NCBI RefSeq assembly: GCF_027257955.1 | Contig: NZ_JANZNQ010000002.1 | Coordinates: forward strand, 62,001-126,000 | Direction: 5' to 3' | Length of the DNA stretch: 64,000 bases | Source of the DNA: Zhongshania aquatica | GTDB taxonomy: Bacteria > Pseudomonadota > Gammaproteobacteria > Pseudomonadales > Spongiibacteraceae | Shown here: positions 1-64,000 of the stretch, piece by piece | Layout: every line of letters begins with the position of its first letter | How positions within the stretch are numbered: the first letter of the stretch is position 1 | The notes under the pieces: model-generated | What the model was told of the DNA's origin: nothing | Database searches by the model: none | What the model saw: only the letters and a program-made list of their open reading frames with translations | Position numbers and translations under genes: made by a program

Positions 1-2205
1 CAGAATTTACAAGGACTACCTGGGGTAACCGAAAACTCGACTCTTAATGCGACATTCTGCTCGAGTAATAACAGTATTTTCGAATTTGGTATAACCCAAA
101 CAAACAACGGCAATGCCGTTGCACCCGCCACTATTACCAATCCATTTACCGCCGACAGTCAATCTCAGATTCCCATTACCATTCGGGCAATCTCAAAAGG
201 TGGCGATTGCAACGATAATACCGTTACTGAAATCGCATCATTAATCGTCAATCTTATACCCGCGACTGTCAGCACAGTCACTGCTTGCGTCGTAGCCAAC
301 CCCGCGGCGGACGTATGCAGCGGCAACACAACTAACCAGAAATTCTTTAACGCCACCAAATACCTAAGCAGCTGCAAAGGCTTAGACAATACCACCGTCA
401 AGTTACCTGCAGCACAACGCATACAATTGGTCGCTAGACTTACCTACACCAACCCATCGGTTCCGAACCAAACTGCATTCACCACGTATCAATGTTCTGA
501 AGAAGACATCTTGGCTTGGTCTGCGACACCGACCGCAATTTTCTCTGAAGGCCCAGACGAGACAGACGGCGATGCATCACTAGTCAGTCAAGCACAATTC
601 GCCACTCTTTCAGAGGCAAACCGTAAGAGTGCCGCGAAGGCAAGCTACACAGTGGGTGAAACAACTCTCACCGATACCTTAGACCTGCAGTTAGTCGATG
701 CCGAAGTTAGTGCGGTGACAATTGTGCGCGCTGATGGCCTCATGCCGCCAAACAACACTGATACAATTTTCTTAAACGCGTTCAACGATGGTATCGACTA
801 CATTGCTATGTGCACCTTTGTCGATTTAGATTCGTCGAATACTATTCGCTGCCCCGCTGGCCAAGTTAGTTGGTCAGTAGATAGACCAAGTGTCCTGTCT
901 GTAAACCCAGCGAATGCGTCAAACACCACCACAGCGAGCCCAGTAAAAGACACCACAGGAACTGGCAACGTTGTTTTAACCGCAAAATACGTCGGCAGCC
1001 TTGGTAATAAATTCGCTACCCGCACCATCAATGCCGTTGATGACGACGTTGTCGAATTGCATCTTTACCAAGCCTCAAATGCTAACTCCCCGGATGACGT
1101 CACCATTGACGAGTTCTCTTGTGTAGGGCGTACTGATTTAGTCGGCACAGTTGCTGATGGCGAAAACTATATCCCTGGAGACCAGCGCTTCTATGTTTTC
1201 GCACTATTTGAAAGTGGCGAAAACGACATGAGCCCCGAATTTTTGGCCAACCCTAAGAAAGAGGGCTCTCCACTAGTAGACGTAACCGATCGTGAGCGGC
1301 TCATCTTCTCAGCACTTCCGGGCTACTGGTCTGGTAACGCCAATGCTTCACCTAGCTGCGTATCAAGCGCAGTCCCTGGCCTGCCGGGCGCAGATGAATT
1401 ACCTGGCCTAGATCAACTACCGGGCTTCGATCAACTACCTGGTTTTGATCAAATTCCGGGCCTACCTGAGACATCGAGCACACCTGCTGCTAGCTTCAGT
1501 GGCAACCCTGACGAAAAAGGCTACCTCAAATCTCGTGGCCTACTGCGTCTAAGCACTGTATGCGTACAGGCCTTTATAGACACCGATAACGACGGCTTTA
1601 CCGACGGCGACATTGTTACTGAAGAAGGCTCTACTGTTCTGATTTTACCAGCCGCTAACGATGACCTGTTGACCTTCTCTAACGAGCTATGTGAAACACT
1701 TGAACCAGTATTGACCTTAGGCGGAAACTTCCCAGGACTAGAAGGGCCCGGTATCGTACTTCCTCTGGTGTACACCTTAAGTACAATTGCTGACCCAATT
1801 CTCACAGCCTTAGCCACCAACGATGACGGCGGCGTAATTCCTGTTGAAGGACTCGTTGATGCACTAATCACAGGTAATTTCTCGGCAATCAATGAGAACT
1901 TCCCTGACAGCCCAATTGGTGGCTTAGGGCAAGTAACCAATGCGTTAGTTGGAGACGGCGCTCCATTAAGCCCTGTTATTCAAGTGCTTGATGCCTGCGC
2001 AGTGGATCCGCTCACTACCGTAGTCGGCACTTTGCTAGACGCTTTACTAGGTCTCAATCCTGACGCATTCAGCGAGTTAGCCGGCATTAACTTTGACGAC
2101 TGCCAAGATGTATTCGGGAACTTCTCTATTCCCGAGCTCCCAGGTGGCGGTGGATTACCAGACTTACCGGGTGCTGGCGGTTTACCTGGCCTGCCAACGC
2201 CCTAA
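1..2205 (+). CDS. Large secreted/surface protein with Ig-like region and LPG repeats (5' end missing)
   Basis: The frame is open from base 1 to the TAA at 2203-2205, so the window holds at least 734 codons and the real start lies upstream; the TTG at 427 is internal. Around codons 289-330 the pattern W-S-V-D-R-P-S-V-L-S-V followed by G-T-G-N-V-V-L-T-A resembles a bacterial Ig-like (BIG2-type) strand pattern. Scattered cysteines in the first 180 codons suggest disulfides and hence export. Codons 461-490 are tandem LPGxDQ hexapeptides, codons about 526-537 form an Asp-rich DTDNDGFTDGD stretch that could bind calcium, and the C-terminus is again LPG/GG-rich and ends GLPGLPTP. No C-terminal membrane or sorting signal is visible. 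It precedes an OmpA-type porin. Function is unknown; adhesin or envelope structural protein is inference. Confidence 0.75.
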   Translation, partial: QNLQGLPGVTENSTLNATFCSSNNSIFEFGITQTNNGNAVAPATITNPFTADSQSQIPITIRAISKGGDCNDNTVTEIASLIVNLIPATVSTVTACVVANPAADVCSGNTTNQKFFNATKYLSSCKGLDNTTVKLPAAQRIQLVARLTYTNPSVPNQTAFTTYQCSEEDILAWSATPTAIFSEGPDETDGDASLVSQAQFATLSEANRKSAAKASYTVGETTLTDTLDLQLVDAEVSAVTIVRADGLMPPNNTDTIFLNAFNDGIDYIAMCTFVDLDSSNTIRCPAGQVSWSVDRPSVLSVNPANASNTTTASPVKDTTGTGNVVLTAKYVGSLGNKFATRTINAVDDDVVELHLYQASNANSPDDVTIDEFSCVGRTDLVGTVADGENYIPGDQRFYVFALFESGENDMSPEFLANPKKEGSPLVDVTDRERLIFSALPGYWSGNANASPSCVSSAVPGLPGADELPGLDQLPGFDQLPGFDQIPGLPETSSTPAASFSGNPDEKGYLKSRGLLRLSTVCVQAFIDTDNDGFTDGDIVTEEGSTVLILPAANDDLLTFSNELCETLEPVLTLGGNFPGLEGPGIVLPLVYTLSTIADPILTALATNDDGGVIPVEGLVDALITGNFSAINENFPDSPIGGLGQVTNALVGDGAPLSPVIQVLDACAVDPLTTVVGTLLDALLGLNPDAFSELAGINFDDCQDVFGNFSIPELPGGGGLPDLPGAGGLPGLPTP
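1381..1470 (+). repeat. Five 18-bp in-frame tandem repeats encoding LPGxDQ
   Basis: Five consecutive 18-base units at 1381, 1399, 1417, 1435 and 1453 encode LPGADE, LPGLDQ, LPGFDQ, LPGFDQ and IPGLPE. The protein repeat is tighter than the DNA repeat because third codon positions differ, which suggests selection on the peptide rather than very recent duplication. A related LPG/GG-rich stretch closes the gene at about 2134-2202. Confidence 0.85.
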
Positions 2206-2215
2206 CAAAGAAGTA

Positions 2216-2240
2216 AACGCGACCGTAAGGTCGCGTTTTA
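2216..2240 (+). terminator. Intrinsic terminator-like hairpin between the surface protein and ompA-like gene
   Basis: Perfect 9-bp stem AACGCGACC (2216-2224) and GGTCGCGTT (2229-2237) with a GTAA tetraloop, followed by TTA. The T-tract is short. The hairpin ends only 33 bases before the porin ATG, leaving little room for a promoter. Confidence 0.7.
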
Positions 2241-2270
2241 ATATGTGCTTGAAATATGGAGATTATATTA

Positions 2271-3584
2271 ATGAGTCAAATGCGTAATATAACGCTTGCT
2301 CTCGCTGTCGGGTGCAGCGTTTTTTCTGCTTTCGCAGCAGATGACGAGGAAACGGTTATTGATAGCCGCTGGCGCATACACGGTATGATTGGTACTACCG
2401 TCGCCGATCAAAGCGACTTCGATTCCGGCAATGAAGGCAAGTTCGGTATCGGTAAGCCCATCAGTTCCTATGTCATGCTCGACACTCACATTAATTACGG
2501 CGAGTTTAAAAACTCCAAAAATGACACCTATAGTCGTACCGCCGGTGGTCTAGACTTTTTATACTTCCCACGCGGCGCATTCATGCTTGATGCCGATCCG
2601 GTTCAACCTTATTTAGGTATCGGCTTGACTTACCATGAAGTCGAGTATGAAGCTCCCGGAATCACAGCGAGCCAATCCGACTATGGCAGTGACGCCATCA
2701 TCGGTTTCACCTATGAGTTAGATACTGTCGCAATTCGTGGTGAAGCTCGCTACCAATTAGATTCTATTAAGCGTCAAGCCCCCTTATTTCCAGACGACGA
2801 CAACTTTTATACCTATGCATTCTTAATTGGTATTTCAGTACCGTTTGGGGACAAACCATTACCGTATAACTATGACTCAGACGGTGACGGCGTACCTGAT
2901 CGACTGGACAAATGCCCGAATACGCCCCGTGGCACCCCCGTTGATTCTACCGGTTGCCCTCTCGATAGCGATGGCGATGGCATACCTAACTTCCGTGACC
3001 AATGCCCCAATACACCTCCGGGCGCACGGGTTAACGTGAATGGCTGCTCAATTGATGACGACGGCGATGGCGTTCCTAACGACATTGACCAATGTCCAAA
3101 TACACCACGTGGTGTGCCCGTAAATGCTCAAGGTTGCCCACTGGATAGCGATGGCGATGGCGTACCAGACAAGATCGACCAATGTCCTGGCACCCTTCCC
3201 GGCCTGAAAGTGAATTCACGTGGCTGCGTTATTTCGCAAACCGTTGAATTAACTGGTGTGCATTTCGAGTTCAATAAATCGCGCTTAATGCTGGATTCTC
3301 AAACTATTCTCAATAAGGTAGCAGAATCACTAGCAAACGAGCCTGACGTCAGCATCATAATTATGGGCCACACCGACTCGGTCGGCAGTGACTCCTATAA
3401 TCAGACACTGTCACAAGAACGTGCGCAATCGGTGGTTAACTACCTGACGACCAAAGGCATCGCGTCTGGACGTCAAAAAGCCAAAGGTTACGGCGAAAGC
3501 AAGCCCGTTGCCGACAACAATACTGATGAAGGCCGTGAGCGCAATCGTCGTGTAGAGCTCCAGGTTATTAGCCCGAATAAGTAG
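2271..3584 (+). CDS. OmpA-family outer-membrane protein with thrombospondin type 3 repeats
   Basis: Outer-membrane beta-barrel porin tethered to peptidoglycan. The ATG at 2271 is preferred over one 15 bases upstream because TGGAG at 2257-2261 lies 9 bases before it and the protein then opens with a signal peptide (hydrophobic LALAVGCSVFSAFA, likely cut near residue 22). Residues about 25-195 alternate like an eight-strand OmpA barrel. Residues about 202-320 hold four calcium-binding thrombospondin-3 units (DSDGDGVPD...CPNTP). Residues about 325-430 are an OmpA C-terminal peptidoglycan-binding domain with the MGHTDSVGSDSYNQTLSQ motif. The 437-residue size and layout match the OprF-like group, here with an unusually long linker. 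Calcium-dependent linker rigidity is family knowledge. Confidence 0.93.
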   Translation: MSQMRNITLALAVGCSVFSAFAADDEETVIDSRWRIHGMIGTTVADQSDFDSGNEGKFGIGKPISSYVMLDTHINYGEFKNSKNDTYSRTAGGLDFLYFPRGAFMLDADPVQPYLGIGLTYHEVEYEAPGITASQSDYGSDAIIGFTYELDTVAIRGEARYQLDSIKRQAPLFPDDDNFYTYAFLIGISVPFGDKPLPYNYDSDGDGVPDRLDKCPNTPRGTPVDSTGCPLDSDGDGIPNFRDQCPNTPPGARVNVNGCSIDDDGDGVPNDIDQCPNTPRGVPVNAQGCPLDSDGDGVPDKIDQCPGTLPGLKVNSRGCVISQTVELTGVHFEFNKSRLMLDSQTILNKVAESLANEPDVSIIIMGHTDSVGSDSYNQTLSQERAQSVVNYLTTKGIASGRQKAKGYGESKPVADNNTDEGRERNRRVELQVISPNK

Positions 3585-3602
3585 GTCTAGTATTCTCTGA
3601 AC

Positions 3603-3628
3603 AAGGGCGGTTTTTACCGCCCTTTTTT
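3603..3628 (+). terminator. Rho-independent terminator of the ompA-like gene
   Basis: Stem AAGGGCGGT (3603-3611) and ACCGCCCTT (3616-3624), loop TTTT, followed by a run of T. It lies 19 bases after the TAG stop at 3582-3584 and faces the convergent dinB end. Confidence 0.88.
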
Positions 3629-3671
3629 ATTGCCTAAACTTGTATCAAAAGGCGAAGCACGCGCCATGGAA

Positions 3672-4781
3672 TCAGCCTATATCTGTAAATAAATCTAACT
3701 GATTTTTGCGATAATACTCAGCTGACTCATTAACTTGACTAAGCTCATCATTCACCTTATTTTCTCCAGCCGCAAATCTCACGCCGACACCAATCAAACG
3801 CAGAGGCGACTCTAAGCGCGGCCACGCCTCTTCTAATAATTGCGCAAAAACTGGTGCCTCTCGCATTCCCTCGTAACGTCGATCGATCGTCGTCTGGCGA
3901 AAATCAGCAGATTTCAGTTTCACAAAAACGCCGCAGATTGTCTTGTCGCCAACACGCAGGATTCTTTTCTCAAGCTCCGCCAATAAATCCGTCAACATGC
4001 TAATTGCGCCATCTACGCCAACGATATCTTTAGCAAATGTTGTTTCAACACTAAGAGATTTACGTTCTCGGTTAGACTTTACTTCGCGCTTATCAATACC
4101 ACGCGCATATTCATACAACTGATGGCCAAACTTACCAAAAAGTATCAGCAGCTGATCCAATGACTGACTTCGTAAATCCGCGCAACTAAAGATATTGTGC
4201 TCGGCCATCCGCGCAGCCATCACCTTTCCCACCCCGTGAATTTTGCTCACAGGAAGGCTTAAAACGAACTCATCCACTTGTTCGGGCGTGATGACCGTTA
4301 AACCATCAGGTTTGTCCCAATCGCTTGCGACTTTGGCTAAAAATTTATTAGGTGCGACACCCGCCGATATAGTAATACCTAATTCTTCGCGAACCTGTTC
4401 TCGTATCGCCTGAGCGATACGCGTTGCACTACCTTGATAAGCATCGCAATCGCTAACATCAAGGTAAGCCTCATCTAAAGATAAAGGCTCAATACTCTCG
4501 GTGTAACGCCTAAAAATGGCGCGAATTTGCAGTGCCACTTCTCGGTACTTATCCATCCTGGGAGGAAGAACAATAAGATCCGGGCAGCGACGCAAGGCGC
4601 TAGCGGTCGGCATGGCAGAATGTATACCAAAAGCCCGTGCTTCATAGTTACATGTCGCAACGACGCCCCGTCGATCTGCTGAACCTCCCACAGCAACAGG
4701 GCGATTCTGCAAACTCGGGTCGTCACGCAACTCCACAGAGGCATAAAAACAATCGCAGTCGCAATGAATAATCTTGCGCAA
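3672..4781 (-). CDS. dinB: DNA polymerase IV (Y-family translesion polymerase)
   Basis: Error-prone polymerase that bypasses bulky and oxidised template lesions. The 369-residue protein starts MRKIIHCDCDCFYASVE (first catalytic Asp in a DxDxFxAxVE motif) and carries the second catalytic motif SLDEAYLDV near residue 105. Helix-hairpin-helix thumb (IHGVGKVMAARM) and little-finger domains follow in normal order. The extreme C-terminus has QLDLF, a canonical beta-clamp binding motif, so the protein is full length. A LexA box lies 30 bases upstream of the ATG at 4811-4830, indicating SOS induction. It is convergent with the ompA-like gene and divergent from a small conserved gene. Confidence 0.96.
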   Translation of the reverse strand: MRKIIHCDCDCFYASVELRDDPSLQNRPVAVGGSADRRGVVATCNYEARAFGIHSAMPTASALRRCPDLIVLPPRMDKYREVALQIRAIFRRYTESIEPLSLDEAYLDVSDCDAYQGSATRIAQAIREQVREELGITISAGVAPNKFLAKVASDWDKPDGLTVITPEQVDEFVLSLPVSKIHGVGKVMAARMAEHNIFSCADLRSQSLDQLLILFGKFGHQLYEYARGIDKREVKSNRERKSLSVETTFAKDIVGVDGAISMLTDLLAELEKRILRVGDKTICGVFVKLKSADFRQTTIDRRYEGMREAPVFAQLLEEAWPRLESPLRLIGVGVRFAAGENKVNDELSQVNESAEYYRKNQLDLFTDIG

Positions 4782-4810
4782 ATACCACCACCCAAGGAAG
4801 CAAATTAAAT

Positions 4811-4830
4811 TACTGTATAAACAGACAGTA
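4811..4830. promoter_or_regulatory. LexA (SOS) box between dinB and the divergent gene
   Basis: TACTGTATAAACAGACAGTA matches the Enterobacteria/Pseudomonas-type LexA consensus CTGT-N8-ACAG with the flanking TA and TA also conserved. It lies 30 bases upstream of the dinB start on the minus strand and 81 bases upstream of the ATG at 4912 on the plus strand, so it could act on both. Confidence 0.88.
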
Positions 4831-4911
4831 AAATACCAAACCCCGCTACGGAAGTCACTGCCGATTGTGCGTTATACTGTGCGACATTATCGGCAACGTG
4901 GATCGTTAAAA

Positions 4912-5313
4912 ATGGCAATTGGTAGCTGGACACCCGAAAACGAAAAAAGCGCGCTCACAATAGATGATAAATGGTTACAACGTTGCATTGTTATTAGCGA
5001 CGAAGATCGCCTCGAAGAGTTACCTGCACCGTTTACAGAGGATGAACAGCGAACCTATGGTGTTTTTATGCGTGTATCACAAGACCAGTGGCAGGCCGTT
5101 GCTACAGATCTAAGTAATGACGATATTGTGCATTTAATTCGTTTTTTCACCCGAGCAGAAAAACTCATCAGCGGCTGGGATGCAGGTAAAGAATCCCCCG
5201 CGATTTGGCTTAACAAAGTATTAAGAAGTCGTGGTGAAAAGCTTGATCGCGACATGTTGCTGTGGATTCGCAATAATACCGACAACCGCTTCATTCCAAA
5301 CGGCGGACTATAA
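4912..5313 (+). CDS. Conserved hypothetical protein, 133 aa
   Basis: I do not recognise a named domain. The frame is open from 4774, but the start at 4912 (MAIGSWTPENEKSAL) is preferred because the upstream 46 codons are basic and run through the LexA box and promoter region. The ATG is preceded only by a weak GTGGA. The product is a soluble, acidic, helix-rich protein with several Trp (W at SW, KWLQ, QWQ, GWD, IWLN, LWIR), no signal peptide and no membrane segment. It shares the intergenic region with SOS-regulated dinB, so damage-inducible expression is possible but unproven. It is convergent with the DUF1244 gene. Confidence 0.7.
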   Translation: MAIGSWTPENEKSALTIDDKWLQRCIVISDEDRLEELPAPFTEDEQRTYGVFMRVSQDQWQAVATDLSNDDIVHLIRFFTRAEKLISGWDAGKESPAIWLNKVLRSRGEKLDRDMLLWIRNNTDNRFIPNGGL

Positions 5314-5344
5314 TCAGCGATCAAACCTCAACGCTATAATGTAA

Positions 5345-5641
5345 TTATTTATTCTCTTTATCCTTCGTGAAGCTGGCTAATTGTTCTGGGCTGGCTTCGA
5401 CTTGAAACTTCGCTTTCCACTGTGAATACGGCATACCATAAACCCGCTCTCGCGCCGCTTCATAATCAACACCGACACCTTCCTGCTCCGCCGCAGAAAC
5501 ATACCATTTAGATAAACAGTTACGACAAAATCCAGCGAGATTCATCAAGTCGATATTTTGAACATCCTTGCGTTCATCCAAATGAGCGAGTAATCGGCGA
5601 AAAACGGCTGCCTCAATTGCATCTGTTTGCACTTTATCCAT
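5345..5641 (-). CDS. DUF1244 family protein
   Basis: Small soluble protein of 98 residues, the usual size for the DUF1244 family of proteobacteria. The hallmark is the central LAGFCRNCLSKWY segment at about residues 36-48 with two closely spaced cysteines. A conserved GMPYSQWKAKFQ segment follows near residue 68. The ATG at 5641 has a clear AGGAG ribosome-binding site 8 bases upstream. The function of the family is not established as far as I know; the Cys-X2-Cys pair could bind metal, but only one such pair is present. It is divergent from the AlgP-like gene. Confidence 0.85.
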   Translation of the reverse strand: MDKVQTDAIEAAVFRRLLAHLDERKDVQNIDLMNLAGFCRNCLSKWYVSAAEQEGVGVDYEAARERVYGMPYSQWKAKFQVEASPEQLASFTKDKENK

Positions 5642-5765
5642 AATTTTCTCCTAACTTATTAAAGTTTCACTGTCCATTATCGCAAAGTTTGCTATGTTAA
5701 GACTGTTGCACGTAGTGAAGTTCGTCGATTAATGACAAAAAACACGATTACCGAGGCTCGCTGAT

Positions 5766-6323
5766 ATGACAAGCAAAAAAATAGATCCTGTCGCACTGAT
5801 ACGTAAAGAAATAGAATCCCTTGAATCCAAGGTAGAAAAATTACGTGATCGCTTAATGGCAGATGCACATAAAGCAATAGAAAAAGCAAAAGCACAAGCA
5901 GAACGCGCACGAGATAAACTAAAAGCCGAACAAGCAAAACTCGGTGAATTACAGAAAAAAGCGAAAGCAAACATGGACAGCCGCGTGCAAAAGCAAATGG
6001 ATCGCGCCCATTCTGCTGTCGATGCCGCCAAAGAATTAGAGCTAGATGCCAAGGCCGTCATGATTATGGCTAAAAATCAACTTGCTGAACTCAAAGGCGA
6101 CTACCAAAAAGCAAAAGCACTCGCCAAAGCAGCACAAGAGGCTGCGAAGAGCTTCGACGCCAAAGCGAAGGCCACACCAAAAGCTGCTGCGAAAAAAGCA
6201 GTGGCCAAAAAAGCGCCCGCGAAGAAAGCGGCCGTAAAAAAAGCGCCAGCAAAAGCGGCGCCTGCTAAAAAAACACCCGTGAAGAAAGCCGCCGCAAAAG
6301 CAGCAGCGCCTAAAAGCAGTTAA
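5766..6323 (+). CDS. AlgP-like / histone H1-like Lys-Ala-rich protein
   Basis: The 185-residue protein has two parts. Residues 1-130 are a charged helical, coiled-coil type region (ESLESKVEKLRDRLM, then many K-A-Q-A-E repeats). Residues about 132-185 are a degenerate KKAPAKKAA / KKAPVKKAAAK tail resembling eukaryotic H1 and the Pseudomonas AlgP C-terminus, a type of tail known to bind DNA or polyanions. The ATG at 5766 has GAGG 9 bases upstream. Because the tail is built from repeated AAA-GCG-type codons it is prone to length change by slippage. Role as a nucleoid-associated or regulatory protein is inferred from composition; PhaF-like granule binding is an alternative. Confidence 0.75.
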   Translation: MTSKKIDPVALIRKEIESLESKVEKLRDRLMADAHKAIEKAKAQAERARDKLKAEQAKLGELQKKAKANMDSRVQKQMDRAHSAVDAAKELELDAKAVMIMAKNQLAELKGDYQKAKALAKAAQEAAKSFDAKAKATPKAAAKKAVAKKAPAKKAAVKKAPAKAAPAKKTPVKKAAAKAAAPKSS

Positions 6324-6347
6324 CTCTTAAAGTAACTCTGCGTTTGG

Positions 6348-6376
6348 GTTGTAAAGCAGCGCGTCTGCTTTACAAC
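6348..6376. terminator. Long hairpin between convergent algP-like and luxR-type genes
   Basis: Perfect 12-bp inverted repeat GTTGTAAAGCAG (6348-6359) and CTGCTTTACAAC (6365-6376) with a 5-base loop, placed 24 bases after one stop and 6 bases before the other. Neither side has a true T-tract (TCTTCCCT on the plus strand), so it may work as a weak bidirectional terminator or protect 3' ends. Confidence 0.55.
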
Positions 6377-6382
6377 TCTTCC

Positions 6383-7513
6383 CTAGCCCGCCAAGGTTAC
6401 AACGCTATTCAAAATCAATTGAATAAGCTGCGTCTGCCGCGTGACTCCGGTTTTAGAAAACACCGCACTTAAATGGGATTTAGCGGTATTGCGAGACACC
6501 CCCAAACTTACCGCAGCTTCATCTAAACTCAAGCCATTGACCAATCTAATCGCCAGCCTCGCCTCAGCAGGTGTTAAACCAAACAACGCAATCAACACAT
6601 CGCTAGGTGCCTGTCGTGGTGCCATTGGATCAGTAATAAATATCGCTACAGCCGGTGAATGCTCGCCGCTGCGATCACTTAATGGCAGTGGTCGCAGCAG
6701 TAAATTTATGCCCTGAAACTGCGCAATATCTGCGAGTCTAAATGCCCGAACACAACCAGCCATTTGTTGATGATGAGCAGTAACAACCTCAGAAAAAAGT
6801 GCGCTAAACGCCTTCTGCTCGCGAACATCCGCAAGTTGAAAACAACGTTTGCGCATGAATACACCCCGAGACGACTCTATCAAACGTGCCGCCACCGGAT
6901 TACTACTTAATACATGCCCATGAGTGTCTAGAGTTACAACGCCAACCGCTAATTGACCAAAGGTATCTGCGTACAAACCACGCTCTAACTCAGATTCTTG
7001 CAGGCGAGAATGTATTTCTATGGCTTGCCGCAAATGCGGCAGCAACTGCTTGCACAGGGATTTTTCCGCTTCGCCGAAATCACTAACACCAGCCGGTCTC
7101 GTTACGCGAAGCCGAGCAAGTAATCCATCTTTACCCCACAAATCGGCCCCTAAAATATGCATCACGTTACTTGGCTGCAAATAGCTGCGAAAGTACTCAG
7201 ATTGCTCAAACTCGTCCTTAGACAAGAATTCCGCAATTGTCACAACGTCGCCGTCAGGTAAATTTACGAAGGGGTCTAAAGCAAAATAGGTGTCGTTATA
7301 GGCGTGATAAATATCGGTGGAATAAAAGACCGAATTTAACACCACACCTTTTTCATGAATATTTGGAGGCCGTAACAATAAGGTCGCAAAATTACCATCA
7401 AGTAGCTCGCTTAGCGCACCCAAAAATTGCTGCCATGGAGGTGACTCTAGCATTCCGTGATATATGGAATGGATCACCGCATCCATCTGCGGTGAAACAT
7501 GTAAATCTGCCAT
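6383..7513 (-). CDS. LuxR-type (GerE HTH) transcriptional regulator
   Basis: 376-residue DNA-binding regulator. The C-terminal 65 residues form a LuxR/GerE helix-turn-helix (LTPAEARLAIRLVNGLSLDEAAVSLGVS then NTAKSHLSAVFSKTGVTRQ). The N-terminal 300 residues show no receiver-domain Asp pattern and no recognisable autoinducer domain; the middle (about 185-290) could be PAS-like (TLDTHGHVLSSNPVAARLIE). The frame is open to a GTG at 7576, but ATG at 7513 (MADLHVSPQMDAVIHSIY) is preferred since AGG precedes it by 6 bases and the upstream GTG has no ribosome site. It lies 85 bases downstream of a dehydrogenase gene on the same strand, a plausible target. Ligand unknown. Confidence 0.85.
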   Translation of the reverse strand: MADLHVSPQMDAVIHSIYHGMLESPPWQQFLGALSELLDGNFATLLLRPPNIHEKGVVLNSVFYSTDIYHAYNDTYFALDPFVNLPDGDVVTIAEFLSKDEFEQSEYFRSYLQPSNVMHILGADLWGKDGLLARLRVTRPAGVSDFGEAEKSLCKQLLPHLRQAIEIHSRLQESELERGLYADTFGQLAVGVVTLDTHGHVLSSNPVAARLIESSRGVFMRKRCFQLADVREQKAFSALFSEVVTAHHQQMAGCVRAFRLADIAQFQGINLLLRPLPLSDRSGEHSPAVAIFITDPMAPRQAPSDVLIALFGLTPAEARLAIRLVNGLSLDEAAVSLGVSRNTAKSHLSAVFSKTGVTRQTQLIQLILNSVVTLAG

Positions 7514-7598
7514 GAGTAACCTGGGCCACTGAGAAAAACGTGACCCGATTCTAACGCCTGACTGCACCAAATTCACTATTCAATAGTGCGTTCGGTCG

Positions 7599-8387
7599 TT
7601 AATGGGGCAAATACTCGCCACCGTTTACGTCCAGCGCCGCTCCCGTTACTGCACAGGCGTAATCGGAGCCTAGAAATATTGCTGCCTTAGCACAATCTCC
7701 GTCATCTGGAATGTGGCCAAGAGGGATATTTTTCGACACCGCTGCAACCTGCTGCTCAACAGTCGGGCCACCAGCGTCCGCGTTCATTTGCAAATAGCCT
7801 TCTACTGCCGGCCCCCACATCCAGCCCATATACGCGGAGTTTACACGAATATTGTATGCGCCAAGCTCCAAGGCTAAGTGCGAAGTCGCGCTAGCCAGAG
7901 CCGCTTTAGATGCTCCATAGCCACCTTGGGTATGCAATGGCTTGCGCGTCACCATCGTGTTGATCATGACAATTGCGCCACCACCCTGCTTTTTCATTTG
8001 AGGGATCGTTTCCAAGGTCAGCGCCATGGTGCCGAATAGATTTACGTCCATGGCCGCGCGCCAGCTATCCAAATTTGCGGTTTCTATCGGGCCGAACTCG
8101 CCAGGATTATATGCACTGTTAAATAAGACATCGATACGACCAAAACGAGCGACGGATTGTTCGACCAGTGCAGCACATTGAGCACGATCGCTAATATCAG
8201 TTGCTACTTTCAACACTTGGGTACCTAAACCTAAAGCTAAAATTGCCGCTTCAGCATCATCTAGCTTACTGACGGTACGAGCGCACATTGCAACTGACGC
8301 GCCCTGCTTTGCCGCCTCGACCGCCAACTCCTGGCCCAGCCCTGGCCCAATACCTGAAACAATTACAACCTTACCATCTAAAAGCAT
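7599..8387 (-). CDS. Short-chain dehydrogenase/reductase (SDR)
   Basis: Classical SDR of 262 residues, NAD(P)-dependent alcohol/ketone oxidoreductase. Visible landmarks are the Rossmann glycine motif SGIGPGLG (residues 11-18), the NSA variant of the usual NNAG motif, and the active-site YGASK. The residue 13 before the catalytic Tyr is Thr (INTM) where most classical SDRs have Ser. The C-terminal TGAALDVNGGEYLP is the usual end of the family. AGGA lies 8 bases before the ATG, and a TATAAT-like -10 is seen at 8409-8414 on the minus strand. Substrate cannot be told from sequence. It precedes the LuxR-type regulator on the same strand. Confidence 0.88.
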   Translation of the reverse strand: MLLDGKVVIVSGIGPGLGQELAVEAAKQGASVAMCARTVSKLDDAEAAILALGLGTQVLKVATDISDRAQCAALVEQSVARFGRIDVLFNSAYNPGEFGPIETANLDSWRAAMDVNLFGTMALTLETIPQMKKQGGGAIVMINTMVTRKPLHTQGGYGASKAALASATSHLALELGAYNIRVNSAYMGWMWGPAVEGYLQMNADAGGPTVEQQVAAVSKNIPLGHIPDDGDCAKAAIFLGSDYACAVTGAALDVNGGEYLPH

Positions 8388-8572
8388 AATCAGATCCTGT
8401 TATTAAATATTATAGGAAGAGTAGAGATTAGCTTAGCTGAGCTGCGTTGTTTCGGCACCACCCATACGGACGGGGTGTGTGGTCTGTTCTATTTACGAGA
8501 GAAGCAATCATGGGACAAGACCTTGCAATGTCGGATGGTTATAAATTTAAGACGACCTAGACGTGACGAAAT

Positions 8573-8974
8573 CTAACTTCCCGCATTCAATGATTTACGC
8601 ATATTCGACGCAATGGTGGCGGCAATACGTTTTGCCTGCTCGGCTTTTGGACCAGAAAAGCCAGTATTCACCGCGTTAACAAAATGCGCTAGCCATCGAT
8701 CAAAATCGCTGATCGAGAGGTTCTGTTTATTATTTAGCTGGCGATGGATGTTCATGGTATGGCGGTGGTAGTTATTTTGGCCTAACAGTAGTTTTTCCCA
8801 ATAGGACTGAATTCGGGGGAAGTGTTCTCGAATATCGATACCGGCAACATCGGTAAAAATAGGGGCTAATTGTTCGTCATTTAACAAATAGCCGTAAAAG
8901 GTTTCTACGAAAGCCGCTATATGTTCCGGGCTATCTAGATCTGGCTTTTGCGTAACCGGTAAATTAAAAGACAT
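8573..8974 (-). CDS. Group III truncated haemoglobin
   Basis: Haem protein of 133 residues, the normal length for truncated globins. It has the group III pattern: FVETFYGYLLNDEQLAPIF near residue 23, then HFPRIQSYWEKLL, YHRHTMNIHRQL with the candidate proximal His, and FDRWLAHFVNAV followed by GFSGPKAEQAKRIAATIASNM. Members of group III are thought to handle nitric oxide or oxygen in microaerobic proteobacteria, but the exact role is unsettled. It stands alone on the minus strand between der and the SDR gene, with no obvious partner. Confidence 0.88.
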   Translation of the reverse strand: MSFNLPVTQKPDLDSPEHIAAFVETFYGYLLNDEQLAPIFTDVAGIDIREHFPRIQSYWEKLLLGQNNYHRHTMNIHRQLNNKQNLSISDFDRWLAHFVNAVNTGFSGPKAEQAKRIAATIASNMRKSLNAGS

Positions 8975-9055
8975 AACTGGGATAAAACATATTATTAGAG
9001 TATACGAACAACATCCGGGTCGCGGACATTGTTCATACCGATGACATTAGTGATA

Positions 9056-10465
9056 CTACTTTTTCTTCCTAGCAGTCTTTGCTTTTGCGAACCGCATGAC
9101 ACGCTGTTTGCGCTCAACCTGCCGCTTTGTGAGTTCGTTCTTTTTACCTTCGAAGGGATTTTCAGAGGTTTTGAACTCAATTTTAATGGGCGTACCCATC
9201 ATATTTAACTCGCGACGAAATACCTTTTCTAAATAGCGCGTATAACTACCCGGTACTTTCTCAGTCTGGTTACCATGAATAACGATGATTGGTGGGTTTT
9301 GACCACCAGGATGCGCGTAACGCAATTTAATGCGACGCCCGTTGATCATTGGCGGTGAATGGTCATGTATTGCGCCTTCTAAAATCGTAGTCAGCATACG
9401 GGTCTGTAGCTGACGAGTCGCCGATTCGTAGGCCTTTTCAACAGACTCGTAAAGATGCCCTACGCCGGTTCCATGCAGTGCCGAAATAAAGTGAATTTCA
9501 GCAAAATCGATAAACTGTAGGCGCCGGTCCAATTCTTTTTTGATATGGTCTTTTTGCTCGGCTGTAAGCCCATCCCATTTATTAATGGCGACTACGACAG
9601 CTCGGCCAGAATCCACGACTTGACCCAATAAATGCAGATCTTGATCGACAATACTTTCGCGTCCGTCCATCACCAAGATCACAACGTTGGCGTCTTCAAT
9701 CGCTTTTAAAGTTTTAACAATAGAGAATTTTTCGACGGCTTCTGAAATATGCTTACGCTTGCGAATACCCGCGGTGTCAATCAAGGTATAGGCTTCGCCT
9801 TCGCGTTCATAATTTATATAAACACTGTCGCGGGTGGTGCCGGGCTGATCGAAAACAACAACACGCTCTTCACCGAGCATTCGGTTTACCAAGGTCGACT
9901 TACCCACGTTAGGACGGCCAACAATGGCGATTTTTTTACCGGTAGCCAAAGACGCTTGTTTGTCATCTTCTTCAGGTGGAAATTGCGCCAGCACGTCGTC
10001 CATTAAAGACCGCACGCCTTTTCCCTGGGTGGCGGTAAGTGGATAAATCATCGCCGCGCCGGTTTTGTAAAACTCCGCTTTTGCGACTTCCACATCTGTA
10101 CCGTCTACTTTATTGGCAACAAAAAATACCGGCTTAGAACAGCTGCGAAGATGTTTTATCAAGCCCTCGTCGGCTGGCATTAAGCCCGCACGAGCATCAA
10201 GCATTAGTAGCACAGCATCGGCTTCATCAATTGCCTGCATAGACTGCTGTGCCATTGGACCGTCGATTCCCACTTCGTCGCCGTTTACACCGCCCGTGTC
10301 GATGACGATATAACGGCGTTTACCGTGATTGGCTTCTCCGTATTTACGATCACGAGTTAGCCCCGGAAAGTTAGCGACCAAGGCATCACGACTTTTAGTA
10401 AGCCGGTTGAACAGAGTTGATTTACCGACATTCGGTCGGCCTACCAAGGCGATAACAGGAACCAT
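9056..10465 (-). CDS. der: GTPase Der (EngA), 50S ribosome assembly
   Basis: Essential tandem-domain GTPase needed for maturation of the large ribosomal subunit. The 469-residue protein has two complete G domains, each with a [10 protein letters not shown]-loop (residues about 8 and 184), DTGG / DTAG G3 motifs, and NKVD / NKWD G4 motifs. A KH-like domain fills the C-terminal 120 residues and ends in a basic tail ([12 protein letters not shown]) that likely contacts rRNA. It is the last gene of the hisS-yfgM-bamB-der series conserved in gammaproteobacteria, 51 bases after bamB. Confidence 0.98.
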
Positions 10466-10516
10466 AATTCTACTTAACTCTGATCAGCACTGGGCCGTAT
10501 AACAATATTTTTTGAC

Positions 10517-11668
10517 TTAACGTTCTTGGAGTTTGTAAGCAACTAATTCACCGCTATTTCCGTAGACGTAGAGTAATTTACCATCGACAATCATCGGCGC
10601 GCGCAGTCCATCGCTATCTACACGCTTACGTGCAATCAAGCGTCCATCTTCCATAGACAGCATATGCAGATAACCTTCAAAGTCGCCAACCCCGATAGCA
10701 CCGTCGAATGCTACCGGCTCTGTCAACTCTCTTCGAGCTAACACGGTTTGCGTCCAAAGCGCACCCTGGCCGTTGTCATCGATGGCGTTCACGCTGCCAT
10801 CTGCAGTGACAACATACACATTACCCAAGTTTTCTGTTGCGCCAACGTAACTTGACATATTTTTTACCCAAATGGGCCGACCACTGCGAATATCAATAGC
10901 CATTACCTGCCCTTGATAGCCAGTAGCAACAACAGTCTGACCATCACCCATCACCAGCAAGCGACCATCAACATCGACTAAGCGCTCGATTTCCGTACTG
11001 CCCTCAGACACAGAAATACGTTGCTCCCAGATTTCAGCGCCATTATCTACGTCAAAGGCAACAACACGACCGTTGGCAAATCCGACCATCGCAATATCGC
11101 TGACTATCTTAGGTGTACTCGTGCCACGCAGTGTCAAGCGAGGTACTTGCGAGGAATAACTCCACAGTAATTTGCCATCGTCAAAATTCAAGCCCTGCAC
11201 TTCACCGCTGTAGGTTTGCACGACAACAACAGAACCATTGCTCTGTGGCGCCGCCAAGACTTCACTACTAACGGGTACGCGCCACACGATGTCACCAGAT
11301 ATACGATCTATCGCAATCACTTCGCCATCCGACGTGCCGACGAAAAGCAAAGTGCCAGACACACCCACGCCACCCGCGATACGCAAATCGTAGGACTTTT
11401 TCCAAACCTTTTTACCGTTACTCTTATTCAGCACGGCGACTTTACCGTTTGATGATGCGATAAAGATTTCGTCACCATCAATAGCCGGCGTAATACGATG
11501 ATAAGCCTCTGCTTGACCGTCACCCAAAGAGTAGGACCAAACCTCTTTTAGCTTCTTCTCTGCCTGAAAGTCCGTTAACTTAGCCGGCTCTCGACTGGTC
11601 GGATCAGACGCGCACGCTACCATCATCGCACTCACTAACACGACACCAACTGCAGAAATAAACCTCAT
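10517..11668 (-). CDS. bamB: Outer-membrane assembly lipoprotein BamB
   Basis: Component of the BAM complex that helps BamA fold beta-barrel proteins. The 383-residue protein begins with a lipoprotein signal peptide whose lipobox reads MMVAC (Cys at residue 19). The rest is an eight-bladed PQQ-like propeller, seen as repeated blade motifs such as GEVIAIDRISGDIVWR and GQVMAIDIRSGRPIWV. Its start codon overlaps the yfgM stop by one base, so the two are coupled. BamA is encoded 24 kb away on the same strand. Confidence 0.97.
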   Translation of the reverse strand: MRFISAVGVVLVSAMMVACASDPTSREPAKLTDFQAEKKLKEVWSYSLGDGQAEAYHRITPAIDGDEIFIASSNGKVAVLNKSNGKKVWKKSYDLRIAGGVGVSGTLLFVGTSDGEVIAIDRISGDIVWRVPVSSEVLAAPQSNGSVVVVQTYSGEVQGLNFDDGKLLWSYSSQVPRLTLRGTSTPKIVSDIAMVGFANGRVVAFDVDNGAEIWEQRISVSEGSTEIERLVDVDGRLLVMGDGQTVVATGYQGQVMAIDIRSGRPIWVKNMSSYVGATENLGNVYVVTADGSVNAIDDNGQGALWTQTVLARRELTEPVAFDGAIGVGDFEGYLHMLSMEDGRLIARKRVDSDGLRAPMIVDGKLLYVYGNSGELVAYKLQER

Positions 11669-12345
11669 TACTTAGCCCCTTCTACGGCAACCGCGGCTGC
11701 AGACAAGTCATTAATTTTCATATCTAGCATCGCATTATTCACCGGCGCTTCCTGCTCACGAGCTAATGATCTTGCCCGCTGATACGCAACTAAAGCAGCA
11801 GATCTATCGCCTTGTGCAAATGCAACGTCGCCTTCTAACTCTGAGGCTTCAGCCGCGTATCCGGTTTTTGCCAAGCCAGTCAAATATTTCATGGCTTTAT
11901 CATAATCTTGCTGTGAATAGTAAACCTGCGCCAAACGCATCTCTGCCTGCGCTTTAATTTGTTCACTCGGACGCTGCGCCAAAACCCACTCTAACTCAGT
12001 GATCGCGGCGGCGTAATCGTCTGCTTTAACCGCATATTTTGCTTTGTACAATGCAGCAAACTGGCCATAGCTGAGTCCAGCAAACTTGTCTTTAAGCGTA
12101 TCGGCTAAATGTTGCGCAGTGCCCACACTGCTGCCGTCTCGTTCGACCGCTGCGTCAGCAATTAATAAATTATCGAAAATAGCGGATGCCTCGCCAGCTT
12201 GATCTTGCTGATGGCCCTGCCAGCCTTTCCAACCGAATACGATCGCTAACGCTAGCGCGATACCAAACACGGTCGACTTGCCATTTTCTTGCCACCATCT
12301 TTTGATGGCTTCGATTTGTTCTTCTTCTGTGCGATACGTTTCCAC
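11668..12345 (-). CDS. yfgM: YfgM-like TPR membrane protein (ancillary SecYEG subunit)
   Basis: Inner-membrane protein of 225 residues with a short cytosolic N-terminus (TEEEQIEAIKRWWQENG), one transmembrane helix at about residues 24-42 (STVFGIALALAIVFGWKGW) and a periplasmic TPR domain (QAEMRLAQVYYSQQDYDKAMKYL). In E. coli YfgM binds PpiD at the Sec translocon and hands exported proteins to periplasmic chaperones. Its position between hisS and bamB is the conserved one. Confidence 0.92.
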   Translation of the reverse strand: METYRTEEEQIEAIKRWWQENGKSTVFGIALALAIVFGWKGWQGHQQDQAGEASAIFDNLLIADAAVERDGSSVGTAQHLADTLKDKFAGLSYGQFAALYKAKYAVKADDYAAAITELEWVLAQRPSEQIKAQAEMRLAQVYYSQQDYDKAMKYLTGLAKTGYAAEASELEGDVAFAQGDRSAALVAYQRARSLAREQEAPVNNAMLDMKINDLSAAAVAVEGAK

Positions 12346-12376
12346 TAAACTTCCTCTCCGACTTATCCGGTCGCTC

Positions 12377-13654
12377 TTAAAAATGATTGTTAGAAATAGT
12401 ATTTACCAATTCGGTCAAAGCCACTAACTGTTGTTCGCCTTGGCCCTCACGTAGCGGTTTAACAGCAGCTTGGCCCACTTGCAATTCGTCTTCACCGAGT
12501 ACAATTGCCAATGACGCGCCAGACTTGTCCGCCTTTTTAAACTGACTTTTAAAACTACCGCCCCCGCAATTAATAAGCACCCGCAACGTCGGCATGGCAT
12601 CTCGTAATTGTTCGGCAATTTTAAGGGCTTCAATGTCTGCTTTTTCACCAACCGACACAATAAATACGTCGGCTTGTGGCTGATTATCCGGCGCAACATC
12701 GAGTGTTTCGAGCATCAAAACAAGGCGCTCTATACCCATCGCAAAACCAATCGCAGGCGTTGCTTTGCCGCCCAATTGCTCTACTAAGCCATCGTAACGT
12801 CCACCGGCGCATACCGTTCCCTGCGCGCCAAGCTTATCGGTTGTCCATTCAAACACTGTTAAGCCGTAGTAATCTAGACCTCGCACCAACTTTGGATTCA
12901 GCGTGTAACTTACCCCTGCGGCGTCTAATCTAGCGCACAAACCGTTAAAGTGGCTGCGCGAGATATCGTCAAGGTAGTCACTTAGTACCGGCGCAGCAAC
13001 CAACAGTTCCCGAGTTTTCGGATCTTTACTGTCTAATACTCGCAATGGGTTGGTATCTAATCGGCGCTGGCTGTCTTCATCGAGCTCCTCTTTAAAAGCT
13101 GACAAATATTCCACTAGGGCCTGCCGATAGTTCGAGCGCGACTCTGAATTGCCAATACTGTTTAGCTCGAGGGTAAGCGCATCGCTAATACCCAGCTCCC
13201 GCCATAATCGCGCGGTAAGTAGAATCAACTCGGCATCAATATCAGGGCCGACCATACCGAAGGTTTCAACACCAATTTGATGAAATTGACGCAAACGACC
13301 TTTTTGAGGACGTTCATGACGAAACATCGGGCCGGTATACCACAGACGCTGGATTTGATTGTGTAGAAGACCATTCTGATCACAGGCGCGAACACAGCTT
13401 GCCGTACCTTCGGGGCGTAGTGTCAGGCTATCGCCATTCCGATCCTCGAAGGTGTACATTTCTTTTTCTACGATATCGGTCACTTCACCAATAGAGCGTT
13501 TAAAAAGCTCGGTGTGTTCAACAATTGGAAACCGAATTTCGCTGTAACCATAGCGACCGAGTACATCGCGGACGCGACTTTCTAGGTACTGCCATAAGGG
13601 CGTTTCTGTGGGCAGAATATCATTCATGCCGCGGATAGATTGAATACGTGCCAA
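12377..13654 (-). CDS. hisS: Histidyl-tRNA synthetase
   Basis: Class II aminoacyl-tRNA synthetase charging tRNA-His, 425 residues. It starts with [12 protein letters not shown], carries motif 2 ([16 protein letters not shown] near residue 112), the histidine-specific [15 protein letters not shown] (about 258-272) and [14 protein letters not shown], and motif 3 [16 protein letters not shown]. The C-terminal anticodon-binding domain is complete. It sits 49 bases after ispG and 31 bases before yfgM. Confidence 0.98.
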
Positions 13655-13703
13655 AACTAATTCCTATCGACCAAATTATATTAAGAAGAACACCAACAAC
13701 AGC

Positions 13704-14816
13704 TCAACTACGCGCAATAAGGTCTTTTTCCTGTTCTTGTTTAAGAGCGACCTTTTCACGAATTAATTTTTCAAGATGGTCGATCAGCACATCGTTTTTC
13801 ACTTTATGATCAGGCTTGCCGCCCACATACACTAAATTATTGGGCGTACCACCGGTTAAACCAATTTCAGCCTCTTTCGCCTCACCGGGCCCATTTACGA
13901 TGCAGCCAATGACAGCGACATCCAATGGCGTTGTCACGTCGTCTAGACGTGACTCCAATTCATTCATTGTGCTTATCACGTCAAAGTTCTGCCGAGAGCA
14001 ACTTGGGCAAGCAATAAAATTAATACCCTTGGTACGCAGCTTGAGACTTTTTAAGATCTCGTAGCCAACCTTCACTTCTTCTACCGGATCAGCCGCCAGC
14101 GATACTCGAATAGTGTCACCAATGCCATCCATCAACAGCAAGCCTAGACCCACCGCCGATTTCACCGTACCACCGCGCAAACCACCCGCTTCTGTAATAC
14201 CTAAATGTAAAGGTTGTTCGATTTGGCTCGCAATTTGACGATAAGCCGCCACCGCCATAAAAACATCGGAAGCCTTCACGCTTAATTTAAAATCTTGGAA
14301 ATCGAGTTTATCGAGAATATCAATATGGCGCATCGCTGACTCAACCAACGCTTCTGGAGTTGGCTCGCCGTATTTGCGCTGTAATTCTTTCTCTAAAGAA
14401 CCGGCATTTACGCCAATTCGAATCGGAACATTGTGAAATTTGGCGGCATCAATGACCTCACGCACTTTTATTTCACGACCGATATTACCTGGATTTATCC
14501 GTAAACAATCGACGCCATATTCCAGCACCTTCAACGCAATTTTGTGATCAAAATGAATATCTGCAACAAGGGGAACTGACACTTGTTTACGAATTTCCCG
14601 GAAAGCTTCCGCAGCTTCCATACTAGGTACAGAAACCCTAACAATGTCAGCACACGCGGCTTCCAAACGCCGTATTTGAGCAACCGTTGCTGCTACGTCG
14701 CAGGTTTCGGTATTCGTCATACTTTGCACGGATATCGGCGCATCACCACCAACTGCAACATGACCGATATGAATCTGCCGAGACACTCGACGTTTTATCG
14801 GGGATGCCATTTTCAT
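13704..14816 (-). CDS. ispG: 4-hydroxy-3-methylbut-2-enyl diphosphate synthase (GcpE)
   Basis: Sixth step of the MEP isoprenoid pathway, converting MEcPP to HMBPP with a 4Fe-4S cluster. The 370-residue protein is the short bacterial form: a TIM-barrel half and a C-terminal cluster domain with [11 protein letters not shown] (near 269) and [18 protein letters not shown] (near 305), which supply the three cluster cysteines. Its ATG overlaps the rodZ TGA as ATGA, so translation is coupled. Two other MEP or downstream isoprenoid genes (dxr, uppS) are in the same window, and the isc operon is close by. Confidence 0.98.
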
Positions 14817-15592
14817 AATTCACCTACTTGTACACGCACCGCATTGCTACTTGCTGAATCTTTCAATTCAACCAACTGTTCATTGTAATACATACTGACA
14901 ACAGGCCAGTACGCTGCAGTGACCGTAACCGGCCCCAGCACTTTGAGCTCTAAGGCATCGCCCTTACGCTGTACTCCGCTTACCGCGACGTTGTTGTGCG
15001 CGTCTCGCAACTCTAGCCATACATCCTCGCCGAACATAAAGCTAAGTTCCGCGGGGGCAATATTCTCAGGCAACGTCACAGGGTCTTCTTTTATCTGCCC
15101 ACCCGATAATAATGTTTCGCCGAGTGAGGGAACTGTCCGCAGCGACAGAAGCGGCGCAATACGTTCATCTAAGACTACAACAGAGAGCTCTTTAGTCCGA
15201 CTCTCACCAAATACCCAACAAGACAACGCCCAAACAATCAATGCCGTAATTAAAGCCAGAAAAAAACCTGCATGTCCCGGCGCTTTAACCTTGCTTTGAA
15301 CGTGGCTATGGCGACGTGTACTTCCCTGCTCATCGCGACGACAAATTCTGTCGCAATCATTCAGCAAGGGAACTTCATCTAGCCCCATATACCGTGCGTA
15401 GCTTTTTATATAACCACGAGCAAACAACGGTGAGTTGAAACGTGAATAATCATTCTGCTCTAACGCTTCTACATAGCTATTCAGTAAATTCAGTGCTTCG
15501 GCTGTTTCAAGCACTGACTTTCCGGCACTGATTCGCGCGTCGTAAAGCACTGATCCCGGGGGCCCGGGGTAAAGCTGTTTCGTTCCCGGCAT
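14813..15592 (-). CDS. rodZ: RodZ-like cytoskeletal/HTH membrane protein
   Basis: Bitopic membrane protein that couples MreB to the cell-wall elongation machinery. Residues 1-85 form an Xre-type helix-turn-helix ([26 protein letters not shown], then [15 protein letters not shown]), residues about 113-133 a transmembrane helix ([21 protein letters not shown]), and the C-terminal 75 residues a periplasmic DUF4115-type beta domain. At 259 residues it is shorter than E. coli RodZ (337), mostly in the periplasmic linker. It lies between pilF and ispG as in Pseudomonas relatives. Confidence 0.9.
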
Positions 15593-15601
15593 GATAGTTT
15601 C

Positions 15602-16414
15602 CTAGGGTTCAACCTGCTTATTGTCTTCCATATAGGCTTTATAAAGCAGGTATTCTTCAGATTTCGAATACAAATTCTTCAGGGCCAAGGCAAAGCTCGC
15701 CCTAGAGTTTTTGTCGTCAAACTTATCCGCTAACCGTATCCCCAGCCATAACGCAGCGGCGCTTTGCGCGGTATTTTTACTACGATAAGCGTCATAAAAA
15801 CGCTGCGACTCGGCATACCGGCCCATTCGAAAATACACTTCAGCCAAGGACATCAACACCGCAGCGTCGTCCCCCTGCATAAGGAAGGCGCGCTTAAACG
15901 CATCTTCAGCTTTTGAATAAGCTTCGAGCTGCATATAGCAACGCCCAAGATTAACAAACGCTTCTACGCGGCGCTCATACAATAATTCTTGTACAACCAC
16001 TTCCAACTGGGTTGCCGCTTCTTGATAACGCTCTCGGGCATAAAGAAACGCCGCGTAATTATTCCGTACTCTGGACGCTTTCGGAGCAAGGGAAATGGAC
16101 CGCAAATAATATTGCTCAGCCAATTCAAGCTCGCCAGTGTTCTGAAAAACCAGTGCTAAAGCTTCTAAGGTTTCTGGATTGTTTTTGTCTTCCGCCTCAA
16201 CGTACTGTAAGTGCCGTTTCGCCTGATCCCAATTACCCTGCGCAATGTAACTTCGCGCTAACTGCAGCGACGTTTCAAATGCTTTCTTATCGTCAGCTTT
16301 AGACGCAAAACCACCGCTTCTTGTCGTCACACACCCAGACAACAGCAACGTCGAAAAAAGCATTACCAAAATAAGGGGTAATACATTGATGCCTTTTATT
16401 CTTAACCACGACAT
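15602..16414 (-). CDS. pilF: PilF/PilW-type TPR lipoprotein (type IV pilus secretin pilotin)
   Basis: Pilotin that places the PilQ secretin in the outer membrane. The 270-residue protein has a lipoprotein signal with lipobox LLSGC (Cys at about residue 28) and then about six TPR units (for example AEQYYLRSISLAPKASRVRNN and ALVFQNTGELELAEQYYL). The gene order rlmN-pilF-rodZ-ispG is the conserved one for pilF in Pseudomonas-type genomes. No other pilus genes are in the window. Confidence 0.9.
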   Translation of the reverse strand: MSWLRIKGINVLPLILVMLFSTLLLSGCVTTRSGGFASKADDKKAFETSLQLARSYIAQGNWDQAKRHLQYVEAEDKNNPETLEALALVFQNTGELELAEQYYLRSISLAPKASRVRNNYAAFLYARERYQEAATQLEVVVQELLYERRVEAFVNLGRCYMQLEAYSKAEDAFKRAFLMQGDDAAVLMSLAEVYFRMGRYAESQRFYDAYRSKNTAQSAAALWLGIRLADKFDDKNSRASFALALKNLYSKSEEYLLYKAYMEDNKQVEP

Positions 16415-16433
16415 ACAGTATGCTCCCGAAAAC

Positions 16434-17579
16434 TTATACCAAACGAATAGGCTGTTCTAGCTCTGCCCGTTGGCGATGACGCTCACTACGTTTGGTGCGA
16501 TCTTGTACTTGTCCGGCCAACTGTCCACAGGCAGCGTCAATGTCATCGCCACGCGGCGTACGCACCGTGGTGACATACCCAGCCTCTGTTAAAACCAACC
16601 AAAATCGATTAATCGCATTCTTGCTTGGTCGCCTGTAATTTGACAGCGAGAACGGATTGAAAGGTATTAAATTAATCTTGCAGGGTAAATTGCGCAGCAC
16701 TTCAGCCAATTCTTTAGCATGCTCTACGCCGTCGTTCACACCCGCAATCAAAGTATATTCAATAGTAACTACCCGATGAGTGTCTTCTTGCTTGTCTAAA
16801 TAACGCTGACAAGCAGCAAGCAATTCTGCAATGGGGTATTTCTTGTTAATTGGCACTAATTCGCTTCGTAGCGCGTCGTTCGGTGCGTGTAGCGAGATCG
16901 CCAAAGAAACCGTAGAGACATCACCTAGTTTATCCAGCATTGGAACGACACCGGAGGTGCTCAAGGTGACTCGACGCTTAGACAAACCATAGCCAAAATC
17001 ATCTAACATTAAGCTCATGGCTTCTACAACGTTGTCGAAATTAAGCAGCGGCTCTCCCATACCCATCATGACCACATTCGTCACAATACGCTTATTGCCA
17101 GAATTAAAACCGTCGAAGGACTTAATGGCTAACCAAACCTGGCCAATAATTTCAGACGCAGTTAAATCGCGCATAAAACCTTGCTTACCTGTTGCGCAAA
17201 AACTGCAATCTAAACTGCAGCCTACCTGCGAAGAAACGCACAGTGTGCCGCGCTGACCATCGGGAATCAGTACAGTTTCGACTAGATTATTGCCACCGAC
17301 TTCTACCGCCCACTTACGGGTACCGTCGGTGGAATCCAGTTGTTTAACCACATTGGGGGGACGAATTTCGGCAAGCTCCTGCAACTTTGCACGCAAGGGC
17401 TTGCCGAGATTCGTCATGTCATCAAAATTGTCGATCCCCGAGTGGTGTATCCACTTGAGGATCTGTTGGGCACGAAAAGGCTTTTCACCGATAGAGGTGA
17501 GGTAGGCTTCCATCTTCTTGCGCGACATGCCAAGCAAATTAACTTTGGTCTGCTGAACTGCCACAGTTGATGTTTCCAT
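16434..17579 (-). CDS. rlmN: Dual-specificity 23S rRNA/tRNA adenine-C2 methyltransferase RlmN
   Basis: Radical SAM enzyme methylating A2503 of 23S rRNA and A37 of some tRNAs. The 381-residue protein has the CX3CX2C cluster motif as CSLDCSFC (about residues 122-129), the SAM-binding GMGEP, and near the C-terminus [10 protein letters not shown], which carries the cysteine used in the covalent intermediate. Length equals that of E. coli RlmN within three residues. It sits between ndk and pilF, as in many gammaproteobacteria. Confidence 0.97.
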
Positions 17580-17609
17580 TATCGTGCCCTGAAATGAGCG
17601 AAAGCGCGA

Positions 17610-18038
17610 TTAAACGCGATCACACAACTCACTGGTAGAGAAAAAGAACGCGATTTCACGCGCAGCAGACGCTTCTGAATCCGAGCCGTGTACCGCATTA
17701 GCGTCAATAGACTCTGCAAAATCCGCACGAATAGTGCCAGCAGCGGCATCTTTTGGGTTAGTCGCGCCCATCAGCTCGCGATTCTGCAGAACCGCGCCTT
17801 CGCCTTCCAGCACTTGCACAGTCACAGGGCCAGAAGTCATGAAATCAATCAGTGCAGGAAAAAACGGACGACCTTTATGCTCCGCATAAAAGCCTTCAGC
17901 CTGTTCACGGCTTAAACGCAGCATTTTTGCTGCAACAATACGCAGGCCCGCTTTTTCAAAACGGCTGTAAATTTCGCCAATGACATTTTTGCTAACCGCA
18001 TCTGGCTTGGCTATTGAAAGGGTGCGTTGAACGCCCAT
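17610..18038 (-). CDS. ndk: Nucleoside diphosphate kinase
   Basis: Transfers the gamma phosphate between nucleoside tri- and diphosphates through a phospho-His intermediate. The start at 18038 ([15 protein letters not shown]) is chosen over the longer frame to 18080 because GGAG lies 8 bases upstream and the protein then has 142 residues, the family norm. The catalytic His is in NAVHGSDS near residue 117, with the usual GRPFF and [14 protein letters not shown] segments. It precedes rlmN by 30 bases and is separated from iscX by 219 bases that appear to hold its own promoter. Confidence 0.97.
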
Positions 18039-18076
18039 CGGTCTTTCTCCAAAAAGTAAAACAAGAACAATTTCGA

Positions 18077-18115
18077 GCAATTAAATTGCCCGTCACGAAA
18101 AATCGTCGAATTATA
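18077..18115 (-). promoter_or_regulatory. Candidate ndk promoter -10 and adjacent palindrome
   Basis: On the minus strand a TATAAT hexamer lies at 18115-18110, about 72 bases before the ndk ATG. Between it and the gene is a 13-bp palindrome, GCAATT-A-AATTGC at 18077-18089. No good -35 is seen at the right distance, so the call is tentative; the palindrome could be an operator or a leader hairpin. Confidence 0.35.
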
Positions 18116-18257
18116 CGCGTATTAGCAGCAAATAGGTACGCGAGAGAGGGTATGACAGCGAGTTCCCGCCGGTGTTTCTAGAAAGTTTCGACAAATAATG
18201 GCTGTATACCAAACACCCCGCGCATTCTCAGTGATTAAAAGCCGGAAGATAGCCGAA

Positions 18258-18458
18258 TTAATCCCGCTCTTCCATCCATGCAGCCTGAATCGCTTCTAGA
18301 ATTTTTTCACCACAGCGCTTTGGATCATCGTCAAAATCGTCCAGCGACATTACCTTGTCACGCAAATCGACAAAATTAATATGTACAGGGTCTGTATCTG
18401 GGTATTTGTCGGCAAGTTCGATACCAATATCCAGTACATCCGTCCATTTCATGCTCAT
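18258..18458 (-). CDS. iscX: Fe-S cluster assembly accessory protein IscX
   Basis: Small acidic protein (66 residues) that binds IscS and iron and tunes the rate of cluster assembly. The sequence MKWTDVLDIGIELADKYPDTDP and the C-terminal AWMEERD are typical. The start at 18458 (MSMKWTD) is taken because AAGG lies 11 bases upstream; an in-frame GTG at 18464 is less likely. It closes the isc operon, 47 bases after fdx. Confidence 0.95.
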   Translation of the reverse strand: MSMKWTDVLDIGIELADKYPDTDPVHINFVDLRDKVMSLDDFDDDPKRCGEKILEAIQAAWMEERD

Positions 18459-18505
18459 TTCCACACACCTTATTGATCAACGTTTAGCGTTTTTAAGTCT
18501 AAAAT

Positions 18506-18844
18506 CTAGTGGCTCTCAGACACCATATTAATGGTGTAGCGTGGCACCTCTACGACCAGATCCGCATCACCCACCACCGCTTGGCAGCTCAGGCGCGACT
18601 CAGGCTCTAACCCCCATGCTTTATCAAGCATATCTTCCTCAAGCTCGTCAGCCTCGCTCAGAGTCTGAAAACCTTCACGAACAATGATATGACAGGTGGT
18701 GCAAGCACAGGACTTTTCACAGGCGTGCTCAATAGCGATGCCATTTGCCAACATAACGTCACAGACGGTTTCGCCTGACGCCGCTTCCAAGACCTCGCCC
18801 TCTGGGCAAAGCGCTTCATGGGGTAATACTACAATGCGTGGCAT
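18506..18844 (-). CDS. fdx: ISC-type 2Fe-2S ferredoxin
   Basis: Adrenodoxin-like ferredoxin that delivers electrons for cluster assembly on IscU. The 112-residue protein has the CX5CX2C...C ligand set as CEKSCACTTC (about residues 42-51) and a later LSCQ near 87. The start at 18844 (MPRIVVLPHEALCPEG) matches known ISC ferredoxins; the longer frame runs into hscA. It begins 10 bases after the hscA stop. Confidence 0.96.
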   Translation of the reverse strand: MPRIVVLPHEALCPEGEVLEAASGETVCDVMLANGIAIEHACEKSCACTTCHIIVREGFQTLSEADELEEDMLDKAWGLEPESRLSCQAVVGDADLVVEVPRYTINMVSESH

Positions 18845-18854
18845 TCCGACTTCC

Positions 18855-20711
18855 TTAAATTTCGTCGACTCGCCGACCGGCGAGCGCTTGATTAATACTT
18901 GCGTCCATACGACGCTCCGCAAAGACCTCACTACCCTTGCCTACAATTTCAATGTGCTTGGCGATACTGGCTGCGGTGCCACTCTCGCGCTCATGATGTA
19001 AGGCTTCCATTTTGGCAAGCAATTCGCGCTGCTCACTTTCGCTCAACATTGCTTCGCCATCCTGAAGCAATGCCGCGGATACCGCCTGCAATAGGGCCTC
19101 AGCTTCTACTTGCTGCTCACGAAGCGCCCTAGCCTCTTTATCATCTACCGCCGACGCCCATGATTGCTGCAGCATATCGGCAATATCAGTATCGCTTAAA
19201 CCGTAAGCAGGTTTTACTTCAATACGACTTTCAGAACCGGTACTTTCCTCGCGGGCAGTCACGCGCAAAAGCCCATCTGCATCCACCTGGAAGGTGACTT
19301 TAATTCGCGCAGCACCCGCCACCATAGGAGGAATGCCGTTTAATTCAAATCGCGCCAAAGAGCGGCAATCTTCAACAAGCTCACGCTCGCCCTGCACCAC
19401 GTGAACAGCCATACCAGTTTGGCCATCTTTAAAGGTGGTGAACTCCTGCCCCATCGCGACCGGTATCGTGGTATTTCGATGAATGATCTTTTCGGTAAGG
19501 CCACCCATGGTTTCAATTCCCAAGGACAAGGGAATAACATCCAACAACAGCATTTCGTCGCCGCTGCGATTACCCACCAATTGGTCTGCCTGTAACGCCG
19601 CCCCGAGTGCTACTACCTTATCCGGATCAAGATCTACCAAGGGCTCACGACCAAACCATTCCGCTACCCGCTCGCGAACCCGTGGAACTCGGGTTGAGCC
19701 GCCCACCATCACAACATTATGAATATCGTCAGTGCGTAGCTTCGCGTCACGCAAGGCGCGCTTACATGCCCGAATCGCCTTATCAATTAAGGGATCGACC
19801 AGCTCGTTAAACTGCTGCCGCGTGAGCGTAGAACTCACCTCGCCTAGCGCCAACTCGACTTCATTTTGATTAGATAGCGCTTCTTTAGCCTGCCTTGCAG
19901 CGGTAAGTAAGCTTCGCTGCTGGAACATATCTAAACTTGTCAGCTTATTTTCAGCGAGAAACCATTGAGCAAGCGCGTTATCGAAATCGTCGCCACCTAG
20001 CGCAGAATCGCCGCCGGTGGAAAGCACCTCAAACACACCCTTAGTTAGCTGGAGTACCGATACGTCAAAGGTGCCACCACCCAAATCAAAAACCGCAATC
20101 GCAACCTCATCATTTTGATCGAGACCATAAGCAACGGCGGCGGCGGTAGGCTCATTTAATAAGCGCAACACATTTAGACCCGCAATAGTCGCCGCATCTT
20201 TTGTTGCCTGCCGCTGAGCATCGTCAAAATACGCAGGCACCGTAATTACCACCCCGGTCAATTCGCCGCCAAGGGTTTCTTCTGCACGCCGGCCAAGGGA
20301 CTTTAAAATCTCAGCAGACACCTGCACTGGCGAAACATCGCCAGCGCGAGTGCGAATTTTGACCATATCCTGCCCTAAATCAAGCAACTCGTAGGGCGAC
20401 ATTTTGATTCCAGCCGATTCAGACACATCAGCGAAAGACCGGCCCATAAGGCGCTTTATCGACATTAGGGTATTGCGCGGATCAAGACTCGCCCCTGCCA
20501 TTGCGGTTTCACCCACTTCTACCCGCGCTTCTTCGCCATAACGAACGGCAGATGGCAGCAAATGCTCACCGTCCAGATCTGCAAGTGTTTGCGCACTGCC
20601 ATTACGCACGGTCGCAACCAACGAGTTAGTGGTACCCAAGTCAATCCCAACCGCCAGCTTGCGCTGATGCGGCTCTGGTGTTTGCCCTGGTTCTGAAATT
20701 TGCATCAACAT
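18855..20711 (-). CDS. hscA: Fe-S cluster assembly Hsp70 chaperone HscA
   Basis: Specialised Hsp70 that works with HscB to release the cluster from IscU. The ATPase domain begins [17 protein letters not shown] and has [12 protein letters not shown] and [12 protein letters not shown] phosphate motifs; the substrate-binding domain follows from about residue 390. The start at 20711 gives [22 protein letters not shown], which matches family N-termini and yields 618 residues. A TTG at 20753 overlapping the hscB stop would add 14 atypical residues. Its client motif LPPVK is seen in IscU of this window. Confidence 0.96.
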
Positions 20712-20749
20712 ATTTGTTGTTTGAACTCCCGGCGATGAAACTCGCCTTT

Positions 20750-21289
20750 TCAATAATCGAGCAACTCACGCTCTTTCAATTCGGCTTCGCTACGCAACTT
20801 CTCTAAAAATTGTAGCTTGGCGTAACTTGCCAAGGCATCATCATATTGCAGTTGGTCATAATGTTTGGAAAATGCCGTCTTTTGCTTATCTGCCGCATTA
20901 TCGAGGTCGCGATAAAAAACATCTAATGCCGCCTCAGGATCTTTCGCACTCTGCAATTCTGAGAGCTCCTCACGAAGCTCCATTTGCTGCATTAGGAATT
21001 CGGGATCTTTAAATGTCGTAGATGACATGTCGCTATCCACACCCGCCAGCTTAAGTAAGTAGGCCGCGCGCCGCGTCGGTGACACCAATGTTTCGTAGGC
21101 TTCGTTAATCTGTGAGGAAGACTGAACAGCGCGCAATCGCTCACGCTCGCTGCCACCAGCAAAGCGATCTGGATGCGCGTCGCGCTGCAATTCTCGATAA
21201 CGACGGGTTAAATCAGATTGACTGACTTCGTAGCTTTGCGGCACTGCCAACAGTACGAAGTAGTTTTCCCGAGGATTAAATTCTGACAT
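20750..21289 (-). CDS. hscB: Fe-S cluster assembly J-protein HscB
   Basis: Co-chaperone that brings IscU to HscA and stimulates its ATPase. The N-terminal J domain (residues about 8-80) holds the essential HPD in [11 protein letters not shown], and the C-terminal half is the helical IscU-binding domain ([15 protein letters not shown]). Length of 179 residues fits the family (E. coli 171). It lies between iscA and hscA. Confidence 0.96.
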
Positions 21290-21315
21290 AGCATTATGGC
21301 CGGCCGGCAGGGCCG

Positions 21316-21639
21316 CTAAACGGTGAAGCTCTCACCGCAGCCACATTCAGCCGACACGTTGGGGTTATTAAATTTCAGACCTTCATTGAGACCTTCTTTA
21401 ACGAAGTCCAATTCAGTACCGTCTAAATACACCATGCTTTTGGGGTCAATATAGACTGCCGCACCATCACGTTCAAAAACCTGATCTTCAGCCTGAGCTT
21501 CGTCAACAAACTCCAGTACGTAGGCCATACCAGAGCAGCCTGAGGTGCGCACTCCAACACGAATACCTAAGCCTCGGCCACGACCATCAATCTGACGTTT
21601 TATATGGCCTGCCGCTGCACTGCTAACTGAAATTGGCAT
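21316..21639 (-). CDS. iscA: Fe-S assembly protein IscA
   Basis: A-type carrier (HesB/ErpA fold) of 107 residues that receives or passes on iron or clusters. The three ligand cysteines are present: SGCSG near residue 35 and the C-terminal ECGCGESF. The ATG is preceded by GGAGG on the minus strand. Order iscU-iscA-hscB is standard. Confidence 0.97.
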
Positions 21640-21657
21640 CTATCCTCCTACCGCGAC

Positions 21658-22044
21658 TCAGAGAGCCGCCTTTTTCTTGCGGTAATCAGATACCGCTGCT
21701 TTGATTGCGTCTTCAGCTAGTACCGAACAGTGAATTTTCACTGGTGGCAGCGCTAACTCTTGGGCAATCTCAGTATTTTTAATGTGCTCAGCCTCTTCCA
21801 AGGTTTTACCCTTTACCCACTCTGTAAGAAGTGAGCTAGAAGCAATAGCAGAGCCGCAGCCATAGGTTTTGAACTTGGCATCTTCAATAATGCCCTGCTC
21901 ATTCACCTTGATTTGCAGGCGCATGACATCGCCACACGCTGGCGCGCCAACCATGCCTGTACCAATTTCATCAGCGCTGTCGTCAAATTTACCGACGTTG
22001 CGCGGATTCTCGTAGTGATCGAGTACTTTTTCGCTATATGCCAT
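21658..22044 (-). CDS. iscU: Fe-S cluster scaffold protein IscU
   Basis: Scaffold on which IscS-derived sulfur and iron form a cluster. The 128-residue protein shows the three ligand cysteines (APACGDV, YGCGSAIA, IHCSVLAED), the Asp before GTGM, and the LPPVK segment at about residues 99-103 recognised by HscA. It starts 26 bases after iscS. Confidence 0.98.
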   Translation of the reverse strand: MAYSEKVLDHYENPRNVGKFDDSADEIGTGMVGAPACGDVMRLQIKVNEQGIIEDAKFKTYGCGSAIASSSLLTEWVKGKTLEEAEHIKNTEIAQELALPPVKIHCSVLAEDAIKAAVSDYRKKKAAL

Positions 22045-22070
22045 GATTCCGTCCTCTCACGCTGAGCAGC

Positions 22071-23285
22071 TTAATGAGCTGCCCATTCAATACTGTCTAA
22101 ATCCACGCCATCTTTGTACATATCCCACAAAGGTGACAACTCTCGTAATTTGTCTACTGCGCCGCGAACTTGCTTGATCGCGTAATCCACTTCTTCAGAT
22201 GTAGTGAAACGTCCAAATGAAAACCGCAGCGAACTATGTGCTAATTCGTCGTTAAGACCTAGAGCACGTAATACATAGGATGGCTCCAAGCTTGCTGATG
22301 TACACGCAGACCCAGACGACACAGCCAAATCTTTTAGCGACATAATCAGAGATTCGCCTTCAACAAAGGCCAAGCTGACATTCAAGTTACCCGGCAAACG
22401 CTGCTCAAAATCCCCATTTATATGGACTTGCTCAATGTCTTTCAGACCATCCCAAAAGCGATTACGCAAGGCAAGAGCATGTTCCGCATCTTTAATCATT
22501 TCTTGACGAGCAATTTCGCAGGCCGCACCCATACCAACAATTTGATGGGTCGGTAAGGTTCCAGAACGCATACCGCGCTCGTGACCACCGCCGTGCATTT
22601 GCGCCTCTAAGCGAATACGCGGTTTACGACGCACGTATAACGCACCGATACCTTTCGGGCCATACATTTTGTGAGCTGACATAGACAACAAATCAACTTT
22701 CATTGCCTCTAGATCAATGGTTACCTTGCCCGCCGTTTGCGCCGCATCGACGTGGAATACCACGCCATTTGCGCGACACACTTCACCAATACCAGCGATA
22801 TCACTGATTGTGCCAATTTCGTTATTAGCATGCATGATACTAACGACGACGGTGTCCTCACGTATCGCGTCGGCAATCATTTCTGGGGTAATCAGCCCCT
22901 TATCTGTTGGATCTAGATAAGTCACCTCAAAGCCTTCACGCTCTAGCTGACGACAGGTATCCAACACCGCCTTATGTTCAATTTTTGAGGTAATAACGTG
23001 CTTACCTTTTTTGCTGTAAAAGTGCGCGGCACCTTTAATAGCAAGGTTATTCGATTCAGTAGCACCAGATGTCCACACAATTTCGCGCGGATCAGCATTC
23101 AATAGATCGGCAACTTGGCGGCGAGCATTTTCAACCGCTTCTTCCGCTTTCCAGCCAAATAAATGAGAACGCGATGCCGGATTCCCGAACACACCATCAG
23201 TGGTCAGGCAAGCCATCATTTTCTCTGCAACCCGCGGATCAACCGGCGTGGTTGCGGAATAATCCAAGTAAATCGGTAATTGCAT
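22071..23285 (-). CDS. iscS: Cysteine desulfurase IscS
   Basis: PLP enzyme that takes sulfur from cysteine for Fe-S clusters and tRNA thiolation. With the start at 23285 ([24 protein letters not shown] about 9 bases upstream) it has 404 residues, equal to E. coli IscS. The PLP lysine is in [11 protein letters not shown] near residue 206 and the mobile catalytic cysteine in [17 protein letters not shown] near 328. The longer frame to 23327 has no ribosome site. Confidence 0.98.
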
Positions 23286-23326
23286 AAATTCTTCTCCCAA
23301 ACTCTCAGCCGCAGCTGAGAAATACA

Positions 23327-23803
23327 CTAATCTACCGCAGTTAAAATAATCGACTGCGCATTGCGTGCCCGCTGTAATTGGCGCGCTGATACATTTTGAA
23401 CATCCCGACGCTCAACCAAACTCGCCAAGCTGATGTCACTTAAAAAATGATGGATCTGCTCACTAAGATCAGTCCATAAATTATGGGTCAAGCAGGTCTG
23501 GCCATCCTGACAATCACTGCTACCGGCGCAACCAGTAGCATCAACACGCTCATCAACGGCATCAATGATTTCCGCGACGTAAATTAATTCACTGGGGCGG
23601 CTAAGCCGATATCCACCACCAGGACCACGAATACTGCAAACCAAATCTTTGCGCCGTAACTTGGCAAATAATTGCTCCAGATACGACAGCGATATATCTT
23701 GTCGCCCCGACACATCGGCTAAGCTGATGGGGCCGCGGTCACCATACAATGCCAAATCCAACATTGCTGTTACGGCGTAGCGCCCTTTTGTCGTCAGTCG
23801 CAT
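23327..23803 (-). CDS. iscR: Rrf2-family Fe-S regulator IscR
   Basis: Represses the isc operon when it carries a 2Fe-2S cluster. The 158-residue protein begins with the winged helix [19 protein letters not shown], has the recognition helix region [17 protein letters not shown], and the cluster ligands [19 protein letters not shown] (three Cys and one His) near residues 92-107. It is the first gene of the operon, 41 bases before the iscS start, with its own operator just upstream. Confidence 0.98.
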
Positions 23804-23831
23804 AAGCTCACCTACGTTTTTCTACGGCTGA

Positions 23832-23864
23832 ATTATGCAATAACCCAGCAAAATAGTCAACTTT
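23832..23864 (-). promoter_or_regulatory. isc operon promoter overlapped by an IscR type 1 site
   Basis: On the minus strand, TTGACT (23860-23855) and CATAAT (23837-23832) are separated by 17 bases, a good sigma-70 promoter. The 25 bases from 23864 to 23840 fit the IscR type 1 consensus at most positions: GTTGACT, then four A/T, then a pyrimidine, GCTGGG and TAT. The site covers the -35, as in E. coli iscR, so autorepression by cluster-loaded IscR is expected. Confidence 0.8.
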
Positions 23865-23909
23865 ATAACCAAGGACTTTAGTAGGAGATGGCGAGACGCC
23901 GGTGACGGA

Positions 23910-24707
23910 TTATAAAGACTCGTCGCCACTATCTCCATCCTTCACTTTCGCTTTACGAACCCAGTACTGAGTGGACGTTAGAATACCTCTGAGAATATTC
24001 ACTTCCATTTCATCCAGTCGGGTGCGCTGGTAGAGACGGCGCAGTCGAGTCATCAGCTTCTTGGGGGCTTCTGGACGCAAAAAATTAATATCGCGCAGGG
24101 TTTCCTCTAAATGAACCAAATAGCGCTCTAGGTCATCCGCCCCCGCTACCGGCACATCCCATTCCGCCATTTCATTACTTGTTAAGTCCTCGCTGAGGTG
24201 GGCCATACGCAACTCATAACTTAAAACTTGCACAGCCATGGCAATATTTAAAGAGCTGTAATCTGGATTAGCGGGGATATGTACGTGCAAATTACAGCGC
24301 TGGAGTTCCTCATTGGTTAAACCCCGATCTTCGCGGCCAAACACCACCGCTACCTTATGGCTAGCCTCGGCTTCTTTGTAGGCTCGCTCCATGCAGTGAC
24401 GTGGGTCTAACAAAGGCCAGGGCACGGTGCGCTCGCGAGCACTGGTACCAATAACAAGTTGGCATCCCGCTATCGCATCGGCCAAGGTTTCGCAGACAAT
24501 TGCTGAGTCCAAGAGGTCGCCCGCACTGGCGGCACGCCATGTCGCTTCATCATGAGGGTATTTACGTGGCTCCACTAAATACAGCTGCGAAAGACACATA
24601 TTCTTCATCGCCCGCGCCACCGCGCCGATATTACCGGGATGCGAAGTGTTAACGAGCACGATACGGATATTATCGAGGGGGTTGGCTGAGGGATTCTGCG
24701 AACTCAT
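23910..24707 (-). CDS. trmJ: tRNA (Cm32/Um32) 2'-O-methyltransferase TrmJ
   Basis: SpoU-class (knotted) SAM-dependent methylase that modifies nucleotide 32 of the tRNA anticodon loop. The N-terminal SPOUT domain shows VLVNTSHPGNIGAVARAMKNM (motif 1), VVFGREDRGLTNEEL (motif 2) and HIPANPDYSSLNIAMAVQ (motif 3). A C-terminal helical extension completes the 265 residues. ATG 24707 is chosen over GTG 24713 because AAGAG sits 8 bases before it. It lies just upstream of iscR, as in Pseudomonas-type genomes, but its upstream neighbour here is tilS. Confidence 0.95.
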   Translation of the reverse strand: MSSQNPSANPLDNIRIVLVNTSHPGNIGAVARAMKNMCLSQLYLVEPRKYPHDEATWRAASAGDLLDSAIVCETLADAIAGCQLVIGTSARERTVPWPLLDPRHCMERAYKEAEASHKVAVVFGREDRGLTNEELQRCNLHVHIPANPDYSSLNIAMAVQVLSYELRMAHLSEDLTSNEMAEWDVPVAGADDLERYLVHLEETLRDINFLRPEAPKKLMTRLRRLYQRTRLDEMEVNILRGILTSTQYWVRKAKVKDGDSGDESL

Positions 24708-24754
24708 AGTCACGGCTCTTTTTGCGAGCCGGGCATTCTAACAGAAGCGACCGG

Positions 24755-26092
24755 TTAGGTCAGCGCCTGAAACTCCCAGTGCAGCTGTAAACCTTTTTCG
24801 TTCTGATTTGCCTGAAAACCGTCGCAAATGGCGATATTTGCGACGGCAGCAATCTCATCATCACAATATATCAATGGCAGACAATCTCGCTCCCATGGCG
24901 GGATATCACACTCCTGCAAAAGCTTTTTTAGGGATTTACTATGTTTATGACCACTTAGCCGACATCGCTCGCCACCTTGGCGAAAGCGCACTGTCAGCTT
25001 TCCACGTGGCAGGAAATCGCCATTACCCGTGACACTCAGTATACCCAGTCCATCGACATGAAGATCACTTTCGCCGTCCCAATCCCAAACAAGATCGGAC
25101 GAAACATGACGGAGATCACCGTGCTTATCACAGTACAATCGGCGGCGAAATGCTCGTAACACCCCGCCACCACGAAGTCGAAACACCGCCTGACTGTCTT
25201 GGGCAGCATCTAAAAACTGACTTGCAACTTCACGGCTTTGCGTCCTATCTAAACGAATTCCCAGTCGCAAAAACACAAAATGGCGCAATACCGCCTGCCG
25301 CCTAACTGGATCTAATTTTGCGACCTTATTTAGATCAAGCCGACCTTTTTCATCACTACAATTCTCAACATCAGCATCCAGATAAGTATTTAATAAAACC
25401 GCCGTTTCAGCCTGTAACTCTGCCGCCTTGCTAATACTTTCTCGGTACTCAGGCCAGCGTTCGCTAAGCGCAGACATCACACGATGACGAAGAAAATTGC
25501 GGCTATAGTGAGAATCCTTATTACTGGGATCGTCAACCCAATCCAGATTATGACAAGCCGCGTAGGTCTCAAGGGTAGAACGGGGAATTTTTAACAATGG
25601 TCGAAACAAGCTACCCCGCCCCAATGATCGGACAGCTGGTATTGCCGCTAAGCCAACAACACCGGCGCCGCGCAGTAAGCGTAGTAAAAATGTTTCTGCC
25701 TGATCGTCTTGATGATGACCAAGAAGCAATAAATCCTCGTCAGCAAGGTACCCTTCAAATACGCGATAGCGTGCCTCACGAGCAAGACTCTCTGTTCCCT
25801 GCCGACGACCTTGAACATCTATTTTGTGAACATGAATTTGGATCGCATACTTATCACAAAGCTGCCGACACTTCTCAGACCATGAAGCAGAGTCGACCTG
25901 CAATTGATGATCAATATGGATCGCACACAATTCGGGAAAATCGTCGCCGCGACTTAATGCAATCTGCTGCAAGCACCAGGCAAGATGAAGTAATACATGA
26001 GAGTCGAGACCGCCACTAAAGGCGATATACCAACGCTGACGGCCCACATAGGGCGACAGCGTGGTCGAAAACAGGGACAGCAGTTCGGTCAT
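24755..26092 (-). CDS. tilS: tRNA(Ile)-lysidine synthase
   Basis: Converts C34 of tRNA-Ile(CAU) to lysidine so that it reads AUA. The N-terminal PP-loop ATPase motif FSGGLDSHVLLHL is at residues about 24-36, followed by LLLGHHQDDQAETFLLRLLRGAG and the RSTLETYAACHNLDWVDDPSN segment. The C-terminal domains bind tRNA. Length of 445 residues is usual. It follows accA, the conserved neighbour in Pseudomonas relatives. Confidence 0.96.
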   Translation of the reverse strand: MTELLSLFSTTLSPYVGRQRWYIAFSGGLDSHVLLHLAWCLQQIALSRGDDFPELCAIHIDHQLQVDSASWSEKCRQLCDKYAIQIHVHKIDVQGRRQGTESLAREARYRVFEGYLADEDLLLLGHHQDDQAETFLLRLLRGAGVVGLAAIPAVRSLGRGSLFRPLLKIPRSTLETYAACHNLDWVDDPSNKDSHYSRNFLRHRVMSALSERWPEYRESISKAAELQAETAVLLNTYLDADVENCSDEKGRLDLNKVAKLDPVRRQAVLRHFVFLRLGIRLDRTQSREVASQFLDAAQDSQAVFRLRGGGVLRAFRRRLYCDKHGDLRHVSSDLVWDWDGESDLHVDGLGILSVTGNGDFLPRGKLTVRFRQGGERCRLSGHKHSKSLKKLLQECDIPPWERDCLPLIYCDDEIAAVANIAICDGFQANQNEKGLQLHWEFQALT

Positions 26093-26129
26093 ATAAGCTC
26101 CGTGCCCCAGGGGAATTACATTAAAGGAC

Positions 26130-27080
26130 TCAGCTTACGCCATAAGACATTAAACGCTCATAGCGCGTGTCCAATAATTCTTTTTCTGACAAGCCCTGCA
26201 AGCGCTTGATTTGGGCGGCAACATGATCGCGTACTCGCGCAGCGCTCAAGTCAATATCTCGATGAGCTCCGCCCTGCGGCTCAGGAATGGTTGCATCAAC
26301 AATACCCAGCTCTTCAAGGATCGTTGAGGTCAAGCCCATCGCCTCAGCCGCGTCTGGGGCAAACTCAGAGCTTTTCCAAATAATATTCGCACAACCTTCC
26401 GGCGAGATAACGAAGTAAGTTGAATACTGAAGCATTGCAATGTGGTCACCCACGCCTATTCCCAGCGCGCCGCCAGAACTGCCTTCGCCAATAACAACAC
26501 AGATAATTGGAGTCTTTAAGCGAGACATGACCGCAAGATTTTGCGCAATGGCTTCACTGATACCACGCTCTTCACTGTCAATGCCCGGGTAGGCACCCGG
26601 TGTATCAATGAGCGTAACGATAGGTAGATGGTAACGTTCCGCCATCTCCATTAGGCGCAAGGCCTTACGGTAACCCTCTGGCTTGGGCATACCGAAATTG
26701 CGCTTCACTTTTTCGGTTACACCGCGCCCCTTTTCCTGGCCAATCACCATAACTGGCATGCCATTCAGCTTGCCAATACCGGCTACAATAGCCGAATCGT
26801 CGCCGAAATGGCGGTCGCCATGAAGCTCATCAAAATCAGTGAAAATACGACGAATATAATCCAATGTGTAAGGCCGCATCGGGTGCCGAGCTATCTTGAC
26901 CACATTCCAAGGCGTGAGATTCGAGAAAATCTTCTCGGTCAACTTACTACTTTTCTCACGCAGCTTGGTGATTTCTTCATTGATATTGAGATCGTTATCG
27001 CTCCCGACCAGCTGCAGCTCTTCAATTTTAGCTTCTAGTTCGGCAATAGGTTGTTCAAAATCAAGATAATTCGGATTCAT
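26130..27080 (-). CDS. accA: Acetyl-CoA carboxylase carboxyltransferase subunit alpha
   Basis: Transfers the carboxyl from carboxybiotin to acetyl-CoA, first step of fatty acid synthesis, as a heterotetramer with AccD. The 316-residue protein starts [19 protein letters not shown] and includes the crotonase-fold segments [22 protein letters not shown] and [15 protein letters not shown] with the oxyanion-hole glycines. It lies between dnaE and tilS. Confidence 0.98.
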
Positions 27081-27167
27081 TGCGCTGTATTATTCACTCG
27101 TTGAATTCTTGGACACGCCCACCATTCAATAAACAGAAATGGGCCCATTTATCATAATGATTATACG

Positions 27168-30100
27168 TTAATCGTAATTGATCACCACGTTATTTGCGCC
27201 ACACTCGTCACGTAATCGCAGTAATAACTCATCGTTTGGCAGGATTCGCCAATTATCACCCAGCCGAATACGGCCAGCACCCTCTGCTCGCTGATAGTTA
27301 ATCACTACTGGACAACGACCACCTCTGGCAACATTCAACGCGCCTTTTAGTCGCTCAATCCCTTCATTTGCAAGGGTATTGGGGGATACCGATATCTGCA
27401 ATTCTTTGGCGCTCTGATCCCGCGCCTCAGCAATACTTCTTACCGCTTTGACGCGCATCTTTTTACCACCGCTATACTCGTCATTGCTACAAATACCCTC
27501 AACAACGATCACGGTGTCTTTTATCAGTTTTTCACGACACTCATCGTAGGCGTCGCTAAACAAGGCAACTTCAATTCGCGCACTGCGATCATCTAAAAGT
27601 ACAAAAGCCATGGTATCGCCACGCTTATTCTTCATTGTCCGCATGCTCATCACCAAACCCGCAATGGTTTGGGGGTGTTTTTCGGGGTTTAGATCGACAA
27701 TCTTCTTGGGGACAAAACGCCGTAGTTCAGTTTCATAGTCATCGATAGGATGCCCAGTCACATAGAGGCCCAACGTTTCTTTCTCGCCAAGCAGGCGCTC
27801 TTTACTCGTCCAAGGCCGAACATTTTGAAAAGACGCGTAGACATCGCGACTAACAACCGCCAAGGTATCGCCAAACAAATCAGTCATACCACTTTCGGTG
27901 TTCTTCGCCGACTGCTCAGCCGCCTGTACCGCCTCAGACATCGCGGCCATTAATACCGCGCGATCTTCGCCCCAATCGTCAAAGGCTCCGGAACGAATAA
28001 GCGCTTCAATCGCCCGCTTATTTACCTTACGTGGATCGGTTCGCTCACAAAATTCAAACAAATTTATGAACGGTCCACCAGCATTACGAGCGGCAATAAT
28101 ATTTTCAACCGGACCTTCGCCTAAACCTTTAATCGCCCCAAGACCATAGACAATCTGACCGCGATCATTCACGGTGAACATATACTCTCCTTCGTTTACC
28201 GAAGGCAGTTTATAGTCCAGTTTCATTTCCCGACATTCTTCGATGAAGATAACGATCTTGTCGGTATTGTCCAATTCCGAACTCATTACCGCTGCCATAA
28301 AGGGTGCCGGATAATGGGTCTTTAGCCATGCAGTCTGGTAGGAAACTAATGCGTAAGCTGCAGAGTGGGACTTGTTAAAGCCGTAACCTGCAAACTTTTC
28401 CATCAAGTCAAAAATATTAGACGCGAGGTCTTCAGCAAAACCCTTCTCGACCGCACCGGCCTGAAACAGCACCCGTTGCTTTTCCATTTCTTCGGGTTTT
28501 TTCTTACCCATTGCACGGCGTAACAAGTCAGCGCCACCGAGGGTGTAACCGCCCATTTCCTGCGCGATCTGCATAACCTGCTCTTGGTACAAGATAATGC
28601 CGTAGGTCGGCCCCAAGACAGGTTTAAGGCAGTCATGCTGATACTGGGGATGGGGATAAGCCAGCTCTGCGCGACCGTGTTTCCGGTTAATGAAGTCATC
28701 AACCATGCCCGATTGCAAAGGGCCGGGCCGGAACAAGGCTACTAGTGCGATGATATCTTCAAAGCAATCAGGCAGAAGGCGCTTTATAAGATCTTTCATA
28801 CCGCGGGATTCAAGCTGGAATACAGCCGTTGTTTCTGCCCGCTTAAGTAAATCAAAGGTGGGCCGATCCTGCAAAGGAATGGCCATGATATCTAACGGGC
28901 CTTCGCCCACTTTGGCGCGCTGGGCATTTACAATTTTAAGTGCCCAATCAATGATCGTTAGGGTACGCAGACCCAAAAAGTCGAACTTAACTAAGCCAGC
29001 GTCTTCAACATCGCTCTTATCAAATTGGGTGACCAAGCCACCGCCGGCATCATCACAATAAAGCGGTGCAAAATCTGTCAATTTAGAGGGTGCGATAACT
29101 ACACCGCCGGCGTGCTTGCCAACGCCACGCACGACGCCTTCTAATTGCACCGCCATATCCCAAATTTCTTGGGCGGCTTCATCATTTACCAAAAATTCCC
29201 GCAGCACTTCCTCTTGCTCGTGGGCTTTAGCAAGGGTCATCCCAACTTCAAAGGGAATCATTTTTGACAGTTTATCAGCCAAGCCATAAGCCTTGCCTTG
29301 AACCCGAGCAACGTCGCGCACTACCGCTTTGGCGGCCATGGTGCCGAAGGTAATGATTTGGCTTACCGCGTCGCGACCGTAGTTGTCGGCCACGTAGTTA
29401 ATAACTCGATCACGACCGTCCATACAAAAATCGACGTCGAAATCAGGCATCGATACCCGCTCGGGATTCAAAAACCGTTCGAACAGCAAATCGTATTGAA
29501 TGGGATCAAGATCGGTAATTTTTAAAGCGTAAGCAACGAGCGAACCGGCACCCGAACCACGGCCAGGGCCAACGGGAATATCATGATCCTTCGCCCACTG
29601 AATGAAATCCATAACGATTAGGAAATATCCGGGGAAACCCATCTGCAAAATAACGTTTAGTTCAAAATCTAAACGATCTCGATATTCCTTTTGATGATGA
29701 GCAAATTCAGGCGCACTGCTATCAAAAAGAAAATCTAAACGCTCATCCAAACCCTTGTGACAAAGATCCCGGAAAAATTGCTCTTGAGTTAATCCCTCGG
29801 GAATAGGGTACTCAGGTAAATAATAGGTACCAAGCTGAATAGTTAAGTTACAGCGTTTGGCAATTTCAACGCTGTTTTGCAGTGCCTCTGGAATGTCAGC
29901 GAACAATGCCTGCATTTCTTCCGCGCTGCGCAAACACTGCTGCTCACTGTAATTACGCGGTCTACGCGGATCGTCCAGTACACGACCATCGCGAATACAC
30001 ACCCGCGCTTCGTGAGCGTCAAATTCCTTCGAATCTAAAAAGCGCACGTCATTAGTCGCCACTACCGGGCAATCAGCATGTTCCGCCAACGCGACCGCAG

Positions 30101-30650
30101 CGTGCAAATATTCGTCTTCGTATTGTCGGCCGGTACGCTGCAATTCAATATAGAAGCGATCAGGAAAAATCGATAACCAACGTGCTAGGCTTGCGGCCGC
30201 CGCATCGGGTTTACCGCCCATCAACAGCTGGCCAATATCGCCTTCCCGTCCACCTGACAGAGCAATAAGCCCTTCACTAGCCTGTTCTACCCAACTGCGA
30301 TTAACGTAAGCCCGTCCCTGATACTGCCCCTCTAAATAAGCACGAGATATCAGTTCAGTAAGATTCCGGTATCCAGTCTGATTTTGCGCCAGCAGACAAA
30401 GCACACTCGTTAGATCTGGATCCTCGTCATCTCGAACCAGTAAATCACTGCCAAAAATTGGCTTTATACCCGCCGCTGTTGCCGCTTTCTGAAACTTAAT
30501 TAAGGCGTAAAAATTATTCAGATCTGTCAATGCCACCGCAGGCATATTTAACTCTGCGACCCGCTTCGCTAATGCTTTAACTCGCACCAAGCCGTCGACA
30601 ATTGAATATTCCGAATGCACACGCAAATGAACAAATTGATCAGAGATCAT
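27168..30650 (-). CDS. dnaE: DNA polymerase III alpha subunit
   Basis: Catalytic subunit of the replicative polymerase, 1160 residues (E. coli 1160). The N-terminal PHP domain begins [16 protein letters not shown]. The palm has the catalytic acids in [15 protein letters not shown] (about residues 400-413) and in [12 protein letters not shown] (about 555). The helix-hairpin-helix, OB-fold ([25 protein letters not shown]) and tau-binding C-terminal region follow in order. Its start overlaps the rnhB stop by four bases. Confidence 0.98.
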
Positions 30651-31258
30651 TGCTTGGCCTCCAAAATAGCGCGAACAGGCGCATAGCTGCGTCGGTGAAT
30701 TGGCGTCACACCTAGTAATTCAAGAGCCTCTAAATGCACTTTTGTGGGGTAGCCTTTATGCCCAGCCAAACCATAGCCGGGGTAGACCGCATCCAATTCT
30801 GCCATTTCTCGGTCACGGGTGACCTTGGCCAAAATTGACGCAGCAGCAATCGCAGGCACTCGGCTATCGCCTTTTACCACAGCTTGCGCACGATAAGGCC
30901 AATTCGGTACTCGGTTGCCGTCCACCAACACAAACTCTGGCTGCACAGCTAAACCGGCGACGGCACGATGCATGGCCAATAGGCTCGCCTGTAAAATATT
31001 TATCTCATCAATTTCCTCTACCGAGGCCCTAGCAATAAAATAGCTTAACGCTTTTTCTTTTATTTCAATGAATAGGGCTTCACGTCGCTTCTCGGTGAGT
31101 TTCTTTGAATCGTTTAACCCGACAATAGGCTTGCTCGGGTCAAGAATAACCGCAGCAGTCACTACGTCTCCGCATAGCGGTCCGCGCCCCACTTCATCAA
31201 CGCCTGCCGTTAAGTCTGGAACATCGAACTCAGCAAAGAGGTCATCAATTTTAGACAT
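30647..31258 (-). CDS. rnhB: Ribonuclease HII
   Basis: Removes ribonucleotides and RNA from DNA-RNA hybrids. The 203-residue protein shows the active-site motif [15 protein letters not shown] (two acids) near residue 19, the later LVDGNRVP and the [19 protein letters not shown] segment. It overlaps lpxB by eight bases and dnaE by four, indicating coupled translation in this lipid A/replication block. Confidence 0.97.
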
Positions 31259-32402
31259 TGCTTACTCCGGCGCATTGCAGGACAACATCCGCCGCACGCT
31301 CACTCGCCCCGCGAGCTAACTGACGGTGAATGGTCTGAAATTCAGCAATTAAGGCATCACGGTGATTCGCATTGTTCAGTTGCTCTAATAGCAGTGGCCC
31401 AATGACCTCAGCGCAGACTTCGTCTTGCAACAATTCTGGCACCAATGCCCGCTGAGCTAAGAGATTGGGTAAGGAGAAAAAGGGGGTTTTAACCAAACGA
31501 GAAAATAACTTATATGACCACTTTCCAAACCGATACGCCACAACCATTGGCCGTTGTAATAGCAGCGCTTCGAGGCTAGTTGTACCCGAGGCCATTAAGA
31601 CAACATCCGCAGCCGCCATCACAGTACGAGACCGGCCCAGTATCACCCGAACAGGAAGATCTTTAGACAGAGTCGCGACTGCCTGCAGTATCTGCTGTTT
31701 CCGCTCAGCATTGGCAGCTGGAATTAAAAATTCAATATTTGGCTGTGCTCGCCGCAACCACTGGGCGGTATTAAGAAACGGCTCAATTAGCAAGGCCACT
31801 TCACCACCGCGACTGCCGGGTAAAATCGCTAGCACCGGATGACCGTCCTCCACGTCTAAATCTAAACGGGCTTGTACGCGCTGATCATCCATCGGAATTT
31901 GATCTGCCAAGGGATGACCAACACACGTGACCGGAACACCGTGCTCTTGATAAAAATGTTCCTCGAAAGGGAACAAAGTAAGCATGTGATCAACCGCTTT
32001 AGCAATTTTTTTCACTCTGCCCTGCCGCCAAGCCCAAACTGATGGGCTAACATAATGCAGGGTTTTAATACCTCGCTCACGGAGATAAAGCTCAATATTT
32101 AAGTTGAAATCTGGCGAATCGATACCGATAACAATCATCGGTTTCCAATTCAGGAAATGGGATTTTAGTAAGCGCCGTAAACGCAGTAATTCTGGTAGAC
32201 GCTTAAGAGGTTCAACGACCCCCATGACCGATAAGCGATCCATATCGAAAAGACTTCTACAGCCTTGCTCAATCATCAAAGGTCCACCAACACCCTCAAA
32301 TATGGCATTGGGATAACGTTGCTTAATAGCGCGAATTAAATCAGCGCCTAAAATATCACCGGAGGCTTCCCCGGCAATAATACCGATTCGCATTGCAGTC
32401 AT
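31251..32402 (-). CDS. lpxB: Lipid-A-disaccharide synthase
   Basis: Glycosyltransferase (GT19) joining UDP-diacylglucosamine and lipid X in lipid A synthesis, at the inner membrane. With ATG 32402 ([19 protein letters not shown]) it has 383 residues, matching E. coli (382). A TTG at 32447 would overlap lpxA but adds atypical sequence. Motifs seen are [23 protein letters not shown] and the nucleotide-binding LPGSRGGEV. It follows lpxA by 34 bases. Confidence 0.97.
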
Positions 32403-32436
32403 AAAATTGCCATTTGTCGCGGCCGACTGGCGCGAA

Positions 32437-33234
32437 TTAACGCACAATACCGCGTTGAGATTGTGTCAGTGAATCAATTAATAATTGAACTTCGGGAAAC
32501 TCCGCCGCAATAGGTACTAAGACAGCTAAGGCCTCATCAACCGTATTGTTCTGGCGATATATAATTTTATAGGCACGACGAATAGCCGCGATGCTCTCGG
32601 CAGAAAAACCACGACGCTTTAAACCTTCGCTATTAATGGTTTTTGCCTCAGCGGGCGTCCCACTCACCGTGACATAAGCAGGTACATCTTTACTAATCCC
32701 GCAACCGAAACCTGCAAAACTATGCGCGCCAATGTGGCAAAACTGGTGTACCAGCGTAAAACCACTGAGAATTGCCCAGTCGCCTACCACGACGTGGCCA
32801 GCCAAGGCCGCATTATTCACTAGTATGCAGTTGCTACCGATAACGGAATCATGACCGACATGAACGTATGCCATCAGCAAATTTTTATTGCCGATGATAG
32901 TTTTTCCGCGATCTTGAATCGTGCCGCGATGAATAGTCACGCCTTCACGAATCACATTATCGTCACCAATAATTAGCTCGGTCGGCTCGCCTTTATACTT
33001 TAAATCAGGGGTATCGTCACCCACCGTCGAAAACTGGTAGATACGATTATTTTTACCTATTTTTGTTGGTCCCATCAGAACAACATGGGAGCGAATATCA
33101 GAACCTTCTCCGATTTCAACATCCGCGCCAACCATAGTCCAAGGACCAATTTTTACATCGGCACCTATCTTCGCACTGGGATCTATAATCGCACGGGGAT
33201 CAATAATTGCCGAGGGATGGATATTATCAGTCAC
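32437..33234 (-). CDS. lpxA: UDP-GlcNAc 3-O-acyltransferase
   Basis: First step of lipid A synthesis. The 265-residue protein is a left-handed beta-helix of hexapeptide repeats (IIDPSAKIGADVKIGPW and following), with the catalytic His in MAYVHVGHDSVIG near residue 120 and a C-terminal helical domain. It starts with GTG, which overlaps the fabZ TAG as TAGTG. The tight fabZ-lpxA coupling balances fatty acid and lipid A synthesis. Confidence 0.98.
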   Translation of the reverse strand: MTDNIHPSAIIDPRAIIDPSAKIGADVKIGPWTMVGADVEIGEGSDIRSHVVLMGPTKIGKNNRIYQFSTVGDDTPDLKYKGEPTELIIGDDNVIREGVTIHRGTIQDRGKTIIGNKNLLMAYVHVGHDSVIGSNCILVNNAALAGHVVVGDWAILSGFTLVHQFCHIGAHSFAGFGCGISKDVPAYVTVSGTPAEAKTINSEGLKRRGFSAESIAAIRRAYKIIYRQNNTVDEALAVLVPIAAEFPEVQLLIDSLTQSQRGIVR

Positions 33235-33677
33235 TATGGCCGCTGCCGATCAATACACAGAATTGTTGCAGAGGCTGCCAACTTGTCGTCAACATAGGCT
33301 TGGCACTCAAATTTCCACAATCCCTTTTTGTCTGAGACATACTGAGCTTTTAATATTAGTTGGTCACCGGGTACAACTTGACGCTTGAACCGCGCGCGAT
33401 CCACCCCGGCAAACATATAAATCGACCCTTCAGAGGGTTTTTTGCCCAAGGTTTTAAAACCCAATATACCCGCCGCTTGCGCCATTGCTTCGATAATCAA
33501 CACACCCGGCATGATCGGAAGATCGGGGAAGTGCCCGTTAAAATGATTTTCGTTTCCTGTTACGTTTTTAACGGCAACGATGGACTCACCTAGGGTTAAT
33601 TCCAACACGCGATCAACCAATAAAAACGGGTAGCGTTGGGGCAAATATTCCTTAATTTCGTTAATGTCCATTAGCAT
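33234..33677 (-). CDS. fabZ: (3R)-hydroxyacyl-ACP dehydratase FabZ
   Basis: Hot-dog fold dehydratase of fatty acid elongation; it competes with LpxA for 3-hydroxyacyl-ACP. The active site is in [22 protein letters not shown] (catalytic His near 49 and Glu near 63 in 147 residues). ATG 33677 has AAGG 7-8 bases upstream; an in-frame ATG 6 bases later is also possible. It lies between lpxD and lpxA in the universal order. Confidence 0.97.
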
Positions 33678-33680
33678 AAC

Positions 33681-34724
33681 TCAGCCTTCACCCTCATCTT
33701 TCATCTTAAATTGCTTTTCTAGAAACGCCACTCGTCGATATAGCTCATCGAGCTTACTAAAGCGCGCCGCATTTTTGCGCCACTCAGCAGATTCAGTGAC
33801 ACCGAAAGTGCCAGAGTATGAACCCGACTGTAAAATTGACTTACTCACCATACAGCGTGCAGTGATATGCACATTGTCCGCAATTGTAATATGCCCCACT
33901 ACTCCAACGTTACCCGCCAGAGTACAATTTTTACCAATAACAGCGCTTCCCGCCACTTGGCAACAACCTGCCATTGCGGTGCCATCACCAACCACAACAT
34001 TGTGAGCAATCATTGTTTGGTCGTCTAAAATAACATTGTCACCAATCACAGTGTTTTCGAGCGCACCGCGATCGATACAGGAGTTGGCCCCAATCTCGAC
34101 TCGGGAGCCTATTTGCACACCGCCCAATTGATGAATTTTCTCCCATCCATGCGGCCCTGGGGCGAATCCAAAGCCGTCACCGCCAATGACAACACCGGAA
34201 TGAACCACGCTCTCATCGCCAATACTAACCCCGTGGTAAATCGTAACGTTGGCATGGATATAACAATACTTACCAATGCGACTACCGCGACCAATAACCA
34301 CACCCGGAGCAATAACCGTCCCTTCCCCTATGTGTACATCCTCATCAATAACGCAATTCGCTGCAATCGACACCGAGTCATGGATATCTTCAGCAACGAC
34401 AACTGCGCTTGGATGCACCCCTGAGCGTGGCTTGATAAACGGATCAAATAAGGCACTCGCGCGGGCGTACATTAAATAAGGATCCACCGACAATAAGCAA
34501 TTGCCGGCAAAATCTGTCGCAAACTTAGGGTGAAGAATTACAGCGCCGGCTAAGGTGCTTTCAAGCTGAGATTTAAATTTGGAATTCGACAAAAAGCTTA
34601 AATACTCTGGCCCTGCCGTCCCCAGCGGGGCGATTCCTCTAAGAATGGTATCGGGCTGCCCGCGGAATTCAAGTTCCAAGGCAGCCGCAACATCAGCAAG
34701 GCTGAAGGTTTTTTGCCCGGACAT
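33681..34724 (-). CDS. lpxD: UDP-3-O-(3-hydroxyacyl)glucosamine N-acyltransferase
   Basis: Third step of lipid A synthesis. The 347-residue trimeric left-handed beta-helix enzyme has an N-terminal uridine-binding domain, then hexapeptide repeats (VIAPGVVIGRGSRIGKYCYIHANV), and the catalytic His in DDQTMIAHNVVVGDGTAM. Its ATG overlaps the skp TAA by one base (TAATG). The C-terminal helix ends in a charged KDEGEG tail. Confidence 0.97.
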   Translation of the reverse strand: MSGQKTFSLADVAAALELEFRGQPDTILRGIAPLGTAGPEYLSFLSNSKFKSQLESTLAGAVILHPKFATDFAGNCLLSVDPYLMYARASALFDPFIKPRSGVHPSAVVVAEDIHDSVSIAANCVIDEDVHIGEGTVIAPGVVIGRGSRIGKYCYIHANVTIYHGVSIGDESVVHSGVVIGGDGFGFAPGPHGWEKIHQLGGVQIGSRVEIGANSCIDRGALENTVIGDNVILDDQTMIAHNVVVGDGTAMAGCCQVAGSAVIGKNCTLAGNVGVVGHITIADNVHITARCMVSKSILQSGSYSGTFGVTESAEWRKNAARFSKLDELYRRVAFLEKQFKMKDEGEG

Positions 34725-35233
34725 TATTTCGCTTGATTCAACTTGTCGGCGACTTTAGCGGTGATATCAAAACTAGCGTCGGCATGAAGAACCTGCTTAC
34801 GTGGTAACAGTAAACCAATGTTTTCTGCCTTGATCAGGTCTGGCAAAATTTTCTGTAGTTTAGGACCAAGTTCTTGAAGTATAGATTGGGCTTCTTGTTG
34901 ATTAGCTGCTTCTATTTTACGCGCAAGATGCTCGCCGTCTGTCCGCGCCGTATCAATTTTATTTTTAGTCGCTTGACGTTGCTCAGCGCTAAGGATGTCA
35001 AAATCACGCTGGAATTGCTCAACCTGCTTGTCATAGTTTTTCTTCAAGGTTTCTAGTTCAGAAACGTTTTTCTTGTATTCCGATTGATTACGCATGGCAG
35101 TTAAGCGCTTTTTGGCCACGTCGGTATTCAGTACTGCTGCCTCGACGTCAAACACGGCAATGCGGCCTTCAGCCACAGCGCCACATGCCCACAACACCAT
35201 TACTGCCGCCGCGATCAATTTAGAAAACTTCAT
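34724..35233 (-). CDS. skp: Periplasmic chaperone Skp/OmpH
   Basis: Jellyfish-shaped trimeric chaperone that holds unfolded outer-membrane proteins on the way to BamA. The start at 35233 (MKFSKLIAAAVMVLWACGAVA) has AGGAG 7 bases upstream and opens with a cleavable signal peptide; a TTG six bases earlier is unlikely. The body is rich in long coiled-coil helices (SELETLKKNYDKQVEQFQRDFDIL). The 169 residues include a final KVADKLNQAK. It lies between bamA and lpxD. Confidence 0.96.
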   Translation of the reverse strand: MKFSKLIAAAVMVLWACGAVAEGRIAVFDVEAAVLNTDVAKKRLTAMRNQSEYKKNVSELETLKKNYDKQVEQFQRDFDILSAEQRQATKNKIDTARTDGEHLARKIEAANQQEAQSILQELGPKLQKILPDLIKAENIGLLLPRKQVLHADASFDITAKVADKLNQAK

Positions 35234-35287
35234 ATTCAACTCCTGATGATGATTATTGTGTTACTCAATAAATTTTTAAACTACAAC

Positions 35288-37876
35288 TTAAAAACTGCGT
35301 CCCAATGAGAACTGGAATATCTCAGTTTCATCAACTTTTTCCGGATTCAGTGCTCGGCCCAAACTAAACGTGAGCGGACCAAAGCCGGTAATCCACGTGA
35401 CGCCAACCCCTGCAGACAAACGCAAACCGGATAAGTCAGGGGTCGAACAGTTAACCTGGGTAGCGCCACACTGGGTACTAAACACATTACCTGCATCGAC
35501 AAAGAAGCCGCTGCGCACGGAGCGCTGATCTTTAACAAAAGGTAGCGGGAATAAAAGCTCCATACTACCTTCCACCAATACATTGCCGCCGAAAGGATCG
35601 GGATCACGACTAAAAGTATTAGCGCGATCTACCAATAACAAACCAGTCGCAGGGTCAATTACATATGCACCCTGCGCTGATAGCGCCAGTGCGTTACCCG
35701 ATGAATCAATTGCGGTAGCGGCCTGACTTATCCGGTATATATCTGCTCGAGAACTGCGGGGACCTAGAGTATTACTTTTATAGCCTCGAACAGAACCGAA
35801 ACCACCTGCATAAAAGTTCTCGTAGAAAGGCAGGTTATCAAGCTCACCATAACCATCGCCATAGCCTAATTGAGTCCTAAATCTTAGCGTAAAGCTATTC
35901 GTAACGGGAACGTAAATCTGCCCTTCGTAACCTAATTTAAAGTACTCAAGGTCTGATCCAGGCACGGCAACTTCAAAAGATAACGATTGAGAGGCACCAC
36001 GGGTTGCCAATAGGCCGCGATTCAACGTCGATTGACGCCAAGAAATACCAGCAGTAAAGTTATCAAACTCTTCACCGTACTTGTCTAGGAAACCGGGTTC
36101 TCCACTATCTACCAAGGCGCCCGCAGGAAGATTGCTAATATTTTCCAATACTTCCGCGACATTATAAGTACCTGTCGTTGGGTCAAGTTGGCTTACAAAA
36201 TAATTATCGATAGCGTCTAAAATCCGCGGGCTACTCTTAATCTCTTTTACTGCACTTATACCAGCATCAATAGAGGTGCGGTTAAAGCCAAGATCAAAAC
36301 CAAGGCGCTCAGTTTCCGAAATCGGGTAGCCAAAATTAACGCTGGTGCCATAGGTGTCAGAGGTATAGCTAGCCACGTTAATTTCTTCAAAATCGGTGGT
36401 GCGATAGAACAAAGAAAAACCACGACTCACACCGTCTTCAGTAAAATAGGGGTCTAGGTAACTGAAATTAGCACTAGTCGCAAAATCACTGCGAGACACA
36501 CCAAAGCCGACCTGTTTACCGCTACCAAAGAAGTTGTTTTGCTGAATATTGGCGCTTAACAACAGACCACTATCTTGCGAGAAACCGACACTGGCGCCCA
36601 AACTACCGGAGCTTTGCTCTTCTACTTTATAACGTAGATCAATTAAATCGTCGGTGCCGGGTACTTCTAGCGTATCCACCTTCGCTTCTTTGAAATATCC
36701 AAGGCGCTCCAAACGAATTCGAGACAACTCTATTTTATCGGCCGATGCAGGCGCGCTTTCAATTTGGCGCATTTCACGACGCAATACTTCGTCAGCCGTT
36801 CTCGCATTCCCTTCAAAATCAATACGCCGAACATAGGTTCGCTTACCCGGATCAATAAAGAATTTTATATCTACCGTTTTATCTTCTTCATTACGATCTG
36901 GAATACCGCGAACTTTGGCAAAGTTGTAACCTTCATTGCCGAGACGTTTAGTAATAAATTCTTCGGTGCTGGTAACCAAAGCTTGCGAGAATACTTGGCC
37001 TTTTTGCACAAGTACAAAGCGTTTTAAATCGTCTTCTGGCAATACGAGGTCGCCGGACAGTTCAGCACCACTCACGGTGTATTTATCGCCCTCAATCACG
37101 TTCACAGTGATATAAACAGATTGACGATTTGGACTGATAGCGACTTGCACAGAATCGGCGTTAAATAATAAGTAACCACGATCTAAATAATAAGAATTTA
37201 ACTTTTCAAGATCACCCTTCAGCTTTTCTCTAGAGTACTTATTACTGCTACTAAAGAAGGAAAACAAGCCACCGGATTTTAGTTCAAACAAATCAAGGAG
37301 GGTCTCGTCGTCGTAAACTGTATTGCCGACGATATTAATGTGCTCAATAGTGGCATTACTGCCCTCATCAATATTGATGCTGATCGACACACGGTTACGC
37401 GGCTCAGCGACAACATCGGTCTCAATGCTCGCGTCGTAGCGACCCTGCGACACATACTGCCGAGTCAACTCCATTTTCATTCCATCTAGCGTCGAGCGCT
37501 TAAATACCTGGCCTTCCGCAAGGCCCGCATTTTTCAATCCGTCAAGCAAGGCTTCTGTCGCTAAGGCCTTATTACCTTCAAGATTAATTGCGCTAATTGC
37601 TGGACGCTCAACTACGCGTACCACCAATACATCGCCATCCATACCTACTTGAATGTCGTCAAAATTCCCGGTTCCAAACAAGGCTCTCGAGGCATTCGCC
37701 GCCGAACGGCTAGAGATTCGATCCCCTATACTGATCGGCAGTGCGGAAAACACTGTTTCAGACGATATACGCTGTAAGCCCTCTACGCGGATATCTGAGA
37801 TCGGCAGTGAATTTTGGGCAACAGCGATTGTGCTCGCTGACCACAGGAAAAAACTAAGAGCTAAAAAGCGTTTCAT
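35288..37876 (-). CDS. bamA: Outer-membrane protein assembly factor BamA
   Basis: Core of the BAM complex that inserts beta-barrel proteins. ATG 37876 gives a signal peptide ending SASTIAVAQ, five POTRA domains (residues about 23-420, first one ISDIRVEGLQRISSETVF) and a 16-strand barrel. The loop-6 signature is VRGYKSNTLGPR and the last strand ends FQFSLGRSF with a terminal Phe. At 862 residues it is about 50 longer than E. coli BamA; the extra lies in barrel loops around residues 545-615 and 715-755. It stands between rseP and skp. Confidence 0.98.
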   Translation of the reverse strand: MKRFLALSFFLWSASTIAVAQNSLPISDIRVEGLQRISSETVFSALPISIGDRISSRSAANASRALFGTGNFDDIQVGMDGDVLVVRVVERPAISAINLEGNKALATEALLDGLKNAGLAEGQVFKRSTLDGMKMELTRQYVSQGRYDASIETDVVAEPRNRVSISINIDEGSNATIEHINIVGNTVYDDETLLDLFELKSGGLFSFFSSSNKYSREKLKGDLEKLNSYYLDRGYLLFNADSVQVAISPNRQSVYITVNVIEGDKYTVSGAELSGDLVLPEDDLKRFVLVQKGQVFSQALVTSTEEFITKRLGNEGYNFAKVRGIPDRNEEDKTVDIKFFIDPGKRTYVRRIDFEGNARTADEVLRREMRQIESAPASADKIELSRIRLERLGYFKEAKVDTLEVPGTDDLIDLRYKVEEQSSGSLGASVGFSQDSGLLLSANIQQNNFFGSGKQVGFGVSRSDFATSANFSYLDPYFTEDGVSRGFSLFYRTTDFEEINVASYTSDTYGTSVNFGYPISETERLGFDLGFNRTSIDAGISAVKEIKSSPRILDAIDNYFVSQLDPTTGTYNVAEVLENISNLPAGALVDSGEPGFLDKYGEEFDNFTAGISWRQSTLNRGLLATRGASQSLSFEVAVPGSDLEYFKLGYEGQIYVPVTNSFTLRFRTQLGYGDGYGELDNLPFYENFYAGGFGSVRGYKSNTLGPRSSRADIYRISQAATAIDSSGNALALSAQGAYVIDPATGLLLVDRANTFSRDPDPFGGNVLVEGSMELLFPLPFVKDQRSVRSGFFVDAGNVFSTQCGATQVNCSTPDLSGLRLSAGVGVTWITGFGPLTFSLGRALNPEKVDETEIFQFSLGRSF

Positions 37877-37967
37877 CAACAGCTAAAAACCAAGGCTCTG
37901 GGCCGACGCCTGATAAAAAAAGACGTTGCCACTGTGTAAGATTAAAAGCATTGCATTATCTTAGAGA

Positions 37968-39326
37968 CTAAAGGCGCAACACATCGTTATATAAAGCAAA
38001 AACCATCACAAATACTACTAGCACCAAGCCCAGCTGATTAGCCCAGACCTGCACCTGCTCTCCCACCGGCTTGCCTGTCAACCACTCAATTAGAGCGTAG
38101 GCAATGTGTCCGCCATCTAACACGGGAACCGGCAATAAGTTCAATACCGCAAGACTGATACTCAGCAATGCTAAAAAGGTCAGCCAAGAAAAAAATCCGT
38201 ACTGCACTGAAGAGCTCGCCACTTTAGCAATGGTTATCGGCCCACTCAAGTTTTTCGGCGACAACAGCCCCATCAACATCTTTTTTATTGAAGATAAGGT
38301 AAACGCACTCATTTTCCATGTTTTGTCAACCGCTGCGACCGCCGCAGAAGCAACACCATACTGCATAGTTCGCTGCATCTCCTCTGGCCACGATGGCATC
38401 GCAACGCCAACCCCTACATAACCGTAGGCATGGGATTCTTCATCAAGCTTACGCTCGGGTGTAATCGTTAATGCCACTGGCTGCCCATCGCGCTCAACAA
38501 CAACAGAAACCGGCGACTCAGGCTTATTTCTAACCAGTTCAACCCACTCCTGCCACGACGCTACTGATTGGCCATCGGCCTCGACCACCAGATCTCCCGC
38601 TAGCATTCCGGAACGCTCGGCGGGGCTTTCAGGCATAACACTTTCAATTTTCGGGACCACTTCGGGTACAAATAACGTAACACCTAGTTCTCGAACGGGA
38701 TTGGGCTCTTCTATGTCGTGCATCCAATCCGTCAATATCACCGAACGTTCAGTCACTACGTCAGAGTCCGCTGAGCGCATAGTAAAATGGACTTCGCCGT
38801 CTTCGCCAATACGATTCAGTAGCTGTAGCTGCAACGCTTCCCATGTCGGCGTGCTTTCGCCATCAACTGACAAAAACTCTTGCCCCGCAATGATTCCTGC
38901 TCGCTCCGCTAGAGAACCTGCATCAACCTTTGCCACAATTGGTGCGACGCCGCTAACGCCGTTAAGAAACACTAGCCAATATACAAATATCGCCAGAATA
39001 AAATTTGCCATCGGCCCAGCGGCAGCAATAGCAATTCGAGAACGTGGTGAAGCGCGATTGAATGTCTGATCCAGCAATTCATCTGGCACCGGCCCTTCGC
39101 GCTCATCTAACATTTTTACGTAGCCGCCGAGAGGAATTCCCGCCACAACATATTCTGTGCCGCTCCGATCAGACCAAGACAGTAATGGCTTGCCAAAACC
39201 AATAGAGAAGCGCAAAACCTTTACGCCACAGCGTCGTGCAACCCAGAAATGGCCGAATTCATGCACCGCAACTAAAATGGCCAGGGTTAGCAATGTCACT
39301 AAAATAGTTTGCAAAATATCTAGCAC
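37968..39326 (-). CDS. rseP: Site-2 protease RseP
   Basis: Inner-membrane zinc metalloprotease that cuts anti-sigma-E factor within the membrane. The 452-residue protein has HEFGH (HExxH) in the first helix near residue 22, two PDZ domains in the periplasm, and the LNLLPVPVLDGGH motif near residue 398 that supplies the third zinc ligand. The GTG start at 39326 has AGGGCG about 6 bases upstream. It lies between dxr and bamA as in most gammaproteobacteria. Confidence 0.97.
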   Translation of the reverse strand: MLDILQTILVTLLTLAILVAVHEFGHFWVARRCGVKVLRFSIGFGKPLLSWSDRSGTEYVVAGIPLGGYVKMLDEREGPVPDELLDQTFNRASPRSRIAIAAAGPMANFILAIFVYWLVFLNGVSGVAPIVAKVDAGSLAERAGIIAGQEFLSVDGESTPTWEALQLQLLNRIGEDGEVHFTMRSADSDVVTERSVILTDWMHDIEEPNPVRELGVTLFVPEVVPKIESVMPESPAERSGMLAGDLVVEADGQSVASWQEWVELVRNKPESPVSVVVERDGQPVALTITPERKLDEESHAYGYVGVGVAMPSWPEEMQRTMQYGVASAAVAAVDKTWKMSAFTLSSIKKMLMGLLSPKNLSGPITIAKVASSSVQYGFFSWLTFLALLSISLAVLNLLPVPVLDGGHIAYALIEWLTGKPVGEQVQVWANQLGLVLVVFVMVFALYNDVLRL

Positions 39327-39390
39327 GTTTTTCGCCCTATACGCTAAGTGATCACATTTATTGTTATCACCTAGAAGTGTCTATTTTCGG

Positions 39391-40584
39391 CTAAGCCGAT
39401 GTTTTCGCTGTAATTATCTCTATCGCGCAAACCCGAGAATCACTGTCCGCTTGTTGGACATCCGCGAGTGTCAGCGGTTCAACAATTTTTACCTTTGCCA
39501 TAACTTGCTCTATGACCGTCGCAATACTAACAAAATTCAACCGACCACTGAGAAAAGCTTCAACGGCAACTTCATTTGCCGCATTTAATACCGCGGGCGC
39601 TGTACCGCCGCGTGCTGCAGCCTCTCTGGCCAGCCTTAAACACGGAAAGCGCTGCTCATCAGGGGCTTCAAAATCTAACCGCGCCTGCGCAATAATATCT
39701 AAACTTCCCACGCCAGACACAATGCGCTCCGGCCACGCCAAAGCATGAGCTATGGGTGTGCGCATATCGGGATTTCCAAGCTGCGCCAAAATAGAGCCGT
39801 CAATATACTCAACCATAGAATGAATAACACTCTGAGGATGAACAATAATATCGATATTTGAGGCATCTGTGTGAAATAACCAACACGCCTCGATTAGCTC
39901 CAGCCCCTTATTCATCATAGTCGCCGAATCGACGGATATTTTTCGTCCCATTGACCAATTAGGATGCGCGCAGGCTTGATCTGGAGTGACGCCAACTAAA
40001 TCAGCCAACGGCGTCGTTCGAAATGGCCCACCAGACCCCGTCAATAAAATACGCTGAACACCCTTAGAAAACGGACGCTCTTGCTCGGCGCTAGAAGAAT
40101 TTTGAATTGGAAGGCACTGGAAGATCGCATTGTGTTCGCTATCTATCGGAAGCAATGTCGCACCATAACGTGCAACCGCATCCATAAATAACGGCCCAGC
40201 CATAACTAAGGCTTCTTTATTGGCTAGCAGCACTTTCTTACCCGCCTCGACAGCGGACATCGTTGGCAGTAAACCTGCAGCGCCCACAATAGCCGCCATG
40301 GTGACATCGGCCTCGCGCGCCACTGCACACAATCCGGCTTCGCCACTGAGCACTTGCGTACCAATACCTTCTTTCGCAAGTTTGCCAGCAAACTCCACGG
40401 CCAATGATTCATCAGCGAGCACGGCATAGCGCGGGGAAAATACTTTAACTTGCTCAAAAAGTGCGTCTAAGCTGCGATTTGCTGTTAAGGCATAAACAGC
40501 ATAGCGTTCTGGATGACGAGCGAGAACATCTAGGGTACTGACACCAATAGAGCCGGTAGACCCTAATACAGTGACTGTCTGCAT
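39391..40584 (-). CDS. dxr: 1-deoxy-D-xylulose 5-phosphate reductoisomerase
   Basis: Second step of the MEP isoprenoid pathway. The NADPH-binding motif is [15 protein letters not shown] at the N-terminus, the metal site is in [14 protein letters not shown] (about residue 150), and [12 protein letters not shown] closes the C-terminal domain. Start 40584 ([14 protein letters not shown]) forms TAATG with the cdsA stop and gives 397 residues; an ATG nine bases upstream is an alternative. IspG for the same pathway is also in the window. Confidence 0.97.
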
Positions 40585-41432
40585 TACACCCATCCCGTAG
40601 CCATCATTCCTAAGGCAAACACCGGCGCCGCAGCGGTGATACTGTCTATGCGATCCATAATGCCGCCATGGCCAGGCAATAAATGACCACTATCTTTAAT
40701 ACCGCGATGGCGCTTAACCATACTTTCCAACAAATCGCCCAATACAGAGGCCAACACCGTAACCGTTACTAAGCAAAGCAGCGGCAATAAACCTATAGGA
40801 ATCGCGCCCGGCAACACTTTATTTAGTCCAAACCACAAACACACTGCCAACAAAGTGCTTGTGCCTAAACCGCCCCAAAATCCGGCCCACGATTTACCCG
40901 GACTCACCGCTGGCGCAAGCTTGGCGTTACCAAAAGCACGCCCGACAAAATACGCACCTATATCAGCGAAGGCAACGAGCGCAATAACTAGTAATATGAG
41001 CCATACGCCGCTCTCTAAACTTCGTAAATAGCACAGTGCCAACCAAGCGGGAATCAATACAATTAAGCCCATAAAGGCCCGCATCCAGCACGAACCCCAC
41101 AAGCCAGCACTGAGGGGATAAGACTTAACCCAAAGCAATGCAATTGCCCACCAAAGTCCGGCGGCGATGACAACATCCTGTACCTCGGCTTGGACCACCG
41201 CATCAAACAGTGCTGTTTTCCATGCCACTGCGGCCATCAATACGGCGCTACCTAGTACGTAGGCAACCCGGGAAATCTTGCTTGACAGGCCGCTTAAATC
41301 AGACCATTCCCAAGCCGCCAACAAAACAACAATGGCAAACACTAGGGACAATAGCGGCATAGACAAATACGCCAGGGCGGCCAACAGTGCTCCTACGATC
41401 AACACCGCGGTGATGACCCGCTGCTTTAGCAT
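40584..41432 (-). CDS. cdsA: Phosphatidate cytidylyltransferase
   Basis: Integral membrane enzyme making CDP-diacylglycerol from phosphatidate and CTP. The 282-residue protein has about eight hydrophobic helices and the family signature [18 protein letters not shown] followed by IMDRIDS near the C-terminus. [16 protein letters not shown] is the other conserved segment. It starts 12 bases after uppS and overlaps dxr. Confidence 0.97.
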
Positions 41433-41444
41433 AAACTGATACCT

Positions 41445-42203
41445 CTACTCCGGCGTTTCTAAATTATTATTGTCTTCGCGACCACCAAACCGGCGGTCTC
41501 GATTGGCGTATGCTTCTAAAGCCTTATCGAGTTGCTCATCGTTAAAATCAGGCCAGAAACAATCTGTAAAATACAACTCGCTGTAGGCTAATTGCCAAAG
41601 TAAAAAATTACTTATTCGCTGCTCACCGGCTGTGCGGATACACAGATCAGGCTTGGGAACGTCCGCGAGCGCGACATGACTGTCAAACAGTTCAATACTA
41701 AACTCATCCGTTGTTAATTCGCCCGCTTTAACTCTCTCAGCCATAACCTTAGCCGCATTAACGATATCCCACTGACCACCGTAATCGACTGCGATAACTA
41801 GCTGAGTGTCTCGATTAAACCGAGTTAACTGCTCGCTATAATCCATTTGCTTACGCAAGGCAGACGAAAACTGACTGCGCTCACCAATAAAACGCATCCG
41901 CACACCATCGGCATGTAACTGCTTGGTTTCGCTGTCGAGATAGCTTGAAAACAGCCGCATTAGGGCTTGGACTTCGAGAGATGGGCGCTGCCAATTTTCA
42001 CTAGAAAACGCAAACAAGGTGACAATTTCGACACCCCGCTCGCGGGTTTTCTTAAGTAATGGACGTATAACTTCTACACCGGCACGATGACCAGCGGAGG
42101 ATTTTAAACCATTCTGCTTCGCCCAACGGTTGTTGCCATCCATAATGATGGCAACATGACGGGGAATACTTTTAGGCGCGGATTCCCGCGTTGTTACTGC
42201 CAT
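41445..42203 (-). CDS. uppS: Undecaprenyl diphosphate synthase
   Basis: Cis-prenyltransferase that makes the C55 carrier lipid for peptidoglycan and LPS. The catalytic Asp is in IIMDGNNRWA near residue 22, followed by GHRAGVEVIRPLL, LFAFSSENWQRP and the C-terminal DLCIRTAGEQRISNFLLWQLAYSE substrate-binding block. Length of 252 residues is normal. It sits 21 bases after frr. Confidence 0.97.
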   Translation of the reverse strand: MAVTTRESAPKSIPRHVAIIMDGNNRWAKQNGLKSSAGHRAGVEVIRPLLKKTRERGVEIVTLFAFSSENWQRPSLEVQALMRLFSSYLDSETKQLHADGVRMRFIGERSQFSSALRKQMDYSEQLTRFNRDTQLVIAVDYGGQWDIVNAAKVMAERVKAGELTTDEFSIELFDSHVALADVPKPDLCIRTAGEQRISNFLLWQLAYSELYFTDCFWPDFNDEQLDKALEAYANRDRRFGGREDNNNLETPE

Positions 42204-42224
42204 TGAAACAATTCAGCTCGCCGC

Positions 42225-42782
42225 TCAAATTTCCATCAGGTCGGCTTCTTTCGCCACCAGTGCCTTATCAACCTCAGCAATAAACTGATCGGTGATTTTT
42301 TGCACATCATCCTGCGCGCGACGCTCTTCGTCTTCGCTGATTGCCTTCTCTTTTAATAAATCTTTCACGTCAGACAACACTTCGCGACGGGCACTGCGGA
42401 TAGACACCCGGGCGCTTTCCGCTTCTTGACGAGCTTGTTTTATATAACCCTTCCGCGTTTCTTCGGTCAGCATCGGCATCGGAATACGAATAACCGTGCC
42501 AGCGGTGCTGGGGTTTAGACCTAGATCCGACTTCATGATGGCTTTCTCGACATCGGGAACAATATTCTTTTCCCACGGCGTCACAATCAATGTACGCGCA
42601 TCTTCCACACCAATATTTGCCACTTGAGACAATGGCGTATCAGTACCGTAATACGACACGCGCAAGCCATCCAGTAAACTGGGATGTGCACGACCGGTGC
42701 GAATCTTATTAAAATGACTACCTAAAGCCTCTATAGCCTTGGCCATACGCTGTTTAGCGTCTTCCTTTAACTCATTTATCAC
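42225..42782 (-). CDS. frr: Ribosome recycling factor
   Basis: Splits post-termination ribosomes together with EF-G. The GTG at 42782 ([13 protein letters not shown]) is the likely start: GGAG lies 8 bases upstream and the product then has 185 residues, the family norm. It therefore overlaps the 3' end of pyrH by 11 bases. The conserved core is [26 protein letters not shown]. Confidence 0.97.
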
Positions 42783-43533
42783 GACGTTTCTCCTCTCGTG
42801 TTGCAGCGGCGCCAACCAGAGTTCCCTCTTCGCCACCCACCACTATATTTAACAAAGCTCCCTGCTGCTCCATTGCAAACACACGCAACGGCATATTATG
42901 GTCGCGACATAAACAGATCGCAGTCAAATCCATAACCTCGAGCTTCTTATCTAGCACTTCATCATAACTAAGGTAATCATATTTGACAGCATCGGGGTCG
43001 CGCATCGGATCTGCGCTGTAAACACCGTCTACCTTAGTGGCTTTCAAAACCAGGTCCGCATCAACCTCAATACCGCGTAGACACGCTGCAGAGTCGGTTG
43101 TAAAAAACGGATTGCCTGTGCCCGCAGCAAAAATAACCACTTCACCACGTGATAACAGACGGATTGCCTTGCGACGATCATAGTGATCAACCACCCCACT
43201 CATGGGAATAGCAGACATCACCGAAGATTTAATATTACTGCGCTCAAGTGCATCGCGAAGCGCCAAGGCATTCATCACCGTCGCCAACATACCCATATGG
43301 TCGCCAGTAACACGATCTAAACCTGCCGTTTGCAAAGCAGCGCCACGGAATAAGTTTCCGCCACCCACGACTAAACCAACCTGTACACCGATGCCAACCA
43401 ATTGACCAACTTCAAGCGCCATCCGGTCTAGCACTTTGGGATCGATACCAAACCCCAGGCCTCCCATCAAAGCTTCACCACTTAATTTAAGCAGTATGCG
43501 CTTGTATTTCTTATCCCGACTTTGGCTAGACAT
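42772..43533 (-). CDS. pyrH: UMP kinase
   Basis: Phosphorylates UMP to UDP; allosterically regulated by GTP and UTP. The 253-residue amino-acid-kinase-fold protein has [13 protein letters not shown] at the start, [12 protein letters not shown] (phosphate loop), [18 protein letters not shown] and a C-terminal basic extension ([11 protein letters not shown]). It lies 92 bases after tsf, beyond the tsf terminator, so it probably has its own promoter as well. Confidence 0.98.
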
Positions 43534-43592
43534 TACCCTACCTCACCACATTACACGATATTTTAAAGACACCTGCATATCGCCTATAGTAA

Positions 43593-43614
43593 AGCGGGGC
43601 CCGCAGGCCCCGCT
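43593..43614 (-). terminator. GC-rich hairpin after tsf
   Basis: On the minus strand AGCGGGGCC and GGCCCCGCT pair in a perfect 9-bp stem with a 4-base loop, 12 bases past the tsf stop at 43626. The following bases are TT then ACTATA, a weak T-tract, so termination may be partial with read-through into pyrH. Confidence 0.7.
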
Positions 43615-43625
43615 AACTTAGTGGC

Positions 43626-44489
43626 TTAGCCTTTCAGCTGAGCAGCCACCTCGGCGGCAAAATCCACTTCTTCTTTCTCAATACCTTCACCCACTTCAAA
43701 ACGAATGAAAGACTGAATGTCAGCATTGCTGTTTTTCAGTAATTTGCCAACAGTAAGTTCTGGCTCTTTAACAAACGCTTGATCAACCAGTGAGTTCTCA
43801 GACAGGAACTTACGAATACGACCTTCAATCATTTTTTCGATGATTTCTGCAGGCTTACCGCTTTCAGCGGCTTGCGCAGTGAAGATCTCACGCTCTTTAA
43901 CGATTTCTTCGTCAGGCATGTCGGCAGATTTCGCTACGCGGGGGTTAACCGCAGCAACGTGCATAGCAACATCGCGAGCCAATTCTGCGTCGCCGCCTTT
44001 TAGCGCAACCAATACCGCTATACGGTTATTAGAATGCACATAGCTATCAACTACGCCATCCTCAGCACTAACAACCAAAGAGCGACGTACAGAGATATTC
44101 TCGCCAATTTTTTGAACCAGTGCTTCACGTGCAGACTCTAGTTCGCCGTTCATCAGCTCAGCAACGTCAGTTGCTTTGGTGGCGAATGCTTTATCGACAA
44201 CCTGTGCTACGAATGCGAGGAAACCTGCATCACGCGCCACGAAATCAGTTTCGCTGTTAACTTCAACAACAACACCGTAGCTGCCATCATCAGCAACTTT
44301 CGTACTAACTACGCCATCAGCTGCAGTACGGCCCGCTTTTTTAGCCGCCTTCATACCGCTAGACTTGCGCATTTCTTCAATCGCTAAATCGATATCGCCA
44401 TTTGCATCGTTGAGTGCTTTTTTACACTCCATCATGCCAAGACCGGTACGATCACGTAATTCTTTAACCATTGATGCTGTTACAGCCAT
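43626..44489 (-). CDS. tsf: Translation elongation factor Ts
   Basis: Nucleotide-exchange factor for EF-Tu. The 287-residue protein has the N-terminal [34 protein letters not shown]-like domain and the core [14 protein letters not shown] that contacts EF-Tu. The C-terminus shows the usual coiled-coil and dimer core. It follows rpsB, with a strong hairpin in between. Confidence 0.98.
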
Positions 44490-44573
44490 CCTAAAATCCT
44501 CTAGATTAACTTAAGTGTATTAACTCAAGTGTGAGATCAGATACTAAATTGATTATCTGCTCGGTCAATATCC

Positions 44574-44598
44574 AAAAAAAGGGGGCCGTGCCCCCTTT
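44574..44598 (-). terminator. Rho-independent (attenuating) terminator between rpsB and tsf
   Basis: On the minus strand AAAGGGGGC pairs with GCCCCC-TTT around a 3-base loop and runs into seven T. It is 23 bases past the rpsB stop. Because tsf follows on the same strand with about 85 bases between, it probably reduces tsf relative to rpsB, or tsf has its own promoter. Confidence 0.85.
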
Positions 44599-44621
44599 CG
44601 CAGACTGCTTAGCGGGCGAGA

Positions 44622-45365
44622 TTACTCGGCAGCGCTTTCGCCTTCTGGTGCAACTTCAACAAACTCGTCTTTAGCAACAACGTCGTTAGCAGCCGCGTTA
44701 ATAGCAACGTCGGCAACTGCAGTGACGTACAATTTAATCGCACGAATTGCATCGTCATTACCTGGAATAACAAAATCAACGCCATCTGGGTTGCTGTTGG
44801 TATCAACAATACCAAACACTGGAATACCCAGCTTATTGGCTTCTTGAATAGCAATCCGCTCATGATCAACGTCGATGACAAACAACGCATCTGGCAGACC
44901 AGACATATCTTTAATACCGCCAATGGAGCGCTCAAGCTTCTCCATATCACGGCGACGCATCAGCGCCTCTTTCTTGGTTAGCTTGTCAAAAGTACCATCT
45001 AGGCTTTGTGCTTCAAGCTCACGCAGGCGACGTACTGATTGACGAATAGTTTTGTAGTTAGTGAGCATGCCGCCCAACCAACGGTGGCTTACAAAAGGCA
45101 TACCGGCACGGGCTGCTTGCTCACCAATAATCTTGCTTGCTGCACGCTTAGTACCAACAAATAGGATTTTATTCTTATTTGCTGCCATTTTGGCGATAGC
45201 ATCCAGCGCATTGTTCATTGCTGGAACAGTGTGCTCGAGGTTAATAATGTGGATCTTGTTACGAGCACCAAAAATGAAAGGAGCCATTTTGGGGTTCCAG
45301 TAACGAGTCTGGTGACCAAAGTGAACGCCGGCTTGCAGCATTTCACGCATACTTACATGAGACAT
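44622..45365 (-). CDS. rpsB: 30S ribosomal protein S2
   Basis: Essential protein of the small subunit, 247 residues. It begins [26 protein letters not shown] and includes the [14 protein letters not shown] and [25 protein letters not shown] signatures. The ATG is preceded by AAGGAAAAA. A long leader upstream is likely the target of S2 autoregulation, known in E. coli for rpsB-tsf. Confidence 0.98.
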
Positions 45366-45530
45366 GATTTTTCCTTAATAAACATCGGGTTACAAACTTG
45401 CAGAGATCCCATAACCCAACCCCAACTCACGTTGAAGCACCCGGGATTACGTGCCGATTCCTGCGCGTCATTAATCCAATAACAGCTCGAGCCATTATTG
45501 GGGCGCGTATTTATACCACAGTGCCTCAAT
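45366..45530 (-). promoter_or_regulatory. rpsB promoter and structured 5' leader
   Basis: On the minus strand TGGTATAAA (an extended -10, about 45519-45511) precedes a leader of roughly 140 bases to the rpsB ATG. The leader opens with a hairpin whose 7-bp arms CCAATAA and TTATTGG lie at 45501-45495 and 45482-45476. E. coli rpsB has a structured leader through which S2 represses its own synthesis. The motif identity here is inferred from position and structure, not from an alignment. Confidence 0.5.
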
Positions 45531-45651
45531 CACATAAAGTAGAAACAGCTTTTGACGCTAAAATTCAGCCATGTCTTCGCTACCTATAAAGCGATGGTTT
45601 ACAATAGACGGCTTTGAAACGTGAGACGAAGCCGGATTCCGGTACTACCCT

Positions 45652-46446
45652 ATGAATGTAAGCATCAAAACACCTGAACAGATTGCCGCGATGCGTATCG
45701 CAGGCCGACTCGCTGCCGACGTCCTAGAAATGATTACTCCGCATGTTAAAGCGGGGATCAGTACTGGTGAGTTAGACCAGATTTGCCATGACTACATCGT
45801 AAACGTGCAAAACGCCATCCCCGCGCCGCTGAATTACAACGGCTTTCCCAAGTCTATTTGCACCTCGGTGAACGAGGTGATTTGTCACGGCATTCCCTCT
45901 GACAAAAAAATACTCAAAGATGGCGACATCCTAAATATTGATGTCACCGTAATAAAAGATGGCTGGCACGGTGACACCAACCGCATGTATTACATCGGTA
46001 ATGTGCCAGATCACGCCAAGCGTTTGTGTGAAGTTACCCAAGAGTGCCTGTACCAAGCAATCGCCCTAGTTAAACCTGGTTGCACACTTAGCGATATCGG
46101 TACGATCATCGCCAAACACGCCCGCAGCAAACACTACAGTGTTGTCGAAGAGTACTGCGGACACGGCATTGGCCTTGTCTTCCACGAAGATCCGCAGGTG
46201 CTTCACTATGGCGAAGGCTATAACCGCCGCAACGATCTCGTCTTAAAGGAAGGCATGACATTCACCATTGAACCGATGATCAATGCGGGAAAGAAACAAA
46301 CCAAACTCAATACTAAAGATGGCTGGACTGTTACCACCAAAGATCGCCGACTTTCAGCACAATGGGAACACACTATGGCGGTCACCGCAGACGGTGTCGA
46401 AGTCCTGACTGCACGCCCCGACGAACCTTTCTATAGAGAGCTATAA
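45652..46446 (+). CDS. map: Methionine aminopeptidase, type I
   Basis: Removes the initiator methionine from nascent proteins; dinuclear metal enzyme with pita-bread fold. The 264-residue protein has metal ligands in LNIDVTVIKDGWHGDTNRM (two Asp), CGHGIGLVFHEDP (His), and FTIEPMI (Glu) and AQWEHTMAV (Glu). It is divergent from rpsB, the usual arrangement, and its TAA overlaps the glnD ATG by one base. Confidence 0.98.
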   Translation: MNVSIKTPEQIAAMRIAGRLAADVLEMITPHVKAGISTGELDQICHDYIVNVQNAIPAPLNYNGFPKSICTSVNEVICHGIPSDKKILKDGDILNIDVTVIKDGWHGDTNRMYYIGNVPDHAKRLCEVTQECLYQAIALVKPGCTLSDIGTIIAKHARSKHYSVVEEYCGHGIGLVFHEDPQVLHYGEGYNRRNDLVLKEGMTFTIEPMINAGKKQTKLNTKDGWTVTTKDRRLSAQWEHTMAVTADGVEVLTARPDEPFYREL

Positions 46447-49100
46447 TGAGTCAATCTGCACTACCGGACATCCATGCGCTGGCGCAGCCCGGTCAGTCGA
46501 TAAAGACCTACAAAAACTACCTTAAAACCCTAGCTGGCAACCTTAAAGAACGCTTTGAGGCCAAGGAAGACATTCGCACGCTGGTATCGATGCGATCCCA
46601 GCAAATCGACGAGTTATTGCAGGGTATTTGGCAAAGCTATCAATGGGGCGACGATATTGCCCTAATAGCCGTAGGCGGCTATGGCCGAGGTGAATTACAA
46701 CCCTATTCAGACATCGACCTCTTGATTCTGACTAGCAACGACAGCCATGACTACCGCGACAACATTGAAAAACTAATCACCCTACTGTGGGATATCAACC
46801 TAGAAATTGGCCACAGCGTTCGCACCCTCGACGAGTGCTGTCAAACCGCCGAAGACGATATCACCGTTGCCACCAATTTAATGGAATCGCGCACCTTAGC
46901 GGGCAACAACGACTTACACACTGAACTGATGAAACGGGTAGGGCCCGAAAACATTTGGCCAAGCAGCGATTTTTTCCGTGCCAAATGGGACGAGCAAATA
47001 CTCCGTCACCGCAAATTCGCAAACTCCGAGTACAACCTAGAGCCCAACGTTAAAAGCTCGCCCGGTGGCTTACGCGACATTCAAATGATTGGCTGGGTAG
47101 TCAAACGTCACTTTGGCGCCCAGTCCATAGACGAGCTAGTTGAACGCCAGTTTCTTAGCGAAGAAGAGTTAAAGACATTAAAAGAAGGTCAAGACTACTT
47201 ATGGAAGGTGCGTTTTGCGCTGCACCTGCTTGCCGGACGCGAAGAAGACCGCCTGCTCTTCGACCATCAACGCACCCTAGCTGAACAATTTGGCTTTACC
47301 GACGGCGACGGCAAACTCGCGGTCGAACAGTTTATGCAGCAGTACTATCGCTGGGTGATGCACCTAGGTGAACTCAACGACGTGCTAATGCAGCATTTTG
47401 ACGAAACAATTTTGCGTGCCTGCGAAGCAGAAACAGTATTCGAAATAAATGCTCGTTTCCGCGTGCGCAATGGCCATATCGAAGTCTGCAATGCCAAGGT
47501 ATTTAACAAAACCCCGTCGGCGCTGATGGAAATTTTCGTTCTAATGGCCAGCAATAACGCCATTGATGGGGTGCGCGCCAGCACCATTCGCCTGATTCGT
47601 AAATCTCACCACCTCATCGACAATCGTTTTCGGGCCGACCCCAAAAATAAGCGCTACTTTTTAGAGTTACTGCGCTCGCCGCAGCGCGTGGCACTCAATC
47701 TGCGCCGCATGAACCGCTTTGGCGTACTTGACAAATTTATTCCTGCGTTCGCGGGCATTGTCGGCCAAATGCAGCACGACCTGTTTCATATTTACTCCGT
47801 CGATGCACATACGATGGAACTCATTAAAAACATCAGCCGTTTCCGCTACCCAAATATGGTGGAAACCTATCCTATGGCCTGCAGGATCATGCAACGTCTA
47901 CCCAAGCCAGAGCTATTGTATTTAGCCGGCTTATTCCATGATATTGCCAAGGGTCGTGGCGGTGACCACTCCAGCCTTGGCGCAGTTGATGCGCGTGAAT
48001 TTTGCGAGCATGTTGGTCTCAATAAACGCGACGGCAACTTAGTCACGTGGTTGGTGGAAAAACACCTTGAGATGTCCTCTGTTTCCCAGCGCAAAGACAT
48101 CCAAGACCCCGAGGTTATTCGTGACTTTGCACTCACCATGGGCGACATCCAGCATCTCGACTACCTCTTCTGCCTTACAGTAGCCGACATCAACGCCACC
48201 AACCCGACGCTATGGACATCGTGGCGCGCCTCCTTGATGCGCCAACTTTATGCGGAAACCCGCCGCGCCCTGCGCCGCGGTTTAGAAAACCCTATCGACA
48301 AACAAGAGTGGATTGCCGAAACCCAATTCGGTGCCATCGAAAAACTCGAAGACTACGGCTTCACTGAGGCAGAAATCCGTGAACTGTGGGCAGATACCGG
48401 CGAAGATTATTTTATTCGCGAACAGATCGACGACATTGTTTGGCACACCCGCGCCATTGCTAGTCGGGTGAAGGCAAATGCGACTGTCGTATTAATAAAG
48501 GAAGGCGGTCTGCTCGATCACGCGGGGGTCAGTCAGATATTCGTACACACCCATGCACGGGTCGGACTTTTCGCCCTGCTCGCTGAGGCGATGGAGCAAC
48601 TTGACCTAAGTATTCAAGACGCCCGTATTTACAATAGCGGCACTGGCTACACACTAGATACGTTTTACGTTCTGGGCGCAGACGGCGAATCCATTGGCGA
48701 CAACCCAAGCCGCATTGCGCAGATCATTGAATATTTGCGTGAACACCTTGAGCACCCAGAGCGTTTCTCTGCCGTTAGCCGTCGCACGCCGCGGCAAATG
48801 CGCTTATTTTCCACACCCACCAGAACTAGCATGACAACCGATCTGAACAAAGGGCAAACGGTTCTCGAAGTAGTTACCCCAGATCGTCCCGGTCTACTGG
48901 CGCGTCTGGGGCGTATTTTCAATACCTATCATATACAACTCCAGAACGCGAAAATCGCCACCCTTGGCGAAAGGGTAGAAGACGTCTTCTTCATTACTGA
49001 CGAAAACCAGCGCCCTATCGACGATCCAAGACTGTGTGAAGAAATTCAGCAGGCGATCTGCCGCGAACTCGATGAAAAGGCAAATAGCAAAATCATATGA
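46446..49100 (+). CDS. glnD: Protein-PII uridylyltransferase/uridylyl-removing enzyme
   Basis: Senses glutamine and adds or removes UMP on PII, setting nitrogen control. The 884-residue protein has an N-terminal nucleotidyltransferase domain (GGYGRGELQPYSDIDLL near residues 77-93), a helical linker, an HD domain for UMP removal (LFHDIAKGRGGDHS near 500), and two C-terminal ACT domains (VFVHTHARVGLFALLAEAM and LEVVTPDRPGLLARLGRIF) that bind glutamine. It overlaps map by one base and dapC by four. Confidence 0.98.
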   Translation: MSQSALPDIHALAQPGQSIKTYKNYLKTLAGNLKERFEAKEDIRTLVSMRSQQIDELLQGIWQSYQWGDDIALIAVGGYGRGELQPYSDIDLLILTSNDSHDYRDNIEKLITLLWDINLEIGHSVRTLDECCQTAEDDITVATNLMESRTLAGNNDLHTELMKRVGPENIWPSSDFFRAKWDEQILRHRKFANSEYNLEPNVKSSPGGLRDIQMIGWVVKRHFGAQSIDELVERQFLSEEELKTLKEGQDYLWKVRFALHLLAGREEDRLLFDHQRTLAEQFGFTDGDGKLAVEQFMQQYYRWVMHLGELNDVLMQHFDETILRACEAETVFEINARFRVRNGHIEVCNAKVFNKTPSALMEIFVLMASNNAIDGVRASTIRLIRKSHHLIDNRFRADPKNKRYFLELLRSPQRVALNLRRMNRFGVLDKFIPAFAGIVGQMQHDLFHIYSVDAHTMELIKNISRFRYPNMVETYPMACRIMQRLPKPELLYLAGLFHDIAKGRGGDHSSLGAVDAREFCEHVGLNKRDGNLVTWLVEKHLEMSSVSQRKDIQDPEVIRDFALTMGDIQHLDYLFCLTVADINATNPTLWTSWRASLMRQLYAETRRALRRGLENPIDKQEWIAETQFGAIEKLEDYGFTEAEIRELWADTGEDYFIREQIDDIVWHTRAIASRVKANATVVLIKEGGLLDHAGVSQIFVHTHARVGLFALLAEAMEQLDLSIQDARIYNSGTGYTLDTFYVLGADGESIGDNPSRIAQIIEYLREHLEHPERFSAVSRRTPRQMRLFSTPTRTSMTTDLNKGQTVLEVVTPDRPGLLARLGRIFNTYHIQLQNAKIATLGERVEDVFFITDENQRPIDDPRLCEEIQQAICRELDEKANSKII

Positions 49101-50302
49101 ATCAACATTTGAATGCACTGCAAGCGTATCCATTTGAAAAGTTACGAGTCTTGTTCGACGGCGTAAGCACGCCGCCAATAGCACATATCCCACTGTCCAT
49201 TGGTGAGCCAAAACATAAATCGCCGGAGTTTGTCAGCGCTGCAATTAGCCAAAACTTAGATAAATTAAGCAACTACCCCACCACCAAGGGCATTCCTGAG
49301 CTACGGCAGGCGATCTCGAACTGGGCTTGTCAACGCTTTGGCCTAAGATCACTAAATCCAGAAACTCAAATACTACCTGTAAACGGCACCCGCGAAGCCC
49401 TATTTGCCTTCGCGCAAACCGTCGTGAACGCCGGCCCAGACGCCTTGGTATGCAGCCCCAACCCCTTCTACCAAATATATGAAGGTGCAGCACTACTGGC
49501 AGGCGCCCAACCCGAATTTTTAGCGTGTAGATCTGAGCGTGGATTTATTCCAGATTTCGACGCCGTCAGTGCGGATGTGTGGCAACGCTGCCAGCTGCTT
49601 TTTATTTGCACACCGGGGAATCCGAGTGGCGCGGTCATGAGCAGTGAGCAGTTACAAAAGCTCATTGCCCTCGCCGATAAATACGATTTTGTAATCGCCA
49701 GCGACGAATGCTACTCCGAACTTTATTTTGATGAGAGCAACCCACCAACAGGCTTACTACAAGCCTGTGCTGATATCGGCCGCGACGATTACCAGCGCTG
49801 CGTGGTTTTTCATAGCTTATCAAAACGATCAAACCTGCCGGGCCTGCGTTCAGGCTTTGTCGCAGGCGACGCGAAGATCCTTGAAAGTTTCTTGCTATAC
49901 CGCACCTATCACGGCTGCGCGATGCCCGTGCAACATCAGTTGGCCAGTGTCGCCGCATGGCAAGACGAAGAACATGTCAAAGCCAACCGCGAACTGTATC
50001 GACAAAAATTTGATGAGGTATTAGGTATTTTAGACGGTTGCCTAGATGTCCAACGGCCTGCGGCGTCTTTTTATCTCTGGGCCAAAACACCAATCGACGA
50101 CACCGAATTCGCCCGTGGCTTGTTTGAGCAACAACACGTCACCGTATTGCCTGGCAGCTATTTGTCACGTGAAGTCGAGGGCTTCAATCCCGGCGCAAAC
50201 TACGTTCGTATGGCCCTTGTAGCAGAACCACGCCAATGCGCAGACGCGGCGCATCGAATAAAAGCGTATGTAGAAAGTCTCAAAGCGAGCGGCCAATGCT
50301 AA
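49097..50302 (+). CDS. dapC: Succinyldiaminopimelate transaminase DapC
   Basis: PLP aminotransferase of the succinylase lysine/DAP pathway, 401 residues. The N-terminal NALQAYPFEKLRVLF and IGEPKH are typical of DapC, and the PLP lysine is in SLSKRSNLPGLRSGF (about residue 242). Neighbours support the call: glnD upstream (4-base overlap) and dapD downstream. ArgD-type activity on acetylornithine is unlikely given this sequence family. Confidence 0.94.
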   Translation: MNQHLNALQAYPFEKLRVLFDGVSTPPIAHIPLSIGEPKHKSPEFVSAAISQNLDKLSNYPTTKGIPELRQAISNWACQRFGLRSLNPETQILPVNGTREALFAFAQTVVNAGPDALVCSPNPFYQIYEGAALLAGAQPEFLACRSERGFIPDFDAVSADVWQRCQLLFICTPGNPSGAVMSSEQLQKLIALADKYDFVIASDECYSELYFDESNPPTGLLQACADIGRDDYQRCVVFHSLSKRSNLPGLRSGFVAGDAKILESFLLYRTYHGCAMPVQHQLASVAAWQDEEHVKANRELYRQKFDEVLGILDGCLDVQRPAASFYLWAKTPIDDTEFARGLFEQQHVTVLPGSYLSREVEGFNPGANYVRMALVAEPRQCADAAHRIKAYVESLKASGQC

Positions 50303-50949
50303 AGAAAGATCGTGTCGCATTTATCAGCCAAAGACTACAAGAACTGTACCCAGAACAACCCATTCCGCTGGATCACAAAGATCCGTACACACTTTTAGTC
50401 GCCGTGCTGCTATCAGCCCAGTGCACCGATGTAAGGGTAAACCAAGTCACGCCCGCGCTGTTTGAACTGGCGGACAATCCCGCTGACATGGCAAAACAGG
50501 ATGTTGACGATATTCGTCAAATTATTCATCCCTGTGGCCTTTCGCCGCAAAAATCGAAAGCCATAAAACGGCTGTCAGAAATGTTAGTAGAAGACTATAA
50601 CGGCGTCGTACCCCAAGACATGGAGGCATTAGAAACCCTACCAGGCGTCGGCCACAAAACCGCCAGCGTGGTCATGTCGCAAGCCTTTGGCGTACCCGCC
50701 TTCCCCGTCGACACCCACATTCATCGGCTTGCCCAACGCTGGGGACTAACCGAGGGTAAAAATGTCGTTCAAACTGAAAGGGATTTAAAGCGCTTATTCC
50801 CAAAGGAACAATGGAACGCGCTGCACTTACAAATTATTTATTACGGCCGTGAATACTGCAGCGCACGCGGCTGCAACGGCACGGTTTGCGAAATATGCCG
50901 CACCTGCTACCCACTTCGTAAAAACCCAAAAATCGTGCGCAAACCCTAG
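50296..50949 (+). CDS. nth: Endonuclease III (DNA glycosylase/AP lyase)
   Basis: Base-excision repair enzyme removing oxidised pyrimidines. ATG 50296 (MLKKDRVAFISQRLQELYP) is preferred; it overlaps dapC by 7 bases and gives 217 residues. The HhH motif LPGVGHKTASVV has the catalytic Lys, and VDTHIHRLAQR the catalytic Asp. The C-terminal cluster loop departs from the textbook CX6CX2CX5C: cysteines here are spaced C-X4-C-X4-C-X2-C-X2-C (five Cys) before a basic tail. It is unusually placed between dapC and the yffB-dapD pair. Confidence 0.93.
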   Translation: MLKKDRVAFISQRLQELYPEQPIPLDHKDPYTLLVAVLLSAQCTDVRVNQVTPALFELADNPADMAKQDVDDIRQIIHPCGLSPQKSKAIKRLSEMLVEDYNGVVPQDMEALETLPGVGHKTASVVMSQAFGVPAFPVDTHIHRLAQRWGLTEGKNVVQTERDLKRLFPKEQWNALHLQIIYYGREYCSARGCNGTVCEICRTCYPLRKNPKIVRKP

Positions 50950-51160
50950 CCCACTTTATTAAGGGCATTCTCACGAAGAGTTCTCAACATCGGCTTTAAT
51001 TAACTCAAGTTCAATAAAATGAATGTCGAATCAACCTTATTTCTATCAGTTTTAAAAATAGAAATTCGCAGACTTTAATATTTTTTAATTTAAATATAAA
51101 AGATCGGAAATCGAGGACTTTCTGAGCGCAGCAATATGTCGAAACCAACAACAATTCAAA

Positions 51161-52438
51161 CTAGCTAGCTATGCTTGAATCCTCAGAAGCCGCAACATTT
51201 GGCGGCGCCTCATTGGGTAACTCTTCTTCTGGCAACATTTCCAAGACCGTGGGCGTGGTACGCACCATGGCAACAAAATGCGCGCTATTATCTTCAAACT
51301 GAAGTTTGTTAGCCATCAAATGACGCGCAGTAAACAAACATAAAGCGAGCTGCATAATCACGAAGTATCCAGTCAATGCATGATGACCAAACACTGCCAT
51401 CCCCCGCCCTGCAAGCGCGGGCCCAAGCGCCGCACCAATACCGTGTATAAATAACAAACTACTAGCGCCCGACAAGATATGATCGTGATCCAACTTATCC
51501 ATCAGGATGGCAACAGACACTGGGTAAACACAAAATGCAAAACCACCGTATAAGGCGGCCATTAGAAATACCCAGTTTCCAAAATACGAAAACACCGACA
51601 GTAAACACGCTGATACCGCAGCTAATGCGGTCACTACAATAATCACTCTGCGACGGTCGTGGGTATCCGAATAACGTCCTAGGGGATATTGAAATAGCGC
51701 ACCGCCCAGTATGGCGCAGCTCATAAATGTGGCGACGCCGCGGCTATCAAGACCTACATCACCGGCATAGATCGCCGACAACCCCCAAAATCCACCCATC
51801 GCCAAGCCCGACAGCAATGCACCAGCAACCGCAACTGGCGATAATTTTGCAATAGTCCCTATTTTCAGACGGGGTATGACCGTTATTTCCGGCTGCTTCA
51901 TGCGGGTGAGCGCTATCGGCACCAAACTGATCGTGATTAACATGGCAGCTATGGAGAACAACATAAATCCACTGGGCGCGCCGATGCGAATAAGCTGCTG
52001 GGCGATGGCAAGCGAACCAAGGTTTACAACCATGTAGACCGCAAAAACCCGACCGCGCTGAGTACCCGTAGACTGCGTGTTCAGCCAACTCTCTAGCACC
52101 GTGTACAAAATAACCAAGGCAGCGCCGGTCAGAACACGCAGCAGTAACCAGCTGAGCGGGCTTACAAACAAAACATGCAGCAATACTGAGCATGAGGCCA
52201 ATGCGGCACAACAGGTAAAAGTGCGAATATGGCCCACACGTTGAATAAGCGGAAGCGCGAGAAACGTACCGACAAAGAAGCCTAAAAAATACCCAGACAT
52301 TACCAAACCCATGGTGTCGTCCGGGAAACCCTCAAGACCGCCACGGATTGCCAGCAAGGTATTCAGTAATCCGCTGCCAAGTAGCAGAAGTGAAACACTA
52401 AGTAGTAACGTAGTAATAGGAACAATAAGAAGTAACAT
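51161..52438 (-). CDS. MFS transporter, YcaD-like
   Basis: Polytopic inner-membrane protein with about 12 hydrophobic segments and MFS spacing. The stretch LLNTLLAIRGGLEGFPDDTMGLVMSGYFLGFFVGTFLA and the later VLESWLNTQSTGTQRGRVFAVYMVVNLGSLAIAQQL resemble E. coli YcaD, a transporter of unknown substrate. Start is uncertain: ATG 52438 aligns with YcaD, but the frame is open to 52489 and neither has a clear ribosome site. The last 60 residues are a charged cytosolic tail with PEEELPNEAPPNVA. It interrupts the nth-yffB-dapD run on the opposite strand. Confidence 0.85.
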   Translation of the reverse strand: MLLLIVPITTLLLSVSLLLLGSGLLNTLLAIRGGLEGFPDDTMGLVMSGYFLGFFVGTFLALPLIQRVGHIRTFTCCAALASCSVLLHVLFVSPLSWLLLRVLTGAALVILYTVLESWLNTQSTGTQRGRVFAVYMVVNLGSLAIAQQLIRIGAPSGFMLFSIAAMLITISLVPIALTRMKQPEITVIPRLKIGTIAKLSPVAVAGALLSGLAMGGFWGLSAIYAGDVGLDSRGVATFMSCAILGGALFQYPLGRYSDTHDRRRVIIVVTALAAVSACLLSVFSYFGNWVFLMAALYGGFAFCVYPVSVAILMDKLDHDHILSGASSLLFIHGIGAALGPALAGRGMAVFGHHALTGYFVIMQLALCLFTARHLMANKLQFEDNSAHFVAMVRTTPTVLEMLPEEELPNEAPPNVAASEDSSIAS

Positions 52439-52666
52439 AGCTAAAAATAAGCAATGTACATACCAAAGCAAAATCGTGATTAGCATCAAGCAGTGGCTTT
52501 GCTAAAGAGCTATTCCCCACGTCCCACACCACCAATGGTCTAAATAACGCCAATAACTGCGCGTCTGCAGCAAATGCTCAACCATAAGTGCCGTGAACCA
52601 AGCCGCAGAATTTGCTATCCTTAACGGCTAAATTTCTGTCCGCTCTCAGTAATATAGAGAAAACAT

Positions 52667-53026
52667 ATGAGTACAACACTCTACGGCATCAAAAATTGCG
52701 ATACCGTGCGCGCAGCCAGACGCTGGCTGGAATCCCATGACGTTGATTTCGACTTTCAGGATGTGCGTGACAGCCCGCTCAACGCAGATCAGCTGGGAGC
52801 GTGGCTGCAACAGTTAGGTGTCGATGCGCTGGTCAACAAACGCAGCACCACATGGAAGCAGCTGTCAGAGGAACAACGCAAAACCTTGAACGCAGACAAT
52901 GCTGTCAACTTACTTATTGAACACCCAACATTGATGAAGCGCCCCCTACTAGACACCGGTAGCGCCTTACACCTCGGCTTCAAAGCTGCCGACTATCAAT
53001 CGCTGTTCACTCATCACACCCTTTAA
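52667..53026 (+). CDS. yffB: ArsC/Spx-family protein YffB
   Basis: Thioredoxin-fold protein of the ArsC/Spx group, 119 residues. It has GIKNCDTVRAARRWLESHDVDF with a single N-terminal cysteine instead of CX2C, and the MKRPLLDTGSALHLGF segment typical of YffB. YffB is probably a glutathione-dependent thiol protein, but its substrate is not settled. In E. coli it neighbours dapE; here it precedes dapD by 21 bases, the arrangement of Pseudomonas relatives. Confidence 0.9.
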   Translation: MSTTLYGIKNCDTVRAARRWLESHDVDFDFQDVRDSPLNADQLGAWLQQLGVDALVNKRSTTWKQLSEEQRKTLNADNAVNLLIEHPTLMKRPLLDTGSALHLGFKAADYQSLFTHHTL

Positions 53027-53047
53027 ACCTTTATAAGAGACACAACA

Positions 53048-54085
53048 ATGACACAAGCATCTTTCGCATTCGGTTTAGGCCTAGGTACTCAAAATAGCAA
53101 AGGCGAGTGGCTAGACACGTATTACCCAAGCCCATTACTAAACCCAGATGCCACGCTAATTGCCGCCCTACAAACTGTCATTGCGCCACTGCAAGGCAAT
53201 ACCTCAGTCGCAGTTACTGCCGAGCAAATGGCGGAAATTGCAGACGCTATTGCGGCAACAGACAACGCAGCACAAGCCACTATTGCGGCACAACTTGCTA
53301 GCAGCAGCCAAGCCCTAGTCCTTACACTACTCACCACTGACGACGCACCGGGATCAGTACCCGAGGGATATTTAAAACTTCACCTACTCTCGCACCGTCT
53401 TGTTAAGCCACACGGTATTAATTTAACGGGCTTATTTGGCGTATTGCCGAACGTCGCATGGACAAGCCAAGGCGCTGTCGACATTAGTGAACTGCAAGAT
53501 CGCCAGCTACAAGCCCGCCTAAAAGGCGAGATGCTAGAAGTCATGTCAGTGGACAAGTTCCCTAAAATGACAAATTACGTTGTGCCTACGGGGGTTCGAA
53601 TTGCCCACACGGCAAGGGTCCGTCTAGGTGCATATTTGGGCGAAGGCACCACAATCATGCACGAAGGCTTCGTCAACTTTAACGCGGGCACCGAAGGCCC
53701 GGGTATGATTGAAGGGCGTATTTCTGCGGGCGTCATGGTCGGCTCCGGCTCTGATCTAGGTGGTGGATGCTCTACCATGGGTACGCTGTCAGGTGGCAAC
53801 AATATTATTATTTCCGTCGGTAAAGAATGTCTTATCGGCGCCAACGCCGGTGTCGGTATTCCACTGGGTGATCGCTGCACCATCGAAGCCGGTCTATATA
53901 TCACCGCAGGCTCAGTGTTAACAATGATCGATGCCGACGGCGCAGTAGCCGGCACCACTAAGGCCCGTGAACTGTCTGGTCAATCCGATCTTCTCTTCCG
54001 TCGCAACTCTAAAAACGGCGCAATTGAAGTATTAACGAATAAGTCTGCTATCGCGCTTAACGAGATGTTACACGCCCATAACTAG
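53048..54085 (+). CDS. dapD: Tetrahydrodipicolinate N-succinyltransferase (long DapD form)
   Basis: Succinylates tetrahydrodipicolinate in lysine/DAP synthesis, product feeding DapC. At 345 residues it is the Pseudomonas-type long form rather than the 274-residue enterobacterial one. The C-terminal half is a left-handed beta-helix (ARVRLGAYLGEGTTIMHEGFVNFNAGTEG, then GGGCSTMGTLSGG). AAGAGA precedes the ATG. A hairpin follows the stop. Confidence 0.95.
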   Translation: MTQASFAFGLGLGTQNSKGEWLDTYYPSPLLNPDATLIAALQTVIAPLQGNTSVAVTAEQMAEIADAIAATDNAAQATIAAQLASSSQALVLTLLTTDDAPGSVPEGYLKLHLLSHRLVKPHGINLTGLFGVLPNVAWTSQGAVDISELQDRQLQARLKGEMLEVMSVDKFPKMTNYVVPTGVRIAHTARVRLGAYLGEGTTIMHEGFVNFNAGTEGPGMIEGRISAGVMVGSGSDLGGGCSTMGTLSGGNNIIISVGKECLIGANAGVGIPLGDRCTIEAGLYITAGSVLTMIDADGAVAGTTKARELSGQSDLLFRRNSKNGAIEVLTNKSAIALNEMLHAHN

Positions 54086-54101
54086 CCGCTTTTGGCGCCA
54101 T

Positions 54102-54125
54102 TTCGTCCCGCAACTGTGGGACGAA
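54102..54125 (+). terminator. Terminator-like hairpin after dapD
   Basis: Perfect 8-bp stem TTCGTCCC (54102-54109) and GGGACGAA (54118-54125) with an 8-base loop, 17 bases past the dapD stop. It lacks a run of T (TCTGATTTTC follows), so it is only a candidate. Confidence 0.5.
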
Positions 54126-54248
54126 TCTGATTTTCTGGTGAACTCCTCGCCGCTGAACTACTCTATTAACTAGAATCGCTTAACTCAAACTTACTTGCCA
54201 TCACGTTTTTGAGTTCGCGCAAAAACAAAAAATATTCAGGAGAGTGAT

Positions 54249-54434
54249 ATGGAATTTCACGTTACAGGGGTATTAGGATTTCTTATTTTTATCGCCGATA
54301 TTTGGGCGATTCTTAATATTGTGCAAAGTCGCGAAACATCGACAACCAAATTACTTTGGATTGTATTAATACTCTTCCTTCCCTTCCTAGGCCTGCTAAT
54401 TTGGTGGTTTGCCGGTCCGCGCGAACGAACTTAG
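54249..54434 (+). CDS. PLD nuclease N-terminal-like (PLDc_N) small membrane protein
   Basis: 61-residue membrane protein with two hydrophobic helices (VLGFLIFIADIWAILNIV and LLWIVLILFLPFLGLLIWWFAG) and the family pattern of a short loop with K-L-L-W between them and a C-terminal GPR. This matches the PLDc_N domain, found at the N-terminus of cardiolipin synthases and as free-standing proteins of unknown role. The ATG has AGGAG 7 bases upstream. It stands alone; 54435-54711 downstream holds nothing I recognise. Confidence 0.85.
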   Translation: MEFHVTGVLGFLIFIADIWAILNIVQSRETSTTKLLWIVLILFLPFLGLLIWWFAGPRERT

Positions 54435-54711
54435 CGTCACCGGCATCACTGGCAAAAAATCGCTGTCACACAATAGATTTAAAACACCATATTCCAATGC
54501 TGCAAGTATTGCTCATCATCAAGGTTTAAAATTCTTACGCTAGGATTTCGGAATCAATTTAGGCTCCAACGAAAAAGTCGACATAGAGACAACGACCCTG
54601 GCGATAAAACCAAAACACCGGCATTGACGTAGCAAATACAAACATCCGTTTATGTCGCGGCTTAACCAGGGAAGACGAACGCTCACTCATTAACGACACA
54701 CAAAGAAAAAT

Positions 54712-55785
54712 ATGGATGCAAATAGTAAAGACAAATCAGATTGGGCGATTAAACTCATCGCGATCCTCGCTGTACTTTATACATTACAAGTGGCAAGAGA
54801 TGTCATCCTACCCATTACACTCGCACTTATTTTTACACTTCTGCTCGCCCCTGCCGTAAGTCGACTACAATCCATCGGCCTACCACGCAGCTTAGCCGCC
54901 ATCATCATTATGACGATTGGTCTCGGTATGATTGGCGGTGTTCTCTACGCATTGGCATCCCCAGCCAATGAGTGGTTTCAACGCGTACCCGAGGCAGTTT
55001 CCGTATTACGCGATCAGCTAGGTAACGTGAATAGCGACAACACGAATGTCGACGCCGCCAGTCGCAGTATCGACTCACTAGCAAAAGAGTTCAGCACAAG
55101 CTCAAAAGACCCTCAATTAACGCAAGTGGTTATTGCAGACGCTGGCTGGCGCTCAGAGTTAGGCGAAATCGCGAAGAATTTCGGCGTTTATGGCACGCTA
55201 AGTATTATTTTTTTGTTCTTCCTGCTAACGTCAGGAGACGCATTAATGAGGCGTTTCATTCACAGCCTCCCAACCCAGAAAGACAAAGCTGTGGTGACAC
55301 GCATTGCGCAACTCGCGCAAACGCAAATGTCACGCTACTTAATGACCATCACCGCTGTCAATGTTGCGGTTGGCGGATTAACAGCATGTGGACTGTGGCT
55401 CGCTGGTTTCCCAGATCCCGCCCTGTGGGGAGCGGTTGCCACCTTATTGCGCTATATCCCCTATCTCGGCGTCAGCATGACAATCATACTATTTACTATT
55501 GTGAGCGCTGTCAGTTATAACAACCCTATGGCCATTATTGCTGCACCGCTTTCTTACGGCCTGTTCACCGCGTTCACCGGCCAATTTATCGACCCCTTTG
55601 TCCACGGCCTGCGATTTAGTCTAAATCCCATTGTCGTGTTTTTATGGATATTTTTCTGGGGTTGGTTGTGGGGGGCACCCGGCGTTTTACTCGCTGTTCC
55701 CCTACTCACGCTTTTCCAGGTAATCTGCCAACATACCGAACGCTTATTGCCCGTCGCTCATATTATTGGAGATGCCAATGAATAA
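54712..55785 (+). CDS. AI-2E family (PerM/YdiK-like) membrane transporter
   Basis: 357-residue membrane protein with about eight helices: two at the N-terminus, a hydrophilic segment (residues about 85-150), then LSIIFLFFLLTSGDALMRRF and the C-terminal bundle with GAVATLLRYIPYLG and FLWIFFWGWLWGAPGVLLAVPLLT. These are hallmarks of the AI-2E exporter-like superfamily; substrates range from autoinducer-2 to ions and most are unknown. It overlaps the amidoligase gene by 8 bases, so it is probably the membrane partner of that operon. Confidence 0.9.
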   Translation: MDANSKDKSDWAIKLIAILAVLYTLQVARDVILPITLALIFTLLLAPAVSRLQSIGLPRSLAAIIIMTIGLGMIGGVLYALASPANEWFQRVPEAVSVLRDQLGNVNSDNTNVDAASRSIDSLAKEFSTSSKDPQLTQVVIADAGWRSELGEIAKNFGVYGTLSIIFLFFLLTSGDALMRRFIHSLPTQKDKAVVTRIAQLAQTQMSRYLMTITAVNVAVGGLTACGLWLAGFPDPALWGAVATLLRYIPYLGVSMTIILFTIVSAVSYNNPMAIIAAPLSYGLFTAFTGQFIDPFVHGLRFSLNPIVVFLWIFFWGWLWGAPGVLLAVPLLTLFQVICQHTERLLPVAHIIGDANE

Positions 55786-56794
55786 CTCGCTGGATACCTA
55801 TCGCAAATCATTGTGGCCGCTGCCACAGCATACCAAAACGTCCGACGGCAAGATGAGACGGCTCGGTGTAGAAATTGAATTTACCGGCATGGAAATTAGC
55901 GACATTGTCGACACGATTATCTCGCTCTACGGCGGCAAGGCCGAGACGGTATCGGATTACGAAATCAATGTTGTCGATACCTCCTTAGGAAAATTTGGTG
56001 TTGAATTAGATTTTTCATACATCAAACGTATCAGCCGCGAACGTCACGAGTCTGCAGACAATAACGACTTAGAAGAACTCGCCGAAGCCATTGTTGGCGC
56101 CATAGCTAAACAGCTCGTGCCATTTGAAGTCGTCGCCCCCCCCATTGCCATGGACGAGTTATGGCAACTCGAAACACTATTCCAAAAACTGCGAGATTCA
56201 GATGCGCAGGGCACTCATGCCTCAGCAAAAAACGCCTTTGGTCTACAACTAAATCCAGAAATGCCAGACTGCAGTGCCGAGACCATTCGCGATTATCTGC
56301 GCGCATTCTTGTGTCTATACGACTGGTTAAAAATGCGCTGCGACGTAGATTTCAGTCGCCGCCTCACCTCTTATGTAGACCCCTTTGGTAAAGACTATGT
56401 AAGGCTGTTGCTAAAGGCCGACTACGCGCCCGACATCAACCAGCTAATCGATGATTATCTGGAATATAATCCCACCCGCAATCGCGCGCTGGATATGTTG
56501 CCGCTTTTCTCGCACATCGATGACGAAAGACTGCGTCGCTCAGTGAAGGACGACAGGGTAAAAGCGCGCCCAACACTGCACTATCGACTTCCAAATAGCC
56601 TGATCGACGACCCGCAATGGGGGCTAATCCACCCCTACCGCGACTGGTTGCAGGTAGATAATTTAGCCATGGATAAACACCGCTTAGATATGGTGTGTCG
56701 CGGCTACCGAAAATACCTCGACAATGCGACAGCCAATCTTTTCACCAATTGGGCAAACAGCGTAAGCAGATGGTTAATTCCGGAGCTACTGTGA
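55778..56794 (+). CDS. Amidoligase (glutamine-synthetase-fold, Amidoligase_2 type)
   Basis: Predicted ATP-dependent COOH-NH2 ligase. ATG 55778 has GGAG 6 bases upstream and gives 338 residues. Motifs fit the GS-like amidoligase family: VEIEF at residues 31-35 and VELDF at 75-79 (metal/ATP acids), His147 followed by FGLQLNPE at 154-161, SYVDPFGKDYVRLL near 207, and the C-terminal Arg motif ARPTLHYRLPNSLIDD. No signal peptide, so the reaction is cytosolic. The downstream gene encodes a C26/class-I amidotransferase-like hydrolase, the known partner type in comparative genomics. Substrates are unknown to me. Confidence 0.88.
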   Translation: MNNSLDTYRKSLWPLPQHTKTSDGKMRRLGVEIEFTGMEISDIVDTIISLYGGKAETVSDYEINVVDTSLGKFGVELDFSYIKRISRERHESADNNDLEELAEAIVGAIAKQLVPFEVVAPPIAMDELWQLETLFQKLRDSDAQGTHASAKNAFGLQLNPEMPDCSAETIRDYLRAFLCLYDWLKMRCDVDFSRRLTSYVDPFGKDYVRLLLKADYAPDINQLIDDYLEYNPTRNRALDMLPLFSHIDDERLRRSVKDDRVKARPTLHYRLPNSLIDDPQWGLIHPYRDWLQVDNLAMDKHRLDMVCRGYRKYLDNATANLFTNWANSVSRWLIPELL

Positions 56795-57456
56795 ACAAAC
56801 CACTTATTGGCGTGACTGGAGACGACACCAAGCTCCCCCTTGCTTGGTGGTTTATTCGCTGGGCATTATGGCGCTGCGGTGCCGTCGCCTATCGACTAAC
56901 ACCGACCCGCTGCGCAATCCCTGACGGACTCGATGGCATCATCATTAGTGGCGGTGACGACATCGATCAACGTCTTTATATGCCTGATGCACCAGACACC
57001 GCCCCCATCAATCGCGAGCGGGATCGGTTTGAAATGATGGCACTGGAACACAGCCTCGCCAAAGATCTACCGATTCTTGGTATATGCCGAGGCGCGCAAT
57101 TATTTAATATTGTTCTTGGTGGCACCCTCTATACCGATCTGCGGGAGCATCGTCATATAACATCTAACAAACGTATGCTTATTCCCCGTAAAACATTAAA
57201 CGTAGATACCAAAAGTTCACTATTTAAAATCCTCGGCAGTGAACACTGCCATATTAATAGCCTTCATCACCAAGCCATTCATAAATTAGGAGAGGGCTTG
57301 CAGATTTCCGGCCGCGACGCCGACAATATCATTCAAGCGGTCGAGGCGCCGGATCATCGCTGCAGACTCGGCGTGCAATGGCACCCAGAATATCTTCCTT
57401 TCCAAGGTCGCCAACTGCATATTTTTAAACACCTAGTGGCGAGTGCAGTACAATGA
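56791..57456 (+). CDS. Class-I amidotransferase-like hydrolase (peptidase C26, PuuD-like)
   Basis: Predicted gamma-glutamyl (or similar) amide hydrolase. The GTG at 56791 overlaps the amidoligase TGA as GTGA and has GGAG 7 bases upstream, giving 221 residues starting MNKPLIGVTGDDTK. The catalytic triad is visible: Cys99 in LGICRGAQ, His198 and Glu200 in VQWHPEY. The fold segments DGIIISGGDDID and VLGGTLYTDL match gamma-glutamyl-GABA hydrolases. Coupled to the amidoligase, it likely cleaves or edits the bond that enzyme makes. Confidence 0.92.
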   Translation: MNKPLIGVTGDDTKLPLAWWFIRWALWRCGAVAYRLTPTRCAIPDGLDGIIISGGDDIDQRLYMPDAPDTAPINRERDRFEMMALEHSLAKDLPILGICRGAQLFNIVLGGTLYTDLREHRHITSNKRMLIPRKTLNVDTKSSLFKILGSEHCHINSLHHQAIHKLGEGLQISGRDADNIIQAVEAPDHRCRLGVQWHPEYLPFQGRQLHIFKHLVASAVQ

Positions 57457-57878
57457 TCAGCCAGTATCTGCTGATGTTTGCCGTCGCCTTCGGCGCCGCG
57501 ACCTTACTGCCCTTCTATTCTGAAATTTTACTCGTCGCACAACTTCGCGACGGCTTAAGCCCCGCTTGGCTATGGCTAGCCGCCACCGCAGGCAACACCC
57601 TCGGCGCGGGCATCAACTGGTGGATGGGCATGAAGCTAAGCCAATACTCAGATCGCCGCTGGTTTCCCGCTAGAAAAGTCGATCTAATCCGCGCTCAGAA
57701 ATGGTTTACGCGCTACGGCAAGTGGACGCTGCTAATGTCATGGATGCCCATCGGCGGCGACGCACTCACCGTTGTTGGCGGTATTATGCGCATCCCCGCC
57801 ACACCATTTTTTATCCTTGTCGCCATCGGTAAAGGTGCTCGCTATGCCGCCGTCATCGCCGGTATCAATGCGCTGTAA
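57453..57878 (+). CDS. YqaA/DedA-like membrane protein
   Basis: 141-residue membrane protein with about four helices. The segments LLPFYSEILLV, NTLGAGINWWMG and WFTRYGKWTLLMSWMPIGGDALTVVGGIMR match YqaA-type short members of the DedA/SNARE-associated (VTT) superfamily, which act in lipid flipping or membrane homeostasis. Its ATG overlaps the hydrolase TGA as ATGA, so it is the fourth coupled gene of this operon. Gene yqaA is usually free-standing, which makes the linkage notable. Confidence 0.85.
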   Translation: MISQYLLMFAVAFGAATLLPFYSEILLVAQLRDGLSPAWLWLAATAGNTLGAGINWWMGMKLSQYSDRRWFPARKVDLIRAQKWFTRYGKWTLLMSWMPIGGDALTVVGGIMRIPATPFFILVAIGKGARYAAVIAGINAL

Positions 57879-57935
57879 ACTCCAGCCCAATATACGCGTA
57901 CAATAGCCACTCCCAAAAGATAAGTGAAATTAAAC

Positions 57936-58472
57936 ATGGCATTGAACGCAACGCTCTTCAAAACCACCCTCGACATTAGCGATCTACGCCGCCACTACTA
58001 CCAGCGCCATCAATTTACCGTCGCCCGTCACCCATCCGAAACAGATGAGCGGATGATGTTACGTATTCTCGCCTTTGCACTTTACGCCGACGAACACCTT
58101 GAATTTACCAAAGGCTTAAGTACCGACGACGAACCGGATCTATGGCAAAAATCACTAACCGGCGAAATCGATCTGTGGATTGAAATGGGACTACCTAGTG
58201 AAAAACGCGTTCGCAAAGCCCGAGGCATAGCAAAGCAGGTAGTTGTTTTAATCTACGGTGGCCGTACTGCTCAGATGTGGTGGGAAGAAAACCGAAATAA
58301 AATTATCCAACACGGCAATGTTAAAGTTTTTGAAATTAATAGCGACGATTCTACGGCGCTAAAAGATATCGCTCAACGTACTATGCGGCTGCAATGCACT
58401 ATTGATGAAGATTCTGTATGGATATCAGATACCGAAAACAATCTTGAAATCAAACTTATTGAGCATTGCTAA
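57936..58472 (+). CDS. yaeQ: YaeQ family protein
   Basis: 178-residue protein of the YaeQ family, which has a PD-(D/E)XK nuclease-like fold. The run MALNATLFKTTLDISDLRRHYY, the LWIEMGLPSEKRVRKARG segment and the VLIYGG...WWEE block are characteristic. Start 57936 is used rather than the in-frame GTG 57924. In E. coli YaeQ is near rof and its role is unclear. It lies 57 bases after the YqaA-like gene and could share its transcript. Confidence 0.92.
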   Translation: MALNATLFKTTLDISDLRRHYYQRHQFTVARHPSETDERMMLRILAFALYADEHLEFTKGLSTDDEPDLWQKSLTGEIDLWIEMGLPSEKRVRKARGIAKQVVVLIYGGRTAQMWWEENRNKIIQHGNVKVFEINSDDSTALKDIAQRTMRLQCTIDEDSVWISDTENNLEIKLIEHC

Positions 58473-58493
58473 GGTTGGGTAGAATTCGAACTA

Positions 58494-58919
58494 TCATATG
58501 AGCGCCCAAACTTCCTTAAGCCCGAACAAATGAACAAGTCCTAAAATTAAACATATAGCAGAACTCCACAACCAAAATTTAGGCTTTCTACCTAACGGAT
58601 TACTGTAGAAGAAAAAACCAGTAACACCTCGCAATATATAAATTGCTGTAATTGCCAATAATATCCAACGAAGAAAAGGCAACTGACAAATTATGCCAGC
58701 ACCAGAAAGTGTGTAAACCGTCCATATTGAAAATACCAATACAATAAAAGACGTGATGATAGTAGGCTGAATGCTGCCTCTTTCTGCAAGAGTTGCCATT
58801 CCCTCACCAGCACCCATAAATCGGTACCATGTTGCGCCATAATAGATACAGCCAATATGTAAAAAAGCAACTAGTGCGTTGAGAGCTGCGGCAATGCTTA
58901 GCAACACATTTGTGCTCAT
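58494..58919 (-). CDS. Uncharacterised four-helix membrane protein
   Basis: 141-residue integral membrane protein with four clear helices (LSIAAALNALVAFLHIGCIYYG, IITSFIVLVFSIWTVYTLSG, FLRWILLAITAIYILRGVTGFFF, FWLWSSAICLILGLVHLFGL). ATG 58919 has AGGAG 6 bases upstream; the longer frame to 58964 is not needed. I recognise it as a widespread proteobacterial type of hypothetical protein with a GAxWYRFMGAGE motif, but know no function. It is the last of five minus-strand accessory genes. Confidence 0.8.
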   Translation of the reverse strand: MSTNVLLSIAAALNALVAFLHIGCIYYGATWYRFMGAGEGMATLAERGSIQPTIITSFIVLVFSIWTVYTLSGAGIICQLPFLRWILLAITAIYILRGVTGFFFYSNPLGRKPKFWLWSSAICLILGLVHLFGLKEVWALI

Positions 58920-58957
58920 ACTATCTCCTAGCAAACTAAGGAAAAAATCGCAGAGCG

Positions 58958-59008
58958 TAACCAACCGTTTAAACGCATGGTTAGCAATAAGCGCACCGCT
59001 GCTTATTG
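58958..59008. repeat. Two adjacent inverted repeats between accessory genes
   Basis: First element: TAACCA (58958-58963) and TGGTTA (58978-58983) flank the perfect palindrome CGTTTAAACG (58966-58975). Second: CAATAAGC (58985-58992) and GCTTATTG (59001-59008) form an 8-bp stem with an 8-base loop. They fill the gap just after the 59014 stop on the minus strand and could be a terminator, an RNA-stabilising element or the scar of a recombination site. Confidence 0.6.
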
Positions 59009-59013
59009 AATTT

Positions 59014-59535
59014 TTAGGGTTCTGGAGTACAGGCCAAGATAGCAGGTCCCAAAGCTGGCTTCATATTATCCAAAATTGTTTGCTGACTTATTTTTTGCAG
59101 TTGACTTAGAAATGCCAAAACTGCGGTATTCCGCTTTAATTCCGTCTGCTCATCTATATCTAATGCCGATAAGCCTCTGCCGTGTATTACTATCACGTTC
59201 ACCCTTTGCCCAAACTCAGTTTGATAAAACCTCACGTTTTCGGCAATCAACTCGCTTGGCACCTGCTTTAATAAAGCTTCAAAAATAGGATCTTTTAAGA
59301 CGGCGTGAACATCTCGCATTATACATTGGCGCTCAGATTCACCCCACTCTTCTACACCTCTTATAGCGGGCATCAAAGCATGCCTCTCTGTACTGCGAAT
59401 AATTTCACCAATATCCATCTTCTCATACAGCTCCACCAGCATATGCTTTTTTACTTGTGAAGATGCTCTATCTTCATATGCGTTTGCCACACCACTCAAT
59501 AAAATAATGGCAAACAGCCATGTAGTTTTTTTCAT
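59014..59535 (-). CDS. Secreted hypothetical protein, 173 aa
   Basis: Begins with a clear signal peptide (KKTTWLFAIILLSGVANA, cleavage near residue 20). The mature part is helical, with KKHMLVELYEKMDIGEIIRS and ENVRFYQTEFGQRVNVIV, loosely like DUF2059-type periplasmic proteins; that likeness is weak. Two cysteines (one mid-protein, one near the C-terminus in LACTPEP) could form a disulfide. Function unknown; it lies in the A+T-richer accessory group. Confidence 0.7.
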   Translation of the reverse strand: MKKTTWLFAIILLSGVANAYEDRASSQVKKHMLVELYEKMDIGEIIRSTERHALMPAIRGVEEWGESERQCIMRDVHAVLKDPIFEALLKQVPSELIAENVRFYQTEFGQRVNVIVIHGRGLSALDIDEQTELKRNTAVLAFLSQLQKISQQTILDNMKPALGPAILACTPEP

Positions 59536-59643
59536 TTATGAATTTCCAGTGTTCTTAATATCACTCTCAAACTGTTTGCCACATTTAGGACGGCACCGCA
59601 GTTGCCATGGGAGTCTGTAGGCGTTTTTCCCTCTTATGAGAGC

Positions 59644-59973
59644 TTACAGTTTCTTGGAAAAATGCCATGTCTGGTACACCGGTATGAAGTAGATGAGAGC
59701 AAACCAAGCAGTAGCCTTACCGATAATTTGATTTAGATTCGCGCTAAGAAGAATGCAGATTGAGAGCAGCGCCAATACAATGCTCCATGCGATAAAGCAT
59801 CGCGCGCCCCAAAAGTTAATGCGATACCAATTCTCGTTCGATCTATAAGCTTCGGACACCCGCATACCGTACCAGTGGTTCATCCGAATGTTCCCCAGCA
59901 GCAGCGGTATACAGAGAGATCCGACGAGTAGCGCGACTATTAGGTTGATTAACGCAAGCAACGAACTATCCAC
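59644..59973 (-). CDS. SdpI-family membrane protein
   Basis: 109-residue protein with three hydrophobic helices. The segment NHWYGMRVSEAYRSNENWYRINFWGAR at residues about 32-58 matches the conserved SdpI motif. In Bacillus SdpI gives immunity to the SdpC toxin, but proteobacterial members are mostly uncharacterised. The start is GTG with AGGAGG 5 bases upstream, a strong site. It follows the acetyltransferase gene by 16 bases. Confidence 0.85.
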   Translation of the reverse strand: MDSSLLALINLIVALLVGSLCIPLLLGNIRMNHWYGMRVSEAYRSNENWYRINFWGARCFIAWSIVLALLSICILLSANLNQIIGKATAWFALIYFIPVYQTWHFSKKL

Positions 59974-59989
59974 GTATTCCTCCTAGGCT

Positions 59990-60436
59990 TCAGATGCGCT
60001 TTTCAGCAGTAAATTTCAGACGCAATACTTGCTGCGCAGTCGGCTCGTGGAATTTCACTTCTAGATTCTCAAAGCCGTATCTTGAATAAAATTTACGTCC
60101 AATTGAGTTTTCCTTGAATACCTCCACCTCAAGGTCACCATGTAGTTCTTGAGCCTTATCCATTAGCGCTTTACCGACACCTTGACCGTGACAATCTGGC
60201 TGAAGAAATATTGCGCCAACCTCATCACCCATGAGTGCTATAAAGCCTTGTACTTCGCCGTCTATTTCTGCGACCCACGTATCGGTGTTTGGTATATAAA
60301 TGTCCGCGACATTCTTGCGCTCTTGTGCAATGAATTCATCGGTCATAAATTTGTGGGCCAACCGCGTTGCAACTTCCCATGAGTCGAGAACGGCATCTAA
60401 ATCAGAAGCCACATACTGGCGAATGTTTATTTTCAT
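59990..60436 (-). CDS. GNAT-family N-acetyltransferase
   Basis: 148-residue acetyl-CoA-dependent acetyltransferase. Motif A is GAIFLQPDCHGQGVGKALMDKAQ at residues about 74-96, with the Q-x-x-G-x-G/A pyrophosphate loop, and motif B is FYSRYGFENLEV. Acceptor is unknown. AGGA lies 7 bases before the ATG. It is closely followed by the SdpI-like gene, so the two may be co-expressed. Confidence 0.9.
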   Translation of the reverse strand: MKINIRQYVASDLDAVLDSWEVATRLAHKFMTDEFIAQERKNVADIYIPNTDTWVAEIDGEVQGFIALMGDEVGAIFLQPDCHGQGVGKALMDKAQELHGDLEVEVFKENSIGRKFYSRYGFENLEVKFHEPTAQQVLRLKFTAEKRI

Positions 60437-60516
60437 CGTTTTTCCTGCTTTCGTTAACTGATGGCGGCTATTCTAATGAGCCTCTATCAATATTGATTGA
60501 AGAAAAACGGCAGTTT

Positions 60517-61356
60517 TTAGTTGAATTCAAAATTCCCGTAGATATCTATCGTTAGATCTCGGTTTTGTGCATACTCGGCAGGTGTTCTACCAATGGAATT
60601 CTTAAGGTAACGAATTAAATGGGGCTGATCACTAAAATCATATTTGCTAGCAACATCTACCCAATTAATATCTCCCTCACTAAGCTGATACAAATAGTTA
60701 AGCATCTCCTCCAAACGAATCATGGATTGGACTTGTTTCATGGTTAGGCCGGTCACCCTCATAAAACTACGCTCAATAGTACGCTGTGAGCGATGCAACT
60801 TTTCTCCAATTTCAGTTATTGCGATGTCGCTAAGTAATAGTAAGATTTGACGAACTAAATCACTATGTTTATCTTCGAGACTCCTCAATAACCAAGGAGA
60901 TAGAATCTCATCAAGTATATTGCATACTTGTATTTTCTGATCTACAGCGTCAGTCAATAGTTGGTCTGAATTAAATACCTCTTCCAAACCAATTAGTTGA
61001 TTAATATCAACAGGCTCAACCTTATCTAGACTGGAGCTAAGATAAGGCAGGCCTAAGGAATAAAGCGCCCCTATTTTAAATTTAATTCCAATAATCTGAA
61101 ATGGATCAGAATGATCCATCGTAAATGTTTTTAGGTGCGGAAAGATCCAGTGATTCCCGTTAACTTTTTGGGATATAGGGTCATGAGTATACTGGTGCAC
61201 ACCATTAAAGTTAGCAATAATTAAATGGGAAGATGGATCTGGATTAAGCTTAGGATAGATATTGCTGTGGTCATGCGACTCCTTTTCCAAAAACCAATAG
61301 CACTCAACATACTTGGATACACTCTCGATTTTCGGTGAAATTTTCCAGCTTTTCAT
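60517..61356 (-). CDS. AraC-family transcriptional regulator
   Basis: 279-residue regulator. The C-terminal third has the two AraC helix-turn-helix motifs (ITEIGEKLHRSQRTIERSFMRVTGLTMKQ and DVASKYDFSDQPHLIRYLKNSIGRTPAEYAQ). The N-terminal part (CYWFLEKESH, then PDPSSHLIIANFNG) fits the cupin-like sensor of this subgroup. Start at ATG 61356 is tentative; TTG/GTG codons lie upstream at 61380. The gene is A+T-rich compared with the housekeeping block. Target unknown; the GNAT/SdpI pair downstream is a candidate. Confidence 0.88.
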   Translation of the reverse strand: MKSWKISPKIESVSKYVECYWFLEKESHDHSNIYPKLNPDPSSHLIIANFNGVHQYTHDPISQKVNGNHWIFPHLKTFTMDHSDPFQIIGIKFKIGALYSLGLPYLSSSLDKVEPVDINQLIGLEEVFNSDQLLTDAVDQKIQVCNILDEILSPWLLRSLEDKHSDLVRQILLLLSDIAITEIGEKLHRSQRTIERSFMRVTGLTMKQVQSMIRLEEMLNYLYQLSEGDINWVDVASKYDFSDQPHLIRYLKNSIGRTPAEYAQNRDLTIDIYGNFEFN

Positions 61357-61400
61357 TCCTAAGCCCCACTTCTCCACCAATTACTTTCTTTTCAACATGC

Positions 61401-62066
61401 TCAGGCCAGTATCCCCAGCTCCCGCCCCATACCGCTAAAGATAAGCTCTGTTCCCGCCACCAACTCATCTACGGGTTGTCTGAAGCCAGTCGCAATCCAG
61501 CCTTGGCACAAATGCGTTATTGCCCCAACGGCACCCTTCGCCATGACAGCGAGCAGGGCGTCACCCGGTCCGCTATCAGGCAAAAATGGCTTGGTGAAAC
61601 CTACCAGTAACTCCACAAACTCGTTGTAGCTTTTCCCGTACATCTCCCCCAGCTGACTCCGAACAGACATGGCTTCAATCATGATGAGACGAGCCTTGTC
61701 CGGATTGTCTTTCACAAACCCGAACGATTGCTGTAATCCGGCCCGCACCAGTTTGCGTGAATCTTTGAGATGCGGTCTTGTCGCCCGCATTATCGTACTC
61801 AGATATTCCTGCGTCACTGTCCGATAGGCCTCAACAAGCAACTGATCGCTGTTGGTGAAGGACTCATAAAAGTAACGCTTGGTCAGCCCTGCTTCATGGC
61901 AAACAGCATCGATACTGGTTGCGGCATAGCCTTCGCGACCAATGAGCTTGATACCGGCGGCTAGTAGTTTTTTTCGGCGTTCTGCCTGACGAGTACTCGC
62001 GGCCTTGCCAGCGTACTTACCGCTACGCTGTAGTGTCGGTGCTGATTTTGTTGACATAGAACTCAT
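61401..62066 (-). CDS. TetR-family transcriptional regulator
   Basis: 221-residue repressor type. The N-terminal helix-turn-helix reads RRKKLLAAGIKLIGREGYAATSIDAVCHEAGLTKRYFYESFTNSDQLL, at residues about 30-77. The C-terminal ligand domain is helical and unassigned. It is divergent from the SGNH esterase gene, and an 18-bp palindrome in the shared promoter region (62120-62137) is the likely operator. Regulation of both genes is the usual pattern. Confidence 0.93.
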   Translation of the reverse strand: MSSMSTKSAPTLQRSGKYAGKAASTRQAERRKKLLAAGIKLIGREGYAATSIDAVCHEAGLTKRYFYESFTNSDQLLVEAYRTVTQEYLSTIMRATRPHLKDSRKLVRAGLQQSFGFVKDNPDKARLIMIEAMSVRSQLGEMYGKSYNEFVELLVGFTKPFLPDSGPGDALLAVMAKGAVGAITHLCQGWIATGFRQPVDELVAGTELIFSGMGRELGILA

Positions 62067-62114
62067 GGCTACTTGCTCAAAGCTACATATTTGACACGAT
62101 GAAGTATCACATAT

Positions 62115-62145
62115 ATATTTGACACTGACCAGTGTCAGTTAATGA
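62115..62145. promoter_or_regulatory. Palindromic operator and promoter between tetR-type and SGNH esterase genes
   Basis: TGACACTG-AC-CAGTGTCA (62120-62137) is an 18-bp element with perfect 8-bp arms. On the plus strand TTGACA (62119-62124) overlaps it and makes a consensus -35; a CTGACA at 62138-62133 on the minus strand could serve the regulator. The 11-base ATATTTGACAC is directly repeated at 62087-62097 and 62115-62125, offering a second half-site. Binding by the adjacent TetR protein is inference. Confidence 0.75.
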
Positions 62146-62212
62146 CTGCTCGATTATAAAAAAAACAGACACCTATATAGACCCAATACATATTCCTGCA
62201 GGAGCACTGTCC

Positions 62213-63673
62213 GTGACATATCTATTAGCAAGCCACACTGTGGCTTGTCGTTTATATGCTCCCTTACATGGACTTAGCAGAGCCTGCTTGGCACTTTGCA
62301 CCTGTCTGGCCATAGCATCCTGCGGCGGTGACAATAAGCAAAGCAACACAAGCATTAACAACGCACTCCCCAACGACACATCATTTGATTCTCTAGCGCG
62401 TTGCTCGACGGTAGATTCAATACCTGCGGGCCAGCACATGGTCACCAGCTGGCGCACTGCACCCACCGACGCTCTTATTACCCACCCTATTACCGCACTA
62501 ACAGTTCGTCAGTTCTTTGCCCCACACTGGGATGGCGAAGTCATGCGGCTGCAACTCTCGAATCGCTACTCCAACCTACCTGTCACGCTGGAGAATATTC
62601 ACATCGCCAAGGAAGTCACACCAGGCGCCCCCGAGCTGATACCTGACAGCGAATGTCTGCTGACGGTGGGTGGCGAAAACCGTATTACCATTCCGGCAGG
62701 AGGATCAGTTGTCACCGACGCCATTGCTTATCCGATTCGCGCCTTTGAGCGTGTCGGCATCAGCTTTTACGCACCTGCAATCACACTGCAGATCACACGC
62801 CACTTGGGTGCAGACGAAATCCTTTATATGAGCCTCCCCGGTGATCACAGCGCCGACCCGAGTGGCACTCTGTTTCAAGCAGTCCCCGACGGCTACGCCA
62901 GTAATTTTCTGGCCATCGAGGCCCTTGAAGTAGCCGCGGCGCAAAAGGTTACCACCCTAGTTGCGGTGGGCGACTCCATTACCGATGGCTCCGGCTCCAC
63001 GACCGAGTTTCTGAGTGGCGAACCTGCCCGCATGACCTCGACCGACCAACGCTACCCCAACCACTTACAGCGCCGTATTCACGAAGCTGGCTTGCCAATA
63101 ACGGTGGCCAATGCCGGCATAGGTGGCAATGAATTATTGAGCGACGGCTGGTTGCCGCAATTTGGTGTAGCCATGCTTGACCGACTGGACTATGACGTCC
63201 TCGCCATTACCGGCGCGACCCATGTGCTTGCTATGATCGGCACCAATGACTTCGGCAACCCAAAACCCGGCGCGGCGCCCAGCCCGGAAGACATGATTGC
63301 CGGTTACATCGAACTGATTGAAGACATCCATGCGGCTGGCATGAAGATCACCCTCGGCACCATCCCACCAGCCGAAGGCGCGGTGATAGATGGCCTGCCC
63401 CTGATTGGCGACCTGCCTTTCGACATTGATGTGATGCACGGCACCGCTGAGGCCCGCGACAGTCGCGATACCGTCAATTTATGGATACGCACACAAGAAC
63501 TCAGCGATGGCATCGTCGATTTCGACGCCTGCCTCGAAGACCCTGAGAATCCCGGCTATCTCGCCGCTGAATACAACAGCGGCGATAACCTACACCCCAG
63601 CCCTGAAGGCTACGCCGCCATGGCGGAGTGCGTGAACCTCGACTTATTCCGCACCCCCGACAACGCATATTAA
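62213..63673 (+). CDS. Lipoprotein SGNH/GDSL esterase
   Basis: Predicted envelope-anchored carbohydrate or lipid esterase. The start at GTG 62213 has AGGAG 8 bases upstream and is preferred over GTG 62132, which lies in the operator. A lipoprotein signal follows with lipobox IASC. The N-terminal 200 residues are a beta-rich domain of unknown type. The hydrolase domain has block I GDSITDG with nucleophile Ser255, block II NAGIGGNELL, block III GTND, and block V DNLH with Asp458 and His461. It is followed by a glycoside hydrolase lipoprotein, so deacylation of a glycan is plausible. Confidence 0.9.
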   Translation: MTYLLASHTVACRLYAPLHGLSRACLALCTCLAIASCGGDNKQSNTSINNALPNDTSFDSLARCSTVDSIPAGQHMVTSWRTAPTDALITHPITALTVRQFFAPHWDGEVMRLQLSNRYSNLPVTLENIHIAKEVTPGAPELIPDSECLLTVGGENRITIPAGGSVVTDAIAYPIRAFERVGISFYAPAITLQITRHLGADEILYMSLPGDHSADPSGTLFQAVPDGYASNFLAIEALEVAAAQKVTTLVAVGDSITDGSGSTTEFLSGEPARMTSTDQRYPNHLQRRIHEAGLPITVANAGIGGNELLSDGWLPQFGVAMLDRLDYDVLAITGATHVLAMIGTNDFGNPKPGAAPSPEDMIAGYIELIEDIHAAGMKITLGTIPPAEGAVIDGLPLIGDLPFDIDVMHGTAEARDSRDTVNLWIRTQELSDGIVDFDACLEDPENPGYLAAEYNSGDNLHPSPEGYAAMAECVNLDLFRTPDNAY

Positions 63674-63696
63674 ATACTGCAACGAGCCCATAACTG

Positions 63697-64000
63697 ATGA
63701 AAACCATAGCTACGCACATCATCAAATACGCCGCATTCCTGCTGATCATGCTGACCACTTCCTGTGGCGGCAGCTCTGCCTCGAGTGCCAAGCAAGACAC
63801 CGCCAATAGCGGCAGCATTCAGGAAGGCAATGCACGCTTCACGGTTATTTCACCTACCCTAGTCCGCATGGAATATGCCGAGAACGGTCAGTTTGAAGAC
63901 CGCCCCACACAAACTCTCGGCACACGCCCACCAGCCTCTGCTGACTATACAACTCGTGTAGAAGACGGCGTGCGCATCGTCAAAACTAGCGCCCTGACCC
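63697..64000 (+). CDS. Lipoprotein glycoside hydrolase, GH31-like N-terminus (3' end missing)
   Basis: Open from ATG 63697 to the window edge (101 codons). It begins with a lipoprotein signal (AAFLLIMLTTSCGGSS, Cys at residue 23). The mature start, GNARFTVISPTLVRMEYAENGQFEDRPTQTL, matches the N-terminal beta-sandwich of family 31 alpha-glucosidases/alpha-xylosidases. The catalytic barrel is outside the window. It follows the SGNH esterase by 23 bases, likely one operon under TetR control. Confidence 0.7.
   Translation, partial: MKTIATHIIKYAAFLLIMLTTSCGGSSASSAKQDTANSGSIQEGNARFTVISPTLVRMEYAENGQFEDRPTQTLGTRPPASADYTTRVEDGVRIVKTSALT

Follow-up and report, generated by a model that had tools for sequence, protein, structure and literature searches.

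The ligase and the hydrolase encoded side by side in a 64,000-nucleotide stretch of DNA of the marine bacterium Zhongshania aquatica (the window) are the core of its gene cluster and occur as a pair in three phyla, and a DedA-type membrane protein is the only recurrent third partner of this pair beyond close relatives. The enzyme pair itself is of an already known kind. Its recurrent link to a DedA-type protein appears to be undescribed, and no paper combining 'amidoligase' with 'DedA' was found in the literature searched. In the reading that we favour, to which we give about an even chance, the ligase couples an amine into a gamma-glutamyl-type amide that the hydrolase cleaves again, while the membrane protein, of the YqaA type, handles the compound at the membrane.

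Layout and conservation of the gene cluster

Four genes of the forward strand occupy positions 54712-57878 of the window. They encode an AI-2E family membrane protein (357 aa, 54712..55785; Pfam AI-2E_transport, 1e-42), an Amidoligase_2 protein (PF12224), that is, a carboxylate-amine ligase of the glutamine synthetase (GS) superfamily (338 aa, 55778..56794, ATG start; 5.5e-62), a PuuD/SpuA-like thiol hydrolase of the Peptidase_C26 family (221 aa, 56791..57456, GTG start; 2.1e-46) and a YqaA-type VTT/DedA membrane protein (141 aa, 57453..57878, ATG start; VTT_dom, 8.9e-12). The Pfam matches of all four proteins exceed the curated cut-offs. According to the ORF coordinates, the first gene shares 8 bases with the second, and the two following overlaps are of 4 bases each, from which we infer that the four genes may be translated as a unit. 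The frames, overlaps and families given by an earlier sequence-only reading of this DNA were thus confirmed by the coordinates and by Pfam. The four genes are nevertheless not one conserved four-gene system.

The ligase gene adjoins a C26 gene in 81 of 86 loci and in 49 of the 54 sequence groups formed at 80% ligase identity; since loci are not genomes and those of the window's family are partly duplicated, the groups give the fairer count. Identity to the window's ligase falls as low as 25% among the ligases of such pairs. Three ligases (L070, L131 and L132) form one clade devoid of C26, and four alphaproteobacterial plasmids list lone ligases, in gene tables that may be incomplete. In Dinoroseobacter shibae the complete pair is plasmid-borne. 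The quick tree built from the ligases has 53 rows and excludes two fragments (L028 and L031). Three loci (L052, L071 and L133) gave no match to the ligase profile built here, and L091-L095, with weak or split PF12224 matches, were kept outside further study. One genome, G664, represents another class of the same phylum. PF12224 had no match in 14 control genomes, including that of E. coli.

Folds and active sites of the two enzymes

The ligase scores 210.3 bits against PF12224 (gathering cut-off 22) and covers profile positions 1-244 of 245. It carries the motifs VEIEF (E32, E34), VELDF (D78) and FGLQLNPE (N159, E161). We aligned it with 51 of the 53 group rows, leaving out L016 and L066. Sixteen columns are invariant across these 52 sequences, among them E32, E34, D78, E117, N159, R234, R264, H268 and R270, and E161 is kept in at least 90% of them. 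By analogy with the GS superfamily, the conserved acids and arginines are probably catalytic. The sequence-only reading had named a loss of active-site acids in homologues as evidence that would speak against it; the presumed catalytic residues are intact throughout the alignment. The AlphaFold model of the ligase (pLDDT 92) matched GS or GS-like structures in all 50 VIA rows, the best with a Z of 12.8 and an rmsd of 3.5 over 219, and these matches of a predicted model to glutamine synthetases support the GS fold proposed earlier. A plain Foldseek search with the same model returned nothing at E 0.001, with YbdK as a weak match (E 0.03), and no sequence relative was found among solved structures at E 0.001. 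The literature searched yielded no enzyme assay for this Amidoligase_2 subfamily.

The hydrolase scores 158.9 bits against PF07722 (cut-off 20.5). C99, H198 and E200 are invariant in the 47 aligned hydrolases (the window's protein and all 46 group rows), and a cysteine preceding RGxQ is kept in 81 of the 81 C26 ORFs scoring above 120 bits. The Cys-His-Glu triad noted in the earlier reading is confirmed. The model (pLDDT 94) matches Lin1909 (Z 30.0), PuuD (29.8) and SpuA (28.0-28.9). Lin1909 is an uncharacterised protein, and one SpuA structure entry holds a glutamyl thioester. Against the NCBIfam PuuD equivalog PRK11366, the score of 68 bits is far below the cut-off of 266. The modelled fold points to a PuuD/SpuA-like thiol hydrolase, for which hydrolysis of gamma-glutamyl amides is predicted.

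The same protein might instead be a glutaminase subunit delivering ammonia from glutamine to the ligase, which would then form a primary amide from a carboxylate, in the manner of glutamine-dependent amidotransferases such as MurT/GatD. The near-universal adjacency of ligase and C26 would fit two subunits of one enzyme, and the conserved triad is used by both kinds of enzyme. The hydrolase also exceeds the cut-off of the GATase family PF00117 (58.1 against 22.8 bits), a match that cannot separate hydrolases from glutaminase subunits. Moreover, glutamine amidotransferases occur near phage-type ligases: GATase_6 at L052, one of unstated class in phage Laroye and, according to a passage of PMC3890496, Gn_AT_II near the amidoligase of phage UFV-P2. 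However, the fold matches to Lin1909, PuuD and SpuA (Z 28-30) surpass those to glutaminase domains (CTP synthase, Z 22.5), and the ICRG and RD motifs of C26 recur in the corresponding stretches of Lin1909 and SpuA. We regard a glutaminase subunit as rather unlikely.

Membrane proteins and other neighbours

The VTT protein scores 46 bits against VTT_dom (cut-off 33.9) and is 42% identical to E. coli YqaA; 22 columns are common to all 16 aligned rows. The YqaA subfamily (COG1238) is marked by an acid in the first re-entrant helix together with a lack of phosphate-binding arginines in the second; in this alignment E24 is invariant, but so are K127 and R130. A gene of the YqaA type is linked to the ligase in 18 of the 53 tree rows, 10 outside the window's family and 8 within it. 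Two further rows carry another VTT type next to the pair, upstream at L068 and downstream at L126, each with a 4-base overlap, and in the remaining 33 neither VTT type is linked. Apart from ligase and C26 themselves, no family but VTT (18 groups) recurs on the same strand and at a fixed place outside the window's family. We set aside a cluster of ABC-ATPases (12 groups), whose position and strand varied, along with clusters of wrong-frame ORFs, on one strand or the other, that overlap VTT or the pair.

These distributions bear on the possibility that only the two enzymes cooperate, the AI-2E and VTT proteins being bystanders kept by operon layout. The 33 ligases that lack a linked VTT are consistent with it, as is the linkage of AI-2E in one family and genome G214 only. 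In G247, furthermore, the VTT frame beside the pair stays open for just 75 aa (a broken gene or a sequencing error), and an intact copy is found on another contig. On the other side, 7 gains or losses are required to place the linkage on the quick ligase tree, and the starred branches force at least 4 of these; the linkage is present not only in the window's branch but also in Limnobacter, a member of the Burkholderiaceae. The second VTT type adjoining the pair in two genomes also argues against bystanders, and so do G072 and G146, which have the pair but carry a VTT of the same type elsewhere in the genome; in this comparison, 15 of 20 VTT regions hand-picked among the matches listed gave a match. 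In our judgement the bystander reading is improbable. Thirty other YqaA-type loci had mixed neighbours. Of the four families that the sequence-only reading had joined, ligase and C26 are strongly co-conserved; the DedA-type protein accompanies the pair in more than one lineage, although beside a minority of ligases, and the association of AI-2E is confined to the window's family and one other genome.

The AI-2E protein matches PF01594 with 147 bits (cut-off 34.3), which does not imply export of AI-2. Among the loci examined, it is linked to the ligase only in the window's family and at one other locus, L060 of G214. The window's genome has three AI-2E genes at E 1e-5, and a profile of the linked type finds a match at E 1e-30 in 21 of 38 ligase genomes; outside the family only that of G214 is linked, and its score is inflated because its own protein is part of the profile. 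The L060 protein scores up to 187 bits against the linked ones, compared with 57 and 48.5 bits against the two paralogues of the window's genome. It is thus closer to the linked type, and one second linkage stands. The sequence-only reading had placed AI-2E in the system and had held that a lack of co-conservation beyond close relatives would refute this; such a lack is what we found. AI-2E was consequently rejected as a component beyond the window's family and is a lineage-specific addition.

Further upstream, a small membrane protein of PLDc_N type (61 aa, 54249..54434, forward strand; Pfam 7.4e-13) is encoded ahead of the ligase at most of the loci that belong to the window's family and is probably outside the core. 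A dapD-type gene is found upstream in that family only. It lies behind a terminator-like hairpin (54102..54125, forward strand; 10-pair stem, T-rich tail), a weak candidate for the upstream boundary, given that promoter- and terminator-like sites are not more frequent in the window than in shuffles (6 terminator-like sites against 5.8 expected). Membership in a dap operon was rejected because of this family-only synteny and the intervening hairpin.

The dapD-type gene would suit a role in which the pair edits peptidoglycan or recycled peptides, with D-Glu or diaminopimelate as the sites of the amide bonds, while lipid carriers of the cell wall would be the targets of the membrane proteins. A passage of PMC11945000 likewise calls a phage module of amidoligase, GGCT, ATP-grasp and further ligase genes a putative peptidoglycan modification module, and one DedA subfamily flips undecaprenyl phosphate, as stated in a part of PMC10127716. 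Yet the dapD-type synteny is confined to the window's family, behind the hairpin, and with the NCBIfam UptA model NF052605, whose cut-off is 300 bits, the VTT protein reaches 26. The same part of PMC10127716 argues that the YqaA subfamily does not flip undecaprenyl phosphate and suggests uncharged or positively charged lipids as its substrates. Cell-wall editing is therefore quite improbable.

A putative gamma-glutamyl cycle and known systems

In the favoured gamma-glutamyl reading, the GS-fold ligase would spend ATP to activate a carboxylate, probably the one at the gamma position of glutamate, as an acyl phosphate; attack by an amine would then yield a gamma-glutamyl-type amide. The C26 hydrolase coupled to it would strip the glutamyl group through a cysteine thioester and restore the amine, and the YqaA-type protein would most likely transport the amine compound, or the conjugate made from it, through the inner membrane, the cargo being a lipid or a small molecule. 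We infer that the chemistry is of the gamma-glutamyl kind, which way the cycle runs and that transport takes place. The make/break cycle proposed earlier fits the conserved pair and its intact active sites. Elsewhere, an unrelated enzyme that removes gamma-glutamyl groups is encoded near members of this ligase family: at L052, another Amidoligase_2 has a gamma-glutamyl cyclotransferase (PF06094, 2.9e-16) in its vicinity, the two genes are about 1.1 kb apart in Bacillus phage 031MP004, and about 3.1 kb separate them in phage UFV-P2, according to the same passage of PMC3890496. Cyclotransferase annotation was absent from two of the three phage stretches opened, where most genes, or the flank, leave room for one. 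A role of YqaA as metal exporter was not relied on, the Rhodanobacter YqaA being 202 aa long with other neighbours in the part of PMC8679861 that describes it. The pair would represent an uncharacterised make/break cycle, tied to the membrane by its recurrent DedA-type partner, and this link hints at what the poorly understood YqaA-type protein handles, offering a handle on the substrate of that subfamily.

A pair of Amidoligase_2 and a glutamine amidotransferase-like thiol peptidase was reportedly predicted in Proteobacteria by Iyer et al. in 2009 (Mol Biosyst 5:1636), in agreement with what the sequence-only reading had given as known; the Pfam text of PF12224 reportedly describes the same association. 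The window's pair shares with it the ligase family and the adjoining C26-type partner, and we know of no DedA/VTT or AI-2E partner in that earlier prediction. PuuA/PuuD of E. coli and PauA/SpuA of Pseudomonas belong to gamma-glutamyl-polyamine pathways and likewise combine a GS-superfamily ligase with a C26 hydrolase of closely matching fold (Z 28-30). Unlike theirs, the window's ligase is an Amidoligase_2 with no solved sequence relative at E 0.001, its hydrolase falls below the PuuD cut-off, and the ORF list and Pfam reveal no oxidase or dehydrogenase gene in the operon. In the phage-type modules, a ligase of this family again sits close to an enzyme that takes off gamma-glutamyl groups, together with a glutamine amidotransferase, but there the cyclotransferase replaces C26, and no VTT gene is annotated in the three stretches seen.

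In E. coli, 72 bases separate yqaA from the downstream gshA, which codes for glutamate-cysteine ligase. A general yqaA-gshA pairing was rejected, the two being adjacent in a single genome (G028) of the 16 that carry both families among 143 sampled genomes of the class, a sample holding few genomes of any one family and scored with thresholds set here. As a very doubtful speculation, YqaA-type (COG1238) DedA proteins might be membrane partners of gamma-glutamyl ligases: ligase and C26 would cap and uncap the amine of an amino-lipid or amine solute, the DedA protein would pass one of the two forms, capped or uncapped, through the inner membrane, the cycle would thereby set the sidedness of the compound, and E. 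coli yqaA-gshA would be a second version. The E. coli arrangement resembles that of the window in placing the same VTT type beside a gamma-glutamyl ligase gene, and differs from it in that the ligase is GshA.

Gene organization and conservation of the ligase

The AI-2E gene (54712-55785), the Amidoligase_2 ligase gene (55778-56794), the Peptidase_C26 hydrolase gene (56791-57456) and the gene of a YqaA-type DedA membrane protein, VTT (57453-57878), lie on the plus strand and overlap successively by 8, 4 and 4 bases, the same overlaps that the sequence-only reading had described. They form a tightly coupled operon of four genes. A dapD-type gene, followed by a terminator-like hairpin (54102-54125), and an ArsC-family gene lie upstream, a PLDc_N-type protein of 61 residues is encoded 5' of the AI-2E gene, and yaeQ lies downstream.

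The PF12224 profile covers the ligase over its entire length, and its closest named relatives are Zhongshania proteins (identity up to 95%). A search with a 52-sequence profile found no relative of solved structure at E 0.001. The AlphaFold model (pLDDT 92) is matched by glutamine synthetases with Z up to 12.8; plain Foldseek returned nothing for it at E 0.001, the top match being YbdK (E 0.03). Sixteen columns are invariant in 52 sequences, including N159, R234, R264, H268, R270 and E32, E34, D78 and E117.

Hydrolase and proposed gamma-glutamyl chemistry

Residues C99, H198 and E200 of the hydrolase are invariant in 47 sequences, and the cysteine is found in all 81 C26 open reading frames. 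The hydrolase model (pLDDT 94) matches Lin1909 (Z 30.0), PuuD (29.8) and SpuA (28.0-28.9) above the glutaminase domains of CTP synthases, which come next at 22.5. This ranking favours, without proving, a gamma-glutamyl hydrolase over a subunit supplying ammonia to the ligase. Judged by the NCBIfam cut-off, the hydrolase does not count as an orthologue of PuuD itself.

The gamma-glutamyl reading draws on this fold match and on other Amidoligase_2 genes found near an unrelated enzyme that removes gamma-glutamyl groups. The Pfam entry for Amidoligase_2 reportedly names a thiol peptidase as partner in proteobacteria and Aig2 in fungi. At a gammaproteobacterial locus (L052, genome G261, 5865-8690), Amidoligase_2, GATase_6 and gamma-glutamyl cyclotransferase (GGACT, PF06094) genes are clustered; this ligase resembles phage ligases, with 97 phage records matched, and its locus is probably of prophage origin. 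Of three phage stretches examined, two lack an annotated cyclotransferase; the third, from Bacillus phage 031MP004, has a gamma-glutamyl cyclotransferase near its Amidoligase_2 gene. An AIG2/GGCT gene is placed near that of phage UFV-P2 (PMC3890496).

Partners of the ligase across genomes

Genomes with PF12224 numbered 20 among 369 sampled from the class, 24 among 398 from the phylum and 19 among 21 from the family. Matches in these overlapping samples, together with 30 named loci, yielded 86 loci with this kind of ligase, some genomes being counted twice, which fall into 54 groups at 80% identity. C26 adjoins the ligase on the same strand in 81 loci and 49 groups. Two of the five exceptions (L011, L031) reflect contig ends, a partial C26 being visible in L011, and the other three (L070, L131, L132) form a separate ligase clade without a C26 neighbour. 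These three come from genomes of another class and from one genome of the window's class (G247) that also carries the pair. The pair spans Pseudomonadota, Campylobacterota and Thermodesulfobacteriota, partly in metagenome assemblies. Plasmids of Rhodobacteraceae SC52, Dinoroseobacter shibae and Qingshengfaniella have a C26-type gene adjoining the ligase; four alphaproteobacterial plasmids (loci L208, L210, L212 and L216), from Rhodovastum, Microvirga, Azospirillum and Indioceanicola, show a lone ligase in possibly incomplete gene tables.

When all open reading frames around the ligases were clustered, ligase, C26 and VTT were the only recurrent genes outside the window's family to keep a constant position and strand, VTT in 18 groups. 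Eighteen of the 20 PF12224 genomes of the class sample carry the pair. VTT lies immediately 3' of C26 in seven of them and two genes beyond it in two (G256, G352), while in G140 a VTT of another type overlaps the ligase start by 4 bases, giving a VTT of either type at the pair in 10 of 18. One of the seven is G247 (L066, L160), whose VTT frame beside the pair is open over just 75 residues; another contig of this genome encodes an intact VTT of that type. In another class of the phylum (L126, G664), a VTT of G140's type overlaps C26 by 4 bases; both of these belong to Pfam VTT_dom. Among the pair genomes with no linked VTT, G072 and G146 carry a VTT of the YqaA type elsewhere. By a rough estimate, a single such gene in 4 Mb would lie on the same strand and no more than 8 kb away about once in a thousand. 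On a quick 53-row ligase tree built without bootstrap, VTT labels 18 rows, 8 of them from the window's family; this distribution requires 7 changes by gain or loss, and starred branches force at least 4 of these.

The sequence-only reading had proposed surveying the four families for co-occurrence. The ligase-C26 pair and VTT recur as set out above. In the loci examined, a linked AI-2E gene occurs only in the window's family and in L060. Within the family, 19 genomes have a ligase, and 18 of them (all except L137) have AI-2E linked to it; in L060 the AI-2E gene lies after VTT rather than before the ligase, and in the remaining ligase genomes the closest relatives of this AI-2E type are located away from the ligase. 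All four genes as one set are lineage-specific. An MgtC-family gene stands between the PLDc_N and AI-2E genes in the related loci L008, L009, L134, L135, L138, L139, L141 and L142; none was found in the corresponding 277-base gap of the window.

Comparison with known systems

Searches combining 'amidoligase' with 'DedA', 'AI-2E' or 'gamma-glutamyl-gamma-aminobutyrate hydrolase', or 'yqaA' with 'gshA', found no paper in the open-access library searched. According to one study, little is known of the YqaA subfamily, which probably does not flip undecaprenyl phosphate and may transport uncharged or positively charged lipids (PMC10127716). In E. coli K-12 (L172, 2884-4941), yqaA ends 72 bases 5' of gshA on the same strand, which places a YqaA-type DedA gene beside a gamma-glutamyl ligase gene. 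Both families occur in 16 genomes of a 143-genome class sample and are adjacent in one (G028). The two enzymes at the core of the operon form a known, though uncharacterised, pair; what appears new is its recurrent DedA-type partner.
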